A stretch of DNA of 64,000 nt from Maribacter flavus (lineage in GTDB: Bacteria > Bacteroidota > Bacteroidia > Flavobacteriales > Flavobacteriaceae). The notes beneath the pieces were generated by a model. The model did not search any database. It saw only the letters and a program-made list of their open reading frames with translations, and was not told where the DNA came from. A program made the translations under genes and the position numbers. Each line of letters starts with the position of its first letter. Position 1 is the stretch's first letter. Positions 1 to 64,000 of this stretch are shown here, one piece after another. The stretch is taken from the NCBI RefSeq assembly GCF_008386635.1, contig NZ_VUOE01000001.1:806001-870000 (forward strand), read 5' to 3'.

Positions 1-201
1 GGCTTTTGAGCCTTGCGGGTAAACCACAAAATCAACCTTAGAGAAAAACACTGGGTCTGCTTTTAAAACATCATAGATGGCATTGTAGGCAGTCTCCATC
101 TTATTTGACCTTGTTTCGTCAAGCTCGAGAGACTCAGCAAGTCTTGCCAATAAGTCCTCTCGCTGAAAGCCATTTCTATATAAGTAATCTTGAAAATTCA
201 T
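1..201 (-). CDS. CD-NTase (SMODS nucleotidyltransferase), N-terminal 67 residues, cut by window edge
   Basis: Reading leftward from the ATG at 199-201, the frame is open to the window edge and gives 67 residues ending in V-Y-P-Q-G-S-K-A. A helical N-terminus followed by 'YPQGS' is what precedes the Gly-Ser of the nucleotidyltransferase active site in CD-NTases such as DncV-type enzymes. In that family the next residues would be the catalytic D-x-D, which lies outside the window. Such enzymes make cyclic oligonucleotides on phage infection and activate an effector (CBASS). The start codon directly follows the TAA of the upstream TM-NUDIX gene, so the genes form one operon. The assignment rests on the short motif plus the neighbouring SMODS-associated NUDIX gene. 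The product nucleotide cannot be told from this fragment. Confidence 0.75.
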   Translation of the reverse strand, partial: MNFQDYLYRNGFQREDLLARLAESLELDETRSNKMETAYNAIYDVLKADPVFFSKVDFVVYPQGSKA

Positions 202-1029
202 TTACGATATGTATTTTGCGTGTTGTCCTATTCTTGTTTTATGTTCGTTAAAGCATTCTTTTTTTATGTCATCTTCACTAACAAAGGCATACTTCTCATT
301 AAATGAGCTGCTTTTTAATAGTTTTTTAAATTCCTTTAACTGCTTTGTATTTAGTTCAATCTGGAAAATATCGTAAATCAAAGTATGATACTCTTCATCC
401 TTAAAGCGTGTTTGTTTGCACAGGATGTTCTCCTCAGTCCCGAGGTATTCTGCTCTAATAGATTTGAAATTAGTAGCACTTAAAATTTGAGTTTCAACCA
501 ATTCTTCCGAAAATTCTCGCCATACCCCAGTTTCCCTGTCCTTTCGAGAATAGAACCAACTGATAATTTTTGGGACGAATTTTGCGCTTACAAAAAACCG
601 TAGGTCTTTAGGGTTCTTTCCATCCGCGTTCGGGGCTGCCTTCCAGTCCTTGTATAAATCCTTATTACCAACTAATTTATATACACCTCCAACTGGCTGA
701 TATTGATTAATCTTACCACCCTTGACCAAAAAATACTTTTCGTCTCCTGGTATTTTAATTCTGAGTAAGTAACTTAGAGATACGTATACTTTTTTGTTTG
801 GAATTAAAAGGAAACACCTTAAGGCAATCCAAAAGTATTTCCCATGTGCTTTAACGATTTCTATAATACCTGTAAAGCATCCGATTACAACTGCGAAGGC
901 TGCTGTTACCAAAATTTCTTTGTGAAAATCGTTTGCACCCTCTAAATACAGATAACGATATGACAAATAGCTAATTGCTACAAGAAATCCGATTAGGTAA
1001 AACAAAAAGCGTCTAAGTACTTTATTCAT
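202..1029 (-). CDS. Two-TM SMODS-associated NUDIX protein (CBASS effector, Cap16-like)
   Basis: 275 aa. Two hydrophobic segments lie at about residues 8-28 and 38-58, with a third hydrophobic stretch near 65-78. A C-terminal domain follows, with a Nudix-box-like segment that includes R-E-F-S-E-E-L (near residue 170). This is the layout of SMODS-associated NUDIX effectors, named TM-NUDIX/Cap16 in CBASS work. They are thought to sense the cyclic nucleotide with the NUDIX-like domain and damage the inner membrane. The gene starts inside the end of the LRAT gene (8-nt ATGAATAA overlap) and its stop touches the CD-NTase start, so translational coupling is likely. Membrane disruption is family knowledge; ligand and mode of action here are inference. 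Confidence 0.78.
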   Translation of the reverse strand: MNKVLRRFLFYLIGFLVAISYLSYRYLYLEGANDFHKEILVTAAFAVVIGCFTGIIEIVKAHGKYFWIALRCFLLIPNKKVYVSLSYLLRIKIPGDEKYFLVKGGKINQYQPVGGVYKLVGNKDLYKDWKAAPNADGKNPKDLRFFVSAKFVPKIISWFYSRKDRETGVWREFSEELVETQILSATNFKSIRAEYLGTEENILCKQTRFKDEEYHTLIYDIFQIELNTKQLKEFKKLLKSSSFNEKYAFVSEDDIKKECFNEHKTRIGQHAKYIS

Positions 1030-1438
1030 CGTTCGATATAAGTCTTAAAAAGATTACGCTTCCAAGCACCATCAAGCCGGTATTTACTTGACTACTTCTC
1101 TCTTTACCGTATTGTACCCAATTTGCAAAATGCTCACAATTGAAGCCTAAGAAGCTATAACGCTGACCCAGCTTTTGATACGCCCTCTTAATTGCATTTT
1201 GAATGTCAAAATGGCTCCCTCTAAACTTTCGGATTCTCACAGGTTCGTATTCTTGCAGGAGTTCCATAAGTTCATTCTCTGGGATAATTTTAACCGCACC
1301 TTTAAGATTACCTATAAAAACACCATTGCCTAAATAAACTACGTAATGGTCCAGTATTCTTCCTAGACCGTTTCTCTTTTTAGCCACTATTGCATCGATA
1401 GGGGCTAACTGTTTAATCAATTGTAAGTATTTTGTCAT
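1022..1438 (-). CDS. LRAT-domain (permuted papain-fold) thiol enzyme in CBASS operon
   Basis: 138 aa from the ATG at 1436-1438; an upstream TTG at 1445-1447 would add three residues. The LRAT signature is clear: D-H-Y-V-V-Y-L-G near residue 30 supplies the catalytic His (H31), and N-C-E-H-F-A-N-W near residue 100 supplies the nucleophile Cys (C101). A hydrophobic C-terminal segment (about 120-134) could anchor the protein to a membrane. LRAT-type proteins are acyltransferases or hydrolases with a circularly permuted NlpC/P60 fold. The gene sits between a 58-aa basic protein (13 nt upstream) and the TM-NUDIX gene (8-nt overlap), so it belongs to the CBASS-like operon. It is not one of the usual E1/E2/JAB, HORMA/TRIP13 or QueC accessory genes. 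Its role, possibly lipid or protein modification, is unknown. Confidence 0.72.
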   Translation of the reverse strand: MTKYLQLIKQLAPIDAIVAKKRNGLGRILDHYVVYLGNGVFIGNLKGAVKIIPENELMELLQEYEPVRIRKFRGSHFDIQNAIKRAYQKLGQRYSFLGFNCEHFANWVQYGKERSSQVNTGLMVLGSVIFLRLISNDE

Positions 1439-1450
1439 ATTACTCAATTA

Positions 1451-1627
1451 TTACTTTTCCTTTCTTACTCCTTTAAATGGTTTTTTACTTGATGTTTTTC
1501 CATCCATAAACTTACCGGTTTCCGAATCACGCTTGGTCCAAATCCCTGTTTTAGGGTTTTTTACTTGGGATCTTTTCTTAACTGCTCCGTGCCTGCGGTT
1601 GTCGCCGCTTTTTCCATTTGTTGCCAT
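1451..1627 (-). CDS. Small basic 58-aa protein, first gene of the CBASS-like operon
   Basis: ATG at 1625-1627 (minus), stop at 1451-1453. The product is 58 aa and rich in Lys, Arg and Gly, with G-D-N-R-R near the start, a central T-K-R-D-S-E-T-G-K-F-M-D and a C-terminal F-K-G-V-R-K-E. The even spread of basic residues and the defined end motif suggest a real conserved protein rather than chance coding. It lies 13 nt upstream of the LRAT gene in the same direction and leads the operon. I recall similar short basic reading frames beside CD-NTase genes but cannot check this. No enzymatic motif is visible; nucleic acid or nucleotide binding would fit its charge and is only inference. Confidence 0.65.
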   Translation of the reverse strand: MATNGKSGDNRRHGAVKKRSQVKNPKTGIWTKRDSETGKFMDGKTSSKKPFKGVRKEK

Positions 1628-1733
1628 AATAAAATGTTAAAAAATATGCTTAGTTTTGTTTTAGCGTGTTACGCCAACCTTAGTACGCAAAACCATCCCC
1701 AACGCTTTTTCGTACCATTATTGAAAACAACCA

Positions 1734-2402
1734 ATGTCAGATTGGAAAAAACTAAAAGATGAGCACACTTTACGACTTACCGAGATTTATCAGGATAAGA
1801 GCAACCCCCAATCCTTAAGGGAAAACGCCTTTCACGCGCTGACGCATAGATTTAAAGATGACATATTAAAAAAATGCGAGATTAGATGTAAAAGATTTGG
1901 TCACGACATCAATGTCGCCGAACAGGTTGTTACAGCGACTTTTAAGTCCTATGCTGAAAAAGGGAAGTTTGAAATTAATCCTGAAGATGAAGCAGATGTA
2001 GATTACTTATTTGTGGGTTATTTAGTTGGTATAGTAAAAATAGAACTCACTAATTATTACAGACAACAACAGAGAAAACTTAATTACCCTTATGATGGTT
2101 CTGAAGAGATTGTTACAGACATTCCTGACGTTGATGGTATGGAAATGAATCTAGAACAACAAATTCTAATTAAGGCAATACATTCACTTACGCCTTCCCA
2201 AAGAACGGTTTATCTCACATACAAGCAATACGAAATAGACGGTTTTAATCTACCAAATAAACTACTTAAAAAACTTCGAGAACATCTGGGTGATGTTAAA
2301 CAGCCTACGATTCGAGGCTTGAAAAAGGAAGCATTAGATAAAATAAAGAATTATACTTCTGCGATGGAAGTAACAAAAGAGTTTTACAATGGAAGAGTCT
2401 AA
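1734..2402 (+). CDS. Sigma-70-like (ECF-type) protein
   Basis: 222 aa. The N-terminal part (about 30-75) resembles a sigma region 2 helical core. Residues about 150-210 resemble region 4: L-T-P-S-Q-R-T-V-Y, then a helix-turn-helix-like end with T-I-R-G-L-K-K-E-A-L. ECF sigma factors direct RNA polymerase to special promoters. No anti-sigma membrane protein is adjacent. Instead the last 14 nt overlap the start of the Panacea-like gene, so the two are probably made together and may work together. The gene is divergent from the CBASS-like operon (about 106 bp apart). Sequence similarity to sigma factors is weak by eye, and a stand-alone DNA-binding regulator is the main alternative. Confidence 0.55.
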   Translation: MSDWKKLKDEHTLRLTEIYQDKSNPQSLRENAFHALTHRFKDDILKKCEIRCKRFGHDINVAEQVVTATFKSYAEKGKFEINPEDEADVDYLFVGYLVGIVKIELTNYYRQQQRKLNYPYDGSEEIVTDIPDVDGMEMNLEQQILIKAIHSLTPSQRTVYLTYKQYEIDGFNLPNKLLKKLREHLGDVKQPTIRGLKKEALDKIKNYTSAMEVTKEFYNGRV

Positions 2403-3120
2403 GATTAATGAAATACTGATTTCATTGGGTTTTGGTCTTCCCCAAAGTCCAGATGAAATAAAAGCTTTTGACGATACATTCAAGTCTTGTAAAACAGAAT
2501 CAAATCCTGACAAAATAGATTCATACAAGATTTTAGAGGGGTTAAGGCCTAAAAAAAAAGCAACAAATATTGATTATCACAAGAGGACAGTGCTTGCTGC
2601 AGAAATCGTATATCAGTTGCACCAAGAAAATACACTAGGACATTTAAAGCTTCAGAAGCTTCTTTATTTGTGCCAAAATTCCGCAAGAATTGATATCCAC
2701 GCCAACTTCTTGAAACAAGCTATGGGACCTTATGATAATCGCTTAATGCGTTCAATTGATAAAAAGTTTAAGGAAAATAAATGGTTCTCTTATAATCCAA
2801 GAGAATATGAAAAATATCAACCTTTAGAGAAATATGGTGGCCATAAAGAATGGTATGAACGCTATTTCAATGAACAACTCTCTGAAATTGATTTTATAAT
2901 AAATAAGTTTCGAAAGACTAAAACTAGAGCCATAGAATTGATTGCCACCATTTTTGCTTGCTGGAAGGAAATTATTGATGAAAAGCAACTACTTACAGAA
3001 GAAATTTTAGTTCATAAATTTTATCAGTGGCATCCTGATAAATCAAAATTTGATAAAGATGAAATTCTGCAGACCATCGCTTTTATGAAAAATGATGGTT
3101 TTCACCCTAATCAACAGTAG
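2389..3120 (+). CDS. Panacea/DUF4065-like protein, possible antitoxin or restriction-associated domain
   Basis: 243 aa. The N-terminal 60 residues look like a linker. From about residue 65 the pattern L-A-A-E-I-V-Y-Q-L then G-H-L-K-L-Q-K-L-L-Y-L resembles the Panacea/SocA-type fold (DUF4065, with its L-Q-K-L-L-Y core) and a related C-terminal domain found in some type I restriction specificity subunits. A-M-G-P-Y-D and a C-terminal F-Y-Q-W-H-P-D-K-S-K also fit that domain. Panacea proteins are known as antitoxins that pair with varied toxins. Here the partner would be the overlapping sigma-like gene upstream, which is not a known toxin type. No catalytic residues are evident. Function is inference. 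Confidence 0.5.
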   Translation: MEESKINEILISLGFGLPQSPDEIKAFDDTFKSCKTESNPDKIDSYKILEGLRPKKKATNIDYHKRTVLAAEIVYQLHQENTLGHLKLQKLLYLCQNSARIDIHANFLKQAMGPYDNRLMRSIDKKFKENKWFSYNPREYEKYQPLEKYGGHKEWYERYFNEQLSEIDFIINKFRKTKTRAIELIATIFACWKEIIDEKQLLTEEILVHKFYQWHPDKSKFDKDEILQTIAFMKNDGFHPNQQ

Positions 3121-3191
3121 CTCATTTTTTCGATAAAGACAGAATAAAATTCAAAATAGAAAGAATTACTTTTCTCAAACATTTTACAACC

Positions 3192-3854
3192 TCAATCCCC
3201 AACTCTTTCATAACTATCAATATTTTTTATTAAACATTCCCAAATCACCAGTGCCACAGCATTCAGAGATTCTGGCTTTAGCAGATAACCTTGTTCATCT
3301 TCATTACTTACAAACCCCAATTCCAAAAGAATTGAAGGCATATAGTCAGTCGTTTCCCTAAGCACCTGAAAATTAGCAAATTTTACGCCTCTACTTTCAA
3401 ATCCCAACTTCTCATTCAATTCTGCTTGTAATTGAAAGCCAAACCAAGTTGCTTCATCCAAAAACTTCAACCTTTTATTGGGCACATAGACTTCCACACC
3501 TCTTGCATCTGGATTATCAGAATGATTGCAATGCAGGGAAAGAAACAAATCTGCATTTAGAACTTTGGCCAGCTTGGCTCTATCACTTAAAGAAACTAAG
3601 GTATCGCTATACCGTGTTTGATAAATTTCCACAGTTTTATTGTAGTTTTTCTCAGCCAATTCTGAAATCAACCTTACTATTTCTAAGGTGATTTTCTTTT
3701 CCCTTAAGCTATTTACCCCAATTGCACCAGAATCATTTCCGCCGTGGCCAGGGTCAATGACAATGATTTTTTTCTCATCCAAATCCTGACCCAAAAGCAA
3801 GCAACTTTTGAGAAGTAAAAACACAAAACTGACGTTTTTGAGCCACTTTTTCAT
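3192..3854 (-). CDS. Secreted N-acetylmuramoyl-L-alanine amidase (Amidase_3)
   Basis: 220 aa with a signal peptide (about 1-22, ending L-L-L-G-Q). The zinc amidase motifs are all present: I-D-P-G-H-G-G-N-D-S-G-A near residue 34, the E of E-K-K-I-T-L near 53, S-L-H-C-N-H near 105, and L-L-E-L-G-F-V-S-N near 177. It cuts the bond between N-acetylmuramic acid and L-alanine of peptidoglycan in the periplasm. Being divergent from the tra operon and inside the element, it probably opens the wall for the conjugation channel, as dedicated transglycosylases do in other systems. The start is the ATG at 3852-3854. Confidence 0.88.
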   Translation of the reverse strand: MKKWLKNVSFVFLLLKSCLLLGQDLDEKKIIVIDPGHGGNDSGAIGVNSLREKKITLEIVRLISELAEKNYNKTVEIYQTRYSDTLVSLSDRAKLAKVLNADLFLSLHCNHSDNPDARGVEVYVPNKRLKFLDEATWFGFQLQAELNEKLGFESRGVKFANFQVLRETTDYMPSILLELGFVSNEDEQGYLLKPESLNAVALVIWECLIKNIDSYERVGD

Positions 3855-3957
3855 TTTCCAATTTTAGGTTTTCAACAGTTACACTTCAAAATTCCATAGA
3901 ATTTGATGCCAAATAATAGCATCGAAAACCAAACAATATCAAATAATATTTTATTCA

Positions 3958-3998
3958 CATATATTTGATTTTCAATTATTTATGTTCAAATATATGTA
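3958..3998. promoter_or_regulatory. 12-bp perfect inverted repeat with -7-like elements between amidase gene and traE
   Basis: ACATATATTTGA (3958-3969) and its exact reverse complement TCAAATATATGT (3987-3998) are 29 bp apart. Each arm contains TATATTTG, which matches the Bacteroidetes -7 consensus TAnnTTTG, on plus for traE (start 4044) and on minus for the amidase gene (start 3854). The dyad may hold both promoters and bind one shared regulator. No matching -33 TTTG at a 19-nt spacing is obvious for either, so the promoter reading is tentative. Confidence 0.45.
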
Positions 3999-4043
3999 AA
4001 TTTCACATAACGAAAATGAACCAAAATTTTAATCTAATTCGTT

Positions 4044-4331
4044 ATGAAAAAAACACATTATTTGGCAGGCGTTCTTTCGCTCTTATCAACTTCGCTTTTT
4101 GCTCAGATTGGTGGTATTGAAGATTCGGTCAACGATGTTTCCGACACCATCCGAACTATTTTCCCAATTATATTGGGTGTCATCTTCCTAATAGGTTTCC
4201 TGTTTAATGCAGGACACTTCTTTGGTGAAAACGCAGACCTTAAAAAAGGGATTACGCGTGTATTGGTCTTTGTGCTAATTGCTGGTGCAGTCGTTGGAAT
4301 CTTCACCTATCTAATAGGCATTGTAGTGTAG
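4044..4331 (+). CDS. traE: Conjugative transfer protein TraE (DUF4134, VirB2-like)
   Basis: 95 aa. A signal peptide (about 1-20, ending L-F-A-Q) is followed by two hydrophobic helices (about 38-58 and 74-94) around a short G-H-F-F-G-E-N loop. This is the DUF4134/TraE pattern of Bacteroidetes conjugative transposons, thought to be the VirB2-like pilin or channel subunit in the inner membrane. It is the first gene of the transfer operon, and its TAG shares one base with the traF GTG start. Confidence 0.85.
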   Translation: MKKTHYLAGVLSLLSTSLFAQIGGIEDSVNDVSDTIRTIFPIILGVIFLIGFLFNAGHFFGENADLKKGITRVLVFVLIAGAVVGIFTYLIGIVV

Positions 4332-4609
4332 TGAAGAAGTTTGAAGTCTATAGAAATATGCGGAAACGTGCGGTCATCTTTGGTCTGCCCATTTCCCTGT
4401 TTGCCTTGATGATGGTATCCATTTTGGCATCACTTCTCATTATCATCTTTTCCTTCAGCTTTGGTGTCATCATTGGGTTAATGGTATTCAATGGTGGTCT
4501 CTACATCGCATTAACTCGAATTGCCAACAATCCACAGCTATTTCAAATGGGTAATCCTTTTCCAAAAATCATCAGCAACAAGCGTAACTCAGGTTTTGAA
4601 TATGAATAA
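4331..4609 (+). CDS. traF: Conjugative transfer protein TraF (DUF4133, VirB3-like)
   Basis: 92 aa, starting with GTG at 4331, one base overlapping the traE stop. After a short basic N-terminus there are two adjacent membrane helices (about 17-36 and 40-60), then a soluble tail with F-Q-M-G-N-P-F-P. This matches DUF4133/TraF, the small VirB3-like inner-membrane protein that works next to the VirB4-like ATPase. The coding end overlaps the traG start (ATGAATAA), a coupling commonly seen in this gene set. Confidence 0.83.
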   Translation: MKKFEVYRNMRKRAVIFGLPISLFALMMVSILASLLIIIFSFSFGVIIGLMVFNGGLYIALTRIANNPQLFQMGNPFPKIISNKRNSGFEYE

Positions 4610-7004
4610 GATGAACCTCTCAGCATATCAACCCATTGCAGATATTCAGGATAATATTGTCTTTGCCAATAATGGCAATGTGGTGTTGTGCTATAAAGGG
4701 AATCTGCCAGAAATCTATTCGCTTTCTGAAAAGGACTTTGAGGATATACACGGTGCGTGGTTCCAAGCCTTGAAGTCACTACCTGTTGGAATTGTGGTTC
4801 ATAAACAGGATATTTATTTAAAGAAGTCCTACTCTTCAGAACAATTGCCCAATGAGTCCTTTCTCGAAAAGGCAACGCACAATCATTTTAAAAGTCGTGG
4901 TTACATCGAACATCAATGTTATTTGTTCTTTATCCTGACAAAAAACAAGGCACTCAACAATCCAAAATATGTCAACCCATTCCGAAAGGTTTTCAAAGGA
5001 ATTGTCCAGCAAATGGATGACAACATTAAGGTGTTTGCCAATGCGGTGAGCGATTCGGTGTCCTTTATCAATAACAGCCGAAAGATGCGTTTTGTTTCGC
5101 TTCAAGCGAAAGAAATACTACAACTCACCACAAACTATTTCAACGGATTCAGCGAAGGTTTTGATACCGACATCCTACTGGAAAAAAAGAACGTCACCAT
5201 TGGCGATAACCATTTTGATGCCCTGGCCGTCAATAGCGAACTGTGCTTTGGCGAAAGTGTACAGAGTAGCAAGACCAATGAGAAATTCACTTCGGACGAT
5301 TTTGTGTTTCATCAAGGGTTTATTGATGGCTTAGGGCTTACGCTGAATGAGAACCACATCGTCAACCAAATCCTGTATTTGGATGATAAACAGAAATGGC
5401 GAAAGCTGCTGGATAAGAAAATAGAAGAGCTTAACAAAAGTTCCAATTTCGGTTCGCAGAATAAGGTGGTTCTTGGTAAAATCCAGCACATCCTTGACCA
5501 AATCAATGCCGATGATAATGCTCGGATCATCCGTGGTCACTTAAATGTGGTCTATTGGGCAAAGGATAAAAAAAGTCTCGATTCAATTACCTCGAAAATC
5601 AAGACTGAGTTTAAGGAACTCGATATCATCCCTTACTATCCGAGAGGTGAAGAACGTAAAAATTATATTCTGAACAGTTATTGCTGTTTTTCATCCAACT
5701 TCTCAAACAACGATTTGTACGTAACCGATTTGAAGCACGCCCTATGTCTGTTCATCAACAATACCAACTACAAATCTGATGCTACCGGAATTATTTTTAA
5801 TGATAGGGAACATAACATTCCTGTGCTAAAAGATGTTTGGGATGAACGCAAGAGACGTATCAAAGCCCGGAACTTTGCAATTTTCGCACCGACTGGCGAA
5901 GGCAAGTCCTTTTTGGCCAATAACATCCTACGCCAATATTTTGAAAGTGGTGTTCGCCTGGTCATAATTGACCTCGGTGGATCCTACACCAAATTTGCCA
6001 AACTCTATCCTGAGAAATACACGGTACTTCGCTATGAAAGTGGAAAGAACTTGGGTATCAACCCATTCTTCATCAGCGATAAAAATGACCTAACACCGGA
6101 ACGTCTCGAAGACTTGTCGGTTTTCCTTTTTGAATTGTTCGCTTCAGACCTAAAAGTGACGAAAGCACAATCCGTTTCGGTCAAAAAGATATTGCGTCAC
6201 TATTACGATAGCACTTCTGAAAATCATTCGCTCGAAGGTTTCTACAATTTTATAGAGAGGCATCAAAAGGATATTCTGAAAACCCTTAAAATCCATCCCG
6301 ACTACTTTAATGTCACGAGCTTCTTGCACGTAATGTCCGAGTATGTCGGTGATGGTCTATACAGTTTTCTGTTCGAGGTGAGCGAAGACCAGACCTATAA
6401 AATCGAAGATAAACGCTTGATTGTCTTTGAGCTTGATGAAGTAAAGGATAATAAGGAAATCCTATCCGTAATGCTTAAGCTTATTAAGTCAGCTATCCAA
6501 CGCACCATTTGGCGTAATCGAGCTGAAAAAGGCATTATCCTTTTCGATGAGTTTGCCAAACAACTGAAGTTTGACAACGTGCTGGAAAGTGTGGAATTCT
6601 ACTATCAGGCCATACGGAAACAGAATGGTGCTATCGGTATCATTTTGCAGTCCATTAATCAGCTACCAAACAATTCCACATCGGCAAGTATTCTTGAGAA
6701 CACACAGGTTATCTACAGCTTAAACAATGAAAAAGGCTACGATGAGCTGGTCAAAAGGCTCAACCTTTCCAGTCACGACCTGAACCAGTTAAAGTCCATC
6801 AAAAACAATCTTTCCGGACTACGGAAATACACCGAAATGTTTATCAAAATAGGCAAGGAAAGCAACATCTTCCGGTTAGAAGTTCCGAAAGAAGTCTATG
6901 CGGCTTATCTGACCGATGGATTGGAAAACGAGGAAATAATGAAGCTCTACGACGAGCATCAGGATATGGAAAAAGCAATAATTCAATTCACATCTAAAAC
7001 ATAA
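4602..7004 (+). CDS. traG: TraG-family conjugation ATPase (VirB4-like)
   Basis: About 800 aa. I take the ATG at 4602, inside the end of traF; the frame is open further upstream to 4521, but the extra 27 residues would be coded over traF. Walker A is A-P-T-G-E-G-K-S at about 429-436 and Walker B is I-I-L-F-D-E-F at about 645-651. The N-terminal half has the VirB4/CagE-like domain. The protein powers assembly of the secretion channel at the inner membrane. Length and motifs fit the TraG-family conjugative transposon ATPases of Bacteroidetes (about 800-850 aa). It is not the VirD4-type coupling protein, which is encoded at 15,610. Confidence 0.93.
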   Translation: MNKMNLSAYQPIADIQDNIVFANNGNVVLCYKGNLPEIYSLSEKDFEDIHGAWFQALKSLPVGIVVHKQDIYLKKSYSSEQLPNESFLEKATHNHFKSRGYIEHQCYLFFILTKNKALNNPKYVNPFRKVFKGIVQQMDDNIKVFANAVSDSVSFINNSRKMRFVSLQAKEILQLTTNYFNGFSEGFDTDILLEKKNVTIGDNHFDALAVNSELCFGESVQSSKTNEKFTSDDFVFHQGFIDGLGLTLNENHIVNQILYLDDKQKWRKLLDKKIEELNKSSNFGSQNKVVLGKIQHILDQINADDNARIIRGHLNVVYWAKDKKSLDSITSKIKTEFKELDIIPYYPRGEERKNYILNSYCCFSSNFSNNDLYVTDLKHALCLFINNTNYKSDATGIIFNDREHNIPVLKDVWDERKRRIKARNFAIFAPTGEGKSFLANNILRQYFESGVRLVIIDLGGSYTKFAKLYPEKYTVLRYESGKNLGINPFFISDKNDLTPERLEDLSVFLFELFASDLKVTKAQSVSVKKILRHYYDSTSENHSLEGFYNFIERHQKDILKTLKIHPDYFNVTSFLHVMSEYVGDGLYSFLFEVSEDQTYKIEDKRLIVFELDEVKDNKEILSVMLKLIKSAIQRTIWRNRAEKGIILFDEFAKQLKFDNVLESVEFYYQAIRKQNGAIGIILQSINQLPNNSTSASILENTQVIYSLNNEKGYDELVKRLNLSSHDLNQLKSIKNNLSGLRKYTEMFIKIGKESNIFRLEVPKEVYAAYLTDGLENEEIMKLYDEHQDMEKAIIQFTSKT

Positions 7005-7008
7005 TGTT

Positions 7009-7584
7009 ATGAAGACAAAACTTTTAATTATAGCAACGGCATTCATCTTTTTACTGCCTGCACGCGCTGCGTGCCAGGGAATGCCCGTTTATGACAACAC
7101 CAACTTCATCAGCTTGGTAAAACAGCTCTTGGAATCGGGTAAACAGACGGCAGAAATGATTAAGTCCGTAAAATTCTTGAAGGATGCCAAAGAAGCTATT
7201 GAAAAAGTTTCAAGCGTTGTCCAACAGCTTAGGGCAGTTGAGGAAATCGCACAGAACAATCAGCGCCTTATCAATGTAATGCAAAATGACCTTCAGGATA
7301 TTCTAAATTCCCCCTACATCAAACCCGAGGAAATAGACAAGGTTATGGGCTCTTTTGAAACCATTGTACAAAATTCCCTTGACACGGTTGATTTCATAGA
7401 CGAAGTTCTCTCCAGCGATTATCTCAAAATGAGTGATGCCGAACGCGCCGAAATACTGAAAGCAAAAGAACTGGAATCAAAGCAAATGGTTTCCAACATC
7501 ACTATGAAAACAAAACGTTATCGTGATATTATTTCATTCAGAAAGATGCAAGATAAAGTCAATAATCGAGAAACCGAATACTAA
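7009..7584 (+). CDS. Secreted transfer protein, TraI/DUF4141-like (VirB5-like position)
   Basis: 191 aa with a signal peptide (about 1-23, ending A-A-C-Q-G). The mature part is almost all helical, with long amphipathic stretches and few aromatic residues, typical of the periplasmic DUF4141/TraI-type proteins coded between the VirB4 and VirB6 homologues in Bacteroidetes elements. These are compared to the VirB5 minor pilin. It starts 4 nt after traG and ends 2 nt before traJ. The family name rests on position and general character more than on a motif. Confidence 0.68.
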   Translation: MKTKLLIIATAFIFLLPARAACQGMPVYDNTNFISLVKQLLESGKQTAEMIKSVKFLKDAKEAIEKVSSVVQQLRAVEEIAQNNQRLINVMQNDLQDILNSPYIKPEEIDKVMGSFETIVQNSLDTVDFIDEVLSSDYLKMSDAERAEILKAKELESKQMVSNITMKTKRYRDIISFRKMQDKVNNRETEY

Positions 7585-7586
7585 CA

Positions 7587-8429
7587 ATGACTGCGACCAT
7601 CATTTTAGGAATTGGGCTGGAATACATCGATACGGTGTTCCAGACCATACAGGCCAGCGACTTTTCGCAATATACCATTGCCGGAATGAAAACGCTTGCT
7701 GTCCTATTTTTCTTGGTCAACATCCTTAAAAAATACAACGAAGGTATTGCAGACAAGGACGGTTACACTTGGGGGTTAAGTCCGGGCGAATTGGCAAAAA
7801 ATTTTGCCATTGTGGTTTTGGTCATATTCTCAACGCAGGTATTAGGGTTTTTTGATGGGATTTTAGTGGCCATCGAAGGACAGTATCGAGGAACTGCACC
7901 TGCATTACTACCGTTACAGATGCAGGATATACCATTAGAGGAAGATGTAAGTCTTTTTGATGCGGCAAGTTCGGCAATGACACTTTTGTATGAGGCGTTA
8001 GTGACACCATTGTTTGGATTCAAAATTTTGGCCTTTATATTAAGTACCATACTCTGGATATTGGATTTGTTCATCTATCCGCTATTCTTGGCAGAGCGTT
8101 TTTTCCTGTTGGGAATAATGCAAGCCTTTTTCCCTTTGGTCATAAGCCTTGCCGTATTTGAAAAGTTTCGCTCGCTCGCATATACCTTCTTTAAATTGTA
8201 CGCTGCCGTTTATATGCTTGTGCCAGCATTTTTTCTGGTCAATGTATTTGTCAATGCCATTTATACCGAAATCAACACCAATTTCTGGGTAAACCTGTTT
8301 GGAACCGATACGGGCCAGGGCTTCTTTGCACCTGTCGTACAATTGGGCTCAGTAGGGTTTATCGTGTTCCTGAAATTCAAACTATATCGGCGTGCCACCT
8401 CGTTTACCCTCAGATTGTTTACCAACTAA
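7587..8429 (+). CDS. traJ: Conjugative transfer protein TraJ (VirB6-like)
   Basis: 280 aa with several membrane helices (roughly 30-48, 70-92, 140-165, 168-200, 205-230, 250-270). Polytopic inner-membrane proteins in this position are TraJ, the VirB6-like channel scaffold. The motif P-L-F-L-A-E-R-F-F-L-L-G and the closing run of aromatic and basic residues agree with the family. The gene follows the VirB5-like gene by 2 nt and precedes traK by 11 nt. Confidence 0.8.
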   Translation: MTATIILGIGLEYIDTVFQTIQASDFSQYTIAGMKTLAVLFFLVNILKKYNEGIADKDGYTWGLSPGELAKNFAIVVLVIFSTQVLGFFDGILVAIEGQYRGTAPALLPLQMQDIPLEEDVSLFDAASSAMTLLYEALVTPLFGFKILAFILSTILWILDLFIYPLFLAERFFLLGIMQAFFPLVISLAVFEKFRSLAYTFFKLYAAVYMLVPAFFLVNVFVNAIYTEINTNFWVNLFGTDTGQGFFAPVVQLGSVGFIVFLKFKLYRRATSFTLRLFTN

Positions 8430-8440
8430 TTCCATTCAGA

Positions 8441-9064
8441 ATGAAAACACCCTTTAAAAATATATACAACGTCCTAAAGCTAAATCGGTTTATTGTTTTG
8501 GCGGTCGTCATTTGTGCACTGCTATCCAGTACTTTTTCAGTTTGGATGGTATTCAACACCAATCAGAAGGCGCTCAACAGCGCTTTTGCAATCAATACTG
8601 ATGGCACTATCATCCCGCTCAAACTCGTCACCCAAAAAGAGAATTTCAGGGTCGAAGCCCTGGCTCACTTAGAACTGTTCCACAACTATTTCTATAACAT
8701 CGATGCCAGCAATTATGAACGCAATCTCAAAAAAGCACTTTGGCTGGGTAACAGCTCTGTGGACAATCTGTACCGTCAGAAAAAGGCTGATGGTGTTTAT
8801 AACCGATTGTTGCAGTATTCCTTAGTGCAAAAGGTGCTAAGTATCGATTCCCAAGTTGAGCAACAAAACGGAAGCCACGTCTTCCGAACCGTTACCATTT
8901 TTGAAATTAACCGTGGACCCGTCATTGACACTTACGAATTGGTATCTACAGGAAACTTGATTATGGTAGACCGAAACTTTCCCAACAATCCACACGGATT
9001 GTTGATTACCAATTATTTCGAAAACACTTTAAGAAAAATAGATTATGAAAGTAGAAAAGAATAA
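8441..9064 (+). CDS. traK: Conjugative transfer protein TraK (VirB8-like)
   Basis: 207 aa. One N-terminal membrane helix (about 17-37) is followed by a periplasmic domain with the TraK pattern: F-R-V-E-A-L-A-H near 65, F-H-N-Y-F-Y-N-I-D and a C-terminal N-P-H-G-L-L-I-T-N-Y. It is the VirB8-like assembly factor that links the inner-membrane complex to the core. Its last 20 nt overlap the start of traM. Confidence 0.87.
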   Translation: MKTPFKNIYNVLKLNRFIVLAVVICALLSSTFSVWMVFNTNQKALNSAFAINTDGTIIPLKLVTQKENFRVEALAHLELFHNYFYNIDASNYERNLKKALWLGNSSVDNLYRQKKADGVYNRLLQYSLVQKVLSIDSQVEQQNGSHVFRTVTIFEINRGPVIDTYELVSTGNLIMVDRNFPNNPHGLLITNYFENTLRKIDYESRKE

Positions 9065-9974
9065 AATCATTTTCGCTGGTGTCCTCGCCATCATTTCCCT
9101 CTTCCTTATCTCATATTCAGTGATGCTTATGGAAGATGAGGACAATGATGAAGACACCTTGCAACAGACGCTTGTACCTGAACTGGAAGATGACCAAAAG
9201 GAATACGATTCCAAACTCGATGCCATAAACGACCTCAAGGAAGTGCGTGAAAGCACCGCACCGAGCATCTATGATGAAAAGCTGATTGATTCCCTGGGCT
9301 TTTACGACCCAGATTTACCGGAACTTGAAAAAGAACGTATTGTGGACAGCATTTACAATGCTGGTAAGATAAAGTATTCCGAAAAACGCTACCAACATTT
9401 GGGACATAAACGAGTTGTTCAGCAAACGGTACCAAAGGTGGATTCTGCTGAAGTTAAAAGGGAACAAAAAATTGAAGCCAAAGAATTGGGCCTGGAACAT
9501 CAACTGTTCTTTGCAGCTTCGCCCAAGCCCAATGAAGTTTCAATTATTGGCAATACTGATGAAACGATTTACGTAGTCGTAGATGGTGACCAAATTGTTC
9601 AAGCGAATACCCGATTACGGATGCGCCTAACCAAATCGGCTACTATCAATGGTAAACTTATGCCAAAGAACACACCGATTTTCGGCTTTATCAGTTTTCA
9701 GCCTAATCGTGCTTTAATTGAAATTGAGAATATTAAACACCATCCCACCAAACTAAAAGCCTACGATTTACAAGACGGTAGCGAGGGCATTTATGTAGAA
9801 AACAACTTTAGGGAAGAAGTAACCAGAGAGGTATTTGATGATGTTATTGGTGATATTAATATTCCCAGCGTACCGCAAGTGGGTGGACTTACCCAAGTAT
9901 TTAGGCGTTCTAACCGAAGAGTAAAAGTAACCGTCCTGAACAATTACAGATTAATTCTAAAACCAAAGTTATGA
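9045..9974 (+). CDS. traM: Conjugative transfer protein TraM (VirB10-like)
   Basis: 309 aa. An N-terminal membrane helix (about 8-27) is followed by an acidic and charged linker and a C-terminal domain with L-R-M-R-L-T, N-T-P-I-F-G-F-I and the end pattern V-T-V-L-N-N-Y-R-L-I-L. This is the VirB10-like TraM of Bacteroidetes conjugative transposons, which spans the periplasm and couples ATPase energy to the outer-membrane pore. The stop overlaps the traN start by four bases (ATGA). Confidence 0.92.
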   Translation: MKVEKNKIIFAGVLAIISLFLISYSVMLMEDEDNDEDTLQQTLVPELEDDQKEYDSKLDAINDLKEVRESTAPSIYDEKLIDSLGFYDPDLPELEKERIVDSIYNAGKIKYSEKRYQHLGHKRVVQQTVPKVDSAEVKREQKIEAKELGLEHQLFFAASPKPNEVSIIGNTDETIYVVVDGDQIVQANTRLRMRLTKSATINGKLMPKNTPIFGFISFQPNRALIEIENIKHHPTKLKAYDLQDGSEGIYVENNFREEVTREVFDDVIGDINIPSVPQVGGLTQVFRRSNRRVKVTVLNNYRLILKPKL

Positions 9975-10801
9975 GAGCGATAATTTCAATATTGACTGTA
10001 TTTATTTTTGCTTTCGCGAAAGCGCAAACAACTATAAAATTAGATACCATTTATGCAAACGACACCAAGAATGTTGCGCTATTCTTCCCAGAACCTATTC
10101 GGCAAGGTATAACCGGTTCAGATAATTTTGTCTTTACCTACAATCGTGAGAAAGAACAGTATTTCGGCCTGTTGCAAGCCAAGCCAGGAAAGGAAAGTAA
10201 TTTACTGGTAGTCAACAGAAATGGTTCGATTTTTTCGTATATTGTAAGGTATAAAAAACAGCTTTCTAAGCTCAATTATTTTATTCCGATATCAAGTAGT
10301 ATCGGGAATGAAAAACCGATTGTTACCGATTCAATTCTTGCTGAATCTTCTGAAGAGCGTGTAGATAACAGAACATACCATTACCAAAAATTCTGCGCAT
10401 ACCTTCTCAATAGGAAACAGCGCATTGGACGAATCAAAAAGCGAAATGAAGGCATTGTTTTAAGTGTTGAGAATATTGTTTTCGATAAAGAAGAACTGTA
10501 CTTCGTCATCCAGATTGAGAATAATTCTACTTTGGATTACGATTTGAATTTCTTGAACCTTTCGATTGAAACACGACAAAAAGGAAAAAGAAAGTCATTG
10601 CAACGCCTGTATCAAGAACCGATATACAAACATAAATTGCCTTCAAAAATTGTGGAAGGCCAAATGCTACGGTTTGTTTATGTGTTGCCCAAGTTCTCGT
10701 TATCCAATTATCGTAGGGCTGTTTTAGAACTAAACGAAAAAGATGGTGAACGAAATATCGAAATGAGACTATCGCACAGATATATTAATAACCCAAATTA
10801 A
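9971..10801 (+). CDS. traN: Conjugative transfer protein TraN (DUF4138, VirB9-like)
   Basis: 276 aa with a signal peptide (about 1-18, ending F-A-K-A-Q). The DUF4138 pattern is visible: a beta-rich first half with I-Y-A-N-D-T-K and L-F-F-P-E-P-I-R-Q-G, and a second half with I-Q-I-E-N-N-S-T-L-D-Y-D-L-N-F. TraN is the VirB9-like periplasmic part of the outer-membrane core complex and partners TraM. It is translationally coupled to traM through an ATGA overlap. Confidence 0.9.
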   Translation: MRAIISILTVFIFAFAKAQTTIKLDTIYANDTKNVALFFPEPIRQGITGSDNFVFTYNREKEQYFGLLQAKPGKESNLLVVNRNGSIFSYIVRYKKQLSKLNYFIPISSSIGNEKPIVTDSILAESSEERVDNRTYHYQKFCAYLLNRKQRIGRIKKRNEGIVLSVENIVFDKEELYFVIQIENNSTLDYDLNFLNLSIETRQKGKRKSLQRLYQEPIYKHKLPSKIVEGQMLRFVYVLPKFSLSNYRRAVLELNEKDGERNIEMRLSHRYINNPN

Positions 10802-10808
10802 AGTCATT

Positions 10809-11180
10809 ATGAAAAATATTGTTGTTTTCTTACTTGTAGTGCTGTTCCTCTCTTGTGCCGATTCTAAAACTAAAGTTTCAGGACCAAGTGCCACAGCCCA
10901 AGTTGTTATCGAAAGCTTTTATGAAAAGGATGAAGAAACCTTAAAGGCTAACTCAACGCCACAGGCGTATTCAAACTATATGAATACCATAAATATGTTC
11001 AACGCTACACCAAAGGAAGATTCCAACTTTACTGTTTTGCAGGATACAATTATGGGTGATGTGGCTTGGGTAAAATATACAACAGCTTACGACAAAACGC
11101 CTGGTCTTTTTAAGTTGGTTAAACAAGATGGTAAATGGCTGGCAGATGCAAGAGGTTCAAAGGATAAGTCGCCTTTTTGA
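10809..11180 (+). CDS. Small lipoprotein at the end of the tra operon
   Basis: 123 aa. The first 17 residues end in L-F-L-S-C-A, a lipobox, so Cys16 is probably lipidated. The rest is a compact domain resembling SnoaL/DUF4878-like proteins, with V-I-E-S-F-Y near 40 and a closing F-K-L-V-K-Q-D-G-K-W-L-A-D. It follows traN by 7 nt and is the last gene before the opposing regulator gene. Lipoproteins coded at the end of transfer operons often serve entry exclusion or core stability; either is inference here. Confidence 0.7.
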   Translation: MKNIVVFLLVVLFLSCADSKTKVSGPSATAQVVIESFYEKDEETLKANSTPQAYSNYMNTINMFNATPKEDSNFTVLQDTIMGDVAWVKYTTAYDKTPGLFKLVKQDGKWLADARGSKDKSPF

Positions 11181-11193
11181 TGAAAGTTAGTTG

Positions 11194-12573
11194 TTAGTGT
11201 TTCGGTAGTTTAACTTCCCAATATCCTCTCGTTCCACCCACACGCCCTATATATCCAGCATCCTTTAAATTATTAAGGTGTTTCTGAATTGCAGATTCAT
11301 TGATATGTAAAACTTCAGCTATACCCGAGCGACTTATCCGATTATCTTGAGCAATTAACTTCAAAACTTCTTTTTGCCTATGAGTTAATTCAGAAATAGC
11401 CTCGATATCCTTTTCGATTTGACCACCTATTTGACCACCTTTTAGACCACCCATTACACCACCTATTTGACCACCTTTTGCACCACCATCTTCAACAGTA
11501 GTTTCTTTAGCTACAAAAGTCATTCTAAGAAAGTTGTCAGAAAAGCTAAAGTTCTCTTTGCCATAATGTTCCAAAATACGAGGAATGCCCGAACCTAATT
11601 GTTCTACCAGTTCCAAGTCCTTGAAAATTCGCATCAGTTCTTTGTTGCGTGGCACGGAAAAGCCCTCAAAAAACTCTTGCTTGCTCAAACCTTCAGGAAG
11701 TCCGCCAGCCGAAGTAATCTCAATCCTATCCACAAAGATTTCAAACTTTGGGGTAATCTCATTGGTATAGTCATTATGTACAAAGGCATTGATAATTGCT
11801 TCACGCAAAGCGATAGGATTCCAAAGATTGGTCTGTTGCCGTTCTTTAGGGGTTATCTTGGTTGTGGTTCTATTTTCTACCGTAATCTTATCGATAACCT
11901 GCTTGGTCGCTTTAACCAAACATTCGTGGCCATATTCGTTGCTTTCAATAAGGTCTGTACGTGTCTTCCCTGAATACTTGGCAACCTTGATTGAGGTATT
12001 GTTCTTATCGGCCAAAAGATAACCGGCGTAATTGAATGCGCCATCCTCGGTAAGCAGTTCCAGATTCTTTGCAAAGGCTTTACCAAGATTATAGCCAGCT
12101 TCTTCGTAGTAGATTTTCAACTGGCCAAAGCTCAGGTCTTGTCGTCCAGCCTTAATTTTGCTGATGGAATTTCGAGTGCGCTTGGCAAAGAGCTCGTCTA
12201 TCATCTTTTGGGACATTGGCTCTACAGATGAGCCGATGCGGATGAAACAACCCTTTTCGCTCATCCCATATTTTTTGAGATGATAGGGTTTTTCGGGACC
12301 ACTGGCCACGATAATTTTAAGAACATCCTTATCATCCCGTTCTTCACTCACAATGTCAAACAGTCCCAATGCAGAAGGTCGGATGTTGTTCTTTAGCCTA
12401 TCCTTAATCTTAAGTTGGTCGCCGTCCGGGTCTGCCAAACCGTAAACATTTTCATTCTTGTCAATACCGATATAGAGAATACCACCCTCCCGATAGTTCA
12501 AAAAAGCAATGACTTCTTTTTCAAGTCCATCGGACAGTTCTCGTTTGTATTCTATACGGTTTGTTTCTGGCAT
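11194..12573 (-). CDS. AlbA_2 / HATPase_c_4 / winged-helix regulator-like protein
   Basis: 459 aa. The N-terminal AlbA_2 (Schlafen-related, putative DNA-binding) domain covers about 5-115, with E-Y-K-R-E-L and G-G-I-L-Y-I-G-I-D. The HATPase_c_4-type ATP-binding region includes E-A-I-I-N-A-F-V-H-N-D-Y (near 262) and Q-L-G-S-G-I-P-R-I. A Gly-rich stretch repeating G-G-Q-I-G-G lies near 362-385, and a winged helix (about 395-459) ends the protein. Proteins of this layout are usually annotated as transcriptional regulators, without known ligands. The gene is divergent from the TrlF-type gene (184 bp between starts) and could control it. Its 3' end faces the tra operon, 13 bp from the lipoprotein stop. 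Confidence 0.82.
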   Translation of the reverse strand: MPETNRIEYKRELSDGLEKEVIAFLNYREGGILYIGIDKNENVYGLADPDGDQLKIKDRLKNNIRPSALGLFDIVSEERDDKDVLKIIVASGPEKPYHLKKYGMSEKGCFIRIGSSVEPMSQKMIDELFAKRTRNSISKIKAGRQDLSFGQLKIYYEEAGYNLGKAFAKNLELLTEDGAFNYAGYLLADKNNTSIKVAKYSGKTRTDLIESNEYGHECLVKATKQVIDKITVENRTTTKITPKERQQTNLWNPIALREAIINAFVHNDYTNEITPKFEIFVDRIEITSAGGLPEGLSKQEFFEGFSVPRNKELMRIFKDLELVEQLGSGIPRILEHYGKENFSFSDNFLRMTFVAKETTVEDGGAKGGQIGGVMGGLKGGQIGGQIEKDIEAISELTHRQKEVLKLIAQDNRISRSGIAEVLHINESAIQKHLNNLKDAGYIGRVGGTRGYWEVKLPKH

Positions 12574-12757
12574 TCATTAAGGTAAATTAGGGGATAAAGA
12601 TAGTGATATTAAATTGTGGCATTTAGCAAAAAACAGATATAATAGGATTGCGGTGATTTAATATGAAAGAAAATATTTGTTAAAACTAAACTGAAATGAA
12701 CTGTTAAAATCCACAAAATGTTAATTAACTTTAGCGATTTTAATAACCTATCTTTTT

Positions 12758-15613
12758 ATGAATAAAGGCGCAAAATTTTATCGATGTGATTTCCAAGTAC
12801 ACAGCCCTCGTGATATTGCTTGGACAGGTTCACGTTTTGGTGTAAGTGAAGAGCAAGTAGAAGGCTTAACTCAAGAAGATAAACAGCAAATTGATGATAA
12901 CCGAAATCAATTTTGTAAGGAATATTTAGATAAGATAAGCAGTGCAGGAATTGACGCCATCGCTATGACAGACCATCACGATGTAGTTTTTGTCCAGCAC
13001 TTAAGAAGAGTCGCCATAGAGCAGAATGAGATACACGAGATAATGGGCGAGCCAGAGAAAAAAGTTACGGTTTTCCCAGGCATTGAACTCAGCCTATCCA
13101 ATCCTGCAAGTCAGGCCATTATTATTTTTGATGCAGATTTCGAGGACACCCATCTCAACTCAGTCCTTAATTTTCTTGGGATACAACCTACAGACGCTTA
13201 TGATAGACAAACGGTTCAAACCCAGAGAATTTCCCAAGAGGTAATCAACAACCTTCCCCAGCTTCATAAAATTTTAGATGAAGTAAGTTATTGTAAAGGT
13301 AGGTACATTGTACTTCCTAATGTTGGGAAAGGTGGCCAACATTCCATAATACGTCAAGGCTTCCAAGAACACTACGTTAAAATGCCTTGCGTTGGCGGTT
13401 ATGTTGATAAGGAAATATCACAGGAATCCGGTTATCAAAATAAAATTAACGGTGGGGATGCAAACTACGGAAACAAAAGCATAGGTCTTGTATCTACTTC
13501 AGATAATAGGTACGAGGACGGTCGTGAGTTTGGAAAATATTCTACTTGGGTTAAATGGGCAGAACCAACTGCAGAAGCTATTCGGCAGGCCTGTTTGGCC
13601 AAAGAATCCAGAATTTCTCAGAATGAGCCAGAAATGCCTCAAATATTTATTGAATCGCTGGACGTTACAAATTCTAAATTTCTGGGTGGTTTCAATATCA
13701 ACTTCAATCAACAATATAACGCATTGATTGGTGGAAGAGGAACTGGCAAGTCAACTATTTTAGAATACATACGATGGGGATTGTGTGACCAAACGGTTAA
13801 AATAGGCAACTATCAAGAATTGGATATTATTCAGAACCGAAGAGATACGCTAATAAGGAAAACGTTGACAGCCGTTGAGGGTGAAGTAAGAATTACGATG
13901 GTGAAAAATGATGTCCGCCACATCGTTAAAAGAAATTCTGCCAGCAGAGAAATACTTTTGAAAATTGGTGATGGTGAATTTCAAAAAGTTAGTGAAGAAG
14001 ATATCCGGAAAGTACTGCCAATACAATCATATAGCCAAAAACAACTTAGTGATGTTGGTGTAAAGACAGAAGAACTAAAGCGGTTTATAGAGCAGCCTAT
14101 TAAGAGCAGCTTAGAGCGTACTTCTTACAATTTAGACGAAACAAATCTAAAACTCAAAACTGCTTACAATCAATTAGTACGCAAAAAGAAAGTGCAGAGT
14201 GAGATAGCAAATTTCAATATTGAAGGTAGTTCTATAAAGGGCCAAGTTAAAGGTATTCGAGAGTCTTTAAAAGGGATTTCGGAAGCTGACCAAAAAACCA
14301 TTAACAAAAAATCAAAATTTGAGTTAGAGAAGACAATTATAGAAAATACTGAATCTGAACTATCGCTTTTTGAGTCTAAAGCTGATGAGCTTCTTGAGCT
14401 TTTAAAATTATACCCAGAACCTATTGAACCTCAAATTGATAACATAGAGAACAAGGATTTGATAGAAAATCTTAATACAGAGGTCAAAGCAAAATTCAAA
14501 AACATCAATGAAGCTGTTCAAAATTTGAAGGATATTTTCAATGAAAGTGGATTAAAGCGGTACACTGAAATTGTAGAAGAATGGGGGAAAAAGCAAGCGC
14601 AGTTTGATAGTGAATATGAGGCTGCCAAGGGGAAATCCATAGCAAGTCAAGAACAACTGACGAATATTAAAAAACTCGAAGACCGTCTGGCAGAGATTAA
14701 TAGTTTAGTTGCCGATAGGAAATCAGTATTAAAAGAGCTTGGAAATCCAGAAAACGACTATAACGCCCATAAAGAAGAATGGAAGGATCTACACTTGGAA
14801 AAAGTTCAGGTATTAAATGATCAGGCAACAAATTTCACCGACTTATCAAATAAACTAATCAAAGCAGTAGTTACCAAAAATATCAATCTTGCTAATTTCA
14901 AGGAAAAATTACGTTCTATTCTTGAAGGAACGAGAATCAGAGAAGAGCGAGTAGATGCACTAATAGCACATATCCGCAGCAAAGCTGACCCAATTTCTGA
15001 ATTTATAGCGGTCTCGGAAGAATTAAGATTATTGGCAGAATTTAAACTTGACGAAGAGAATCCAGAAGAATTACCATCTACACCAATCTTGGACACAACC
15101 GGATTCACCGAAGACCACAAATTAAAGATACAATCCAAAATCACAACCGATGACTGGCTACAATTGACAGCAACAGAATTAGAATTTGACCCTGAATTCT
15201 TTTATACAACAAATAACGAACTTGGCGATGAAATCCCCTTTCGAGATGCATCAGCTGGGCAGCAGGCTACGGCACTACTTACAGTATTACTCAACCAGCC
15301 CGGAATACCTTTACTAATCGACCAACCCGAAGATGACATTGACAATAGAGCCATTGATGCAATAATCCAAAATATCTGGAATGCCAAAAAGAAAAGGCAA
15401 TTGGTTTTTACGAGCCATAATGCCAATTTGGTAGTTAACGGTGATGCCGAATTAGTGATTTGCTGCGATTATAAAGACGCCAGTTCACAAACAAGAGGGA
15501 TTATCAAAGCTGAAGGTGCTATTGACACCAAAGAGATTAAAAACGAAATTACATCTGTAATGGAAGGTGGCGAAAAGGCGTTCAGGCTTAGAAAAGATAA
15601 ATATGGATTTTAG
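12758..15613 (+). CDS. PHP-domain plus SMC-like ATPase (TrlF-family type), probable defence cargo
   Basis: 951 aa. The N-terminal PHP metal-dependent phosphoesterase domain has V-H-S near 14-16, T-D-H-H-D at 71-75 and F-P-G-I-E at 106-110. An ABC/SMC-type ATPase follows: Walker A G-G-R-G-T-G-K-S-T near 325-333, a long coiled-coil region about 450-760, the signature S-A-G-Q-Q near 832 and Walker B L-L-I-D-Q-P-E-D near 852-859. I know this combination under the name TrlF-family AAA-like ATPase, and PHP-ABC fusions are listed among predicted conflict systems. A DNA- or RNA-sensing ATPase gating a nuclease-like PHP domain is the likely logic. The stop overlaps the stop of the convergent coupling-protein gene by 4 nt. 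Confidence 0.83.
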   Translation: MNKGAKFYRCDFQVHSPRDIAWTGSRFGVSEEQVEGLTQEDKQQIDDNRNQFCKEYLDKISSAGIDAIAMTDHHDVVFVQHLRRVAIEQNEIHEIMGEPEKKVTVFPGIELSLSNPASQAIIIFDADFEDTHLNSVLNFLGIQPTDAYDRQTVQTQRISQEVINNLPQLHKILDEVSYCKGRYIVLPNVGKGGQHSIIRQGFQEHYVKMPCVGGYVDKEISQESGYQNKINGGDANYGNKSIGLVSTSDNRYEDGREFGKYSTWVKWAEPTAEAIRQACLAKESRISQNEPEMPQIFIESLDVTNSKFLGGFNINFNQQYNALIGGRGTGKSTILEYIRWGLCDQTVKIGNYQELDIIQNRRDTLIRKTLTAVEGEVRITMVKNDVRHIVKRNSASREILLKIGDGEFQKVSEEDIRKVLPIQSYSQKQLSDVGVKTEELKRFIEQPIKSSLERTSYNLDETNLKLKTAYNQLVRKKKVQSEIANFNIEGSSIKGQVKGIRESLKGISEADQKTINKKSKFELEKTIIENTESELSLFESKADELLELLKLYPEPIEPQIDNIENKDLIENLNTEVKAKFKNINEAVQNLKDIFNESGLKRYTEIVEEWGKKQAQFDSEYEAAKGKSIASQEQLTNIKKLEDRLAEINSLVADRKSVLKELGNPENDYNAHKEEWKDLHLEKVQVLNDQATNFTDLSNKLIKAVVTKNINLANFKEKLRSILEGTRIREERVDALIAHIRSKADPISEFIAVSEELRLLAEFKLDEENPEELPSTPILDTTGFTEDHKLKIQSKITTDDWLQLTATELEFDPEFFYTTNNELGDEIPFRDASAGQQATALLTVLLNQPGIPLLIDQPEDDIDNRAIDAIIQNIWNAKKKRQLVFTSHNANLVVNGDAELVICCDYKDASSQTRGIIKAEGAIDTKEIKNEITSVMEGGEKAFRLRKDKYGF

Positions 15614-17052
15614 TTGAATATCGACCTCGCCTCATCATAAACCCGCTCAAAATTTGCTCTTAAATCCGCATCAGAATATCGTTTTGTGCTCTGTGGAAGT
15701 TGCCTTTCGATTTTTGATAATTTGAACCGCACTTTCTTGTCCTTTCCATCAGCGAACGTGACAAACTCACCTTGCTTTAATCTGAAGAAAATATCTGCCC
15801 TTCTTTTGGAAACCTCTCTTTCGCCTTTTGTGATTCTGGTATCCGTTTTAAAGATGTTGGCGGCTTTGCTCACGCTTTTCGTAGGGTTTTTAATGATTTC
15901 AAAGAAGCGTTCATAATATTTAGCGGTGTCTGGGTCGTTGACCTTGCCAAAGAATTGATAGGAAAGATTGCTCAGAATGGCCTTGCTTGCCTTATCACCA
16001 TACATCATATCGTTTTGTATCTTATCCTGCATCACATAAATGGTGGCGATATCATAGCTTCGCAGTGTCGCTGGAATGCGGTGCATATTGAGTAAGCGAA
16101 TGGTCGGTGCTTCTTCCATTAATAGAAATGAAGGTTTGGAATTACGCACACTCATCTGTTTGGTGATGGTGTGGATGATGGTTGCGATGACAGGCGAATA
16201 AGAAGTCTCAAATTTGGGATTGTTCACTACGGAAATAACTGCTGGATTTTTTGTGCTATTGATATTCAACGGCACTTCATCTGCGGACAATGCCATAAAA
16301 ATCCGTTGCGTACTGATGCGTTTGAGCGCATTGGCCAGAGTGCTTTTTACGCCAGCGGTCTGCCGTTCGGAATCTTTACCACTTATGAAAGCATCTGCCA
16401 TTGCCCTCGATGTGGTATTGGTTTCCAGAAACTGGACCAGGCTATCGGTATCGAGCATTTGATAAATCGCAATTAAATGGGGCAACGTGCAGAACTGAGA
16501 GTAATCGGATTTCATCTTCCAAATCAATCCGCCAATCAACCCTTCAGCAGCATCGTTAAAGAATTTTGTCGTCCCAGTTGTTCCGCTTTCTCTTTGTTCT
16601 AATAGATTTTCGATTAGTACCCTTGACACTTCATTGACGCTTTCCTCATTTTCCAAATAACGCGGCGCAATGGGATTGACCCGATGGATAATCCTGTCAA
16701 ATGAAATAACCTTCATAGGAATTTCACCATCAGCAAAAAGCGGGTATGCCATTTCGGTTAGTTCAAAATCCTTGTAGTCGTGTATGATTCCACAGAAATC
16801 GTTTTCACGAAAGTGTTTTAAAAAACCATATACCACACTTTCGGTCTTTCCGCTTCCTGCAGAACCGATTATAGATGCACCACGTTTGATGTTATCGATT
16901 TTGAATTTTCCGGATTTGGTGAGAAATTTTACTTGATACCTTTTATCCTTTTTACCGGTGGGTTCACTATCGTAAAGCGCATAAAAAAGTATGGCTACAG
17001 ACAGGATTGGCACTACAATATAGATGAGTATTTCTACCAATGACCAATTCAT
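15610..17052 (-). CDS. mobC: Coupling protein of the mobilization region (TraD/VirD4-like, MobC)
   Basis: 480 aa. One N-terminal membrane helix (about 6-25) is followed by Walker A G-S-A-G-S-G-K-T at 63-70 and a Walker-B-like segment with F-L-L-M-E-E-A-P-T. The protein is an inner-membrane ATPase that hands the relaxase-bound DNA strand to the secretion channel. It is short compared with VirD4/TraD proteins (about 600-700 aa) but usual for MobC of Bacteroidetes elements. Its start overlaps the relaxase stop (ATGA), so the two are coupled. Confidence 0.86.
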   Translation of the reverse strand: MNWSLVEILIYIVVPILSVAILFYALYDSEPTGKKDKRYQVKFLTKSGKFKIDNIKRGASIIGSAGSGKTESVVYGFLKHFRENDFCGIIHDYKDFELTEMAYPLFADGEIPMKVISFDRIIHRVNPIAPRYLENEESVNEVSRVLIENLLEQRESGTTGTTKFFNDAAEGLIGGLIWKMKSDYSQFCTLPHLIAIYQMLDTDSLVQFLETNTTSRAMADAFISGKDSERQTAGVKSTLANALKRISTQRIFMALSADEVPLNINSTKNPAVISVVNNPKFETSYSPVIATIIHTITKQMSVRNSKPSFLLMEEAPTIRLLNMHRIPATLRSYDIATIYVMQDKIQNDMMYGDKASKAILSNLSYQFFGKVNDPDTAKYYERFFEIIKNPTKSVSKAANIFKTDTRITKGEREVSKRRADIFFRLKQGEFVTFADGKDKKVRFKLSKIERQLPQSTKRYSDADLRANFERVYDEARSIFN

Positions 17053-18080
17053 ATCCCAATAGAACTTGATTTCACAGCGATTTCAGCACCTTTACGCAAC
17101 CGCTTAAAAACCCGAAGTGCCAATTGTGCTTTACTGGTCGGGATGTTTGGAAGTAGTGGGATTCCTGACTTGCCCATTATCTTAAAAGCCATTGCCTTGT
17201 CATTGGCTGGTAATTTCATCAAAGCAGCAAAGTAGAGTTTGGGATTTTTTACAAAATCTTTCTTCGCTTTGTAGGTTTCAGCATAGTTGCGTTTGTAACC
17301 AAATGTTTTATCAAAAGTCTTTTCGGCACGCTCAAAAAACTGGTCACGGTCAAAACCACGCTTTACTTTTTTACCGTGCATCTCAACTTCAGAGGCTTTG
17401 TGTTTGCTCCCTGGGGAAAGACTAAACGAATTTGAAGCATCCTTTCTGCTCACGATGATGTGGATGTGGCTTTGGTTTCCAGGTTTCTTCATTCCCTGAA
17501 CGATGCGTTTGCCATTTTGTTGGTGTGGTGCTTCTTTTTCCAACTTTCCTATCTTCAGTTTTAATCGGTCAATATTGCCTGTTACCTGACCTTGTTGAAT
17601 GCGCTTGACTTCCTGTTTCAATTCAAGGATTTTAGTGGCAAAGGATTGATTTTCCCTCACCTGAAAATCTGTGCCCTTAAAGGTGCGTTGGTGTTCAATT
17701 TTGGCGAAGTATTTAATGTCATCAACATTAACTGGTCGCCCATTGATTTCCCGATTGAAGCTGGAAGCATAATCTTTCATCAGCTCTCGGGTGTATCGTT
17801 TTAAATCTTCACTACTGCTCTCAAGCTTTCGTAATTCATATTTGGATGGACTTACTGTGATTGAATAGAATTTTGGTTCTTTCTTTTTGAGTTTTGCCGT
17901 ATTTCCGTCAATCTCTTTGACCGCTTCTTTAGCTGAAATCTCATCACCATATTGGTTAAAAAAGTGTTCCATTTCTTCTTTTTCCAGACCTTCGTTTTCC
18001 TTTTCGAGATAGTCCACAAAATCTGCTGAGCTCTGACTATAATTAGTTCCTAATTTTTGTGCGGTGATGTTGATATACAT
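17049..18080 (-). CDS. mobB: Relaxase, MobB/BtgB type (DUF5712)
   Basis: 343 aa. The metal-binding motif H-I-H-I-I-V-S-R is at 205-212 (H205, H207), with a possible third His in K-I-E-H near 130. N-terminal Tyr residues (Y2, Y14, Y24) are candidates for the nicking tyrosine. The family, annotated as DUF5712 or BtgB, cuts the transferred strand at oriT and stays bound to its 5' end. The gene is 10 nt downstream of mobA and overlaps mobC. The adjacent inverted-repeat block at 18,481-18,663 is the likely substrate. Confidence 0.84.
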   Translation of the reverse strand: MYINITAQKLGTNYSQSSADFVDYLEKENEGLEKEEMEHFFNQYGDEISAKEAVKEIDGNTAKLKKKEPKFYSITVSPSKYELRKLESSSEDLKRYTRELMKDYASSFNREINGRPVNVDDIKYFAKIEHQRTFKGTDFQVRENQSFATKILELKQEVKRIQQGQVTGNIDRLKLKIGKLEKEAPHQQNGKRIVQGMKKPGNQSHIHIIVSRKDASNSFSLSPGSKHKASEVEMHGKKVKRGFDRDQFFERAEKTFDKTFGYKRNYAETYKAKKDFVKNPKLYFAALMKLPANDKAMAFKIMGKSGIPLLPNIPTSKAQLALRVFKRLRKGAEIAVKSSSIGI

Positions 18081-18090
18081 AGCCAGGGCT

Positions 18091-18471
18091 TTAAAGTTGA
18101 TTTGAGTTATTTCGCTTTTCTTGAAACTTAACTTCTTTATTTTCTTCTGCGAATTTCTTTTCCAAAATCAGCGGTTTCTTTTTTGGCTCATCCATTTCAA
18201 AAAGGGATTGCAACATTGCGACCGTGGGTTTGGTTTGAGTCTTTTCCACATCACGCATTATGGCAATGACCGCGTTAATTCGCTTCAATAATTTTGCTTC
18301 TATGGTGCGCCCGGTCGGACCTAAATTTTCCTTTGGTGAAATCTCGTTGTAGAAGAAAAAATCGAGGATGGCTTCCATCGCCTCGGTGTGCGTCTTGAAG
18401 TGTGTACGTGAGAATTCCTGAAAACGTTTTGCTGTTTCTTTCTTGAACCTGATACCAATAAATGTGTCCAT
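18091..18471 (-). CDS. mobA: Mobilization accessory protein, BfmA/BtgA (MobA) type
   Basis: 126 aa. The N-terminal half (I-G-I-R-F-K-K-E-T-A-K-R-F-Q-E-F) has a ribbon-helix-helix-like character, and the C-terminus is highly charged. This matches the BfmA/BtgA mobilization proteins that bind oriT and help the relaxase. Two identical 13-bp sites lie immediately upstream (18,481-18,535), which suggests that the protein also represses its own operon. The gene is first in mobA-mobB-mobC. Confidence 0.82.
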   Translation of the reverse strand: MDTFIGIRFKKETAKRFQEFSRTHFKTHTEAMEAILDFFFYNEISPKENLGPTGRTIEAKLLKRINAVIAIMRDVEKTQTKPTVAMLQSLFEMDEPKKKPLILEKKFAEENKEVKFQEKRNNSNQL

Positions 18472-18480
18472 ATTTCGCCG

Positions 18481-18535
18481 ATTTGTCGCAAATCCTTCCC
18501 GAAAAATGGGCGTTTTGAGGGCATTTGTCGCAAAT
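18481..18535. promoter_or_regulatory. Two identical ATTTGTCGCAAAT sites upstream of mobA
   Basis: ATTTGTCGCAAAT occurs at 18,481-18,493 and again at 18,523-18,535. Each copy is itself a dyad (ATTTG / CAAAT around TCG). They are 42 bp apart start to start, four helical turns, so they lie on the same face of DNA. The first copy ends 10 bp upstream of the mobA start (18,471). They fit operator sites for the ribbon-helix-helix protein MobA, binding as cooperating dimers. Confidence 0.55.
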
Positions 18536-18592
18536 TACTGAAAATCAAAGAATAAAAATGAATCTAAACGATTGATTTTCAATGATTTGAAA

Positions 18593-18663
18593 ACGAAAAG
18601 GAATATGTAACATCGCAACGCGTGTTACCCTCTTGCTGTTCCTTTTCGTCCCGCTCACGGGAC
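18593..18663. other. oriT-like block of nested inverted repeats
   Basis: An 11-bp perfect inverted repeat (ACGAAAAGGAA 18,593-18,603; TTCCTTTTCGT 18,639-18,649) encloses a second hairpin (GTAACA 18,607-18,612; TGTTAC 18,623-18,628, with an inner CGC/GCG pair). GTCCCG-CTCA-CGGGAC follows at 18,648-18,663. The block lies upstream of mobA-mobB-mobC, where oriT sits in related mobilization modules. The nic site cannot be placed from sequence alone. The rest of the gene-free stretch 18,472-18,900 shows no further open frame. Confidence 0.55.
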
Positions 18664-18855
18664 AAAAATCCATACAATCCAGCTAAAAAGCTGATTGCCA
18701 TTTTCGAGGAAATGAAATTTCCGATACATTAATTTTCGATGGGTACTGTTATCGGCGAAAGTCAAAAAGTGGATAACTGTACTTAAATTGTGTGCTGTAT
18801 TTCAGCGAAATAAAGATACGATTTTTTCGTGATTATGAATGCACTAAAAATGAAA

Positions 18856-18879
18856 ACACCTCTGAAAATTCAGAGGTGT
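18856..18879 (-). terminator. Terminator after the 65-aa gene
   Basis: ACACCTCTGAA-AA-TTCAGAGGTGT forms an 11-bp perfect hairpin. On the minus strand it is followed by TTTTCATTTTT. It lies 22 nt past the stop of the minus-strand gene at 18,901-19,098 and separates that operon from the oriT-like block. Confidence 0.75.
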
Positions 18880-18900
18880 ATTTCTTTCAAAAAACATCAT

Positions 18901-19098
18901 TCAGATATTAAATACATAGGTATAGGAATATAAATTCCGTAACGCTTCTTCGTCAAGCATTTGGTCTAAATTGGTATGATGCTTGGTGGCATAGTCCATC
19001 AAATCCTTGCCATATTTTTTCTTGACATCTTCCTTGGAATTGGCAATTAATCGCTCTTGCGCTTCCTCACTCAAATCGGTAAAATTTAGATAAATCAT
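18901..19098 (-). CDS. Conserved 65-aa element protein of unknown function
   Basis: 65 aa, acidic and helical, with no signal or membrane segment. It begins I-Y-L-N-F-T-D-L-S-E-E-A-Q and ends with a Tyr-rich stretch. It lies 12 nt downstream of the DUF6876 gene and is followed by a strong terminator, which supports it as a real last gene of that operon. I do not recognise a family. Position between ssb and the mob genes suggests a maintenance or transfer accessory role. Confidence 0.6.
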   Translation of the reverse strand: MIYLNFTDLSEEAQERLIANSKEDVKKKYGKDLMDYATKHHTNLDQMLDEEALRNLYSYTYVFNI

Positions 19099-19110
19099 AG
19101 CTTCCCGATT

Positions 19111-19491
19111 TTAGTATTCACTTGGTAACATCAGCGTATCGTTCACAAAGAACATCCGCAATTCATCCAGTGGAAAATCGGTGGCATTATAGCGGTGGGT
19201 TTCCAAAACGTTGTCGTTTCCATCGCTGTAAATGATTTCAGCTTCGTAACCTGTAAAGTCTTGTTTTTCTTCGGACATTCTTTTAAAGTCAATCGTGATA
19301 AATTCACTTCGGTTCATCAGACTTTTAGCGATTACCGACGCATCCGTTATGAGCCAAAAACATTCAGCGACTTCGGCTAAATATTTTAAACCGTCAGTAA
19401 ATCGGGTTTTCAAAAGCGGTATTTGGTAGAACATTTCCGTTCCCGTAAAAAATTGCAACCGCTCTTTTATTTCGTTAACTTGTGTCTTCAT
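19111..19491 (-). CDS. DUF6876-like protein
   Basis: 126 aa, soluble. The segment F-T-G-T-E-M-F-Y-Q-I-P-L near 15-26, followed by T-R-F-T-D-G-L-K-Y-L-A-E and C-F-W-L-I-T-D, matches what I know as the DUF6876 family of Bacteroidetes mobile elements. The function is not known; such proteins are usually coded with ssb, DUF932 and ParB genes in conjugative elements, as here. It starts about 76 nt after the ssb stop. Confidence 0.7.
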   Translation of the reverse strand: MKTQVNEIKERLQFFTGTEMFYQIPLLKTRFTDGLKYLAEVAECFWLITDASVIAKSLMNRSEFITIDFKRMSEEKQDFTGYEAEIIYSDGNDNVLETHRYNATDFPLDELRMFFVNDTLMLPSEY

Positions 19492-19567
19492 TGTGATTTC
19501 GATTTAGAAATTAAGAATGAAAAAGAGGGCGAAACTTTCCACAGGTGCGCCCTCTTTGTTTTTGTTT

Positions 19568-19915
19568 TTACTCGTTGCCATTCTTTGTACCCAACAATAG
19601 GATTTCGTTGGCTTCGATTTCGGTTAGGTATCGTTTGATACCGTCCTTGTCCTCATAGCTTCGGGATTTCAGTTTTCCGCTTACGCCTACCTCTTTTCCT
19701 TTGACTACATACTTCTCTACAATTTCAGCAGTCTTGCCCCAGGCAACCACGGTATGCCATTCGGTGTTTTGCTCTTTTTCGCCTTTCTTGTTCTTATAAT
19801 ATTCATTTGTGGCGAGTGAAAAACGGGCTACCTTGCTTCCGCTTTCAAGGTTCGTAATGGTTGGCTCTTGACCAACGTTTCCAATCAGTTGTACGTGATT
19901 TCTTAAAGTACTCAT
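19568..19915 (-). CDS. ssb: Single-stranded DNA-binding protein
   Basis: 115 aa with a complete OB fold: L-I-G-N-V-G-Q-E-P near 11, A-R-F-S-L-A-T-N-E near 30, E-W-H-T-V-V-A-W-G-K near 51, and a basic hairpin S-G-K-L-K-S-R-S-Y. It lacks the long acidic C-terminal tail (D-D-D-I-P-F) that recruits host repair proteins, as is usual for short element-coded Ssb. It probably coats the transferred strand in the recipient or during replication of the excised circle. It lies just left of the structured gene-free stretch. Confidence 0.93.
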   Translation of the reverse strand: MSTLRNHVQLIGNVGQEPTITNLESGSKVARFSLATNEYYKNKKGEKEQNTEWHTVVAWGKTAEIVEKYVVKGKEVGVSGKLKSRSYEDKDGIKRYLTEIEANEILLLGTKNGNE

Positions 19916-20026
19916 AACTAAAATTTAAAGATTAATAATTCCCCTGTTTAATTAAATTGAGATGAAATTTTAAGGGGTGTTTGTTTGATTTCTTACGTGC
20001 GTAGCACAATGGGTGACGTGGGTTTT

Positions 20027-20485
20027 GTCAAGACTTTCAGGGAATAAATCAGGTGTGTCTGCGACGTAGTAAAATGCTCGCATTTTCAAGGAAGTAGATA
20101 CCTTATTTTTCGCTGAAACTTGTCACGGTCTTGACAAGTTCCATAAGGGCATTAGCAATTCTTTTAAAGCCGGTCGTGAGTTGAGCGTACGGGAAGTTAA
20201 GCGAGGCGAGCGATCGGGTTTAATTTAGAATTGGTTATGCACTGCCTGTTTTTCGATGCCCCGAAAAACATTCAAGGCTTCATCCATTATAAACCCCTTA
20301 AAATGTGTGGGCCGGTGCCGTGGTTTTTAAGAATTTTCGAGCAAGGGCTCAAGAAGTTCTTGCCGTAAATTCTGTTAAGAAAATCGAGGTGCTGGCCTTC
20401 CGATTTGGTAAGGCGGACTTAATTCACAATTTTCGCTCTGGAATGAAGTGTTCCTTCCCAGCCTAAGCGGGAAGGGTTAGCGAAA
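20027..20485 (+). ncRNA. Candidate structured RNA (or single-strand origin) in a 730-bp gene-free stretch
   Basis: Between ssb and the DUF932 gene there is no credible gene, but many paired elements. Hairpin 20,117-20,140: AACTTGTCA/TGACAAGTT. Long helix 20,149-20,162 with 20,227-20,240 (12 of 14 pairs), enclosing 20,167-20,176 with 20,211-20,220. Hairpin 20,247-20,255 with 20,262-20,270 (9 perfect). Helix 20,310-20,319 with 20,388-20,397 (10 pairs, three of them G-U if read on plus), enclosing 20,330-20,336 with 20,367-20,373. Helix 20,431-20,437 with 20,479-20,485, enclosing 20,453-20,459 with 20,469-20,475. The 8-mer GTCAAGAC at 20,027 can also pair with 20,128-20,135. The G-U pairs favour a plus-strand RNA, opposite to the neighbouring genes. 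A structured DNA origin is the alternative. Confidence 0.45.
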
Positions 20486-20647
20486 TGGAAAGCTGAAATT
20501 GGGGATTGTGTCCAAGATATTTGCAGTGAAGCTCTTTTCCCGGAATGTAGGGAAACGGAATGCAGGGGAATGTGCTGAGTGGTTTTAGTAGTACGGATTT
20601 GTAATAATGGAAAATCCAGTTTAAGGTACTGGATATACCTTTTAAAG

Positions 20648-21484
20648 CTATGCCAGGGCATACACTTCATCGAACAACTTTTTATCCAATAGTTCCTGTT
20701 GGCCGAAACTCTTTTTCAGCACATTGTGCAATACCGAATTAAAGGCATTATAACCTAACCAGAGATTTGGTTCTTCATCAACTAAAAGAGCTTCGTAATT
20801 GAGGATTTCCAAAACCTCTCTCGACTTCTTCGATGGGTCGCTGTTTTTATCGCTACATTCATAGCGGAACAGTTTGGTTCTGTCAAGAATGGCTTTTACG
20901 AATTCTTTAGTATCGATGATTTTAAATTCCTTCATCCTATCAAACTTCTTGGTTATGGTATAGAATTCATTGTCAAGAAATTTATCAAACAGGTTGTTCA
21001 ACCTTGGCATTATGAGGTCTGTATTGTTCCTGCTGTGCTTTATCGAAAATTCGATTTCAGCTTGTGAGACGTGAAGTCCGTTGGAACATACTTTTCGATA
21101 GAATCCGAAGTGGCCAGAGGTCTTTTCGCTACCATCATACGAGTTCTTGAACCTTAACATTGGCAGTATCAAGTCCTTATCATTCTTAACAGTAAACTGG
21201 CTTTTGTCGTCTATGATAAAATCGGTAATGAAAGACCTATCATTTTTGTTGATGGTGCGCTTGTGATAATTTAATCCGGCATCAGTTAACATTTCCTCTG
21301 CTTTCTTGAAGAACAGTTGGTTCGGTATGTGGCCATAACTGTTTGATACCACGTTAACGATTTTGCCATTCGAAATGATGGCATTTTCAAGTCCGCGACG
21401 GGATTCCATCTGGGTCAGGTTTTTCAAAGATTTCATTTCGTTTGAAACGAAAATCTCATCTTGTTGCAAATTTTGTAAATACAT
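20648..21484 (-). CDS. DUF932 protein (phage/plasmid-like)
   Basis: 278 aa. The pattern P-M-L-R-F-K-N-S-Y-D-G-S near 107 and F-G-F-Y-R-K-V-C-S-N-G-L near 126 marks DUF932, a family common on plasmids, phages and conjugative elements, with no proven function. No membrane segment is seen. It follows the 52-aa gene by 17 nt and is probably driven by the leader repeat at 21,671-21,830. Its stop is next to the structured gene-free stretch. Confidence 0.85.
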   Translation of the reverse strand: MYLQNLQQDEIFVSNEMKSLKNLTQMESRRGLENAIISNGKIVNVVSNSYGHIPNQLFFKKAEEMLTDAGLNYHKRTINKNDRSFITDFIIDDKSQFTVKNDKDLILPMLRFKNSYDGSEKTSGHFGFYRKVCSNGLHVSQAEIEFSIKHSRNNTDLIMPRLNNLFDKFLDNEFYTITKKFDRMKEFKIIDTKEFVKAILDRTKLFRYECSDKNSDPSKKSREVLEILNYEALLVDEEPNLWLGYNAFNSVLHNVLKKSFGQQELLDKKLFDEVYALA

Positions 21485-21501
21485 AGCTTTTGAATTTTAG
21501 G

Positions 21502-21660
21502 TTAAACAATTTGTGATAGCAGAGCGTAATACTCTGGATGCTTCTCTCTATAGTAAGCCAGATGACTTTCGGCACCTTCAATGATGTAATTTTCCTTACT
21601 GGATTGATAATGTACTTCGGCTTCCTCGACCGAAATCTTTGCTTTTGATGCTTGTTCCAT
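21502..21660 (-). CDS. 52-aa element protein upstream of DUF932
   Basis: ATG at 21,658-21,660 (minus), stop at 21,502-21,504, giving 52 aa: acidic, helical, with V-E-E-A-E-V-H-Y and H-P-E-Y-Y-A-L-L near the end. It has the same leader (TTTAACTAAAATTTCAAC) as parB and DUF932, it lies directly after the conserved leader repeat, and DUF932 begins 17 nt after it. A longer overlapping frame exists in the same place, but its codon content is poor and it lacks this leader spacing. Function unknown. Confidence 0.65.
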   Translation of the reverse strand: MEQASKAKISVEEAEVHYQSSKENYIIEGAESHLAYYREKHPEYYALLSQIV

Positions 21661-21670
21661 AATGTTGAAA

Positions 21671-21830
21671 TTTTAGTTAAACAATATTTGAGCATCACCC
21701 AAACGGAAGCTAAAATCACAGCTCAAAAGGAAACGGAATAAATAAGAAGAGGGATGCGCGCAACGGCTTTATGCCGTAGTCTTTTGATGGGTGTATTTTA
21801 CGAGTTTACCTTTGCGCTGATATTGATTGA
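21671..21830 (-). repeat. Leader repeat copy A (before the 52-aa/DUF932 unit)
   Basis: About 160 bp strongly similar to 23,713-23,871. Shared blocks include GGAAACGGAATAAATAAG and TTTATGCCGTAGTCTTTTG, then GTATTTTACGAGTTTA. Read on minus, both copies have TTTTGAGC and GCTCAAATATTG, a conserved arm pair enclosing about 27 nt, just before the start codon. This is best read as a duplicated promoter and 5' leader giving co-regulation with parB. Confidence 0.7.
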
Positions 21831-21874
21831 TGCTTTCTCTTAGTACCCTTTTGTTAATATCATAAAAAGAAAAA

Positions 21875-21896
21875 GGGCCGACACGAATGCCGACCC
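21875..21896 (-). terminator. Terminator after parB
   Basis: On minus, GGGTCGGCA-TTCG-TGTCGGCCC forms a 9-bp stem (two G-U pairs) with a UUCG-type loop, followed by TTTTTCTTTTT. It lies 18 nt past the parB stop and ends the parB transcript before leader copy A. Confidence 0.8.
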
Positions 21897-21914
21897 TTCT
21901 TCAAACAACAAAAG

Positions 21915-23702
21915 CTAATCCTTGAGCTCTTGGATTTTCTTTTCAAGAACTGCGATACGCTCTTTCAAACGTGCTTCACGCTTGTTTCGTTTCTCAGCAT
22001 AGCTCTTCTCAATGTCTGCAATCTTGGATTTGTAATATCCCTGCATCGCATAGTAAAATGAAATATTCGTGAGGTTATTGTTATGGTTGCTTTCGCTAAA
22101 ATGTACTTGCTTCGTGAGCATATACCGAATCAACTTGTGAAAGATTTCCTTTTTGAAATTCTTCTTGAAATGCTCGACTATTTCAACCCTGGACATTTTC
22201 GATGTTTTGGCGAAAAATCCTGAAAAGCATTTTTGCCGGCTCATATAGTCCACATTGTTTTCAAAGAGTGAAATGGAAAACGCAACCATTTCATCTACCG
22301 AAAGCGTTTTTTTGGTATCGATATAATCCGTCTCACGAATCATCTGCACCACTTCCTCAAATTGCTTGTTGTTTTCAATCTGTCGCTTGCGGATTTCACG
22401 CTCGTTGATTTTGATGATTTGTTCTTCGGGCGTACAATCTGCCATTTTCCTATTGGCCAATGGTGCTGAATATTCAGAAGAATCATTCTTTAATTTCTCA
22501 ATCACTTTTATGAAAACATTCTTGTTTTGATATGTTTCAGGATGGAAGACGATACCATTTACAAAACCATTCTTTTCTGCTGAACAATACGTTTTCAGTT
22601 CTTCCTTATATTGCTGAATAGCCTCTTTGAACTCTGCTTTCAGTTCATCCTCGGAATAATCATAATGCTGATATTCAATCTTAATGGCATCCATTGTCGG
22701 CTCGATAGGATTCTCTATAATTTCGACATCGTCCAGCAAATAGACTTTCAATCCATTATTTTCCAGTTGGGAAATAACGAGCTGATTTTTTTCTTCATCA
22801 GCCCAGTACTGTCTTATTTCAGGAATGAGCAAAAGGTTTTTTTTCTTGGATTTTTCAATAAGGTTCAAGAACGATTTGGTCTTTTTCGTCTCAAAACAGG
22901 GCGATTTCGTACAGACCATCTTGCCTTCACCAAAAAGGTTACCTTGATTCGCAGCATTGAATGGACATTCTACACAAGAACCCGCTTTAACCACCAAAGT
23001 CTTATCGGCTACATCAAAGGGTGCTTTTTCCAAATCATAGGTTCGATTGTTTATCATTCGGTTTATCTGATGTGCATTGAAGTCTTCGCCCATCGTTTCC
23101 AGCATCATCTGTTGTTCCTCTGGCTCAAAAAGTGCGACACCAACACCTAACGAAATGGTCATTTCACCATTGCGAACAAAATGTTTGAAACCGTCAATCA
23201 ATCCAGCCAACTTCAAACGTTGTCTTATGAAATTGTCGGTTCTTCCCAAACGCTTTGCGATTTCAGAGGGTTGATATTTGTCGCTTAGATAAGCTATCGC
23301 TTCGGCTTCTTCGGTAGGCTCTACGTCCTTTCTTTGCAAGTTTTCGATGATTTGAACTTCCAACACTTCATCGTTTTCATAAGTTCTTACTATACTGGGA
23401 ATTGTATTCTTTCTGGCAATCTTGCTTGCGCGAAATCGTCTTTCGCCCATAACGATGATAAAGTCCTTTCCAGATTTCCGAACCGTTATCGGTTGTAGCA
23501 CACCAAACTCTTTGATACTATCCGAGAGCTGTTTTAGCTGTTTTTCATCAAAGGTCTTTCTCGGTTGCTTGGGGTCAGGCTTAATTTTGCCAATTGGAAT
23601 GTTCTCGATTTGAAGTACCGGAACTTTTTTTCCGTTAACTTCTTTCTTCGCAGTAGTTGTTGTACTTCTACGCTTTCTTGTGGTACTTGCTTTTGTTGTC
23701 AT
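21915..23702 (-). CDS. parB: ParB/RepB/Spo0J-family protein
   Basis: 595 aa from the ATG at 23,700-23,702; a TTG three codons upstream is possible. After a basic Thr/Lys-rich N-terminus comes the ParB CTPase core: G-E-R-R-F-R-A at 86-92 and E-N-L-Q-R-K-D-V at 120-127, then a helix-turn-helix (P-S-E-I-A-K-R-L-G-R-T-D near 147). A four-Cys stretch (C-V-E-C ... C-T-K-S-P-C, about 242-268) could bind zinc. The C-terminus is a Lys/Glu-rich coiled coil. No parA is seen nearby, so it may be a stand-alone ParB that regulates the element or aids maintenance. It has its own leader (copy B) and terminator. Confidence 0.9.
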   Translation of the reverse strand: MTTKASTTRKRRSTTTTAKKEVNGKKVPVLQIENIPIGKIKPDPKQPRKTFDEKQLKQLSDSIKEFGVLQPITVRKSGKDFIIVMGERRFRASKIARKNTIPSIVRTYENDEVLEVQIIENLQRKDVEPTEEAEAIAYLSDKYQPSEIAKRLGRTDNFIRQRLKLAGLIDGFKHFVRNGEMTISLGVGVALFEPEEQQMMLETMGEDFNAHQINRMINNRTYDLEKAPFDVADKTLVVKAGSCVECPFNAANQGNLFGEGKMVCTKSPCFETKKTKSFLNLIEKSKKKNLLLIPEIRQYWADEEKNQLVISQLENNGLKVYLLDDVEIIENPIEPTMDAIKIEYQHYDYSEDELKAEFKEAIQQYKEELKTYCSAEKNGFVNGIVFHPETYQNKNVFIKVIEKLKNDSSEYSAPLANRKMADCTPEEQIIKINEREIRKRQIENNKQFEEVVQMIRETDYIDTKKTLSVDEMVAFSISLFENNVDYMSRQKCFSGFFAKTSKMSRVEIVEHFKKNFKKEIFHKLIRYMLTKQVHFSESNHNNNLTNISFYYAMQGYYKSKIADIEKSYAEKRNKREARLKERIAVLEKKIQELKD

Positions 23703-23712
23703 AATACTCAAA

Positions 23713-23871
23713 TTTTAGATTAAACAATATTTGAGCAGTGAACCAAACGGAAGATAAAATCTTGGCTCAAAAGGAAACGGAATAAATAAGTATGGACAGA
23801 AGCGGTGGCTTTATGCCGTAGTCTTTTGATGGAAGTATTTTACGAGTTTAACTTTCGGGAATATTGTATGA
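23713..23871 (-). repeat. Leader repeat copy B (before parB)
   Basis: Second copy of the ~160-bp leader described at 21,671-21,830, ending 10 nt from the parB ATG. Conserved blocks are the same and in the same order; differences cluster in the central part (about 23,790-23,812) and at the outer end. The flanking stretch 23,872-24,003 has no gene that I can support. Confidence 0.7.
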
Positions 23872-24003
23872 TAATAAACTCCAAATCGAAGAACAAGAGT
23901 CGAGAAAACCTAAATTCTATGAATTTATATTGATTGACATAGTGGTTAATATCAAATGGAATTATATGACACTAAATCAAAGTTTATCTTGAAAATAGGT
24001 CAA

Positions 24004-24024
24004 ATGTTGTACCTATGTTGTACC
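24004..24024. repeat. Two direct copies of ATGTTGTACC, 11 bp apart, near the element end
   Basis: ATGTTGTACC is at 24,004-24,013 and 24,015-24,024, a spacing of one helical turn. Such short direct repeats close to a tRNA target are typical arm-type sites for a tyrosine integrase. The integrase itself is not in the window, so this is inference from position. Confidence 0.4.
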
Positions 24025-24056
24025 CGTGCTTTTTTTTGGTCAATTTTCAAAGTAAA

Positions 24057-24082
24057 AAAGCCGAAGATTTCTCTTCGGCTTT
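24057..24082 (-). terminator. Terminator of the tRNA-Leu gene
   Basis: AAAGCCGAAGA-TTTC-TCTTCGGCTTT is an 11-bp hairpin. On minus it follows the tRNA 3' end by 3 nt and is followed by a T-rich run. If it is the original host terminator, the element border lies to its left. Confidence 0.7.
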
Positions 24083-24085
24083 TAG

Positions 24086-24167
24086 TGCGGGTGAAGGGAC
24101 TCGAACCCCCACACCTTGCGGCATCAGATCCTAAGTCTGACGTGTCTACCAATTCCACCACACCCGC
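24086..24167 (-). tRNA. tRNA-Leu (anticodon UAG), likely integration target
   Basis: On minus the acceptor arm GCGGGTG pairs with CACCCGC at the 3' end. The anticodon arm CAGA-CTTAGGA-TCTG places TAG in the loop, and the T arm has GGTTCGAGTCC. A long variable arm and GGTAGACAC in the D region fit class II tRNA-Leu. CCA is not encoded. The 3' end faces the conjugative element, the usual orientation for integration into a tRNA gene. Confidence 0.93.
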
Positions 24168-24201
24168 ATAAAGTGCAAATTAACACTTTTTATTTGGATA
24201 A

Positions 24202-24243
24202 ATCCTAAGTCTAGCGTGTCTACCAATTCCACCACGCCTGCAT
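24202..24243 (-). pseudogene. Degenerate copy of the tRNA-Leu 5' half
   Basis: These 42 nt match 24,128-24,169 with four differences and cover the acceptor 5' strand, D arm and anticodon loop up to CTTAGGAT. The 3' half is absent. Two changes (GA to AG) are in the anticodon-stem region. It is a relic of a second tRNA-Leu gene or of an old recombination event next to the present integration site. It cannot fold as a tRNA. Confidence 0.8.
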
Positions 24244-24367
24244 TTCCCATCCGACCACTGTCGAATTATTCGGGAGGCAAATATAAAGTAAATTTTCAAT
24301 TCTCTAAATAATCAATCTTTAAATTCCAGCTTTTTGTATTTTTAAATGGATTATTCAAAACACATAC

Positions 24368-25762
24368 ATGCAAAACGTAAAAGAATACATTGCCCAACAC
24401 AAAGACAGATTCCTACAGGAACTTATTGAGCTTTTAAAAATTCCTTCCATCAGTGCCGATTCCGCCTTCTCCCAAGACGTATTGGATACTGCCGAAGCGG
24501 TAAAAAAAGCCTTGGAAAAGGCCGGTTGTGATTTGGTGGAAATTCATGAAACGGACGGCTACCCCATTGTGTATGGTGAAAAGATACTAAACACCAATTT
24601 ACCCACCGTACTGGTTTACGGACACTATGATGTGCAACCTCCAGACCCCATGGATCTATGGAACTCCCCTCCGTTTGAACCTGTCATCAAGAAAACGGAA
24701 CTCCATCCTGAAGGTGCCATTTTTGCCCGGGGCGCCTGTGATGATAAAGGTCAAATGTACATGCATGTAAAGGCTCTGGAATTTATGGTCAAAACGGATC
24801 AATTGCCCTGCAATGTAAAATTTATGATCGAAGGGGAAGAAGAAGTGGGCAGTAACAATTTATCTACCTATGTTTCGCAAAACAAGGAAAAACTAAAAAA
24901 CGACATAATCCTTATTTCCGATACCGGAATGATTGCCAATGATGTGCCTTCCATTACCACGGGACTTCGTGGGTTAAGCTATGTGGAGGTAGAAGTCACA
25001 GGGCCTAACCGCGATTTGCATTCAGGTCTCTACGGCGGTGCCGTCGCCAATCCCATCAATATACTCGCCAAAATGATCGCCAGTCTACATGATGGGAACA
25101 ATCATATTACCATTCCGGGATTTTACGATAAGGTTCAGGAACTTTCAGATGAAGAACGCGCCGAAATGGCCAAAGCCCCCTTTTCTTTGGAGGTGTATCA
25201 AAAAGCGTTGGATATCGATTCCGTCTACGGTGAAAAAGGATATACCACTAATGAACGAAACTCCATTAGGCCTACCTTGGACGTGAACGGTATTTGGGGT
25301 GGATACATTGGCGAAGGTGCCAAAACGGTCATTGCGAGTAAAGCCTACGCGAAAATATCCATGCGATTGGTGCCCAATCAGGATTGGAGGGAGATTACGG
25401 AGCTCTTCAAACGTCATTTTGAGTCCATAGCTCCTAAAGGGGTAAAAGTGAAAGTGAAACCGCATCATGGGGGTCAAGGCTACGTAACACCGATAGATAC
25501 TGATGGCTATCAGGCCGCCTCCAAAGCCTATGAAACTACCTTTGGCAAAAAACCGATACCGCAACGCAGTGGTGGAAGTATCCCAATCGTTTCGCTTTTC
25601 GAAAAAGAATTGGATAGTAAAACAATCCTAATGGGTTTCGGCCTCGACAGTGACGCCATCCACTCCCCCAACGAACATTTTGGGGTTTGGAACTATTTAA
25701 AAGGCATTGAGACCATACCCTACTTCTATGAATATTTTACGGAAATGAAAAAGAGCAGTTAG
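24368..25762 (+). CDS. M20-family dipeptidase
   Basis: 464 aa, cytoplasmic. The di-zinc peptidase motifs are present: V-Y-G-H-Y-D-V-Q-P near 82, R-G-A-C-D-D-K-G-Q near 117, E-G-E-E-E-V-G-S near 157 and D-A-I-H-S-P-N-E near 435. The family (with carnosinase/CPG2 relatives) hydrolyses dipeptides. It is the first host gene to the right of the tRNA. The last codons and the TAG stop lie inside the first copies of a heptamer tandem repeat, so repeat length changes cannot alter the protein. Confidence 0.92.
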   Translation: MQNVKEYIAQHKDRFLQELIELLKIPSISADSAFSQDVLDTAEAVKKALEKAGCDLVEIHETDGYPIVYGEKILNTNLPTVLVYGHYDVQPPDPMDLWNSPPFEPVIKKTELHPEGAIFARGACDDKGQMYMHVKALEFMVKTDQLPCNVKFMIEGEEEVGSNNLSTYVSQNKEKLKNDIILISDTGMIANDVPSITTGLRGLSYVEVEVTGPNRDLHSGLYGGAVANPINILAKMIASLHDGNNHITIPGFYDKVQELSDEERAEMAKAPFSLEVYQKALDIDSVYGEKGYTTNERNSIRPTLDVNGIWGGYIGEGAKTVIASKAYAKISMRLVPNQDWREITELFKRHFESIAPKGVKVKVKPHHGGQGYVTPIDTDGYQAASKAYETTFGKKPIPQRSGGSIPIVSLFEKELDSKTILMGFGLDSDAIHSPNEHFGVWNYLKGIETIPYFYEYFTEMKKSS

Positions 25763-25833
25763 CAGTTAGCAGTTAGCAGTTAGCAGTTAGCAGTTAGCAG
25801 TTAGCAGTTAGCAGTTAGCAGTTAGCAGTTAGC
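25754..25833. repeat. Tandem heptamer (AGCAGTT), about 11.4 copies
   Basis: Eleven perfect copies of AGCAGTT run from 25,754 to 25,830, followed by AGC and a run of seven A. The repeat begins in the final codons of the dipeptidase gene and fills most of the gap to the convergent PhnA-type gene. Perfect copies suggest recent slippage, so the array may vary in length between strains. Confidence 0.95.
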
Positions 25834-25868
25834 AAAAAAACTCTTTTAACTATTAACTTTTAACTTAA

Positions 25869-26447
25869 TCAGACCTTCTTCACGTACTTCGTAATGATGA
25901 CGATTTGCTGACCATCTACTCTGCCCTCTATATATTCGGCATTTTCATGGTCCAAGGAAATTCTACGAACGGCCGTACCCTGTTTGGCCACCATACTGGA
26001 ACCTTTAACTTTTAGGTCCTTAATCAACACCACGGAATCCCCGTTCTCCAAAATGGCTCCGTTGGCATCCCTATGGACGATTTTATCGGCTTCCAAAACG
26101 CCCTCTCCCGTGGCCTTGGCCCATTCCAAGGTCTCCGGTTCCAAATACAGCATATCCAACAAATCCTGAGGCCATCCTTCAGATTTTAATCGGGACAGCA
26201 TGCGCCAAGCCACTACTTTGACCGCATCGTGCTCGCTCCACATACTATCGTTGAGACAACGCCAATGGTTGGCATCGGTCGTATCTGGATTTTCAATTTG
26301 GCCAATACAGGTACTGCACGACAATACGCTGCCATCAAATCCGCCCGTAGAGACCGGGGGCACTTCGTAGATCGATAAGGTATCGGCAGTGCCGCAAAAC
26401 TCGCACACTTTGCCACTTCGGTCTTGTAAATCTTCCAATAACCCCAT
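25869..26447 (-). CDS. PhnA/YjdM-type zinc-ribbon protein
   Basis: 192 aa from the ATG at 26,445-26,447; the frame continues 19 codons upstream, but the extra residues are not family-like. A zinc-ribbon motif C-E-F-C-G near 15-19 and C-S-T-C-I near 43-47 is followed by a KOW-like C-terminal domain with N-G-D-S-V-V-L-I-K-D-L-K-V-K-G-S, the PhnA signature. Despite the name, the protein is not shown to act in phosphonate breakdown. Convergent with the dipeptidase gene. Confidence 0.87.
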   Translation of the reverse strand: MGLLEDLQDRSGKVCEFCGTADTLSIYEVPPVSTGGFDGSVLSCSTCIGQIENPDTTDANHWRCLNDSMWSEHDAVKVVAWRMLSRLKSEGWPQDLLDMLYLEPETLEWAKATGEGVLEADKIVHRDANGAILENGDSVVLIKDLKVKGSSMVAKQGTAVRRISLDHENAEYIEGRVDGQQIVIITKYVKKV

Positions 26448-26538
26448 TTTCAAAATATTTATCGGCAAACATACACCAATTCGTTCACTATTGCCGATTC
26501 CCAAAATCTATATCGCAATAAAGGCTCAAAAAACGATA

Positions 26539-27741
26539 CTACGGTAAAAAGGAATAGCCCTTTCTGGTCTTCCAAAGAAAATATTTTTCAAAAAGTACCT
26601 TGTTGAAATCGTACAGTACGTTGGGAATCATGATGGCAAAATTGCGAGGTTTGAACAAGTGATCGCTCAAAATGATGACCTCCTTTTTACCGGCGTCCAT
26701 GACACAGATTCCCGGGATTTTGCCCCATGCCTTTTTTCTGAGTTTGCTTTTGCCCGATAGGGTCCTTATAATGTTTTCGGCAACTATTTTTCCGGTTTCA
26801 TCCGATGGATACCCCGTTTTGGGTCCGGAAAAAGGGATTTTTCCAGGTTCAAACGGCAACTTGACATCTACGGCGATACCGGCTGCCCAAATATTATGAT
26901 AAACGGCATGTCTATAATCCTCGCCAACGGGTAGATAGCCCGTGGCCGTTGGTTGGAGCTCCGGTGAGTTTAGTACAAAATCAACCCCTTTGAAAGGAGG
27001 CATCAGCATGGTAAAACTACTTTTCAACACCTTTCCGTCGCTTAAAACCACGGCATCCTTTTGTACCTCGGCAACGCCGACCTCGGTATGGTAGTGGATA
27101 TTGAACATCTTCATAAAGGACTTCAACATGGTTTCGGCTCCGGGCATACCGTCAATGCCAAAATGTCCCAAATAGGTTTCAGGGGTTATCCAATGTAGGT
27201 CGACCTTCTTGCGAATGTTCTCTTCCCGCAACCATTTCTCTATATTGAACAAGAACTCATAGGCAGCACCCATACAACCTGCGTTTTGGGTGGCCCCTAT
27301 GACAATAGGACCAGGATTCTTTTTGAATTCCTCCAAGGCCTTGCGGGTCTTCATGGCACCGTCTGGAGTTCCTATGTAATGGGCATGCTCCAGAACGCCA
27401 GGTGCGACATCAAAATCGACCTTGGGTCCCGTAGCTATGACAAGGTGGTCATAACCGATTTCCCCTTTGGTGGTTTTTAGCTTTTGGGCTTGGGGGTCTA
27501 CACGAAGTGCTTCGGCATGTACAAATTCCACCCCCTTCTTTTGAAGTATCTTATCTTTCCTAAAGGATATATCTTTTATATTCCGTCTCCCAAAGGGCAC
27601 CCAAATTAAGGACGGGATAAATAAAAAGAGGGGCGATTTATCGATTACGATTACCTTTTGTTCCTTTTTCCCCTTTCTTTTAAGTTCGAGGGCGGCGGTC
27701 ATTCCGGCGAAATTTCCACCTATTACTACAGTTGTGGTCAT
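26539..27741 (-). CDS. FAD-dependent pyridine nucleotide-disulfide family protein, sulfide:quinone reductase-like
   Basis: 400 aa from the ATG at 27,739-27,741. The FAD-binding start V-V-I-G-G-N-F-A-G-M is at residues 5-14, a second nucleotide motif region has I-V-I-G-A-T-Q-N-A-G-C, and near the C-terminus there is a membrane-associating aromatic tail. The general pattern is that of SQR and related flavoproteins (including FCC and type II NADH dehydrogenases). C-M-G-A-A-Y-E is a candidate redox site, but the full set of three SQR cysteines is not evident, so the substrate is uncertain. Confidence 0.75.
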   Translation of the reverse strand: MTTTVVIGGNFAGMTAALELKRKGKKEQKVIVIDKSPLFLFIPSLIWVPFGRRNIKDISFRKDKILQKKGVEFVHAEALRVDPQAQKLKTTKGEIGYDHLVIATGPKVDFDVAPGVLEHAHYIGTPDGAMKTRKALEEFKKNPGPIVIGATQNAGCMGAAYEFLFNIEKWLREENIRKKVDLHWITPETYLGHFGIDGMPGAETMLKSFMKMFNIHYHTEVGVAEVQKDAVVLSDGKVLKSSFTMLMPPFKGVDFVLNSPELQPTATGYLPVGEDYRHAVYHNIWAAGIAVDVKLPFEPGKIPFSGPKTGYPSDETGKIVAENIIRTLSGKSKLRKKAWGKIPGICVMDAGKKEVIILSDHLFKPRNFAIMIPNVLYDFNKVLFEKYFLWKTRKGYSFLP

Positions 27742-27830
27742 TATTCGTGATTTATAGTTCAAAGGTAAAATGGTGCATAGGCCGATTTTATGACAACTAT
27801 CAGTTTCCAAAAGATTTCACAAAACCGATA

Positions 27831-27874
27831 TTCTACATTTGTAGAATAAAATATTTTATTCTATATTTGTAGAA
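27831..27874 (+). promoter_or_regulatory. Two BlaI-type operators overlapping the promoter of the BlaI/M56 pair
   Basis: TTCTACATTTGTAGAA (27,831-27,846) and TTCTATATTTGTAGAA (27,859-27,874) are near-perfect dyads 28 bp apart. They carry the TACA/TGTA core known for BlaI/MecI operators. The second contains TATATTTG (27,862-27,869), which fits the Bacteroidetes -7 element, so a bound repressor would block the promoter. A further half site TGTAGAA lies just upstream of the ATG. Confidence 0.75.
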
Positions 27875-27896
27875 GAAACCCTAACCTGTAGAAAAA

Positions 27897-28262
27897 ATGC
27901 AGTTGTCAAAATCCGAAGAAGAGCTCATGAACATCGTATGGAAACTCAAAAAGGCCTTCATGAAAGACCTACTGGAGGCGTATCCGGAACCAAAACCGGC
28001 TACCACCACGGTGGCGACTCTTTTAAAGCGTATGGCGGACAAGGGGTTTGTGGCCTACAACAGTTACGGAAGGAGTCGGGAATATTATCCCTTGGTAAAA
28101 AAGAAGGATTATTTTTCCAAACACGTAAACGGACTGATCAAGAACTTCTTCAACGACAGCGCCAGTCAGTTTGCCTCCTTTTTTGCGCAAGAAACCAATC
28201 TCAGCAAAACGGAACTGGAAGAATTGAAAAAATTGATAGACGACGAAATAAAAAAGAAGTGA
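27897..28262 (+). CDS. BlaI/MecI/CopY-family repressor
   Basis: 121 aa. A winged helix (about 5-70, with E-E-E-L-M-N-I-V-W-K and T-V-A-T-L-L-K-R-M-A-D-K-G) is followed by a C-terminal helical dimer arm. Such repressors bind TACA/TGTA dyads and are cleaved when the M56 membrane partner is triggered. The partner gene starts one base after the stop. In Bacteroidetes these pairs are widespread and not linked to beta-lactam resistance genes, as here. Confidence 0.93.
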   Translation: MQLSKSEEELMNIVWKLKKAFMKDLLEAYPEPKPATTTVATLLKRMADKGFVAYNSYGRSREYYPLVKKKDYFSKHVNGLIKNFFNDSASQFASFFAQETNLSKTELEELKKLIDDEIKKK

Positions 28263-28263
28263 T

Positions 28264-30573
28264 ATGCTGTTGTTTCTTTCAAAATTCACCGCCTGTTTGG
28301 CCATTTTTCTCCTCTTTTACAAGCTTTTGTTGGAAAAGGAAAGCATGCACCACTTTAAAAGGGCCTACCTACTGGGTGCCTTAGTGGCTTCTTTACTGAT
28401 ACCTACCATCGTTTTTACCGAATACGTTGCGATTCCCACAAATACCGACCTGCTTAAAGCAACACCTCGAGAGGCCAATCCCGTCCTTACCGATGCCCCA
28501 TCAAAAATCCAGACTGAAAAAATGAATTGGGAAACCGTTCTCTGTAGTATATACTTGTTTGGCGTAACCATATTCGGGATTCGGTTTCTGCTTCATTTAA
28601 GACAACTTTGGTGGCGTATTCGTAAAAACCCAAAATTAAGGACACGTCTTACAACAAGGGTCTTATTGATACCAAAACTACCTCCTCACACCTTTTTTAG
28701 CTATATTTTCTTGAACAAGACCGCTTACGAAACGGACCAAATTCCACAAGAAGTATTGTTACATGAGGAAACCCATGCCAACCAATGGCATAGTTTGGAC
28801 ATTATTTTGGTAGAGCTGGCCCAAGTACTCCTTTGGTTCAATCCCCTTATTTACCTGTTAAAATCGGCCATAAAGCTGAATCATGAATTCTTGGCGGATA
28901 GTGCCGTCGTCAAGAACGATACTAGCATACCAAAATACCAACATCTTCTTCTTTCCTTTTTAACAAAGGCGAGTGAAAACCACCATTCATCCATCAAAAT
29001 AGCGAACGCTATAGTTTATTCATCAACCCGTGCCGAGCGTAGCCGAAGCATCAAAAAACGTTTTACAGTCATGAAAACAAACACATCAAAAAAATCAATT
29101 GTATTGAGGAGTTTTCTATTGCTCCCATTAACCGTATTCCTACTTCTTGCATTTAGCACCAGCAAGGAAGTTTATATACCAAAAAATGCATCATCGGACA
29201 CTTCTTCTGAACATTACGCAAGAAGCCTAAGCATAGAAATTTTAGGGAATGGTAATTACCTTGTTGAAGATATAGCGGTGAATAAAAATAATTTTTTATC
29301 CATTGTAAATCAGTTCAATACTGATATAGATGCAGATATAAGAAACAAAATCTTAAACATCCATTTAACCTCCTCACAGGACATTCCAAATAGCGAAGTT
29401 TGGTTCGTGTATAATTCACTTTTGGATTATGGATTTTACCGCATAGTTGCACCAAATCAAGAAGTTATACGTGAAAAGGGAAATACCCCTTTCGCCATTG
29501 AAAATGATTATCCAGAAAGGCAGGAAATTGAAAAATACAATGCCTTGGCCACAAAATACAATGTCATTCCTATTGAAAAACGAAAAATTCCATTGAATGA
29601 TTTAAAAACTCTAGAGACCATTTACAGTAAAATGAGCGAGGTGCAGAAAAGGGAAGCGCAACCCTTTCCTGAATGTTTACCAAAAACCAACACAACAATT
29701 CAGCATACCGTTAAACAGATTTCTGTCAACATCAATAATAAAGGTCAAATATTGGTCCAAGAAGATTTGGTTGCTTTGGAGGCGTTAACAAAGTTCCTTA
29801 CGAATATCAATCCACATTTATCCGTTGAGCAAAGAAGAAAGATTGTAGCTTCTAAAATATATGTCGATACCAAAGCACCTAAAGAAGTGGTTCAAAAAGT
29901 CGAACGAATACTTGTTGAATATGGTGTAGCCACCATCAATATTGTAGGCCCGGAGGATAAACAATTCTCTAAAGTTCAGCATAGCGCCACCCGTGAGGAA
30001 ATGAAGGAATACAACGCATTGGCCAAAAAGTACAATGAAATGGACCGTAACAGTATAATCATCAAAAACAAGGAAATAAAACGCCTAAAAGAACTGTATG
30101 GCAAAATGTCCAAAAAACAACAGGCGGATGCGGAACCTTTTCCAAATTTTCCCCCACCGCCTCCGGCTCCCAAAGCTCCCGAACCTCCCAAAAATGTTTC
30201 GGATACAGAGTATGCAGTGAACCAAATAGAAAGCATTATTGACACCCAGGATCCGTATGATGTGGTTGGCAAGACCATACTGGTTCATCGGTCGGAACTA
30301 CCGGAGTCTCAACCGATCCCAACCTATATTAAGATGAGCGAACCCAATATAGCAACGCCACCACCTCCGCCAAACCCTATCTCCCACGTTGAAAGCATTG
30401 AGAAGTTGGCCAAAGAAGGAGCCGACTTTATGCTCAACGGCACACCCATTTCCGCCGAAAAAGCTCTGGAGGTCGTAAAAAAAAATGACAAGATAAATAT
30501 CGACCCAAGGGAATCCACGAATGAAAAAACATTGGTAAAGCTGTCGGTCGACCCAAACCATCTAAAGAACTAA
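28264..30573 (+). CDS. M56-family (BlaR1-like) membrane metallopeptidase with C-terminal extension
   Basis: 769 aa. The N-terminal part has membrane helices (about 5-20, 35-52, 93-112) and the zinc motif H-E-E-T-H at 167-171. A further membrane helix is near 280-297. The long extracytoplasmic part holds two related segments (E-I-E-K-Y-N-A-L-A-T-K-Y-N near 420 and E-M-K-E-Y-N-A-L-A-K-K-Y-N near 579), each followed by a Lys-rich helix and E/A-P-F-P, and then Pro-rich tracts. It is the presumed sensor/protease for the BlaI-type repressor just upstream. Residues about 255-263 are coded by a dispersed palindromic repeat (29,027-29,052). Confidence 0.88.
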   Translation: MLLFLSKFTACLAIFLLFYKLLLEKESMHHFKRAYLLGALVASLLIPTIVFTEYVAIPTNTDLLKATPREANPVLTDAPSKIQTEKMNWETVLCSIYLFGVTIFGIRFLLHLRQLWWRIRKNPKLRTRLTTRVLLIPKLPPHTFFSYIFLNKTAYETDQIPQEVLLHEETHANQWHSLDIILVELAQVLLWFNPLIYLLKSAIKLNHEFLADSAVVKNDTSIPKYQHLLLSFLTKASENHHSSIKIANAIVYSSTRAERSRSIKKRFTVMKTNTSKKSIVLRSFLLLPLTVFLLLAFSTSKEVYIPKNASSDTSSEHYARSLSIEILGNGNYLVEDIAVNKNNFLSIVNQFNTDIDADIRNKILNIHLTSSQDIPNSEVWFVYNSLLDYGFYRIVAPNQEVIREKGNTPFAIENDYPERQEIEKYNALATKYNVIPIEKRKIPLNDLKTLETIYSKMSEVQKREAQPFPECLPKTNTTIQHTVKQISVNINNKGQILVQEDLVALEALTKFLTNINPHLSVEQRRKIVASKIYVDTKAPKEVVQKVERILVEYGVATINIVGPEDKQFSKVQHSATREEMKEYNALAKKYNEMDRNSIIIKNKEIKRLKELYGKMSKKQQADAEPFPNFPPPPPAPKAPEPPKNVSDTEYAVNQIESIIDTQDPYDVVGKTILVHRSELPESQPIPTYIKMSEPNIATPPPPPNPISHVESIEKLAKEGADFMLNGTPISAEKALEVVKKNDKINIDPRESTNEKTLVKLSVDPNHLKN
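29027..29052. repeat. Dispersed GAGCG-AGTCGAAG-type palindrome inside the M56 gene
   Basis: The core GCCGAGCGTAGCCGAAGC with outer GTGC/GCAT arms belongs to the same family as copies at 43,893-43,920 and 51,355-51,380, which are intergenic. Here it is in frame and codes T-R-A-E-R-S-R-S-I just before a membrane helix. Confidence 0.6.
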
Positions 30574-30594
30574 AAAGAACTCACAAATACTGTT

Positions 30595-30619
30595 AAAAGC
30601 CCCTTCCAAGGGGCTTTTT
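30595..30619 (+). terminator. Terminator after the BlaI/M56 pair
   Basis: AAAAGCCCCTT-CC-AAGGGGCTTTTT is a GC-rich hairpin with a T run, 22 nt past the M56 stop. Confidence 0.85.
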
Positions 30620-30686
30620 ATGTAACAAACTTTGGTAAACTACGTTCTAACAGGTAAGGCTTTAATCAATCAAAAAACAAATCATC

Positions 30687-31787
30687 ATGCTACAAAACTT
30701 TTTTATCCTCTGTTCCGGAGCGGATTCCGAAATTTTAAAAACCTGCTCCAAAGGCGAGCAGAACAAATACGCCGGTATTGGCGCCACCGTATTCTTTACG
30801 GCCGTCATGGCCTTTATTGCCAGTAGCTACGCGTTATATACGGTATTTGACAGTGTGTATGCCGCTGCATTTTTCGGGCTTATTTGGGGGCTTTTGATTT
30901 TTAATCTGGACAGATTCATCGTTTCCACCCTAAAAAAAAGGAACAATTTTTCACAGGAATTGCTGCAGGCCACCCCAAGGATTATTTTGGCCATCATCAT
31001 CGCGGTTGTCATTTCCAAACCGCTTGAAATGAAAATTTTTGAGAAGGAAATCAATCAGGTGCTTTTGGAGCAGAAAAACGAACTTACCTTGGCCAACAAG
31101 GAACAACTTGCTTTACAGTACACGCCCAAAGTGGAGCAATTGAACCAGGATATCGCCAATCTAAAATCGGAAATAGCGGCAAAGGAAGCCGAAACAAACG
31201 CCCTCTATGATATCTATATCAACGAAGCTGAGGGAACTGCCGGAACTGGACTTCTGGGGAAAGGTCCCGTATATAAGGAGAAACGTGAAAAACACGATGC
31301 TTCCTTGGCCGAACTACAGCAATTAAAAACCACCAACGGTGAAAAGATTGTTGGTTTGGAAAACCAAATAACCTATCTTAATACGGAATATGCCGAAGTA
31401 GTACAGAACACACAACCTATCATAGACGGTTTTGACGGACTCATGGCCCGTATCAATGCCTTAGGTGAACTACCTTGGTTTCCCTCCTTTTTCATCTTCC
31501 TTTTGTTCCTTGCCATTGAGACCTCCCCCATCATTGCCAAGTTATTGGCTCCCAAAGGTGAGTACGATGTAAAATTGGAAGAACAGGAAAGTATCCTTTC
31601 CTCTTGGGTGACCCAAAAGGTGGCACAGCGTCAACTCATTGTTGCTACAGATGGGGAACTCAACCAAAAAATCTACGAAGATTTAAAAGGAGAAGAGGAA
31701 CTCTACGGGTACAAAAAACAAAAAGCAGAAGAACTCTTACGCCTCCAGGCCGACAAATTCCACGAGGTTCAGGTTAAAAACCTCTAA
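30687..31787 (+). CDS. DUF4407 membrane protein
   Basis: 366 aa. Membrane helices lie at about 32-52, 58-76, 90-110 and 250-272. Between the third and fourth is a long charged coiled-coil region (about 120-240) that is probably extracytoplasmic. The N-terminus F-F-I-L-C-S-G-A-D and G-E-Q-N-K-Y-A-G-I-G match DUF4407, a family common in Bacteroidetes with no established function. The gene stands alone between a terminator and a gene-poor 227-bp stretch. Confidence 0.85.
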   Translation: MLQNFFILCSGADSEILKTCSKGEQNKYAGIGATVFFTAVMAFIASSYALYTVFDSVYAAAFFGLIWGLLIFNLDRFIVSTLKKRNNFSQELLQATPRIILAIIIAVVISKPLEMKIFEKEINQVLLEQKNELTLANKEQLALQYTPKVEQLNQDIANLKSEIAAKEAETNALYDIYINEAEGTAGTGLLGKGPVYKEKREKHDASLAELQQLKTTNGEKIVGLENQITYLNTEYAEVVQNTQPIIDGFDGLMARINALGELPWFPSFFIFLLFLAIETSPIIAKLLAPKGEYDVKLEEQESILSSWVTQKVAQRQLIVATDGELNQKIYEDLKGEEELYGYKKQKAEELLRLQADKFHEVQVKNL

Positions 31788-32014
31788 AGACCATTTAAGT
31801 TTAGATTTTCTAAAATGTAAGATATTCCTTGTGGCCATCCCTACAAAGGACAAACCACAATTTCTCTGCTATTTCGGCCTGGACTATTGAATTTTAAGCC
31901 TTCAAATCAGCGTGATAGAGGTGGGCGTTCCTCTATCTAACTACAAGTAAAAGAGACACTCTTTATTTCATAACAGCATCACCTTTTGAAGATATCAACC
32001 TACCTTTGCGCTTA

Positions 32015-32125
32015 ATGGGTACATTAAAGGAACAAAAGCAGAAAAAGAGGAGGGTATACAATCTGGTAATTATAATTTCCCTTCTGCTTGTAATTATTAC
32101 CGCGATTTTGGTGAATACCTTATAA
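32015..32125 (+). CDS. Small 36-aa single-TM protein
   Basis: ATG at 32,015, stop at 32,123-32,125. A basic N-terminus (K-E-Q-K-Q-K-K-R-R) is followed by one hydrophobic helix (about 15-33) rich in Ile and Leu, so it would sit in the inner membrane with its N-terminus inside. TACCTTTG at 32,001-32,008 resembles a -7 element but is very close to the ATG. It lies 46 nt upstream of tamB in the same direction. No family recognised; whether it is expressed is uncertain. Confidence 0.5.
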   Translation: MGTLKEQKQKKRRVYNLVIIISLLLVIITAILVNTL

Positions 32126-32171
32126 AATGGCCAAGGGCCAATCGCCTATTTATCTCCTTTTTTAACGACCT

Positions 32172-35100
32172 ATGGAAAACAAAAAATGGAACCGCAAACG
32201 CATTCTTAAATCGGTAGGAAAGATTTTTCTTGCCCTTTTAGCCTTGTTCGTTTTTTTGGTTTTGGTTCTTAGAACACCATGGGCACAAAACTATATCGTT
32301 ACGCAACTAACGGATTATGTTTCCGGTAAGACAGGTACAAAAGTAGCCATAGAACGAGTATTCATCACATTTGCAGGAGACTTAAAAACCAAGGGTATTT
32401 ATTTGGAGGATATCCAAGGGGATACTTTACTCTTTGCAAAGGAACTTCAATTGGATCTACCCCTCTATCCACTGCTTTTTAAGAACCGACTTTCCATCGA
32501 CGATGTTTCTGCGGATGGTATTATTGCCAATATCCATAGAGGTTCTGAGAGGGACCGATTCAATTTTTCCTTTATAATCGATGCTTTTTCGACGCCGACC
32601 GATTCCACACAGTCCTCGGAACCTATGGAAATTAGCTTGGGTAATTTTTCCCTTTCCGACTGGAAAGTGGACTACGAGGACGACTATTTGGGGACCAACG
32701 TACATCTTTCCTTGGGAACCTTAGAAACCGATATGGAGGAATTCGATTTGGAAACGATGATTTTTAGTGTTGTCGATTTTGAACTTGGAAATACCCAAAT
32801 AACCTATAACCAAGCACATGCTTTTCCGGAAAGCGACGAACCTAATTCAAGTCCATTACCCAAAATAAACGTCGACCAATTGTTACTTGACAACGTAACG
32901 TATGAATATTCTTCCTCTCCCGATAGTATTGAAACATCTGGAAAACTAAACCATTTTAACATCACAGAAGCGAATGTGAACCTTCCTGAATTTATATTCA
33001 CTGTGGAGGACTTCATTCTTGAAGATTCATCCATGTCCCTCGCCCTTAATCAGTCCGTGGATACCACCCAGACACAGAATACTTCCTTCGAGTGGCCCGA
33101 AATGGAACTTTCCACGAACAACATCCGCCTAAAGAATAATGAATTCCATTTTTCCAGACCGGACGCCCGTACAAACGAAACTACTTTCAATCCGAACAAT
33201 CTCAACTTTCAAGAGATGACGTTCCTTGCGCGAGATTTCAATTATAAGCCTAAAAATTTTGAACTGATCTTGGATGAAACAACTTTTAAGGAAGCCAGTG
33301 GCATGGTCCTTAAACAATTAGCTTTCAATGTGCAGGTATCTGACAAAGCGTCCTCTCTAAAAGATTTATCTGTTTCCTTCAATCAGAGTAAAGCTCGTGC
33401 AAATTTGGAGATGGAATATGAAAGCTTAGAGCAGGCGTTGGTCAACACGTCCAACTCCAACCTAAACGCCAGTATTACGGATGTATCCATTGCCACCAAG
33501 GATGTTCAAAAATTCCTTCCACAACTCCAACACAACCAATATCTGGATTCCCTATCGCAGCACAATATTACAGGGAACCTAGAGGTATCCGGAAACTTGA
33601 AAAGGATTGACCGATTTCAGTCGGAAATACATTGGGGTCCCAATACACATCTTTACATTCAAGGGGAGGCCAGTGCTATCACGAATGAAAATGAATTTTA
33701 CTATAATTTGCACGATATTAACCTAAACACGATAAATACGGATGCTTATAAGTTCATATCGGACAAAGAATTGGGAATTGAAATTTCAGAATCGATAGCG
33801 CTTACAGGGAATGCGAAAGGCACATTAAAATCCTTAGAAACGCATTTACAACTTTCAATCCCTGAAGGATCCGTCCATCTGGATGGCAATGCACGTTTTG
33901 ATACGACTCAAAGTTTTGATGGCACCCTAAAAACCGATAGTCTCCATCTGGGTAAAATCTTGAAAAATCCGCAATTGGGATTGCTATCACTACATCTAAA
34001 CGCCAGCGGGTCCGGAACAAACCTTTCCAACCTAAATTCTAAAATTAATGGTCAAATCCCGATGGTGGAATTTCATGACTACGCGTATAAAGATATTCTT
34101 ATCAATGGGGAAATTAGTAATGGAACAGGTGGTGCGTCCCTTGAAATGCAGGACAGGAATCTTAATTTCAAATCCACGGCAACTATTGATTTAAAAGCAG
34201 CAACCAATTCCGTAAACTTCAATGCCAATTTAATAGGGGCGGACTTAAGGGCATTGGGCCTTACCAGAAAGGATATTAAACTAGCCGCCAATATGGAGGG
34301 CTCCTATACGGGGCTTTCGAATAATTTCAGCCTTGAAACCACCATCGACAATGGAATTGCGGTAACGGACAACCAACAATATCAAATTGCGCCGCTCAAC
34401 ATCAATGCCCATGTAGAAGATTCTATTACGGATATAAAAATAAAGAGCGGTTTTATTAACGGAGGACTATTTTCAAACGCCTCCCCTGCCAGAATCACAG
34501 CCGCTTTAAAAAACCAATTTGAAACCTATTTCAGTTCGGATTCCCTAACGACCATGGAGTTGGACAGTGTTAAAGCCACCCTGGACTTGGCACTTGCACC
34601 TACCCCCATAATTTCAAAGGTGTTTTTTGATGGTATACAAGAACTGGATTCCCTGACCATTGATGCTAAGTTCGATTCGTTTACCAAGGAAATATCCGGT
34701 CAGGTCATCGTCCCCAGGGTCTCCTATGCGGGGAGCACGATAGATAGCCTCCGGGTGGATTTGGAGGGCGACTCCCAGGATTTTAAATTCATGGCCGGAG
34801 TTTCTGAACTTGATTACCAACCGGTTCTTTTAAAAAGGACGTATTTGGAGGGCAGTCTTAAAAACAAGGAACTGGTCTTGGATTTTAGTTCGGCCAATGA
34901 TACTACTACAGTGATGCACGTTGCATCGGAACTTGTTTTCCAACGTGATACGGTTCGGCTTCATGTGTCTCCAAAAAATCTCGTATTGAACAAAAAACCA
35001 TGGGACATTCCAGAGGACAATGTCATACACTTAGCGAACTCGTACTCCCAATTTAAAAACGTATTACTCTCCAGAAACAGTCAAAAATTGGAGGTATCAA

Positions 35101-37148
35101 CCCAAATTCCTGAAATGTCATCGGACCATATCGGCATCCAATTTGAAAACTTCCAGCTACAGACCTTTTTAAGCCTTTTCAATCCAGAAGAATCCTTGGC
35201 CAAGGGCATCGTGGATGGCAACTTTGTCATTTTAAATCCGTACGGGGCATCCGGTTTGGTGTCTGAACTCAATATAGACCAATTTCGGTTGCTACAAAAC
35301 CCGTTAGGGACCCTCAGCTTAAATGCCTCCTCAAAATCGCTATCGGATTATGATATCGACTTACTATTAAAAGATGGTGGTGCCAATGTACGCCTTACGG
35401 GGGATTATGCGGCAACACAGAACGGCGCCGATTTAAACTTGGAGCTGGACATACAAAAATTGGAGACTGCTATTGTACAAGGTTTTTTTGCCGATGAACT
35501 CTCAAACCCTTCAGGAAATATATCTGGAAGTTTATTGGTCAACGGTTCACTAACCGAGCCAGAGTATTCGGGTAGGATCAAATTCAATGATGTGGGTCTT
35601 ACACTATCTGCCTTTAAAACCGATCTAAAAATAAATGGCCAACAGTTGGATCTGAACGAAGAAGAAATCGCCCTCAACGCCTTTCGTATAAATGACTCGA
35701 ACCAAGGCAGCCTACTATTGGATGGAGCGATTACCACGGACAACCTCTTAAATCCAGGTTTTCAACTTACCGTAAAGGCCAAAAACTTTACAGCCTTGAA
35801 TTCGGAAAAAGGAGATAACGAATTGGTGTATGGGTCTGCCGTAATCGATACCGACCTAGAAATTACAGGAGATTTGGAACTACCGGTTATTAATGGCTCC
35901 CTGAGTATAGGTAACGCTACGGACCTTACCTATTTGGTACCTCAAACACAATACGAAATTCAGGAAAGGGAAGGTGTGGTCATCTTTGTAAATCGAGAAA
36001 ACCCGGATGCTATATTGACGAGAAATACCGGGGAGACGGCCAGCTCCGTCTTTTCCGGAATGGATATCAATACCACCTTGGAGATTTCGGACGATGCCGT
36101 TTTCAACATTGTACTGGATGAAAAGACCCAAGACAAATTACAAGCCTCCGGCAATGCCAGTTTAAGCCTAAACATTGACCCCAATCAAGATATTCGATTA
36201 TCAGGAAGGTTGGAACTCAATTCAGGTTTTTACAGGACCAGTTTGTACAATTTGGTTAGCAGGGAGTTTACCATCAATGAGGGGAGTAGTGTCACCTGGT
36301 CTGGTGACCCATACAATGCAAAATTGAATGTAACGGCCATCTACGAACTGGAAACATCGGCTGCACCCTTAATGTCATCCATTAGTTTTGGTCAGGATAC
36401 CGGAATTTCGGGGCAATATCAAAGATCATCCACTTTTCTAGTGTATCTGATGGTCGGTGGGGAAATAACCACTCCCGAGCTCTCCTTTGCCCTCGATATG
36501 CCCGAAAATGCACAGGGTTCCTACGGTGGAGCGGTGTATGGGCGCATACAACAATTGAACGAGCAGGAATCTGAATTGAACAAACAGGTATTCTCCCTCC
36601 TGGCCCTGAATCGTTTTTATCCCACCTCCGGTAGTGATGGAAGTAATGGGGGCGCCATTGCCTTGGCAAGAAACAATGTCAACAAGGTATTGTCCAGCGA
36701 ACTGAACACGATTTCGAACAAAATATTGGGAAACAGTGGTTTTGAACTTGATTTTGACCTGGACAGTTTTCAGGATTATCAAGGAAACGGCTACCGGAAC
36801 AGAACCCAACTGAATGTCAATGCAAGTAAAAAATTATTCAATGACCGCCTAATTGTTACGGCCGGAAGCGGCTTGGATGTGGAGGGCAGTGCCGCCAATT
36901 CAGACACTTCCACTCCGGTCATCGGTAATGTAATGCTTGAATATCGTTTATCCGAAAAGGGAACCTACCGCTTAAAAGGATTTAGAAGACAAGAATATCA
37001 AAATATCATTGATGGACAATTAATCGTGACCGGACTTGCATTTATCTTCGATAGGGAGTTTAATAAATTTAGTCAACTTTTTAGTCCGGTCAAGGTAAAA
37101 ACAGAAGACGATATAAAGGAAAATGACAACCAAAAAAAGGAGAACTAG
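32172..37148 (+). CDS. tamB: Translocation and assembly module protein TamB
   Basis: 1658 aa. One N-terminal membrane helix (about 14-36) anchors a very long beta-rich periplasmic domain of the AsmA/TamB type. The C-terminal DUF490/TamB domain (about 1240-1640) has the usual G-S-A-V-I-D-T-D-L-E-I-T-G and L-N-L-I/V-D-P repeats and ends near F-D-R-E-F-N-K-F. TamB-like proteins form a bridge to the outer membrane and help place outer-membrane proteins or move phospholipids. The partner TamA-like gene starts 4 nt after the stop. Confidence 0.92.
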   Translation: MENKKWNRKRILKSVGKIFLALLALFVFLVLVLRTPWAQNYIVTQLTDYVSGKTGTKVAIERVFITFAGDLKTKGIYLEDIQGDTLLFAKELQLDLPLYPLLFKNRLSIDDVSADGIIANIHRGSERDRFNFSFIIDAFSTPTDSTQSSEPMEISLGNFSLSDWKVDYEDDYLGTNVHLSLGTLETDMEEFDLETMIFSVVDFELGNTQITYNQAHAFPESDEPNSSPLPKINVDQLLLDNVTYEYSSSPDSIETSGKLNHFNITEANVNLPEFIFTVEDFILEDSSMSLALNQSVDTTQTQNTSFEWPEMELSTNNIRLKNNEFHFSRPDARTNETTFNPNNLNFQEMTFLARDFNYKPKNFELILDETTFKEASGMVLKQLAFNVQVSDKASSLKDLSVSFNQSKARANLEMEYESLEQALVNTSNSNLNASITDVSIATKDVQKFLPQLQHNQYLDSLSQHNITGNLEVSGNLKRIDRFQSEIHWGPNTHLYIQGEASAITNENEFYYNLHDINLNTINTDAYKFISDKELGIEISESIALTGNAKGTLKSLETHLQLSIPEGSVHLDGNARFDTTQSFDGTLKTDSLHLGKILKNPQLGLLSLHLNASGSGTNLSNLNSKINGQIPMVEFHDYAYKDILINGEISNGTGGASLEMQDRNLNFKSTATIDLKAATNSVNFNANLIGADLRALGLTRKDIKLAANMEGSYTGLSNNFSLETTIDNGIAVTDNQQYQIAPLNINAHVEDSITDIKIKSGFINGGLFSNASPARITAALKNQFETYFSSDSLTTMELDSVKATLDLALAPTPIISKVFFDGIQELDSLTIDAKFDSFTKEISGQVIVPRVSYAGSTIDSLRVDLEGDSQDFKFMAGVSELDYQPVLLKRTYLEGSLKNKELVLDFSSANDTTTVMHVASELVFQRDTVRLHVSPKNLVLNKKPWDIPEDNVIHLANSYSQFKNVLLSRNSQKLEVSTQIPEMSSDHIGIQFENFQLQTFLSLFNPEESLAKGIVDGNFVILNPYGASGLVSELNIDQFRLLQNPLGTLSLNASSKSLSDYDIDLLLKDGGANVRLTGDYAATQNGADLNLELDIQKLETAIVQGFFADELSNPSGNISGSLLVNGSLTEPEYSGRIKFNDVGLTLSAFKTDLKINGQQLDLNEEEIALNAFRINDSNQGSLLLDGAITTDNLLNPGFQLTVKAKNFTALNSEKGDNELVYGSAVIDTDLEITGDLELPVINGSLSIGNATDLTYLVPQTQYEIQEREGVVIFVNRENPDAILTRNTGETASSVFSGMDINTTLEISDDAVFNIVLDEKTQDKLQASGNASLSLNIDPNQDIRLSGRLELNSGFYRTSLYNLVSREFTINEGSSVTWSGDPYNAKLNVTAIYELETSAAPLMSSISFGQDTGISGQYQRSSTFLVYLMVGGEITTPELSFALDMPENAQGSYGGAVYGRIQQLNEQESELNKQVFSLLALNRFYPTSGSDGSNGGAIALARNNVNKVLSSELNTISNKILGNSGFELDFDLDSFQDYQGNGYRNRTQLNVNASKKLFNDRLIVTAGSGLDVEGSAANSDTSTPVIGNVMLEYRLSEKGTYRLKGFRRQEYQNIIDGQLIVTGLAFIFDREFNKFSQLFSPVKVKTEDDIKENDNQKKEN

Positions 37149-37151
37149 ACT

Positions 37152-39473
37152 TTGAAAACGTTGCACCTAAAATACGCGCTCTTCCCCCTATTGGTAATGT
37201 TCCTCTCCGCCTGTAGTGTTGAGAAATTCATTCCTGAAGGAGAAAAACTATATACGGGTGCCACTTTAAAAGTGGATACCATTGGTGACATTAGGGACCT
37301 TAAAAATATCGAGAGGGAATTAACAACTTTAATAACCCCTAACCCAAATACCAAGTTTCTAGGTATGAAACCAGCACTTTTTTTTTATTATAAGGCTCAA
37401 AGGGAGCGTCCAGGTTTTATATATAAATTCCTAAACAATTCTTTTGGAGAAGAACCTGTATACTTCTCTGAAATAAATCCGGAACAAGTAGAGGAGCTCT
37501 TATTGAACCGTTTGGACAATAACGGTTTCTTTTACAGTAAATCAAGCTCAGAAGCCAACATAGGGGATAAAAAGGCTTCGGTCAATTATAGTATCTCCAT
37601 TCAAGAACCCTACATCCTTGGGAACTATCAATTGGATAGGGATTCGCTTCCAATTTATAAGGAGTTGGAAAAGCTAATTGTAGAAACTCCCTTAAAAAAG
37701 GACAATCGATTTGACCTTGACCTGTTAAAAGCGGAACGGGAAAGGCTTGACAATGGCCTGAAACAGAAAGGGTATTACAACAGCCAAGCCAATCTTTTGA
37801 TTTTTGAGGCGGATACCAACCAATACAATAACAGAAAATTCGACCTGTTCCTTAGACTTAAAAAAGAAGTCCCTAAAAAATCAGCCATTCCATTCACTAT
37901 AGACTCCATTACCGTTTTCCTGAATTATTCTATAGAAGGCGACACCATACCCGTTTCTAACCAAAAGAAAACCACCGTAAACGGAACTGATTTTATCCAA
38001 AACGAATTCTACTTTAGACCCGAATTATTGGAAACCTACCTACTCTTTAAGGAAGGTGATCTATATGATGCCAATACCTCTAGGATTACCAGCAATAGGC
38101 TTTCTTCATTGGGCAGTTACAAATATGTGAATATCCAATATACAGAACTGGACACTACCATGACCGATGGTGACGGGGGTTCCCTTGCTGCCGATATTTA
38201 TTTGGCCCCTTTAACGAAACGTTCCATTCGGGCAGAGGTGCAGGCCGTAACCAAATCCAATGGTTTTACCGGACCCGGAATACAACTGACCTATAGTAAC
38301 AGAAATTTGTTCAAGGGAGGCGAAACACTTAGTTTATCCACGAATTTTTCCTATGAATCGCAGCTATCTTCAGGAAACAATTCAAGTCTGAGCAGCATTG
38401 CCTGGGGGGTCAAGGGAGACCTAATATTCCCCAGATCCATTCCCTTTTCCCCAAAAAACTTTAGATATTCCGTGCCTAAAACAAAAATTTCTGCTGGTAT
38501 CGATTACTTGAGACGTAGTCAGCTGTTCACCTTGAGCTCCATTAACGGTTCCTTTGGTTATACATGGAAGGAGAACAGGTATGTGTACCATCAATTAGAC
38601 CCCGTAAGCCTCAGCTATGCGAGATTAACGAACGTAACGGAGGATTTTCAGGTAATTCTGGATGACAACCCCTTTTTAAGACGCAGTTTTGAGCAACGGT
38701 TCATCGCCGGATTGTTATATGGATTTACCTATGATGAAGTTTCTGATTTGGAAAAAGACTACCCAATATTCTTCTCCACCAACCTGGACATTGCAGGAAA
38801 TCTTTTCAGTTTGATCGATGGAGGTTCGGGGACCATCATCGGTTCTGAGTATGCCCAATATGCCAAATTGGATGCAGACTTTAGGTTTTATTTGCGTTGG
38901 GGCAATGATCAAACCTTGGTATCGCGTGTCTATGCAGGGTGGGGCGTACCCTATGGCAATAGCGAAACCTTACCTTTTGTAAAACAGTTTTTTTCTGGAG
39001 GGCCCTATAGTGTCAGGGCCTTTAACATTCGATCCCTAGGTCCCGGGAATTTTAATGCCCAACAAGAAGATGCCACTACCGATTATTTCGATAGGTCCGG
39101 AAACTTGGTGCTAGAAGCAAATTTGGAGTATCGGTTCCCAATAGTATCCTATCTAAAAGGTGCTTTCTTTGTTGATGCGGGAAATGTTTGGTTGACCGGA
39201 AGCTATGAGGATTTAGAAGCGGACCAACAACAAAGTGCAGCTTCCAATTCGTTGTTTACTGATGGGAAATTTGAATCCGGTTGGATTAGTGAAGTAGCTG
39301 CCGGATTTGGATTTGGAGCGCGGGTCGACATTCAAAACTTTGTAATTCGGTTGGACTTGGCATCACCGTTTCGCATTCCTTACCGACCAGAAAACGACCG
39401 ATGGAATATTCCATTTTTTGGGGATAAAGGGAACAGAATGACACTGAATTTTGCTATTGGATACCCTTTTTAG
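37152..39473 (+). CDS. BamA/TamA-family outer-membrane protein, lipoprotein type
   Basis: 773 aa starting at TTG (37,152), with AAGGAG nine to ten bases upstream, which decides this start. The first 20 residues end in F-L-S-A-C-S, a lipobox, as in Bacteroidetes TamL proteins. POTRA-like periplasmic domains fill about 20-370, and a 16-strand barrel the C-terminal half (G-G-P-Y-S-V-R-A-F near 617 is the conserved barrel loop; the last residue is Phe). Pairing with tamB points to a TamA/TamL role in outer-membrane assembly. Confidence 0.9.
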   Translation: MKTLHLKYALFPLLVMFLSACSVEKFIPEGEKLYTGATLKVDTIGDIRDLKNIERELTTLITPNPNTKFLGMKPALFFYYKAQRERPGFIYKFLNNSFGEEPVYFSEINPEQVEELLLNRLDNNGFFYSKSSSEANIGDKKASVNYSISIQEPYILGNYQLDRDSLPIYKELEKLIVETPLKKDNRFDLDLLKAERERLDNGLKQKGYYNSQANLLIFEADTNQYNNRKFDLFLRLKKEVPKKSAIPFTIDSITVFLNYSIEGDTIPVSNQKKTTVNGTDFIQNEFYFRPELLETYLLFKEGDLYDANTSRITSNRLSSLGSYKYVNIQYTELDTTMTDGDGGSLAADIYLAPLTKRSIRAEVQAVTKSNGFTGPGIQLTYSNRNLFKGGETLSLSTNFSYESQLSSGNNSSLSSIAWGVKGDLIFPRSIPFSPKNFRYSVPKTKISAGIDYLRRSQLFTLSSINGSFGYTWKENRYVYHQLDPVSLSYARLTNVTEDFQVILDDNPFLRRSFEQRFIAGLLYGFTYDEVSDLEKDYPIFFSTNLDIAGNLFSLIDGGSGTIIGSEYAQYAKLDADFRFYLRWGNDQTLVSRVYAGWGVPYGNSETLPFVKQFFSGGPYSVRAFNIRSLGPGNFNAQQEDATTDYFDRSGNLVLEANLEYRFPIVSYLKGAFFVDAGNVWLTGSYEDLEADQQQSAASNSLFTDGKFESGWISEVAAGFGFGARVDIQNFVIRLDLASPFRIPYRPENDRWNIPFFGDKGNRMTLNFAIGYPF

Positions 39474-39507
39474 GAGTTGCTCTTTGGCACCTACAAGGCT
39501 ATAAGGA

Positions 39508-40374
39508 CTATTCCATAAATTTGGATACCTCTGCAAGACTTCTTCTCCAATGTCGTATGCGCAAATGCAATACATGCTTGATTTTGCTTTTGTCCAAAAC
39601 ACTATAGCTGGGTCGCTCAGCTGGCGTTGGATAGTCTTTGGAACGGATGGGTCTTAGGTCTACCTCAATATGGTTGATTTCGAAGATGGCCGCCGCAAAA
39701 TCGTACCAACTGGCCACGCCTTCATTGCTAAAGTGATAGATTCCATACGCGTCTATTTCCTCCGAAATGATTTTTAGAATTACTTCGGATAGATCATGTG
39801 CCGATGTGGGCGTGCCCACTTGATCGAAAACGACCGATAACTGATCCCGCTCCATACCATATTTGAGCATGGACTTAAAGAAGTTATGACCATATGCCGA
39901 ATACAACCAAGAAGTACGTATGATAAAATATCGCTCCATATTCCTTACTACCTCCTGTTCGCCCTTGAATTTGGAATGTCCATAAATACCCATTGGACGA
40001 GGTCTATCAGTTTCCAAGTAGGGAGTATTTTTTGTGCCATCGAAAACAAAATCCGTAGAAATGTGTATTAAAACAATGTTGTATGCATGGCAGGCTTTTG
40101 CTAGATTTTGGGCACCCTGCTGATTTATGAGCAAGGCTCTTTCCGAATCCTCCTCTGCTTTGTCCACTTGGGTATAAGCAGCACAATTGACACAATAATC
40201 AAAGCTGTCCTTATTTAAAAATTCCGTGACTGCCTCTAGGTTCGTAATATCCAAATCCTTCGAATTAGCGAATTCAAATTCAATGCTCTCATCAATCGGT
40301 TGAACCAATTTTTGTAAGGTTGTTCCCAACTGACCCGAACTTCCGGTCACCAATACTCTTTTTTTACGCTGCAT
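39508..40374 (-). CDS. rfbD: dTDP-4-dehydrorhamnose reductase
   Basis: 288 aa. The NAD(P)-binding start G-S-S-G-Q-L-G-T-T-L is at residues 11-20. The SDR-type active site Y-G-H-S-K-F-K-G-E is near 131-139, and T-D-F-V-F-D-G is near 106. It makes dTDP-L-rhamnose from dTDP-4-keto-L-rhamnose for surface polysaccharide. The gene is 9 nt downstream of rfbC in the same direction. rfbA and rfbB are not in the window. Confidence 0.92.
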   Translation of the reverse strand: MQRKKRVLVTGSSGQLGTTLQKLVQPIDESIEFEFANSKDLDITNLEAVTEFLNKDSFDYCVNCAAYTQVDKAEEDSERALLINQQGAQNLAKACHAYNIVLIHISTDFVFDGTKNTPYLETDRPRPMGIYGHSKFKGEQEVVRNMERYFIIRTSWLYSAYGHNFFKSMLKYGMERDQLSVVFDQVGTPTSAHDLSEVILKIISEEIDAYGIYHFSNEGVASWYDFAAAIFEINHIEVDLRPIRSKDYPTPAERPSYSVLDKSKIKHVLHLRIRHWRRSLAEVSKFME

Positions 40375-40383
40375 CTATAGGGC

Positions 40384-40932
40384 TTAATGGATTACCAAAT
40401 CCTTGAATTGAGGAAGTATTTGATCTTTCTCGGAAATGATAAGTTCGCTATCGGATAATTCCCAATCGATATTCAGGTTAGGATCATTATAGATGATTCC
40501 CGCCTCGGCCTTTGGGTCGTAGTAATTATCACACTTGTAAAAGAAGGTTGCCGTATCACTAAGGGTAACAAAACCATGTGCACATCCCCTTGGGATAAAA
40601 AGATGTCTATAATTTTCTGAGGATAAAATTGTTTTGAATACGTTTCCATACGTTGGGGAATCCTTTCGGATGTCCACCGCCACGTCCAACACCTTTCCCT
40701 GAAGCACCCTTACTAGTTTTGCCTGGGCACTTTCACCTTTTTGATAATGCAGCCCGCGCAACACCCCTTTTGTGGAAAATGATTGATTGTCCTGAACAAA
40801 ATTCACCATAAAGCCTGTAAGCTCAGCATACCTTTTTTGATTAAAACTCTCGAAGAAATACCCCCTTTGATCTTCAAAGACCCTAGGTTCCAATTCATAA
40901 CAGTCCTTTATGTTTGTTTCTTTAATTTGCAT
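40384..40932 (-). CDS. rfbC: dTDP-4-dehydrorhamnose 3,5-epimerase
   Basis: 182 aa, the normal length. Family motifs are F-E-D-Q-R-G-Y-F-F-E-S-F near 19-30, V-L-R-G-L-H-Y-Q near 57 (catalytic His in R-G-L-H), D-V-A-V-D-I-R-K-D-S-P-T-Y-G near 82 and P-R-G-C-A-H-G-F near 114. It epimerises dTDP-4-keto-6-deoxyglucose at C3 and C5, the step before RfbD. The two genes form a minus-strand pair. Confidence 0.94.
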   Translation of the reverse strand: MQIKETNIKDCYELEPRVFEDQRGYFFESFNQKRYAELTGFMVNFVQDNQSFSTKGVLRGLHYQKGESAQAKLVRVLQGKVLDVAVDIRKDSPTYGNVFKTILSSENYRHLFIPRGCAHGFVTLSDTATFFYKCDNYYDPKAEAGIIYNDPNLNIDWELSDSELIISEKDQILPQFKDLVIH

Positions 40933-41057
40933 CTACACTTTCAGCCAATGAAATGTACAGTAAGTTTGCTTCTTCTAAATTTCACACGTGCAAGATACTT
41001 ACTTTTTGGGAAGTTGGTTTTGAAATATGCCAAACGTAAACCTCAACTAAAAAAATA

Positions 41058-41077
41058 AGCCGATAGGGATATCGGCT
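41058..41077 (-). terminator. Terminator downstream of the 45-aa gene
   Basis: AGCCGATA-GGGA-TATCGGCT is an 8-bp hairpin with T-rich runs on both sides (TTTT on plus, TTATTTTTTT on minus). On minus it lies 41 nt past the stop of the small gene at 41,118-41,255. Confidence 0.65.
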
Positions 41078-41117
41078 TTTGAAAGATTCGGGGGAAACTA
41101 CCTATGGTAGTTTTACT

Positions 41118-41255
41118 TTAAGGAGCTATGGGAGTTAGGGTGCTTAGAATTATTTCCTTTCTGTTGATACTAACATTACAAATCTGATAAATACAATGTG
41201 ATTTTGATATTTCTAAATAGCCCAGGGATTTTTTGAGTTTACTTCGCTTATTCAT
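41118..41255 (-). CDS. Candidate 45-aa peptide gene
   Basis: ATG at 41,253-41,255 (minus), TAA at 41,118-41,120. The product is 45 aa with a very basic N-terminus (N-K-R-S-K-L-K-K-S-L) and a Cys-, Ser- and Thr-bearing second half with two Cys. TATATTTG (a -7 match) lies about 25-32 nt upstream of the ATG, a small hairpin (ACTACC/GGTAGT) follows the stop, and a terminator comes after that. Promoter, frame and terminator together support a short independent transcription unit. A leader-and-core peptide is possible, but no modification enzymes are adjacent. Confidence 0.4.
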   Translation of the reverse strand: MNKRSKLKKSLGYLEISKSHCIYQICNVSINRKEIILSTLTPIAP

Positions 41256-41279
41256 AATAGTTTGTATTTAATTATGAAA

Positions 41280-41287
41280 CAAATATA
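41280..41287 (-). promoter_or_regulatory. -7-like element of the 45-aa gene
   Basis: Read on minus the sequence is TATATTTG, matching TAnnTTTG. No clear -33 TTTG is seen at 19 nt spacing. Confidence 0.4.
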
Positions 41288-41439
41288 AAGTCGTGCAAAG
41301 AGAACATGAGGACTCTCAAGATGAAACCCCAAATTACTGTAGACGAATGGTAAATTACCTTAGATTATGATCTTAATTAAAAAAGTTTAAATAGGAGAAT
41401 CTGCAATCACAAAGTTTGGATATATAAACAAGGTATTGG

Positions 41440-43215
41440 CTACTCGCCTATGATATCCATTTTCCTTAATAAAAAAGAGGCGTTCATGTTCTGGCAGATG
41501 CCCTTTTTGAAGATATAGTCAAAATGAAGTTCGTCATTCACAATCTCCGCATCAAAATAGTAGTTTTTAACCTTTGATAGTTTCTTGGCCACCTCGCACA
41601 AGCTTAGGTCATGGGTGGCAATGATCCCCGCAGCACCCGAAGATACCAAACGCTCCACGAACTTCCTTGAGCCTGCGGCCTTATCCGTACTATTGGTGCC
41701 TTTGAGAATCTCGTCCAAGACAACGAAATAACGATCCTTTTTTATTTCGTCCACAATGAACTTTAGCCTTTTCAATTCTGAAAAGAAGTAGGAGGCGTCA
41801 TCCGTTAGGGAATCTGATGTACGCATACTGGTGATCAGTTTTATGGGACTGTATTCCATGGATGCCGCACATACAGGAAGTCCAATATTCGCCATCACAA
41901 TCTGTAAGGAAACCGTTCTCAAAAAGGTACTTTTGCCGGCCATATTGGCCCCCGTGATGATAAAGAAATCGGTTTGCCCTATTTCGTAATCGTTCAGCAC
42001 ACACTTCTTGGGGTCCAGCAAAGGATGCCCGGCCTGCTTGGATTTAATGCATATTCCGTTTTCCTTAAGAATTGGAAAGGTATATCCCGGATGGTTAAAG
42101 ACAAAATTCGCCAAGCTATTATGGGCATCGAAAAAGGCGATACAATCGAACCAAATACCCATGGATTCTTTGTGCTCAGAAATCCATTTTTCAACCTTAT
42201 ATGCCGTATACAGGCCTCTTAGAAACAAGCCGTTTCCAAAAATAAGGTATAATAGATTGTTGTTTTGGTCCAAATCCGACAATAAACCGGCGAATTCCCT
42301 AAGCACTACGGAGTTCTTTTTACCATGGCTTTGTATCCCTCCCTGTTTTTCCTTCAGTAGGGCCGACCCGAATTTTTGCGATTCGATGGCCGCTAGCAAA
42401 CGATTATAGCGTTCGAATAAAGATTGAATCTTACTTGTGCCTGAAACGAGTTTGGTCATTTTTTTGGTAAAGGCACCTGTTATCAATAGCCCCAACAACA
42501 ACCAGTAGAACAATACCGAAGTAGGTAGAAAACCCATAAGCAACAGGCCAAAAAACAGAATACTGCCTCCGGTGTACAGCCACGGTAAAAATCGCATAAC
42601 ACCCGGAACAAAGGGCCTGTAACTGGTTATCCAGTGCAATGCCGTTTGGGTGGTTACTTCCGACTTCGACAACGCCGCGGTGGCGGCAAAATCCTGTCGC
42701 CATTTGGGGATTTGAGCCAATTCCTTCATTGACTCTTGTTTTGCTTCAATTCGGTCCACAGTGTTTTCCTTTAATATGGAAGCTAAGAGTAGGCCGCCTT
42801 CCGGAAGGCTGCTTCTGTTCAGATACTGAAAAAAGGAACCCCTGCCAAAAAGGTCAATATCCTGACTATAAAAATGGGTATCGTCCTTAAATTCATCTCC
42901 TGTTGGAAGGTTTTTATAGTCCCTGTTTAAAACCTGGATCTCGGTTTCATTGATAGCGATCAATCTTTTGAGCTTGTCCCTTTTATACTGTAAATCGGTA
43001 TGCCTAGAGACCAAATAAAGAAAAATGACCATGGCAACGACCAAAACTACCAGGACCATTCTGGTATTCCCATATAAAAAATAAACACCAACAACCGCAA
43101 GTATGAAAACGACCAAACGAACGGTGCTGGAGGCGAGCAATTGTGACTTTACCGTTTCCAATTGCCCCTGGTACGATTTTATTTCATCCTGATAAAAAGA
43201 TAGGGGATCCCTCAT
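41440..43215 (-). CDS. MutS-family ATPase (MutS-like, membrane segments)
   Basis: 591 aa. The C-terminal MutS ATPase domain has Walker A G-A-N-M-A-G-K-S-T-F-L near 420-430, then S-S-Y/M-R-T-S-D-S-L-T-D-D-A-S-Y-F and Walker B V-V-L-D-E-I-L-K-G-T-N-S near 502. The N-terminus contains hydrophobic pairs at about 28-45 and 50-68, and again near 212-252, unlike classic MutS. There is no mismatch-recognition domain. Such MutS-related proteins are common in Bacteroidetes and their role in repair is not established. Confidence 0.85.
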   Translation of the reverse strand: MRDPLSFYQDEIKSYQGQLETVKSQLLASSTVRLVVFILAVVGVYFLYGNTRMVLVVLVVAMVIFLYLVSRHTDLQYKRDKLKRLIAINETEIQVLNRDYKNLPTGDEFKDDTHFYSQDIDLFGRGSFFQYLNRSSLPEGGLLLASILKENTVDRIEAKQESMKELAQIPKWRQDFAATAALSKSEVTTQTALHWITSYRPFVPGVMRFLPWLYTGGSILFFGLLLMGFLPTSVLFYWLLLGLLITGAFTKKMTKLVSGTSKIQSLFERYNRLLAAIESQKFGSALLKEKQGGIQSHGKKNSVVLREFAGLLSDLDQNNNLLYLIFGNGLFLRGLYTAYKVEKWISEHKESMGIWFDCIAFFDAHNSLANFVFNHPGYTFPILKENGICIKSKQAGHPLLDPKKCVLNDYEIGQTDFFIITGANMAGKSTFLRTVSLQIVMANIGLPVCAASMEYSPIKLITSMRTSDSLTDDASYFFSELKRLKFIVDEIKKDRYFVVLDEILKGTNSTDKAAGSRKFVERLVSSGAAGIIATHDLSLCEVAKKLSKVKNYYFDAEIVNDELHFDYIFKKGICQNMNASFLLRKMDIIGE

Positions 43216-43399
43216 GCCATTGCTTACTTCTGAAGTTTCAACAAAAGTAGGGTTTCAAACGCTAAGCAGGTAAATTTATAGGGATTGAATCACTCACATA
43301 ACCAGCCGTTGTTCTGTAGCTCCGAAAATCGAAAACTTGCAGAGCTGGTGGGGGCACGAGATTGGGGAATTATAAATCCGTTTGGTTGCAGGAATTAAA

Positions 43400-43432
43400 A
43401 GACCCCAAAGGTTTAAAAAACCTTTGGGGTCT
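43400..43432. repeat. Palindromic AGACC...AGGTTT hairpin, copy 1
   Basis: AGACCCCAAAGGTTT-AAA-AAACCTTTGGGGTCT, a perfect 15-bp stem between two minus-strand genes. It shares outer and inner blocks with the hairpin at 48,975-49,007, while the middle of the stem differs on both arms together. Confidence 0.8.
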
Positions 43433-43465
43433 GGTTGCATTAACCAAGATTCTTCTTGCTCTTAC

Positions 43466-43825
43466 TTATAATAAGGCATCATATTCCGTCCGAAGCTTCT
43501 TAGGGAACTTCGCTACCACCAAATCATAGGAATGGTCCGTAAGCTCCAGTACCAATTTTGGTGGTAAGTTTTCTAGAAAAAGGGTATTCCAATGGATCTT
43601 GCTCATATGGTAGCCGGGAATGATCTGGCCATCATACTTTTCCCTTAATTCCTCGCCACGATCCGGGTCACACTTTAGGTTCACTTGTGAGGGTACCCGT
43701 TCCAAGCCGCACAACGCAAACATTTTTCCCATGACCTTGAAAACGAGGGTCTTTTCGTCAAAAGGAAATCCTTCCGTTACGCCCTTTTTGGATAAGCAGT
43801 ATTCCCGAAATTCCTCAATGTTCAT
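43466..43825 (-). CDS. MmcQ/YjbR-family protein
   Basis: 119 aa, the normal length. The family pattern is F-P-F-D-E-K-T-L-V-F-K-V near 20-31 with K-M-F-A-L and the closing H-W-N-T-L-F, S-Y-D-L-V. The fold is CyaY-like and is reported to bind DNA; the biological role is unknown. The gene is alone in a minus-strand series. Confidence 0.9.
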   Translation of the reverse strand: MNIEEFREYCLSKKGVTEGFPFDEKTLVFKVMGKMFALCGLERVPSQVNLKCDPDRGEELREKYDGQIIPGYHMSKIHWNTLFLENLPPKLVLELTDHSYDLVVAKFPKKLRTEYDALL

Positions 43826-43892
43826 TGCAAATAATACTATTTAAACCCTAAGGGAAAAAATGCAAATCTTTCTTCTATTTAAGTCCTCCCTT

Positions 43893-43920
43893 CACCTATG
43901 CTGAGCGAAGTAAAAGCATT
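43893..43920. repeat. Dispersed GAGCG-type palindrome, intergenic copy
   Basis: Contains ATGCTGAGCGAAGTAAAAGCAT, with ATGC/GCAT arms around a GAGCG core; related to 29,027-29,052 and 51,355-51,380. Confidence 0.6.
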
Positions 43921-43939
43921 GGAGGGATTGGGGAGGCTC

Positions 43940-44332
43940 TTATATACCTGTTGAGTCGTAAACAATCACTTTCTCCCAAAGATGTTCTGATTCCTCGATG
44001 AAAAGTTTATGCGGGGCTTCATCTTGGTACGCCTGTTGTGCCTCAGCAGATTCGAAGGACACCATCAATGAAAAAGTAAAGGAACCATCCACGACGTCCC
44101 TACTCGCTTTTGGCGGGGTTCCTATGAACTTGGTCTTGGCATACCCGGAATTGTCCAGAAATTTGGACAGGGATTTTACAAAGGCATCCCTATCGGCCTG
44201 ACTATCTGGATTTTTCAACCAAAAAAATACGGTATGGTTGAAATTAGGATCGAATTCTTTCATGTTTTCTTTTGTTTGGCCAAAGGCCATGGTTGTAAGT
44301 ACCAAAAATACTAAAGTTGTTATAGTTTTCAT
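43940..44332 (-). CDS. Exported Dabb-domain (stress-responsive alpha/beta barrel) protein
   Basis: 130 aa with a signal peptide (about 1-18, ending M-A-F-G-Q). The mature part is a Dabb ferredoxin-like domain: N-H-T-V-F-F-W-L-K-N near 33-42, S-L-S-K-F-L, and M-V-S-F-E-S-A-E-A-Q-Q-A-Y near 92. Family members are small dimeric barrels, some catalytic; no substrate can be named. It may be exported to the periplasm. Confidence 0.83.
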   Translation of the reverse strand: MKTITTLVFLVLTTMAFGQTKENMKEFDPNFNHTVFFWLKNPDSQADRDAFVKSLSKFLDNSGYAKTKFIGTPPKASRDVVDGSFTFSLMVSFESAEAQQAYQDEAPHKLFIEESEHLWEKVIVYDSTGI

Positions 44333-44358
44333 GTGATTGTATCCGTAGTTTGATAAGT

Positions 44359-44982
44359 TTATTGTTCGAGTAGTCTCTTGTCCTTTTCCGAAATATGCAA
44401 GGCGGAATAATCCAGTTTCCAGCCAATGGTCTCCACGATTTTTTCAATGAGCAAAACCGATTGCAACGCTTCCTTCTTGGCGGTCTCCATGAGTCCGCTT
44501 TCCGGTATTTTTTCCCTGATATGCTTTTTTGCCTCGGTGTTGAGACTTGTCAAATCATCAGGGGTAAAGGTATTGAAAAGTCCGTTTTTAATATCATAAA
44601 ATTCCAAATCGGGCTCAATCGACAAAACCTCAGGTTCTGGAAAATTGGATAGGATAATCTTCCTTTTGCCAGTATCGGCATGCATCAATATTTTATTAAG
44701 ATCGTATCCAATCTGTGCTTTCGCCTTAATGATGATGAGCGCCTTTTTTTTGCTGCTCAAAAGGCTCATAAACCGTTCCCGCGTATTTTCATACTTGTAG
44801 ACTTCGGCAAAATCGCCCTCAACCGAAATCAACTTGCAGACACTGCGTATCTTTTCCAATAAAACGGTGGACTGATGCGTGGTAATTTCCTTGCTCTGTT
44901 TTTTTCGGAAGAGGGAAAACAGCCAATACATGCTGATTCCGCCCAAAATAAGGCCCAAAAAGACATCAAGTATATTATCCAT
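44359..44982 (-). CDS. DUF4230 protein
   Basis: 207 aa with one N-terminal membrane helix (about 7-25) and a long soluble part. T-V-L-L-E-K-I-R-S-V-C-K-L near 42, I-I-K-A-K-A-Q-I-G-Y-D-L and I-I-L-S-N-F-P-E-P-E-V match DUF4230. Function unknown. The start overlaps the end of the DUF4260 gene by 8 nt, so the two are co-translated. Confidence 0.82.
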   Translation of the reverse strand: MDNILDVFLGLILGGISMYWLFSLFRKKQSKEITTHQSTVLLEKIRSVCKLISVEGDFAEVYKYENTRERFMSLLSSKKKALIIIKAKAQIGYDLNKILMHADTGKRKIILSNFPEPEVLSIEPDLEFYDIKNGLFNTFTPDDLTSLNTEAKKHIREKIPESGLMETAKKEALQSVLLIEKIVETIGWKLDYSALHISEKDKRLLEQ

Positions 44983-45334
44983 TCCTTTTTCCTATCTCCC
45001 CTAAATGGGTGTATTTAAATCCCTTATTGTATTTAAGTCCATACCCAAAAATCCGGTCCATAGATGCGTGCGCGAACAGTATTACCCCAATCATCTGAAC
45101 GACCGGCATGGAAAGGTACATCCCCAAAAAATACAAAAGTATGGCAATTCCCTTATGGTGAAAAAGATTATAGCCTATGGCCCCAACCTTTTCGTTCATC
45201 AGATAACCGAGCATGCCAATATCCGGCGTTAGCAGCAGTACAAAAAATAACCACCAAGGGTAGCCCAATAGTCCGTACATAAAGATGCCCAGCACGAACA
45301 TGGCCACTTCCTCCAAACTCAATAAATTCCTCAT
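44975..45334 (-). CDS. DUF4260 membrane protein
   Basis: 119 aa with three to four hydrophobic helices (about 8-32, 34-46, 58-72, 76-92) and the family pattern P-D-I-G-M-L-G-Y, Y-N-L-F-H-H-K-G and A-H-A-S-M-D-R-I-F-G-Y-G-L-K-Y. The conserved H and D residues suggest a membrane enzyme, but no activity is known. Its start overlaps the cyclase gene stop by 4 nt. Confidence 0.88.
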   Translation of the reverse strand: MRNLLSLEEVAMFVLGIFMYGLLGYPWWLFFVLLLTPDIGMLGYLMNEKVGAIGYNLFHHKGIAILLYFLGMYLSMPVVQMIGVILFAHASMDRIFGYGLKYNKGFKYTHLGEIGKRNG

Positions 45335-46083
45335 ACTTCGGTAATTTTAAACAACACTGGTCTGCTTGGGCTGGCATCATTCACGAACGGCGCTACCTGT
45401 AGGTTCAACAAATACATTCCGTCGGCTACCTCGTTGGGCACAAAAATAAATTCCGTAATGGTGGCCTCCTTTCGTATGTCGCCGTTCATGTTCCAAAAGG
45501 TTCGATGGCAACGCAAGGCACCGCCATCCCTTTCCTTATCCACGGATGGTAGGTCTACCAATAAATGGTCTATACCGCTGTTGACCAAAAATGTCATGGC
45601 ATCCTCCATAAAATAAGGGGGATTGCTATTGGAATACTGTTTTGAGAACTTTTCCTTGGTGTTGGGCAAGGTGCGTACCACCAAGGCATTCGGTTTTGCC
45701 CCCTTCATGGCATTGCTCAACTGATGCTTGGAAATCACAAAATCGTCCCCCAATTTTCCCGGGGCGATCGTAATGACTTCGGCCAAAAAAAAGTAGTTTT
45801 TCAATTTTTCGTTGACGGAATAGACCTCACGGGTAATATGGCCGTAGCACTCCGTGTGCGTGCCATGGGCATGGGGGTTGAACCAGATATCATTAAAATT
45901 GGTGCTTGCGCCCTGCTTTACGTTACCCGTAAAACCATGTTCCACATGCGGCTCGATCCTGGGATGGTCCACGTACCACGCATTCACATTGGAAATATCA
46001 CCGGTCATGGGTATGGATAAATCCAAAGGTTTGGAAAGGTCTACTTGATAAGTCCTTTTTTTAATGGTTAGGGTCGCTTTCAA
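45331..46083 (-). CDS. Cyclase-family (kynurenine formamidase-like) hydrolase
   Basis: 250 aa. The metal-binding motif H-A-H-G-T-H-T-E-C-Y-G-H is near 71-82 and is close to the family's H-x-G-T-H-x-D-x-x-x-H. V-D-L-P-S-V-D-K near 176 and H-R-T-F-W-N-M near 193 also fit. The family includes kynurenine formamidase and isatin hydrolase; no tryptophan genes are adjacent, so the substrate is open. Confidence 0.85.
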   Translation of the reverse strand: MKATLTIKKRTYQVDLSKPLDLSIPMTGDISNVNAWYVDHPRIEPHVEHGFTGNVKQGASTNFNDIWFNPHAHGTHTECYGHITREVYSVNEKLKNYFFLAEVITIAPGKLGDDFVISKHQLSNAMKGAKPNALVVRTLPNTKEKFSKQYSNSNPPYFMEDAMTFLVNSGIDHLLVDLPSVDKERDGGALRCHRTFWNMNGDIRKEATITEFIFVPNEVADGMYLLNLQVAPFVNDASPSRPVLFKITEV

Positions 46084-46115
46084 AACAATTGTAGATCGGT
46101 TACGTGGTTTGTTTG

Positions 46116-47282
46116 TTATGACAAGTTAATCATAAACAGATCAGCGGCAATTCCATCCGCCAAAAACTTCCCTTTTTTGGTGGTAGAAAGTACATTTTCC
46201 TCCAATACCAACAGGCCTTCTTCCCTAAACTTTTTGGATTGCATCAAAAGATAGTCCTTAAATTTTTCCCCATACTCTTTTTGGATTCGGGTTACGTCCA
46301 CGCCCCAAATGGTTCGAAGGCCGGTCATGACATACTCGTTGTATTTATCCTTTGTGGACAAGGTTTCCGTTTCCATGGGAAGTTCCCCTTTTTCCAGTGC
46401 CTTTATGTATTTGGGGTTGTTGCCGATGTTCCACCCCCTGCGAATCCCGTCAAAGGAATGTGCCGATGGCCCGATACCCACATATTTCTTTTGCTGCCAG
46501 TAGGCCGAATTGTTCTGGGAAAAATAGCCCGGCTTGCCAAAATTGGAGATTTCGTAACAAATAAAACCTTCCTGCAGCAATGTTTCGTACAAGAGGTGAA
46601 AGTGCTCTTGGGCCAGTTCATCACTGGCAGGCCGAATCAATCCTTTGTCCACAAAATTGGCCAATGCCGTTTTGGGCTCTATAGTGAGCGCATAGCTTGA
46701 AATATGGGGCACTCCATAGGAAAGGGCCTTTTCGATGTTTTTTTTCCATCGGTCCAAGGTCATATCTGGCATGCCGTAGATAAGGTCGATGGAAATATTG
46801 TCGAAATGGCGTACCGCATTTTTTAGGGATTCCGATGCTTCATCGGCAGAATGGGCACGGTTCATCAGTTTTAAATCGGTGTCAAAAAAAGACTGTATGC
46901 CAAGGCTCAATCGGTTGATGGGGCTTTTTGCCAATGCCTGGATTTTTTGGAGCGAAAGGTCATCCGGATTGGCCTCCAGGGTAATTTCTGGCGTATCGGC
47001 CACCTTATAATGCTTATAGACGGTCGAGACCAAATCATGGATTTCACCCAATTCCAGCACCGAGGGTGTTCCACCCCCAAAATAGATGGTTTCCACGTTT
47101 TCAGTGGCGAATTCCGACTTTCGTAATTCCAATTCCCTTTTTAAAGCGGCTATCATAGCTTCCTTTTTTCCCAGGGATGTGGAAAAATGAAAATCGCAAT
47201 AATGGCAGGCCTGTTTGCAAAAAGGGATGTGGATGTACAAGCCCCCCCCGCCCCCAAAGGGGGAGCTATTTTCAGTATTCAT
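46116..47282 (-). CDS. hemW: Radical SAM heme chaperone HemW
   Basis: 388 aa from the ATG at 47,280-47,282. The radical SAM motif is C-K-Q-A-C-H-Y-C (C22, C26, C29), with I-Y-F-G-G-G-T-P-S near 63 and L-S-L-G-I-Q-S-F near 130. HemW transfers heme to respiratory proteins and is often misnamed coproporphyrinogen oxidase; the CxxxCxxC lacks the extra Cys of HemN. Residues 6-14 (S-S-P-F-G-G-G-G-G) are coded by a GC palindrome that looks like an inserted intergenic repeat, so the true ancestral start is probably near L15-Y-I-H-I-P-F. Confidence 0.92.
   Translation of the reverse strand: MNTENSSPFGGGGGLYIHIPFCKQACHYCDFHFSTSLGKKEAMIAALKRELELRKSEFATENVETIYFGGGTPSVLELGEIHDLVSTVYKHYKVADTPEITLEANPDDLSLQKIQALAKSPINRLSLGIQSFFDTDLKLMNRAHSADEASESLKNAVRHFDNISIDLIYGMPDMTLDRWKKNIEKALSYGVPHISSYALTIEPKTALANFVDKGLIRPASDELAQEHFHLLYETLLQEGFICYEISNFGKPGYFSQNNSAYWQQKKYVGIGPSAHSFDGIRRGWNIGNNPKYIKALEKGELPMETETLSTKDKYNEYVMTGLRTIWGVDVTRIQKEYGEKFKDYLLMQSKKFREEGLLVLEENVLSTTKKGKFLADGIAADLFMINLS
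47242..47263. repeat. GC-rich palindrome at the hemW start
   Basis: On plus a run of eight C, one G and five C is followed by AAA and five G. CCCCCAAAGGGGG is a hairpin, and the poly-C/poly-G runs could slip during replication. It falls in the hemW N-terminus. Confidence 0.6.
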
Positions 47283-47381
47283 ACGAAGCTGATTTTCAAG
47301 AATCATTTAGCAATTAACAATAAGCAGTTAGCTATTAACAGTAAACAGTTAGCAGTATCATAATCATAATAATATTTTCAA

Positions 47382-47738
47382 TTAACCTTTATTAATTCGT
47401 GTGGACTTCAATATTGAAAACATAATTCTAGATAATTCGTCCGCTCTTTCAAGTAAATCAACAGCAATACTTTTTTCTAAATAATAAGAATCCTGAAGCA
47501 ATCTCAACCAATACTTAGTTTCTAAACTTTCCTTGTAGGCAATGGATATCTTAGAAGAAAAGTCAGCTGTTGAAATAGCACCATTTGCCTCGGCAATATT
47601 AGCTCCAATAGAGGTTCCTGCACGAAGCAGCTGTTTTGAAAGAATGAATTCCCTTTTCTCATCGATAAAAAATCTGGAAGTTTTTACAATCTCTAAAGCA
47701 AATAAATATGACTTTTCAGCTAATGGATTATTTTTCAT
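47382..47738 (-). CDS. Four-helix bundle protein (23S rRNA-IVP/S23 type)
   Basis: 118 aa. Pattern K-S-Y-L-F-A-L-E-I-V near 9-18, Q-L-L-R-A-G-T-S-I-G-A-N-I-A-E-A near 41-56 and K-E-S-L-E-T-K-Y-W-L near 73 matches the four-helix bundle proteins first found in rRNA intervening sequences. Many Bacteroidetes genomes carry stand-alone copies between ordinary genes, flanked by simple repeats. Here A/T-rich TTAGC/TTAAC-type repeats lie on both sides (about 47,310-47,357 and 47,739-47,768), so it may be part of a mobile or cassette-like unit. Function unknown. Confidence 0.88.
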   Translation of the reverse strand: MKNNPLAEKSYLFALEIVKTSRFFIDEKREFILSKQLLRAGTSIGANIAEANGAISTADFSSKISIAYKESLETKYWLRLLQDSYYLEKSIAVDLLERADELSRIMFSILKSTRINKG

Positions 47739-47773
47739 TCATTGTTAATTGTTAACTGATAATTATTCATTGA

Positions 47774-48331
47774 TTAAGTACCTCCAATCTTTCCCGGATT
47801 ACTTTTAATGTAGGATTCCCACCCAGTATACGACTTCCCTACCTCTACCCTGCCTTCATTGTAGAAATGACAGACTGCTGCCGCAAGTCCGTCCGTGCTG
47901 TCCAAATTTTTGGGGAGCGATTTTAAGGAGAGTAGGCTTTGGAGCATTTTGGCCACCTGCTCTTTACTGGCATTCCCATTGCCCGTAATGGCCATTTTTA
48001 TCTTTTTTGGGAGATATTCCGTAATAGGTATCTGCCTGGAAAGACCTGCCGCCATGGCAACTCCTTGTGCCCTGCCCAATTTTAGCATGGACTGGACGTT
48101 CTTGCCAAAAAACGGTGCTTCGATCGCAATTTCATCCGGATGGTAGGTGTCGATGAGTTCAATCGTGCGGTCAAAGATCAATTTGAGCTTGGTGTAGGGG
48201 TCTTCATATTTTTTCAATTGCAGTTCGTTCATTTGGAGGAACTGCATCTTTTTGCCCACTACTTTTATAAGGCCGAAGCCCATAATCGTAGTTCCGGGAT
48301 CTATCCCTAAAATGATTTTTTCTGTCGCCAA
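47774..48331 (-). CDS. ruvC: Holliday junction endonuclease RuvC
   Basis: 185 aa. Catalytic acidic residues are in I-L-G-I-D-P-G-T near 8-15, I-A-I-E-A-P-F-F near 67-74 and S-T-D-G-L-A-A-A near 144-151. R-A-Q-G-V-A-M-A-A-G is conserved in RuvC. It cuts Holliday junctions with RuvAB. The gene follows the TonB-domain lipoprotein gene by 3 nt. Confidence 0.95.
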   Translation of the reverse strand: MATEKIILGIDPGTTIMGFGLIKVVGKKMQFLQMNELQLKKYEDPYTKLKLIFDRTIELIDTYHPDEIAIEAPFFGKNVQSMLKLGRAQGVAMAAGLSRQIPITEYLPKKIKMAITGNGNASKEQVAKMLQSLLSLKSLPKNLDSTDGLAAAVCHFYNEGRVEVGKSYTGWESYIKSNPGKIGGT

Positions 48332-48334
48332 ACC

Positions 48335-48811
48335 TTATTTGGTGTTTAATTGTATGGGTATCTTAAATTTTGTTTTTACCGGAATGCCCCTTTTTAGGGC
48401 CGGGGCGATGGGAGGTATGTTCTTGAGACTTTGGGTGATGATCCCATCAAATTCGGGCATTTGCCGTAGGATGGCCGCATCCTTGATTATCTTTTCGACA
48501 CTGATTTTCCCCTTCGCATCGATGACAAAGATAACATCTACCAGGGCCCCTCGGTCAGAATCAACGGTAAATTCAAATTCCCGCAAGGTATTTTCGAAAT
48601 GGGTCGTCAATTGATGTTCAAAGCATTTTCTCTGTGCCTCTTTGCTGGCCGTTTCATCACATTCCATAAACAGCGGATAGGAATCCACGGAGTTCCAGTC
48701 CATTTCCCGAAGTTCCGCGTTAATCAATTCTTGGGTCCTTTTTTCCTTGGACTGGAAAAGGTTACAGGAACCCAAACTTAAAAAGACCAACAATACCAAT
48801 ATGCGTTGCAT
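48335..48811 (-). CDS. Lipoprotein with TonB C-terminal-like domain
   Basis: 158 aa. The N-terminus ends in L-S-L-G-S-C-N, a lipobox with Cys16. The rest follows the TonB-C pattern seen in the M56 protein at 49,045-50,949: C-x-E-T-x-x-K-x-A-Q-R-K-C-F-E-H near 51-66, V-D-V-I-F-V-I-D-A-K-G-K-I near 91, and I-P-P-I-A-P-A-L-K-R-G near 132. It lies directly upstream of ruvC. A stand-alone periplasmic TonB-C domain cannot act as a normal energy transducer, so its function is open. Confidence 0.75.
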   Translation of the reverse strand: MQRILVLLVFLSLGSCNLFQSKEKRTQELINAELREMDWNSVDSYPLFMECDETASKEAQRKCFEHQLTTHFENTLREFEFTVDSDRGALVDVIFVIDAKGKISVEKIIKDAAILRQMPEFDGIITQSLKNIPPIAPALKRGIPVKTKFKIPIQLNTK

Positions 48812-48974
48812 GACACCAAATCTATGGTGGAAATTACAAATTTTTGACGGGTTTAGTTTTTGGAAAAGTGGATTTCTGCCTTGAGATCGGAAATGCGTTT
48901 GGTTGCTATTTTGGTAAGGTAAGCTGTATCAATTACCAGTCTAATAATTTATATAGAAAGTATTTTGAAGTATT

Positions 48975-49007
48975 AGACCTGTCAGGTTTTGAAAACCTGA
49001 CAGGTCT
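48975..49007. repeat. Palindromic AGACC...AGGTTT hairpin, copy 2
   Basis: AGACCTGTCAGGTTTT-G-AAAACCTGACAGGTCT, a perfect 16-bp stem in the gap between two minus-strand genes. Related to 43,400-43,432 with matched changes on both arms. Confidence 0.85.
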
Positions 49008-49044
49008 ATAATTATAAGAACAACCTATCCAGACCATTTTTTAT

Positions 49045-50949
49045 TCAATATCCAGAAACTTTTATCCTTTTTGTAGGTAAACCTTCATATCGAAATTCTA
49101 TAATTTGTCCTTCCGATGCTTCAACCGAAAATTGACCGTCAAATTCAGAAATAACAGCCATATTACTCCCCGCAACCATTATATTAACCCCAGGTATTCC
49201 CATGAATTCACTATCCATTACCTTGCCTTTAAAGACATTAGAACCATCGTCAACTGCCAGTGCGCCAGTTACCTGTAAAAAATCTTCTATTTCATTACTG
49301 GCTTCCTCCTCGTTCGTATCCTTTAATTTAAAAGTCACAGGAACCGAATAAGCAACCGCCACTTCCTCACCCTTATTTTTACCTGGTTTCATTACTGGCA
49401 AACGCTTTAAGATTCGCTCGACCTCATCCTCCAAAAGTTTATCAGGTCCGCGCATGGCAATATTTTCAACGTTTCCTTCTTTTGAAATCGTAAAAAGGGC
49501 ACTTACCCTACCTTCAATTCCCTTGTCCTGTGCTTCTTGGGGATAGCTGAAATTCTTGCCGATATGCCGCATTATTTTTTCATTGAAACAGGCACGGGTA
49601 TCACTAGCATTTTCGCAGCCTGGGAAAATGGGTACTGCATCTACTTCGCCAAATGGTACGGCATTCGATTCTAAGGATTTCTTTGCCCGAATTGTTTGGG
49701 CCGACGTTCCATCCAGTTGAAAAACTACGGGAATGGAATAAGGTATGTTTACGGTCTTACCATCCTTTAAACCCGGTTCCATTTTAGGAAGCTTGGAGAT
49801 GATCCGTTCCACTTCCTCCTCCAAAAGAGGATGGGGACCGCGCTTTTCGATATTAACTATACTTCCCTCTGAATTTATGGTAAACATAACACTCACCCTA
49901 CCTTCAATGTTTTGCTCAAGGGCTTCCTCTGGATAATTAAAGTTTTTACTGATGTGTTCCATGATTTTTTGATTGAAACACGCCCTTTTGTCCTCGGAAT
50001 TCTCACAGCCCGGAAAAATGGGTACAGCATCTACTTCTGAAAATGGAACCATATTGGATTTTAAGGAAGTAGCTTCCATATTCTCTTTGGAATTTGCCTC
50101 GCTTTCACACGAGGTATAGAATAACATACCGAGTACCAGGGGTACCAATACCAAATACTTTAACTGCCAGATTTTTTTTGATTTTGATTTTTGTAACATG
50201 ACTATTCGTTTTTTGATTAATGTTGATTTAAAAAATGGATTGATGAAGGAAAAATTCCGGACTTCGAACGCTTGGGACAACAGCATTTCACAGTGTTCCT
50301 GTAGCTCTTGTTTGGGAACCTGGGCATCGGCGATAAATTCGTGCAGTTCCGTGAGTCGGTTTTGATAAACATAAACCAAGGGATTGAACCAAAACACGAT
50401 TCGCACGACCTCGAAAAACAGTAGGTCCAAGGTGTGCCACTGCCTAATATGGACCATCTCATGTGCTACAATGGATTCGGTTTCCTTACGACTAAAATTC
50501 TCTCCTAAGAAAATAGACTTTAGGAACGAAAAGGCCACATTACTCTGAGGGATCAGAATCCTTCTATGGTCCCTATAAACTTGTACCTTCCCCGTCAACT
50601 TTAAGGTTCGCAAGCGCCAAAGTTTCACGACAAAGGCAATGACAGCCATTCCGCACCCAATGAAAAATAGGACGATGAGCCAAGTAATTTCCATTGCCGC
50701 CGGAGCAGTTCCAACTCCCACGATAGCCGTCGGCTGAAGGTTCCATAAATACTCGGAATACCCTAATAAAACGGGGGCTTCGTTTTTAAATGCCTCTATT
50801 TTTACCCAGGGCAAGGCCAAGGATGCGGCAAATGTGGCCAACAGATAGACCCGGTTCCATTGAAAGAAGGTCTCGCGCTTAAGGAAAAAATCATAAATAA
50901 CGAGGAACACCAATTGAAAGGCGATGCACTCTAGGATATACTGTATCAT
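49045..50949 (-). CDS. M56 membrane metallopeptidase with two TonB-C domains and a carboxypeptidase-regulatory-like end
   Basis: 634 aa. Membrane helices are at about 5-20, 35-52 and 93-115, the zinc motif H-E-M-V-H is near 189-193, and another helix is near 268-285. Two tandem TonB-C-like repeats follow (about 305-415 and 430-535), each starting V-P-F-S/G-E-V-D-A-V-P-I-F-P-G-C-E-N. The end (about 560-634) is a carboxypeptidase-D regulatory-like beta domain with F-K-G-K-V-M-D and S-E-F-D-G-Q-F-S, the type found in SusC plug regions. It pairs with the BlaI-type repressor gene that overlaps its start by four bases. Confidence 0.86.
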   Translation of the reverse strand: MIQYILECIAFQLVFLVIYDFFLKRETFFQWNRVYLLATFAASLALPWVKIEAFKNEAPVLLGYSEYLWNLQPTAIVGVGTAPAAMEITWLIVLFFIGCGMAVIAFVVKLWRLRTLKLTGKVQVYRDHRRILIPQSNVAFSFLKSIFLGENFSRKETESIVAHEMVHIRQWHTLDLLFFEVVRIVFWFNPLVYVYQNRLTELHEFIADAQVPKQELQEHCEMLLSQAFEVRNFSFINPFFKSTLIKKRIVMLQKSKSKKIWQLKYLVLVPLVLGMLFYTSCESEANSKENMEATSLKSNMVPFSEVDAVPIFPGCENSEDKRACFNQKIMEHISKNFNYPEEALEQNIEGRVSVMFTINSEGSIVNIEKRGPHPLLEEEVERIISKLPKMEPGLKDGKTVNIPYSIPVVFQLDGTSAQTIRAKKSLESNAVPFGEVDAVPIFPGCENASDTRACFNEKIMRHIGKNFSYPQEAQDKGIEGRVSALFTISKEGNVENIAMRGPDKLLEDEVERILKRLPVMKPGKNKGEEVAVAYSVPVTFKLKDTNEEEASNEIEDFLQVTGALAVDDGSNVFKGKVMDSEFMGIPGVNIMVAGSNMAVISEFDGQFSVEASEGQIIEFRYEGLPTKRIKVSGY

Positions 50950-51308
50950 TTCTTGTCCTTTTTTATTTCGTTCATAATGGACTCCAATTCGGACAGGCTC
51001 ATATCGTTCTTCTTCATGAAAAAAGAAACCATACTCTTGAAGGAGCCCTGAAAATAACCGTCCACCAATTTGTTGATGCTTTGGTTGCTGTAATCCGATT
51101 TTTTCACGATTGGATAATAGAGGTATCCCTTTCCCTCCTTCTCATGGTCCACAAAGCCCTTGCTCTCCAAAATCCGAATGATGGTGGAAACGGTGTTGTA
51201 GGCCGGCTTGGGTTCGGGCAATTCATCAATGACACCCGCTACGTTCGATTTTTCCAATTGCCATAATACCTGCATTACCTCCTCTTCGGCCTTTGTTAAT
51301 TGCTTCAT
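50946..51308 (-). CDS. BlaI/MecI/CopY-family repressor, second copy
   Basis: 120 aa, winged helix (T-K-A-E-E-E-V-M-Q-V-L-W and T-V-S-T-I-I-R-I-L-E-S-K-G-F) plus a C-terminal dimer arm. Same organisation as 27,897-28,262 and clearly related. The start codon of the M56 gene overlaps its stop (ATGA). Candidate operators at 51,411-51,444 differ in sequence from those of the first pair, which suggests separate regulation. Confidence 0.93.
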   Translation of the reverse strand: MKQLTKAEEEVMQVLWQLEKSNVAGVIDELPEPKPAYNTVSTIIRILESKGFVDHEKEGKGYLYYPIVKKSDYSNQSINKLVDGYFQGSFKSMVSFFMKKNDMSLSELESIMNEIKKDKK

Positions 51309-51354
51309 TACTTTAGGTTTTTATTTTTATTCTAAATACAAATTTCAGTTATAG

Positions 51355-51380
51355 CACCCTTCGACTCCGCTCAGGGTAGC
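51355..51380. repeat. Dispersed GAGCG-type palindrome, intergenic copy
   Basis: On minus, ACCCTGAGCGGAGTCGAAGGGT, with CCCT/AGGG arms. It lies between the BlaI gene and its operators, so it is in the leader of that transcript. Confidence 0.65.
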
Positions 51381-51410
51381 AGTTCGATTCGTAAATCTCA
51401 TCGCTAATAT

Positions 51411-51444
51411 AACTAAATATTTAGTTTAAACTAATTTTTTAGTT
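51411..51444 (-). promoter_or_regulatory. Tandem ACTA/TAGT dyads upstream of the second BlaI gene
   Basis: AACTAAATATTTAGTT (51,411-51,426) is a perfect 16-bp palindrome. AACTAATTTTTTAGTT (51,429-51,444) is a near copy, 18 bp away. Spacing and dyad length are those of BlaI operators, but the TACA/TGTA core is replaced by ACTA/TAGT. They lie about 105 bp upstream of the BlaI ATG and 62 bp upstream of the divergent DUF456 gene. Confidence 0.6.
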
Positions 51445-51505
51445 AAAAAATTGATTTCAGTATGACACTTGTAACATTTTTGACCTATTTTCGTCCAATC
51501 GTCAT

Positions 51506-52015
51506 ATGGATATAGCACTATTGATTATCGGGTTTATTTTTATGCTGCTAGGCATCCTTGGCAGCTTTCTCCCCGTACTTCCGGGACCACCTATTAGTTG
51601 GATCGGACTCTTACTTTTATACCTTACTAAGGCCATTCCCAACAGTTGGTGGGTGTTGGGCATCACCCTCGCCATTGCACTCATTGTATTTGCGCTTGAT
51701 TATATCATTCCTGCCATGGGTACGAAGAAATTTGGCGGAACACGGGCAGGGATGATAGGTACGACCATCGGCCTCATAGTTGGATTGCTCGCACCTATAC
51801 CTGGAGGAATCATTATTGGTCCTTTTGTAGGTGCCTTTCTAGGGGAACTATCGGCGAAAGCCGATAACAAAACGGCCCTAAAAGCTGCCTTTGGTTCCTT
51901 TTTGGGTTTCCTTACCGGTACGTTTATGAAGTTTGTGGTCGCCGTGGTCTATTTGGGACTGTTCATCTCCACCGCTTGGGAGTACAGAACGGCGTTGTTT
52001 CCGTATTTTAATTAA
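51506..52015 (+). CDS. DUF456 membrane protein
   Basis: 169 aa with four to five membrane helices and repeated small residues (G-S-F-L-P-V-L-P-G-P-P-I-S-W-I-G near 22-37; G-L-I-V-G-L-L-A-P-I-P-G-G-I-I-I-G-P-F near 89-107). Glycine-zipper-like helices and the P-G-P-P motif mark DUF456, of unknown function. It is divergent from the BlaI operon and overlaps the nitroreductase stop by 4 nt. Confidence 0.88.
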   Translation: MDIALLIIGFIFMLLGILGSFLPVLPGPPISWIGLLLLYLTKAIPNSWWVLGITLAIALIVFALDYIIPAMGTKKFGGTRAGMIGTTIGLIVGLLAPIPGGIIIGPFVGAFLGELSAKADNKTALKAAFGSFLGFLTGTFMKFVVAVVYLGLFISTAWEYRTALFPYFN

Positions 52016-52566
52016 TCCAGCCAAACGGTTTTTTCCGAAATTGGATTTCTTGTAGATACCGGCACATCGCCATCATAATAGCCCATGTACAAAAATCCTA
52101 GGCATTTTTCCCCTACGGCAATGTCGAAAAATTCATCCATGTACTTAATAATTCCCGGGGAGCTCCAATAACACCCAATTCCCAGCTCGGTACAACATAA
52201 CCACATGTTCTGCACGGCCATGGCAACCGCGGCCACCTCTTCCCACTCGGGAAGGCTCTCCTTAGGGTCTCGCTGCATACAGATGGCTATCACCGCTGCG
52301 GATTGATCGGCGTTGGCGCGTAACTTTTTGATCTTGATCTGTTGGGGTCGTGCATCAGTATCCTCATATTTTTTGGACAGGAATGCGCCCAAGGCTTCCT
52401 TGGATTTTCCCCGTAGTACCTTAAATCGCCATGGTTCCGTTTTTTTATGCGTTGGCGCCCAATTGGCGGCCTCCAATATGCGCTCCAAATCGGTTTTGGA
52501 TAGTTCCTTTTCTATATATTGAGGTGGAAATACCGACCTTCTTTTTTTAATCAAATCAAATACCAT
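52012..52566 (-). CDS. Nitroreductase-family flavoprotein
   Basis: 184 aa. Pattern I-K-K-R-R-S-V-F-P near 5-13 (FMN phosphate contacts), A-N-W-A-P-T-H-K-K-T-E-P-W-R-F near 33-47, and A-V-A-M-A-V-Q-N-M-W-L near 111 is that of FMN-dependent nitroreductases. It reduces nitro or quinone compounds with NAD(P)H, with the physiological substrate unknown. CAAATATA at 52,620-52,627 (TATATTTG on minus) is a possible -7 element. Confidence 0.9.
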   Translation of the reverse strand: MVFDLIKKRRSVFPPQYIEKELSKTDLERILEAANWAPTHKKTEPWRFKVLRGKSKEALGAFLSKKYEDTDARPQQIKIKKLRANADQSAAVIAICMQRDPKESLPEWEEVAAVAMAVQNMWLCCTELGIGCYWSSPGIIKYMDEFFDIAVGEKCLGFLYMGYYDGDVPVSTRNPISEKTVWLD

Positions 52567-52710
52567 AGAGTTTTATATTACGTTAAAATCCCTTTAGAAG
52601 AATGAATGTTCATCCATAACAAATATAGGACATAGGCCATATATTACCTTCGTACTGCTTCGCCAAAAAAAATATGAAAACTGCTTCAGGTTCCTATTTT
52701 TAGACCTTCT

Positions 52711-53571
52711 TTATAACACTTTGCGGATACCATATACAAATCTAAGCACTTTAAGATTCCATAAAGTCAAGGTTTGTGTCGCGGTAATCCTACCATTTTC
52801 GCTACCCACGACCAATGTATCCTTGAAGGACCTGATAAATTTTGTCCATATTTCACTTTTCGAATCCATAAGCAAAAAGTAAAATCCGCTATCCCCTATT
52901 TTTTTGCCTGATGAATCCAATATCAATTCACCATTCTCACCAACTGTAGGGGCTAAAATAACGGTGGCATTTCCATTAGGTAACGGAAAAACCGCTTTGA
53001 TACACGTGGGTCCATTGGGCAAAACACAAGTTCCATATACCCCTGAATATACTACTTCACCCGTGGATTTAAAAGTTCTCAGCCACACCGTTCTTTTGAC
53101 CTTATTGGTTTGGGAATCCACCAATTTTATTATTTCACTGGTTAGTCCCATGGAACCTTCCAAATTCTTAATGGGAACATTAAGCTGCTCAATTCTCTTA
53201 CTAAAGATAATTTTTACCAATATGCCAAAAGCCTTGAATAACGGGTTCCATTTAGCTTTCAGAACAAGATCGTAGTTCGAAGTGTTCTCGTAAAAATCAA
53301 TAACATCGGGAGAGAGCTTTTTCATATCATTTTCGGAAAGCCCTAAATCCATGATGGAATCCAGTAATCCCTTATCCTTTCGTTGATTATCGATTAACAG
53401 GTTTTCATTGTGGGCTAGTTCCTTTATATATTTTAAACCTATTCCATTTATTCCACCAAAGGGCCCAAAGAGCCACTCGAATCTCGATTTATCAATCTTT
53501 TGGCCAAAAAGAATCACCCATTGTTGGGTAATCCAGTCCTGTACACTTTGATTTTTCCTAGCTACTCCCAT
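52711..53571 (-). CDS. Hypothetical 286-aa protein
   Basis: 286 aa with no signal peptide. The N-terminus (D-W-I-T-Q-Q-W-V-I-L-F-G) is amphipathic and helical. From about residue 140 it becomes beta-rich with R-T-V-W-L-R-T-F and G-V-Y-G-T-C-V-L-P-N-G-P-T, a pattern reminiscent of small lipocalin-like or DUF-type barrels. It is 15 nt downstream of the CrtA-like gene, so they are probably co-transcribed. I do not recognise a family. Confidence 0.75.
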   Translation of the reverse strand: MGVARKNQSVQDWITQQWVILFGQKIDKSRFEWLFGPFGGINGIGLKYIKELAHNENLLIDNQRKDKGLLDSIMDLGLSENDMKKLSPDVIDFYENTSNYDLVLKAKWNPLFKAFGILVKIIFSKRIEQLNVPIKNLEGSMGLTSEIIKLVDSQTNKVKRTVWLRTFKSTGEVVYSGVYGTCVLPNGPTCIKAVFPLPNGNATVILAPTVGENGELILDSSGKKIGDSGFYFLLMDSKSEIWTKFIRSFKDTLVVGSENGRITATQTLTLWNLKVLRFVYGIRKVL

Positions 53572-53586
53572 TATTATTGAAATACC

Positions 53587-54288
53587 CTATCCTTTGGGAA
53601 TAAAATTAGTACTGCCTTTCCAAGTGCCAAACTCCGCCAGAGGCTTGAACCGAAGTGTGGTAAACTCAAAATGAAAGTCCTTTCTCTCCCTTTCTTTCAT
53701 TGCGTCTATATGCCTTTTTGGATTTTCAACTTTACTATGGCCTTGTACCATATCCTCCATCTCCTTTACAGATTTCCAAATAGAAAAAGTGGAAACCGTA
53801 TTCGGAAACTTTACAGCGGCCAATGCGAGTGTTGTACTGGGATGGTCCCTTACCAGTTTTTCAACTGGTCTGCCCCAGTTTATGAATCTGGGTACCGAAA
53901 CAGGCTTCATCCGGGCAATGGTTACTGCAACAACGGGGCCATTCATGCTATCTAACTTCTTATTGTATTCCGGAATTTTGAATCCCTCGTATTGTCCCCA
54001 TTGTCTTGTAAACGACAAGCGAACGTGCCAACCGCTAGAAAGAACCTTGCCAAAATGGTCATTCTCTAGATAGTGATTAAGTGCGGTTTCTTCCTCCCAT
54101 TGCATAAAAACAGCTACTTGCCCAATGAGTACTCTTGCAGTCGATAAAATCGGCGAACCTAAGGTCATGGCTGTCATATATTCTGAATGCACCAATCCCT
54201 TTGTTCCCTTGGAAATAGGTGGAAAGAGTATGCCCTTCAGCGCGTGGAAAAAATTAATTTCCACTAAATGATAAGAGAATAGCGCCAC
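53587..54288 (-). CDS. Spheroidene monooxygenase-like (CrtA-type) protein
   Basis: 233 aa. W-K-S-V-K-E-M near 167 and the C-terminal D-A-M-K-E-R-E-R-K-D-F-H-F-E-F-T-T-L-R-F are close to CrtA-type proteins (two fused ferredoxin-like barrels), which hydroxylate carotenoids in phototrophs. In flavobacteria such homologues occur without carotenoid genes nearby, as here, so a heme- or other small-molecule-related oxygenase is equally possible. Likely in one transcript with the 286-aa gene. Confidence 0.65.
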   Translation of the reverse strand: MALFSYHLVEINFFHALKGILFPPISKGTKGLVHSEYMTAMTLGSPILSTARVLIGQVAVFMQWEEETALNHYLENDHFGKVLSSGWHVRLSFTRQWGQYEGFKIPEYNKKLDSMNGPVVAVTIARMKPVSVPRFINWGRPVEKLVRDHPSTTLALAAVKFPNTVSTFSIWKSVKEMEDMVQGHSKVENPKRHIDAMKERERKDFHFEFTTLRFKPLAEFGTWKGSTNFIPKG

Positions 54289-54365
54289 TCCAATTTAGTT
54301 TTTATTTGAAATTCCTTTAGTTTTTAAATTCTTCCAAAAGGAAGTCTAACGGTGCGTTCCTTTCA

Positions 54366-55253
54366 TCAAGAACCAAACAACAAATCGATGCAGTTCTGTA
54401 AAACCGGATTCCTATGTTCCTTTTTCCAAATGGCAGATAGCAGTGCCTTTTGTTCAATATCCCTGAGCTCTATAAACTTCACCCGCATTTGAAAGCCATA
54501 TTGTAGGGCCGTTGGGACAATGGCAATGCCCAAATTGTTCTCCACTAATTTAAAAATGGTCTGGGCGTGCACGGATTTATGGGAAACCTTGGGTACGAAT
54601 CCCGCATCGGAACAGATGCTCATGATTGTTTCGTAGTAATAGGGACTGTAATCCTGACTGAACAAAATAAAGTTATCTTCGGAAAAGCGTTCCATCCCCG
54701 AGTATTCCCTTGTAAGCATGGGATAGCTTTCGGGCAATACCAAGGAGAAGGTGTCCTCATAGACCGTTCGCATGTGCAAATTGGCCGGAACTTTGGCCAA
54801 TCGAACAAAGCCTATATCCAAATCTCCCTTTAAAACAGCATCCACTTGGTTCAAATTGGACAGCTCCTCCAAAGAGGTCTTTATCTTTGGAAAGGTATCC
54901 CTCAATTTTAAGAGCAGATTTGGGATGACATCCTGCATGGCGGAACCCAAAAACCCGATCCGAATTTCACCCGTATCGCCCTCCCCCATCAGCTGTAATT
55001 GTCGTTTTATCTCCTTTAATTGTTTAAACAGCGATTCGGATTGGTGCTTCAGGTAATGGCCTGCAGGGGTCAGTGCAACCTTCTTTTTATCCCTCACGAA
55101 AAGTTCCGCCTGCAATATTTCCTCCATTTGCTTTATTTGGCGTGACAGTCCCGGTTGGGAGATAAAGAGCTTTTCCGCAGCCTTTCTAAAATGTAGTTCA
55201 TCGGCTACCGCCAAAAAATACGTAAGGTGCCGTAATTCTATTTGAGAACTCAT
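54366..55253 (-). CDS. LysR-family regulator, divergent from hutH
   Basis: 295 aa from the ATG at 55,251-55,253; the frame runs 76 codons further upstream over hutH, which is not plausible coding. The N-terminal winged helix (L-R-H-L-T-Y-F-L-A-V, then F-R-K-A-A-E-K-L-F-I-S-Q-P-G-L-S-R-Q-I) is followed by an effector-binding domain. With 85 bp to the start of hutH, it probably controls the hut genes and binds in that gap, responding to histidine or urocanate. The effector is inference. Confidence 0.88.
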   Translation of the reverse strand: MSSQIELRHLTYFLAVADELHFRKAAEKLFISQPGLSRQIKQMEEILQAELFVRDKKKVALTPAGHYLKHQSESLFKQLKEIKRQLQLMGEGDTGEIRIGFLGSAMQDVIPNLLLKLRDTFPKIKTSLEELSNLNQVDAVLKGDLDIGFVRLAKVPANLHMRTVYEDTFSLVLPESYPMLTREYSGMERFSEDNFILFSQDYSPYYYETIMSICSDAGFVPKVSHKSVHAQTIFKLVENNLGIAIVPTALQYGFQMRVKFIELRDIEQKALLSAIWKKEHRNPVLQNCIDLLFGS

Positions 55254-55338
55254 AGTTATCGATTGTTCAACAAAATGGTATTGGTAATTATCAAACTTAA
55301 ACAATATCTTTATAAAACTAATATCTAAAAGGCAAATT

Positions 55339-56913
55339 TTGGCGTTGGACACCTTTAAATTTGGAGAAGACTGGCTTACTGTAGGTAAGGTCTTAAGTAT
55401 TGGAAAAGGAGGTACTACAATTGTTCTTTCCCAATCGGTTGAAAAAAGGATCGAGAACAGTTCGCAGGTAGTCACATCCATCGTGGAAAAAGGACATCCT
55501 GTTTACGGGATCAATACGGGCTTTGGGCCGCTATGCACCACAAAAATTTCCAAAGAGGAGACGCGCATTTTACAGACAAACATCCTTAAAAGCCATAGTG
55601 TGGGCGTTGGAGAGCCTATTTCTAGGGAATTGGCCAAAATCATGCTGATTTTGAAGGCCCATTCCTTGGCAAAAGGATATTCCGGCATCGCGCTTGACAC
55701 CTTGGAACGAATTATTTGGCACATAGAAAACGATGCGATACCTGTGGTCCCCTCCCAAGGTTCCGTTGGAGCGTCGGGTGATCTGGCTCCCTTATCGCAT
55801 TTGTTCCTTCCCCTCATAGGGCTGGGCAAGGTCGATTATCAAGGTAAAATTATCCCGACACAGACCTTATTTGAAAAAACGGGACTGGCATCCCTAAACT
55901 TGGGGCCCAAGGAAGGGCTCGCCCTTATCAACGGAACCCAGTTCATTGCCGCCCACGCCGTCAAGGTCGTGGAAAAATTGCATTCGGTTTTGTCCCAAGC
56001 CGATATCATTGGGGCCATGATGATCGAAGGGCTGCAAGGTTCCGTAAAGCCCTTTTACAAGGAACTGCACGAACTACGTCCCTTTAAGGGCAATATCCAT
56101 GTGGCCAGGCGCGTCAAGCGATTGCTAAAGGGTTCAGAAATCATGGAGGACCATATCGATTGTGACCGCGTACAGGACCCGTATTCCCTGCGTTGTATTC
56201 CCCAAGTGCACGGTGCCTCCAGAAATGCGTGGTTACACCTGAAGGAACTTTTGGAAACCGAACTGAATTCGGTTACGGACAATCCCGTCATCATTGACGA
56301 GGAACTCACGATCAGTGGCGGAAACTTTCACGGGCAGCCCTTGGCACTGGCCCTGGACTATGCCTGCTTGGCGGCATCGGAAGTGGGAAATATTTCGGAC
56401 CGCCGCATTTATTTAGCCTTAGAAGGAAACAGTCCCGGCGTACCCAAATTGTTGATGAAGGACACGGGGATCAATTCCGGTTACATGATACTACAATACA
56501 CCAGTGCGGCCCTGGCCAGCGAAAACAAGGGGATGTGCTTTCCGTCCAGTGCGGACAGTATCCCCACTTCCCTAGGGCAAGAGGATCATGTGAGTATGGG
56601 CTCCATTGGAGGCAGGAAGGCGCTTCGCGTCATAGAAAATGTAGAAAAAATATTGGCTATAGAATTGTTGACGGCGGCTCAGGCCTTTGAATATAGAAAG
56701 CCCTTAAAATCGGGCATCTTTTTGGATGAAATACACAAAGCGGTTCGGAAAAGGGTACCTTTTGCCGAGAAGGACCGTGTTTTTTCGGACGATATCGAAA
56801 AGGGCATCGAAATGATCCAAAACAAAACGATCATATCGGTGATTGAAAAAGTTGAAAAGAACACAAACATTTCGCTCAAAACGAAATATTCGGCAGAATT
56901 TGAAAGCTATTGA
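55339..56913 (+). CDS. hutH: Histidine ammonia-lyase
   Basis: 524 aa starting at TTG (55,339); no in-frame ATG is near. The A-S-G-D-L-A-P-L motif at 145-152 forms the MIO cofactor from A145-S146-G147. It deaminates histidine to urocanate, the first step of the Hut pathway. Length and the E-G-N-S-P-G and Q-E-D-H-V-S-M-G motifs are family-typical. hutI follows after 3 nt. Confidence 0.95.
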   Translation: MALDTFKFGEDWLTVGKVLSIGKGGTTIVLSQSVEKRIENSSQVVTSIVEKGHPVYGINTGFGPLCTTKISKEETRILQTNILKSHSVGVGEPISRELAKIMLILKAHSLAKGYSGIALDTLERIIWHIENDAIPVVPSQGSVGASGDLAPLSHLFLPLIGLGKVDYQGKIIPTQTLFEKTGLASLNLGPKEGLALINGTQFIAAHAVKVVEKLHSVLSQADIIGAMMIEGLQGSVKPFYKELHELRPFKGNIHVARRVKRLLKGSEIMEDHIDCDRVQDPYSLRCIPQVHGASRNAWLHLKELLETELNSVTDNPVIIDEELTISGGNFHGQPLALALDYACLAASEVGNISDRRIYLALEGNSPGVPKLLMKDTGINSGYMILQYTSAALASENKGMCFPSSADSIPTSLGQEDHVSMGSIGGRKALRVIENVEKILAIELLTAAQAFEYRKPLKSGIFLDEIHKAVRKRVPFAEKDRVFSDDIEKGIEMIQNKTIISVIEKVEKNTNISLKTKYSAEFESY

Positions 56914-56916
56914 TAT

Positions 56917-58167
56917 ATGGAAGCATTGCAATTAATCGGACCCTTCAAACAATTATTGACCATGGAGACCCTGCCCTTAAAAGGTGCGCTGTCCGATAGT
57001 CAACTTTGGATCACTGAGGATGCAAGCCTATTAATTTCCGATGGAAAAGTGATGGCCACGGGAAATTACGCTTCCCTAAAAAAAGAACATCCTTCCGCAA
57101 AATGTCACGAATTAACAGGTGCCCATGTGTGTCTTCCCGGTTTTATCGATGCCCACACCCACATTTGTTTTGGGGGAAGCCGGGCCAACGACTACGCGCT
57201 CAGAAATTCGGGAAAAACCTATTTGGAAATCGCTAGAGCGGGTGGTGGTATTTGGGATACGGTTACCCAAACCAGAAAGGCGGACAAGGAAACCTTGATA
57301 AAAAGGACGGCAAAATTGGCCAATCGGCACCTTAAAACGGGCGTCACAACGCTGGAGGTGAAAAGTGGATACGGACTTTCATTGAACGAGGAAATTAAAA
57401 TGTTGCAGGCTATACAGAAAGCCGACAACGAAGTTCCATCGGACCTAATCCCAACCTGCCTTGCCGCGCACATGTTCCCCAAGGATTATGCGGGTACCAA
57501 AACCGAATATTTACAGGAATTGGCCCAAAAGTTATTGCCAAAATTGAAGGCCGAAAATCTCACCAACAGAATCGACGCTTTTATTGAAGAAAGTGCCTTT
57601 ACTCCAGAGGAAATAGCCCCGTATTTTGAAGCGGCCAAACAACTTGGATTTGATATCACGGTGCATGCCGACCAATTTTCCACGGGCGGTAGCAAAGTGG
57701 CGGTTGATTTTGATGCCATCAGTGCAGACCATCTGGAGGCCAGCACGGATATAGAGATTGAACTTTTGGCCAAAAGCAATACCATCGCCACGGCCTTACC
57801 GGGGGCCTCATTGGGACTTGGCTGTAATTTTACACCGGCAAGAAAATTATTGGATACCGGGGCCACTTTGGCCATTGCAAGCGACCACAACCCGGGTTCC
57901 GCCCCCATGGGCGATCTATTGACCCAAGCGGCCATATTGGGTGCTTTTGAAAAATTATCGAATGCGGAGGTCCTGGCCGGAATTACCGTAAGGGCGGCCG
58001 CTGCCTTGGGGCTGAAGGACCGGGGGAAACTGGCCAAGGGATACTTGGCGGATTTTAGCCTTTTCCATACCGATAACTATCAGGAAATCCTGTACAACCA
58101 AGGAAACCTGAAACCCTGCATGGTCTGGAAAAACGGAAATTTGGTGTACAACAAGCATAAAGCCTAA
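56917..58167 (+). CDS. hutI: Imidazolonepropionase
   Basis: 416 aa, amidohydrolase family. Metal-site motif D-A-H-T-H-I-C-F-G-G is near 79-88, and V-H-A-D-Q-F-S and A-S-D-H-N-P-G-S near 249 and 328. It opens the ring of imidazolone-5-propanoate to N-formimino-L-glutamate. It lies between hutH (3 nt) and hutU (8 nt) in one operon. Confidence 0.95.
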   Translation: MEALQLIGPFKQLLTMETLPLKGALSDSQLWITEDASLLISDGKVMATGNYASLKKEHPSAKCHELTGAHVCLPGFIDAHTHICFGGSRANDYALRNSGKTYLEIARAGGGIWDTVTQTRKADKETLIKRTAKLANRHLKTGVTTLEVKSGYGLSLNEEIKMLQAIQKADNEVPSDLIPTCLAAHMFPKDYAGTKTEYLQELAQKLLPKLKAENLTNRIDAFIEESAFTPEEIAPYFEAAKQLGFDITVHADQFSTGGSKVAVDFDAISADHLEASTDIEIELLAKSNTIATALPGASLGLGCNFTPARKLLDTGATLAIASDHNPGSAPMGDLLTQAAILGAFEKLSNAEVLAGITVRAAAALGLKDRGKLAKGYLADFSLFHTDNYQEILYNQGNLKPCMVWKNGNLVYNKHKA

Positions 58168-58175
58168 AGACTAGC

Positions 58176-60179
58176 ATGGATTTTAAAGCACAGATTCTTG
58201 CGGGAATCCCATCGGAACTACCAAAGAAAAAAGAACGTTCTTCCACCGTTTCACACGCCCCAAAAAGAAAGGATATCCTTTCAACCGAAGAAAAAAAACT
58301 GGCCATACGCAATGCGCTGCGGTATTTTCCACGGGAATGGCATCAAGAACTTGCGGAAGAATTCGCTCAAGAACTCATGGAATACGGTCGGATTTACATG
58401 TACCGCTTCATGCCCGATTATAAAATGTACGCCCGACCCATTTCCGAATATCCCGCCAAGACTTCCCAAGCGGCCGCTATAATGTTAATGATCCAGAACA
58501 ACTTGGACCCTGCGGTGGCCCAACATCCGGAAGAATTGATTACCTACGGGGGCAATGGCGCCGTTTTTCAGAATTGGGCCCAATACCTTTTGACCATGAA
58601 ATTTTTGGCCACGATGACCGAAGAACAAACGCTTCACATCTATTCCGGGCATCCCATGGGCTTGTTCCCGTCTTCCAAGGAAGCCCCTAGGGTGGTCGTG
58701 ACCAACGGTATGATGATTCCCAATTATTCCAAACCTGATGACTGGGAACGTTTTAACGCCTTGGGTGTCACGCAATACGGGCAAATGACGGCAGGTTCGT
58801 ATATGTACATAGGTCCGCAGGGCATTGTTCATGGCACTACGATTACAGTCATGAACGCCTTTAGAAAAGTGTTGAAATCTGGAGAAACACCCGAAGGTAA
58901 AATCTTCCTTACGGCCGGACTGGGCGGTATGAGCGGGGCCCAGCCCAAAGCTGGAAACATTGCGGGCTGCATTACCGTCTGCGCCGAAGTGAATCCGGCG
59001 GCCGCCCGAAAACGCTTTGAACAGGGTTGGGTGGATGAACTTTTGGAAAGTATTGACAACCTTCTTGAACGAACCAAAACCGCCATCGCACAAAAAGAAG
59101 TTGTTTCATTGGCCTATATAGGAAATGTAGTGGATGTTTGGGAGCGCTTCTATAAAGAAAACATTTTTGTGCATTTGGGTTCGGACCAGACCTCCTTGCA
59201 CAATCCTTGGGCCGGGGGCTATTACCCCGTGGGACTCGGTTATGAAGAGGCCAACGAATTGATGAGCACAAATCCCGAACTTTTCAAAGCCAAGGTTCAG
59301 GAATCGCTACGGAGACATGCCAGTGCCATCAACAAGCATACGGAACGAGGTTGCTATTTCTTTGACTACGGTAACGCCTTTTTGTTGGAAGCGTCCAGGG
59401 CCGGAGCAGAGGTAATGGCAGAAAACCAAGTTGATTTTAAATATCCTTCTTATGTTCAGGATATATTGGGACCTATGTGTTTCGATTTTGGATTTGGTCC
59501 GTTTCGATGGGTCTGCACGTCGGGGAATCCGGAGGATTTACATAAAACGGACCAGATTGCGCTGGAGGTGATGTTAGGTATAAAAACGACCGCACCAGCT
59601 GAGATTCGGCAACAAATGGACGATAACATCAAATGGATCCAAGAGGCCGAAGAAAACAACTTGGTCGTGGGTTCCCAGGCACGGATTTTATATGCGGATG
59701 CGGAAGGTAGGGCAGCCATTGCCGAATCCTTTAACCAAGCGGTGAAGTCGGGCGAAATTTCCTCGCCGGTTGTTTTGGGTAGGGACCACCATGACGTAAG
59801 CGGCACGGACAGTCCGTATAGGGAAACCAGTAATATTTACGACGGAAGTAAGTTCACGGCAGATATGGCCATCCACAATGTAATCGGCGACAGCTTTAGG
59901 GGTGCCACCTGGGTATCCATCCACAACGGTGGCGGCGTAGGTTGGGGCGAGGTCATCAACGGCGGTTTTGGCATGGTGCTCGACGGGACAAAGGAAGCAT
60001 CGAACCGATTAAAAAACATGTTGTTCTTTGATGTAAACAATGGCATCGCCCGAAGAAGTTGGGCCCGAAACAAGGAAGCCATCTTCGCATTACAAAGGGA
60101 AATGGAGCGCACACCCAACTTACGCGTTAATTTACCTAACTTCGTGGAGGACCACGTTTTGGAAAAATTATTCCTTTAG
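58176..60179 (+). CDS. hutU: Urocanate hydratase
   Basis: 667 aa, the longer form known from Bacteroidetes (about 550 aa in proteobacteria). Motifs include Y-G-G-N-G-A-V-F near 124, G-G-M-S-G-A-Q-P-K-A near 249 (NAD binding) and G-R-D-H-H-D-V-S-G near 529. It hydrates urocanate to 4-imidazolone-5-propanoate, using NAD as a tightly bound electrophile. The gene follows hutI by 8 nt; hutG follows after 141 bp with an inverted repeat. Confidence 0.95.
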   Translation: MDFKAQILAGIPSELPKKKERSSTVSHAPKRKDILSTEEKKLAIRNALRYFPREWHQELAEEFAQELMEYGRIYMYRFMPDYKMYARPISEYPAKTSQAAAIMLMIQNNLDPAVAQHPEELITYGGNGAVFQNWAQYLLTMKFLATMTEEQTLHIYSGHPMGLFPSSKEAPRVVVTNGMMIPNYSKPDDWERFNALGVTQYGQMTAGSYMYIGPQGIVHGTTITVMNAFRKVLKSGETPEGKIFLTAGLGGMSGAQPKAGNIAGCITVCAEVNPAAARKRFEQGWVDELLESIDNLLERTKTAIAQKEVVSLAYIGNVVDVWERFYKENIFVHLGSDQTSLHNPWAGGYYPVGLGYEEANELMSTNPELFKAKVQESLRRHASAINKHTERGCYFFDYGNAFLLEASRAGAEVMAENQVDFKYPSYVQDILGPMCFDFGFGPFRWVCTSGNPEDLHKTDQIALEVMLGIKTTAPAEIRQQMDDNIKWIQEAEENNLVVGSQARILYADAEGRAAIAESFNQAVKSGEISSPVVLGRDHHDVSGTDSPYRETSNIYDGSKFTADMAIHNVIGDSFRGATWVSIHNGGGVGWGEVINGGFGMVLDGTKEASNRLKNMLFFDVNNGIARRSWARNKEAIFALQREMERTPNLRVNLPNFVEDHVLEKLFL

Positions 60180-60210
60180 CAGGAATCAATCGGATAGTTC
60201 TTTTGTCTCC

Positions 60211-60273
60211 TCGAAGGCAGTCGGGAGGTCGTCATAATTTGCAACTAGGAAAGAAGGTCTCGACTGCCCTCGA
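60211..60273. repeat. Inverted repeat in the hutU-hutG gap
   Basis: TCGAAGGCAGTCG (60,211-60,223) and CGACTGCCCTCGA (60,261-60,273) pair at 12 of 13 positions. Similar GCAGTCGA-type sequences are common dispersed repeats of flavobacteria. It splits the hut operon, so it may act as a weak terminator or mRNA end between hutU and hutG. Confidence 0.6.
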
Positions 60274-60320
60274 CCGGACAAATACATATTTTAGGGCGAC
60301 CCTAGCATTAAAAAAAATAT

Positions 60321-61298
60321 ATGAGCAACTACGCAGAAACTTTTTCGGAGATATACACTGGAAGGCCTACGGGGCGGCAACTGTATTTACATGAAAAGAT
60401 TTCTTGCGTTCCTATTTCCAACGTATCAACGGTTGCTTCCAAAAAATGCTTTGCCCTTTTGGGCTATGCCTGCGATGAAGGGGTGAAAAGAAATTTGGGT
60501 CGGCCTGGTGCCGTAAATGGCCCGGATGCCATCCGAAAGCACTTTGGCAAACTGCCCAACCATCTTCCCACGGAGACGCTGCTCTATGATGTGGGCACAC
60601 TACAATGTTTGGAAGGCGATATGGAAGTAACCCAACGGGCCCTCAGCGATTCCATTTGCCAATTGCTTCAACATAAACACTTCCCCATCGTACTTGGCGG
60701 CGGACACGATATGGCCTACGGCAGCTACAACGGACTCAAAAAATATGTTGCAAAAGGGGAAACCATCGGTATCATAAATTTTGACGCCCATTTTGACCTA
60801 AGAAACAACAGACAAGACAACGGTCACACTGTGAACAATTCCGGAACCCCGTTTTACCAAATAGCCCAGGACTGCCAAGCGGACGGCACCCTTTTCAAGT
60901 ATCTCTGTTTGGGTATCAGACAAGATGCGAATGACAGGATTCTCTTTGAAACGGCCAAGGAACTGGATGTTAAGTACATCATGCGGGACACTTTTAGAAT
61001 CCAATTCCACAATGAGATAAACGCCTGGATCAATGCCTTTACAGGCAATGTGGACCACATCTATGTGACCATTGATTTGGACGGATTTTCTTCGGCCTAC
61101 GCACCCGGGGTAAGTGCTCCCTCGCCCATGGGTTTCACCCCGGATGTTGTCCTAGAATCCCTAAAGACCATTATGGCAACCGGTAAACTTAGGGTTTTGG
61201 ACATTGCAGAATTAAATCCGGATTTTGATAGGGACGATCAAACGGCAAAATTGGCGGCATCCTTAGTGCATTACGTTTTACATGCTGAACGTAACTGA
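60321..61298 (+). CDS. hutG: Formimidoylglutamase
   Basis: 325 aa, arginase/ureohydrolase fold. Mn-binding motifs are G-G-G-H-D-M-A near 129-135, N-F-D-A-H-F-D near 153 and T-I-D-L-D-G-F-S near 250. It hydrolyses N-formimino-L-glutamate to glutamate and formamide, the last Hut step in the four-enzyme route. An A-rich stretch lies just before the ATG. Confidence 0.94.
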   Translation: MSNYAETFSEIYTGRPTGRQLYLHEKISCVPISNVSTVASKKCFALLGYACDEGVKRNLGRPGAVNGPDAIRKHFGKLPNHLPTETLLYDVGTLQCLEGDMEVTQRALSDSICQLLQHKHFPIVLGGGHDMAYGSYNGLKKYVAKGETIGIINFDAHFDLRNNRQDNGHTVNNSGTPFYQIAQDCQADGTLFKYLCLGIRQDANDRILFETAKELDVKYIMRDTFRIQFHNEINAWINAFTGNVDHIYVTIDLDGFSSAYAPGVSAPSPMGFTPDVVLESLKTIMATGKLRVLDIAELNPDFDRDDQTAKLAASLVHYVLHAERN

Positions 61299-61723
61299 AA
61301 AGATTCCGCATTCAAGCGGAATTAGTTCAACCAACGGATAAATGTGCACTTCGTTTCACCTATCTGGTTTTCACTAACAAAAAAAGCCTCCCAAATGGAA
61401 AGCCTTTCATTGGTTCAATAGGTATAATCCTATTTTTACCACTGTCCCAAAATCCCTTTCGGGACACAACACAACAGCACAAAGATAAGAAAGGATTTTT
61501 ATTTTTTAAGGTCATTCTAAAATTATCATCGGATGAGCGGTCTCCTTTTTCCTTTGAATTGAAATTTGACCATGAAGGGAATTCACGATTAAAAACCATA
61601 TAATCAGATAAATAGATCCAACCAATACAAGTTACCAAGGAAACCTTCCACTGGTCGACACTTGGGTAGTTACTCCAAAGCGGCTACGTAATTTGCAGGT
61701 CCAAATCCAAATCGACCTATCCC
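61299..61723. other. 425-bp intergenic stretch after hutG
   Basis: No gene supported. ATTCCGC/GCGGAAT (61,303-61,322) can form a hairpin after the hutG stop but lacks a clear T run. A second imperfect hairpin is near 61,388-61,410. One minus-strand frame is open here but has no leader, poor composition and no recognisable domain. Confidence 0.5.
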
Positions 61724-62917
61724 ATGAACCTACGACCGGTTGCCTTCATAATTGTCCTATTGCTGTTTTTTTCGTGTTCAAAAGAGGATATTTCCACCTA
61801 CCAAGAGGATTTAGTGGTACGTTTGGACGAGAAAATTGAGACAGTATCCCATAAGACCAATGAAAAATCGCAACATGTTGATGAGGCCTTTGTTCATTGG
61901 ATCGTAAACCGGCAGCAAGCATCGGGCCTGATGGAAAGTACGGAAATCTCCAATTTCACTTCCTTATACGACAATGCCTTGGCCGCGATATTTTTCATCC
62001 AAGAGGATCGAAGGGAAAATGCGGAAAAGATATTCGATTATTATTACTCTATTCGGGAAACGGAACTACCTCTAACGGGCGGGTTCTATCAATTTAGAAA
62101 ATCAGATGGTTCCGATGCGGAAAGGATCTGGATGGGCGACAATGCCTGGCTGCTGATCGCTTTGAACCAATATGCCACCAAATACGGATCTGGAAAATAT
62201 GAATCACTTTCGCTTCAATTGGAAAACTGGATCCGTTCCCTACAAATGGAAAATGGGGCTTTGAGAGGAGGAACAAATTCGGATGGAACGGAGATACCCA
62301 ATGTTACGGAAGGTATGATCACGGCCTTTCACGCCGTAAAGGGATACGACGCATTCCATAAAAACATGCTGGATTTCCTGAAAAAGAATCGGTGGGACGA
62401 AGAGCTTGGACTGTTAATGGCCTGGCCTGAAAATCCAGAATATGCCTTTGCCCTGGACGTGCTTTCCCTAAGCAAACTTATTTTCAACGACCTCTCTGAC
62501 GATGTGCTCTTCCAAGCCAACAAGTTCCTGAACAATCAAACAGCCACCATGAGCGGTGAAATGATTTCAGGCTATTGCTTCGACCAGGACAAGGATGTAA
62601 TCTGGCTGGAAGGTTCCGCACAAATGGCAGTGGCCTTCAACAGTATCGCGCGGTTCGATATTTCGGAAAATATAATGGAAAACATTGAAAAAACGGTCAT
62701 ACAGAGCTCCATGACCGATAACGCTCAAGGCATACCCTATACCGCCAACTTTGGCACTTCCTATGGAAGCAACGAACTTTGGAATCATACGGATATTACC
62801 CCGGCGCTGTCCTCCACCCTCTGGTACTACTTCGCCAAAACCAATTTCAATCCTTTCGATACGGGAAAAAAGGACATGCTACCTACAGCCGACAAATTTT
62901 GGGAATACGATTTTTAG
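61724..62917 (+). CDS. Lipoprotein of unknown function, alpha/alpha toroid-like
   Basis: 397 aa. The N-terminus ends in L-L-F-F-S-C-S, a lipobox (Cys18). The rest is mainly helical with W-M-G-D-N-A-W near 137 and W-L-E-G-S-A-Q-M near 291, repeats of helix pairs that suggest an (alpha/alpha)6 toroid as in some glycoside hydrolases or lyases. No catalytic residues can be fixed. It is probably attached to the outer membrane and surface- or periplasm-facing. Confidence 0.65.
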   Translation: MNLRPVAFIIVLLLFFSCSKEDISTYQEDLVVRLDEKIETVSHKTNEKSQHVDEAFVHWIVNRQQASGLMESTEISNFTSLYDNALAAIFFIQEDRRENAEKIFDYYYSIRETELPLTGGFYQFRKSDGSDAERIWMGDNAWLLIALNQYATKYGSGKYESLSLQLENWIRSLQMENGALRGGTNSDGTEIPNVTEGMITAFHAVKGYDAFHKNMLDFLKKNRWDEELGLLMAWPENPEYAFALDVLSLSKLIFNDLSDDVLFQANKFLNNQTATMSGEMISGYCFDQDKDVIWLEGSAQMAVAFNSIARFDISENIMENIEKTVIQSSMTDNAQGIPYTANFGTSYGSNELWNHTDITPALSSTLWYYFAKTNFNPFDTGKKDMLPTADKFWEYDF

Positions 62918-62979
62918 TCGCAGTTTTAAAAAACCTTTAACGCATTTAAGAGTCCCTAAACACTATCTTTCAATTAAAA

Positions 62980-63207
62980 ATGAAAGATTCAGTCTACGTT
63001 TGGGTAGTGATTACCACATTGGCCTTGGTCACGGTCACCATAATGTCCGTAATGAACCTCCCCTTTAATTGGATATTTTATTGCACCGTGCTAGGCCAGG
63101 CCCTTATTGTCATCATGGTCTATAAAGTACTGACCGATAATTACAAGACGGACAAAACATTCAAGGATTTTTACGAGGACAATCCCATTGGGAACCGCGT
63201 TAATTAG
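62980..63207 (+). CDS. Small two-TM protein, 75 aa
   Basis: 75 aa with two hydrophobic helices (about 6-25 and 30-50) and a charged soluble tail. It starts with ATG at 62,980 and its end overlaps the stop of the convergent universal stress protein by 8 nt. No family recognised. Confidence 0.65.
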   Translation: MKDSVYVWVVITTLALVTVTIMSVMNLPFNWIFYCTVLGQALIVIMVYKVLTDNYKTDKTFKDFYEDNPIGNRVN

Positions 63208-64000
63208 GTACGACTACGTTTTCCCTCTTACTGGATTCCTTTAAATGGGAGGTCATGCCCAGTTCCGGTATGACCAGTAGCGGTATTTGGGTGTGAAATG
63301 CCACTCTTTTTACTACGGGCTCACGTACCAATTGTTCCATGTAACTGTGTTGGTAGTTCAACATGGCCAGTAAGTGAATGTCCATTTCCCTGGAAAAGAC
63401 CTCCAAGGTCTTGGAAACGGAATTCAACTCGGATACGGTGTGTACGTAATGCTCCACTTCACCCAGGTACTTGCGCAACATTCCCAAATTGAACAATTGA
63501 AGCTCGGACAGGGTCTTGATTTCATATTGTACATGTACGATCCGAACGGTGGCATCAAAAATGCCGGCCAGTTCCACCAAAGGCCTTAGCTCGGATTTGG
63601 TATAAAATCGGGTGAAATCCGTCGCGAAAGCGATTTCGGTCGGTTTTTGAAATTCAAAGTTTTGCGGAATGGCCAATACGGGACAGTCCTTTACGGATTT
63701 GATGACACGTACCGTATTGCTGCCCATGAAAACCTCTTCCATTCCTGTTGCCCCCGTGGTTCCCATAATGACCAGTTCAATGTCATAGGCCGAAATACTT
63801 TCAATGATCTCATCCACCAACAAACTAAAGGAAGAAATGGTCTCAAAATGATGATGCTCGTTCACAAAGTCATTCTTGACCCGCGCCAATAGATCATCCA
63901 GGCCCTTTTGGGAATATTTGGCGGCACTGTTCGTTAGCATACTTTCCTCAAAGGAAGCCGCCATAAACCTGCTGCCGGCGATGGCTGGGGTATAGGTATT
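63200..64000 (-). CDS. Universal stress protein (UspA type, two-domain), cut by the right window edge
   Basis: At least 267 codons; the frame is open to the window edge (upstream residues include N-T-Y-T-P-A-I-A-G), so the N-terminus is missing. Visible motifs include V-I-M-G-T-T-G-A-T-G and G-S-N-T-V-R-V-I near 75-95, typical of ATP-binding UspA domains, followed by a second domain beginning E-I-A-F-A-T-D-F-T-R-F. It likely acts in stress or redox adaptation. Confidence 0.87.
   Translation of the reverse strand, partial: NTYTPAIAGSRFMAASFEESMLTNSAAKYSQKGLDDLLARVKNDFVNEHHHFETISSFSLLVDEIIESISAYDIELVIMGTTGATGMEEVFMGSNTVRVIKSVKDCPVLAIPQNFEFQKPTEIAFATDFTRFYTKSELRPLVELAGIFDATVRIVHVQYEIKTLSELQLFNLGMLRKYLGEVEHYVHTVSELNSVSKTLEVFSREMDIHLLAMLNYQHSYMEQLVREPVVKRVAFHTQIPLLVIPELGMTSHLKESSKRENVVVPN

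What the first reader, a model, noticed from the sequence alone, without database searches (positions are those of the whole stretch)
20027..20485. Structured RNA (or origin) candidate in a 730-bp gene-free stretch of the element
Between ssb and DUF932 at least seven helices can be drawn by hand, several nested: 20,117-20,140; 20,149-20,162 with 20,227-20,240 enclosing 20,167-20,176 with 20,211-20,220; 20,247-20,270; 20,310-20,319 with 20,388-20,397 enclosing 20,330-20,336 with 20,367-20,373; 20,431-20,437 with 20,479-20,485 enclosing 20,453-20,475. In the helix 20,310/20,388 all three non-Watson-Crick positions are G-U if the plus strand is the RNA, and would be A-C on minus. The neighbouring genes are on minus, so a separate, antisense-oriented transcript is suggested. 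No known RNA family is recognised by me. A single-strand origin used by the excised circle is the rival reading.
Basis: partly seen in the sequence, partly recalled or inferred. Interest (0 to 1): 0.72.

Follow-up and report, generated by a model that had tools for sequence, protein, structure and literature searches.

The report
Folded single-strand DNA transfer-start element
The gap holds a real, conserved folded structure, but it is most likely not an RNA gene: it looks like a stretch of the DNA strand that enters a new cell during bacterial mating and folds there so that copying or early gene expression can begin.

Summary
The structure is real. In the 732-bp gap between ssb and DUF932, homologues show strong compensatory change (module A 3' half: 28 of 37 pairs changed on both sides; 139 cells against 39 shuffled), and the plus strand is the folding strand. 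There are three modules: A (19967-20304), B (about 20304-20402), C (about 20412-20579). A is not coding; the gap matches no Rfam family.

No conserved plus-strand promoter was found (weak). In loci with a mobilisation gene, 38 of 38 distinct A and 33 of 33 distinct C copies lie upstream of the mob genes on the opposite strand, the strand expected to be transferred. A also sits near mob genes in loci without ssb, one with a relaxase of another family. The known ssDNA promoter region of plasmid F, also upstream of ssb, shows the same G-T excess on its presumed transferred strand; F's leading region also holds SSB, ParB and DUF932 genes.

Best reading: a new, sequence-unrelated Frpo/ssi/sso-like leading-region element of Flavobacteriaceae conjugative elements. 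Function is inferred, not shown.

The parts
19967..20304 (+). Module A: about 340-nt multi-branched fold closed by ATTTTAAGGGG/CCCCTTAAAAT; core module, 51 nt upstream of ssb here
   Evidence: RNAalifold consensus of 66 nonredundant sequences; 18 of 121 pairs E<0.05 against a tree-based null, and both pairs significant in the one-set test lie in the structure; helix table; 3' half 28 of 37 pairs changed on both sides
20304..20402 (+). Module B: nested hairpin 20304-20328/20379-20402 enclosing 20330-20349/20355-20373
   Evidence: 46 nonredundant sequences: WC 1376, GU 207, AC 32 of 1696 cells
20412..20579 (+). Module C: hairpin 20415-20435/20493-20513 with an inner hairpin, then a second hairpin about 20530-20541/20565-20576; recurs in related elements upstream of other leading genes
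   Evidence: Model R2 hit 20412-20579, 179.5 bits (the window is in the model); 15 of 38 pairs changed on both sides, 40 cells against 12.7 shuffled; extra copies
19568..19915 (-). ssb, the gene directly downstream of module A in the minus direction
   Evidence: PF00436 6e-35; TIGR00621
20648..21484 (-). DUF932 gene upstream of the gap
   Evidence: PF06067 1.5e-15
21915..23711 (-). ParB-family gene
   Evidence: PF02195; TIGR00180
19111..19491 (-). DUF6876 gene between ssb and the mob genes
   Evidence: PF21781 2.6e-32
18472..18900 (.). Candidate oriT region: direct repeat ATTTGTCGCAAAT at 18481 and 18523, inverted repeat 18593/18639; nic site not located
   Evidence: position upstream of the mob operon; inference
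18091..18471 (-). BfmA/BtgA-family mobilisation protein
   Evidence: NF041200 3.2e-24
17049..18080 (-). MobB-family relaxase
   Evidence: NF041495 1.4e-123; PF18976
15610..17052 (-). MobC-like coupling protein
   Evidence: PF10412; NF041326 4.5e-46 but below its curated cut-off
20606..20642 (-). Hairpin at the DUF932 3' end, probably its terminator and separate from the element
   Evidence: a stretch here (about 20611-20643) matches next to DUF932 also in many loci without an A match, such as L033 and L036

Best explanation
A leading-region single-strand element of a Flavobacteriaceae conjugative element. During transfer the plus strand (T-strand) enters the recipient 5' end first from oriT near 18.5-18.9 kb. 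Modules A, B and C fold on that strand soon after entry and recruit host RNA polymerase or primase, which makes an RNA on the folded template. That RNA primes synthesis of the second strand. Where ssb lies just downstream, as here, it may also start early ssb transcription, as Frpo does in plasmid F. Shown: the conserved fold, its strand, and its position and orientation relative to mob and leading genes. Inferred: T-strand polarity, action as DNA, recruitment and priming.
For: (1) Position and strand: in 38 loci holding a mob gene, 38 of 38 distinct A and 33 of 33 distinct C copies lie upstream of the mob operon on the opposite strand, A 433-3752 nt away (the relaxase of L165 was added by hand). 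(2) A is not tied to ssb: 83 of 91 distinct A sequences are within 150 nt of an ssb start, but it also stands near mob genes in loci without ssb: L159 and L160 (tyrosine integrase, BfmA-like, no relaxase seen in the stretch), L164 (MobB), L165 (serine recombinase and PF03432 relaxase). (3) C recurs upstream of other genes: 16 non-ssb placements in the gene's sense, 9 of them 73-128 nt away, of which two (L004, L105) are ORFs inside A or the ssb leader, leaving 7. (4) A second fold, A', without blastn similarity, stands in place of A upstream of ssb in five related loci, on the same strand (WC 642, GU 109, AC 7, other 49). (5) Control: F plasmid ssb-upstream region, presumed T-strand -239.3 against -211.9; over 10 sequences G-T:A-C on that strand is 44:3 in pairs at least half Watson-Crick and 13:1 in pairs shared by both strands' folds. 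(6) F's leading region has SSB, ParB-family and DUF932 genes on one strand reading toward traM (oriT beside traM is recalled). (7) PMC11541004 (passages): Frpo directly upstream of SSB genes, anti-defence genes and SSBs encoded on the T-strand, relaxase typically lagging. (8) PMC4595007 (passages): sso1 of ICEBs1 lies downstream of oriT and works in one orientation only.
Against: No promoter-like spaced pair was found in A or C on either strand, so recruitment of RNA polymerase is unproven. Nic site and T-strand polarity are inferred, for F too. Most loci are related elements gathered by similarity to this gap or to DUF932, so counts are not independent. A looks more complex and RNA-like than a hairpin promoter. 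In L159, L160 and L165 no ORF of 75 aa or more was listed between A and the mob gene, so a pure ssb-promoter role fails there. Of two Flavobacteriaceae plasmids with another ssb, one has a T-strand-biased structure (L217, z -6.1 against -4.2) and one has none (L216, z -1.1 against -1.7, typed non-mobilizable). C has weak phylogeny-corrected covariation: 2 of 49 pairs, none in the one-set test. For A' the minus z exceeds the plus z in one of five loci (L089, -7.0 against -5.4). By next ORF, 1 of 69 C and 2 of 49 A placements were in the opposite sense.
Confidence: 0.72

Rival explanations
1. A plus-strand structured noncoding RNA, made antisense-oriented to the leading operon and acting in trans or by interference.
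For: Strong covariation, many nested helices and G-U pairs on plus; an RNA would look the same.
Against: No conserved plus promoter: TAnnTTTG in 8 of 87 sequences on plus against 30 of 87 in one mononucleotide shuffle of each, none with a spaced TTG (2 of 87 shuffled); weak, since most other gaps of this window lack the motif too. On the strand opposite to mob genes in all 38 distinct A scored, one with another relaxase family. The known ssDNA region of F shows the same G-T bias.
Confidence: 0.17
2. Narrower form of the best explanation: only an ssDNA promoter for ssb and other leading genes (Frpo-like), with no priming role.
For: A lies 25-109 nt upstream of ssb in 41 of 42 distinct placements (one at 485) and C 73-128 nt upstream of other genes in 7 placements; TAnnTTTG upstream of ssb on minus in 1 of 87 against 17 of 87 shuffled.
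Against: A is kept in loci with no ssb or other ORF of 75 aa between it and the mob gene; six of 13 leaders downstream of C checked carry a TAnnTTTG/A box of their own.
Confidence: 0.3
3. Narrower form of the best explanation: only a single-strand initiation site or sso for second-strand synthesis, with ssb adjacency incidental.
For: Present near mob genes in loci without ssb; location downstream of the presumed oriT matches sso1 of ICEBs1.
Against: C copies are placed in front of separate genes like promoters; 83 of 91 distinct A are next to ssb.
Confidence: 0.35
4. A structured 5' leader or riboregulator of the ssb mRNA on the minus strand.
For: It lies directly upstream of ssb.
Against: Even in the minus-optimised fold of A, cells that are A-C on minus (172) outnumber G-U on minus (110); in C it is 146 against 197 there, but 145:50 for G-T over A-C on plus in well-paired positions; C is also found upstream of other genes.
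Confidence: 0.04

Closest known systems
Frpo / ssi of plasmid F and relatives (ssDNA promoter)
   Same: Directly upstream of ssb in the leading region; folds better on the presumed transferred strand with G-T excess; 1-7 matching places per listed plasmid; SSB, ParB-family and DUF932 genes in the leading region
   Different: No match of models R1 or R2 in the F region; A is a multi-branched module; no spaced promoter pair found; Flavobacteriaceae host; A occurs without ssb
sso1 of ICEBs1 and rolling-circle plasmid single-strand origins
   Same: Lies downstream of oriT in an ICE and works in one orientation (passages)
   Different: Sequences not compared; here repeated modules and adjacency to ssb; activity untested
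Structured bacterial ncRNAs in Rfam
   Same: Covariation and nested helices
   Different: No Rfam match at gathering threshold or at E<=1; position and strand follow transfer genes

Membership tests
Frpo/ssi ssDNA promoter | Located in the conjugative leading region, upstream of leading genes such as ssb | tested here: met
   oriT itself inferred
Frpo/ssi ssDNA promoter | Stable fold on the transferred strand | tested here: met
   which strand is transferred is inferred from mob gene orientation
Frpo/ssi ssDNA promoter | Promoter -35/-10 (or host equivalent) inside the folded stem | tested here: not met
   No TTG-N17-21-TAnnTTTG and no TTGACA-N15-19-TAnnnT in 66 A or 87 C sequences on either strand; degenerate host promoters could be missed
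Frpo/ssi ssDNA promoter | Sequence homology to known Frpo | tested here: not met
   R1 and R2 gave no match in the F leading region at E<=1; blastn of the gap found nothing in the plasmid collection
Frpo/ssi ssDNA promoter | Transcription from a single-stranded template | not testable with these tools
   needs in vitro transcription
sso (single-strand origin) | Strand-specific priming of second-strand synthesis | not testable with these tools
   needs a plasmid rescue assay
sso (single-strand origin) | Folded region close to oriT in fixed orientation | tested here: met
   38 of 38 distinct A, 433-3752 nt from the mob operon start; oriT itself inferred
Noncoding structured RNA | Covarying secondary structure | tested here: met
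Noncoding structured RNA | Own promoter and transcript | tested here: inconclusive
   no conserved promoter found; no expression data
Rfam families | Match to a covariance model | tested here: not met

The most novel reading that the evidence does not exclude
A large, modular class of ssDNA regulatory elements in Flavobacteriaceae mobile elements: exchangeable cores (A, or the dissimilar A') and a repeated promoter-like module (C) fold on the incoming strand and recruit a Bacteroidota-type RNA polymerase or primase without the known promoter sequence. This would be covariation-supported DNA that evolves like a structured RNA and times recipient-side gene expression and second-strand synthesis.
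Probability: 0.4. Interest if true: 0.85.

Novelty: new variant of a known kind. Interest (0 to 1): 0.7.

Why it matters
From general knowledge, leading-region ssDNA promoters and single-strand origins are best described in Enterobacteria and Firmicutes. In three searches of the held open-access library, no listed title concerned such an element in Bacteroidota (one search listed 10 of 356 papers, and only titles and abstract starts were seen). If right, this family shows how a group of Bacteroidota conjugative elements may start expression or copying in the recipient. It also warns that covariation with G-U pairs can mark folded DNA, so some candidate structured RNAs on mobile elements may be ssDNA sites.

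Tried and rejected
Coding: all six frames of A carry 4.9-6.0 stops per 100 codons over 66 sequences (B and C not tested). Minus-strand mRNA leader: disfavoured by strand asymmetry. Rfam: nothing. blastn of the gap in the phage and plasmid collections: nothing. Wider reach with model R1: 7 of 395 phylum-sample and 7 of 246 order-sample genomes, the same seven genomes, all in one family; stricter filters were used, so weak matches may be lost. A DUF932 plus 'leading region' literature search found none. Promoter absence as an argument was weakened when 11 of 13 gaps tested in the window lacked the exact motif in the gene's sense. The first structure scan timed out and was repeated with smaller windows and fewer shuffles. 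A relaxase search against solved structures gave no match.

Full report
What is there. The window appears to lie in a conjugative element of a Flavobacteriaceae genome (family inferred from the record titles of near relatives). Order on the minus strand, right to left: ParB 21915-23711, DUF932 20648-21484, the 732-bp gap, ssb 19568-19915, DUF6876 19111-19491, a 65-aa ORF, a 429-bp gap, BfmA/BtgA-like 18091-18471, MobB relaxase 17049-18080, MobC-like coupling protein 15610-17052. A tRNA-Leu lies at 24085-24167.

The fold. Plus strand -256.1 kcal/mol (z -8.2), minus -179.6 (z -9.0), each against 20 shuffles; with DNA parameters -115.6 (z -7.6) and -92.1 (z -7.4). By z alone the two strands do not differ; the energies, and the comparative data below, favour plus. 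No Rfam match at gathering threshold or at E<=1.

Relatives. By blastn, 124 of 397 family genomes match some part of the gap at E<=0.01 (the weakest may be chance); by covariance model R1, 58 of 397, the own genome included. Several carry more than one place. The matches divide the gap into A (gap position about 50-390, the sharp end of many divergent matches), B, and C (about 498-670), which also occurs alone. The stretch next to DUF932 (about 20611-20643) is kept in many loci without an A match and belongs to DUF932.

Covariation. For A, 100 matches gave 85 distinct sequences of at least 340 nt, reduced to 66 at 96% identity. Against a null that keeps the tree and each column's number of changes, 18 of 121 structure pairs have E<0.05, and both pairs significant in the one-set test lie in the structure (my own script, not R-scape). 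For the 3' half (33 sequences) 28 of 37 pairs change on both sides, 139 cells against a shuffled mean of 39, 0 of 500 shuffles as high; sliding the partner by 1-3 columns drops paired cells from 91% to 36-49%. For C (27 sequences) 15 of 38 pairs, 40 cells against 12.7; under the tree null, on 87 sequences, only 2 of 49 pairs pass and none in the one-set test, so C rests mainly on conservation and its stems. B: 46 sequences, counts only, no null.

Which strand folds. In pairs shared by the plus- and minus-optimised folds and Watson-Crick in at least half of the sequences, G-T against A-C on plus is 151:31 for A and 145:50 for C. So the plus strand is the one under selection.

RNA or single-stranded DNA. 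As a control I used the ssb-upstream region of plasmid F, where a Frpo, a known ssDNA promoter, lies according to PMC11541004 (passages; the original Frpo paper of 1997 was seen only as a reference there). The transferred strand of F was taken as the one opposite to its leading genes. With F and nine relatives that strand shows 44 G-T against 3 A-C in pairs at least half Watson-Crick, and 13 against 1 in shared pairs; the gene strand folds less well. So a known ssDNA element carries the same mark. F's leading region also holds SSB, ParB-family and DUF932 genes reading toward traM (that oriT lies beside traM is recalled), three of the gene families found here.

Position and orientation. In 38 loci with a mob gene, 38 of 38 distinct A and 33 of 33 distinct C copies are upstream of the mob operon and on the opposite strand (matches of at least about 90 nt, identical sequences counted once, relaxase of L165 added by hand; many loci are related, so these are not independent). 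If the relaxase enters last, as PMC11541004 states is typical, that is the transferred strand. 83 of 91 distinct A are within 150 nt of an ssb start, 7 have no ssb in the fetched locus and 1 has ssb elsewhere; the loci were gathered by this gap or by DUF932, which favours ssb neighbours. In an earlier count by next ORF of 80 aa or more, 68 of 69 C and 47 of 49 A placements were in the same sense; 8 hits had no such ORF, partial hits were left out, and the three exceptions (A in L112 and L138, C in L117) were not followed up. Some of those ORFs are chance ORFs, for example in L004 and L105. Loci without ssb near A include L159, L160, L164 and, with a serine recombinase and a MobA/VirD2-like relaxase, L165. 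In L159, L160 and L165 no ORF of 75 aa or more was listed between A and the mob or relaxase gene; L159 and L160 show no relaxase in the stretch and may be remnants.

A second fold. Five related loci (L061, L068, L077, L089, L105) have no blastn match to A but about 420 nt of another structure upstream of ssb, a long hairpin on the same strand: WC 642, GU 109, AC 7, other 49; z -5.4 to -7.3 on plus and -3.1 to -7.0 on minus. In three loci checked, its other strand carries a short lysine-rich ORF, so part of that constraint may be coding.

Mechanism. I favour an ssDNA site that acts soon after entry into the recipient, priming the second strand and, where ssb follows, helping early ssb expression. 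A location downstream of oriT matches sso1 of ICEBs1 (PMC4595007, passages). The promoter could not be identified: the Flavobacteria -7 consensus TAnnTTTG (PMC9723704, passages) is rarer than in one mononucleotide shuffle upstream of ssb on both strands, 8 of 87 plus and 1 of 87 minus against 30 and 17. This argues against an ordinary promoter on either strand, but 11 of 13 gaps tested in the window also lack the exact motif in the gene's sense, the ssb gap among them.

Limits. T-strand polarity, the nic site, transcription and priming are inferred. The phylum and order samples gave the same seven genomes, all of one family. L216 and L217, two Flavobacteriaceae plasmids, gave one unstructured and one T-strand-biased ssb-upstream region.

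Noticed in passing
window 18472-18900: Gap upstream of the BfmA-like gene with a perfect 13-nt direct repeat (18481, 18523) and inverted repeats; likely oriT.
   Followed up: partly
L061:9369-9548, L068:9153-9293, L105:6208-6486: Short lysine-rich ORF directly upstream of ssb, lying opposite the A' hairpin arm.
   Followed up: partly
L092, L089, L078, L146: Cargo genes in the leading region separated by C copies, like a cassette array; C may also serve as a recombination point.
   Followed up: no
L163:9000-10253 and L164:7098-8090: HipA-like and AbiEii-like genes next to the modules, toxin-antitoxin-type cargo.
   Followed up: no
window 11194-15613: Schlafen/AlbA-type gene (minus) and a large ATPase-like gene (plus) between the tra and mob genes, possible defence cargo.
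   Followed up: no
L193, L194, L195 (one genome): Three divergent A copies in one genome, one about 1 kb from a BfmA-like gene (30% identity) and one beside an ORF that looks like a tyrosine integrase (by eye).
   Followed up: no
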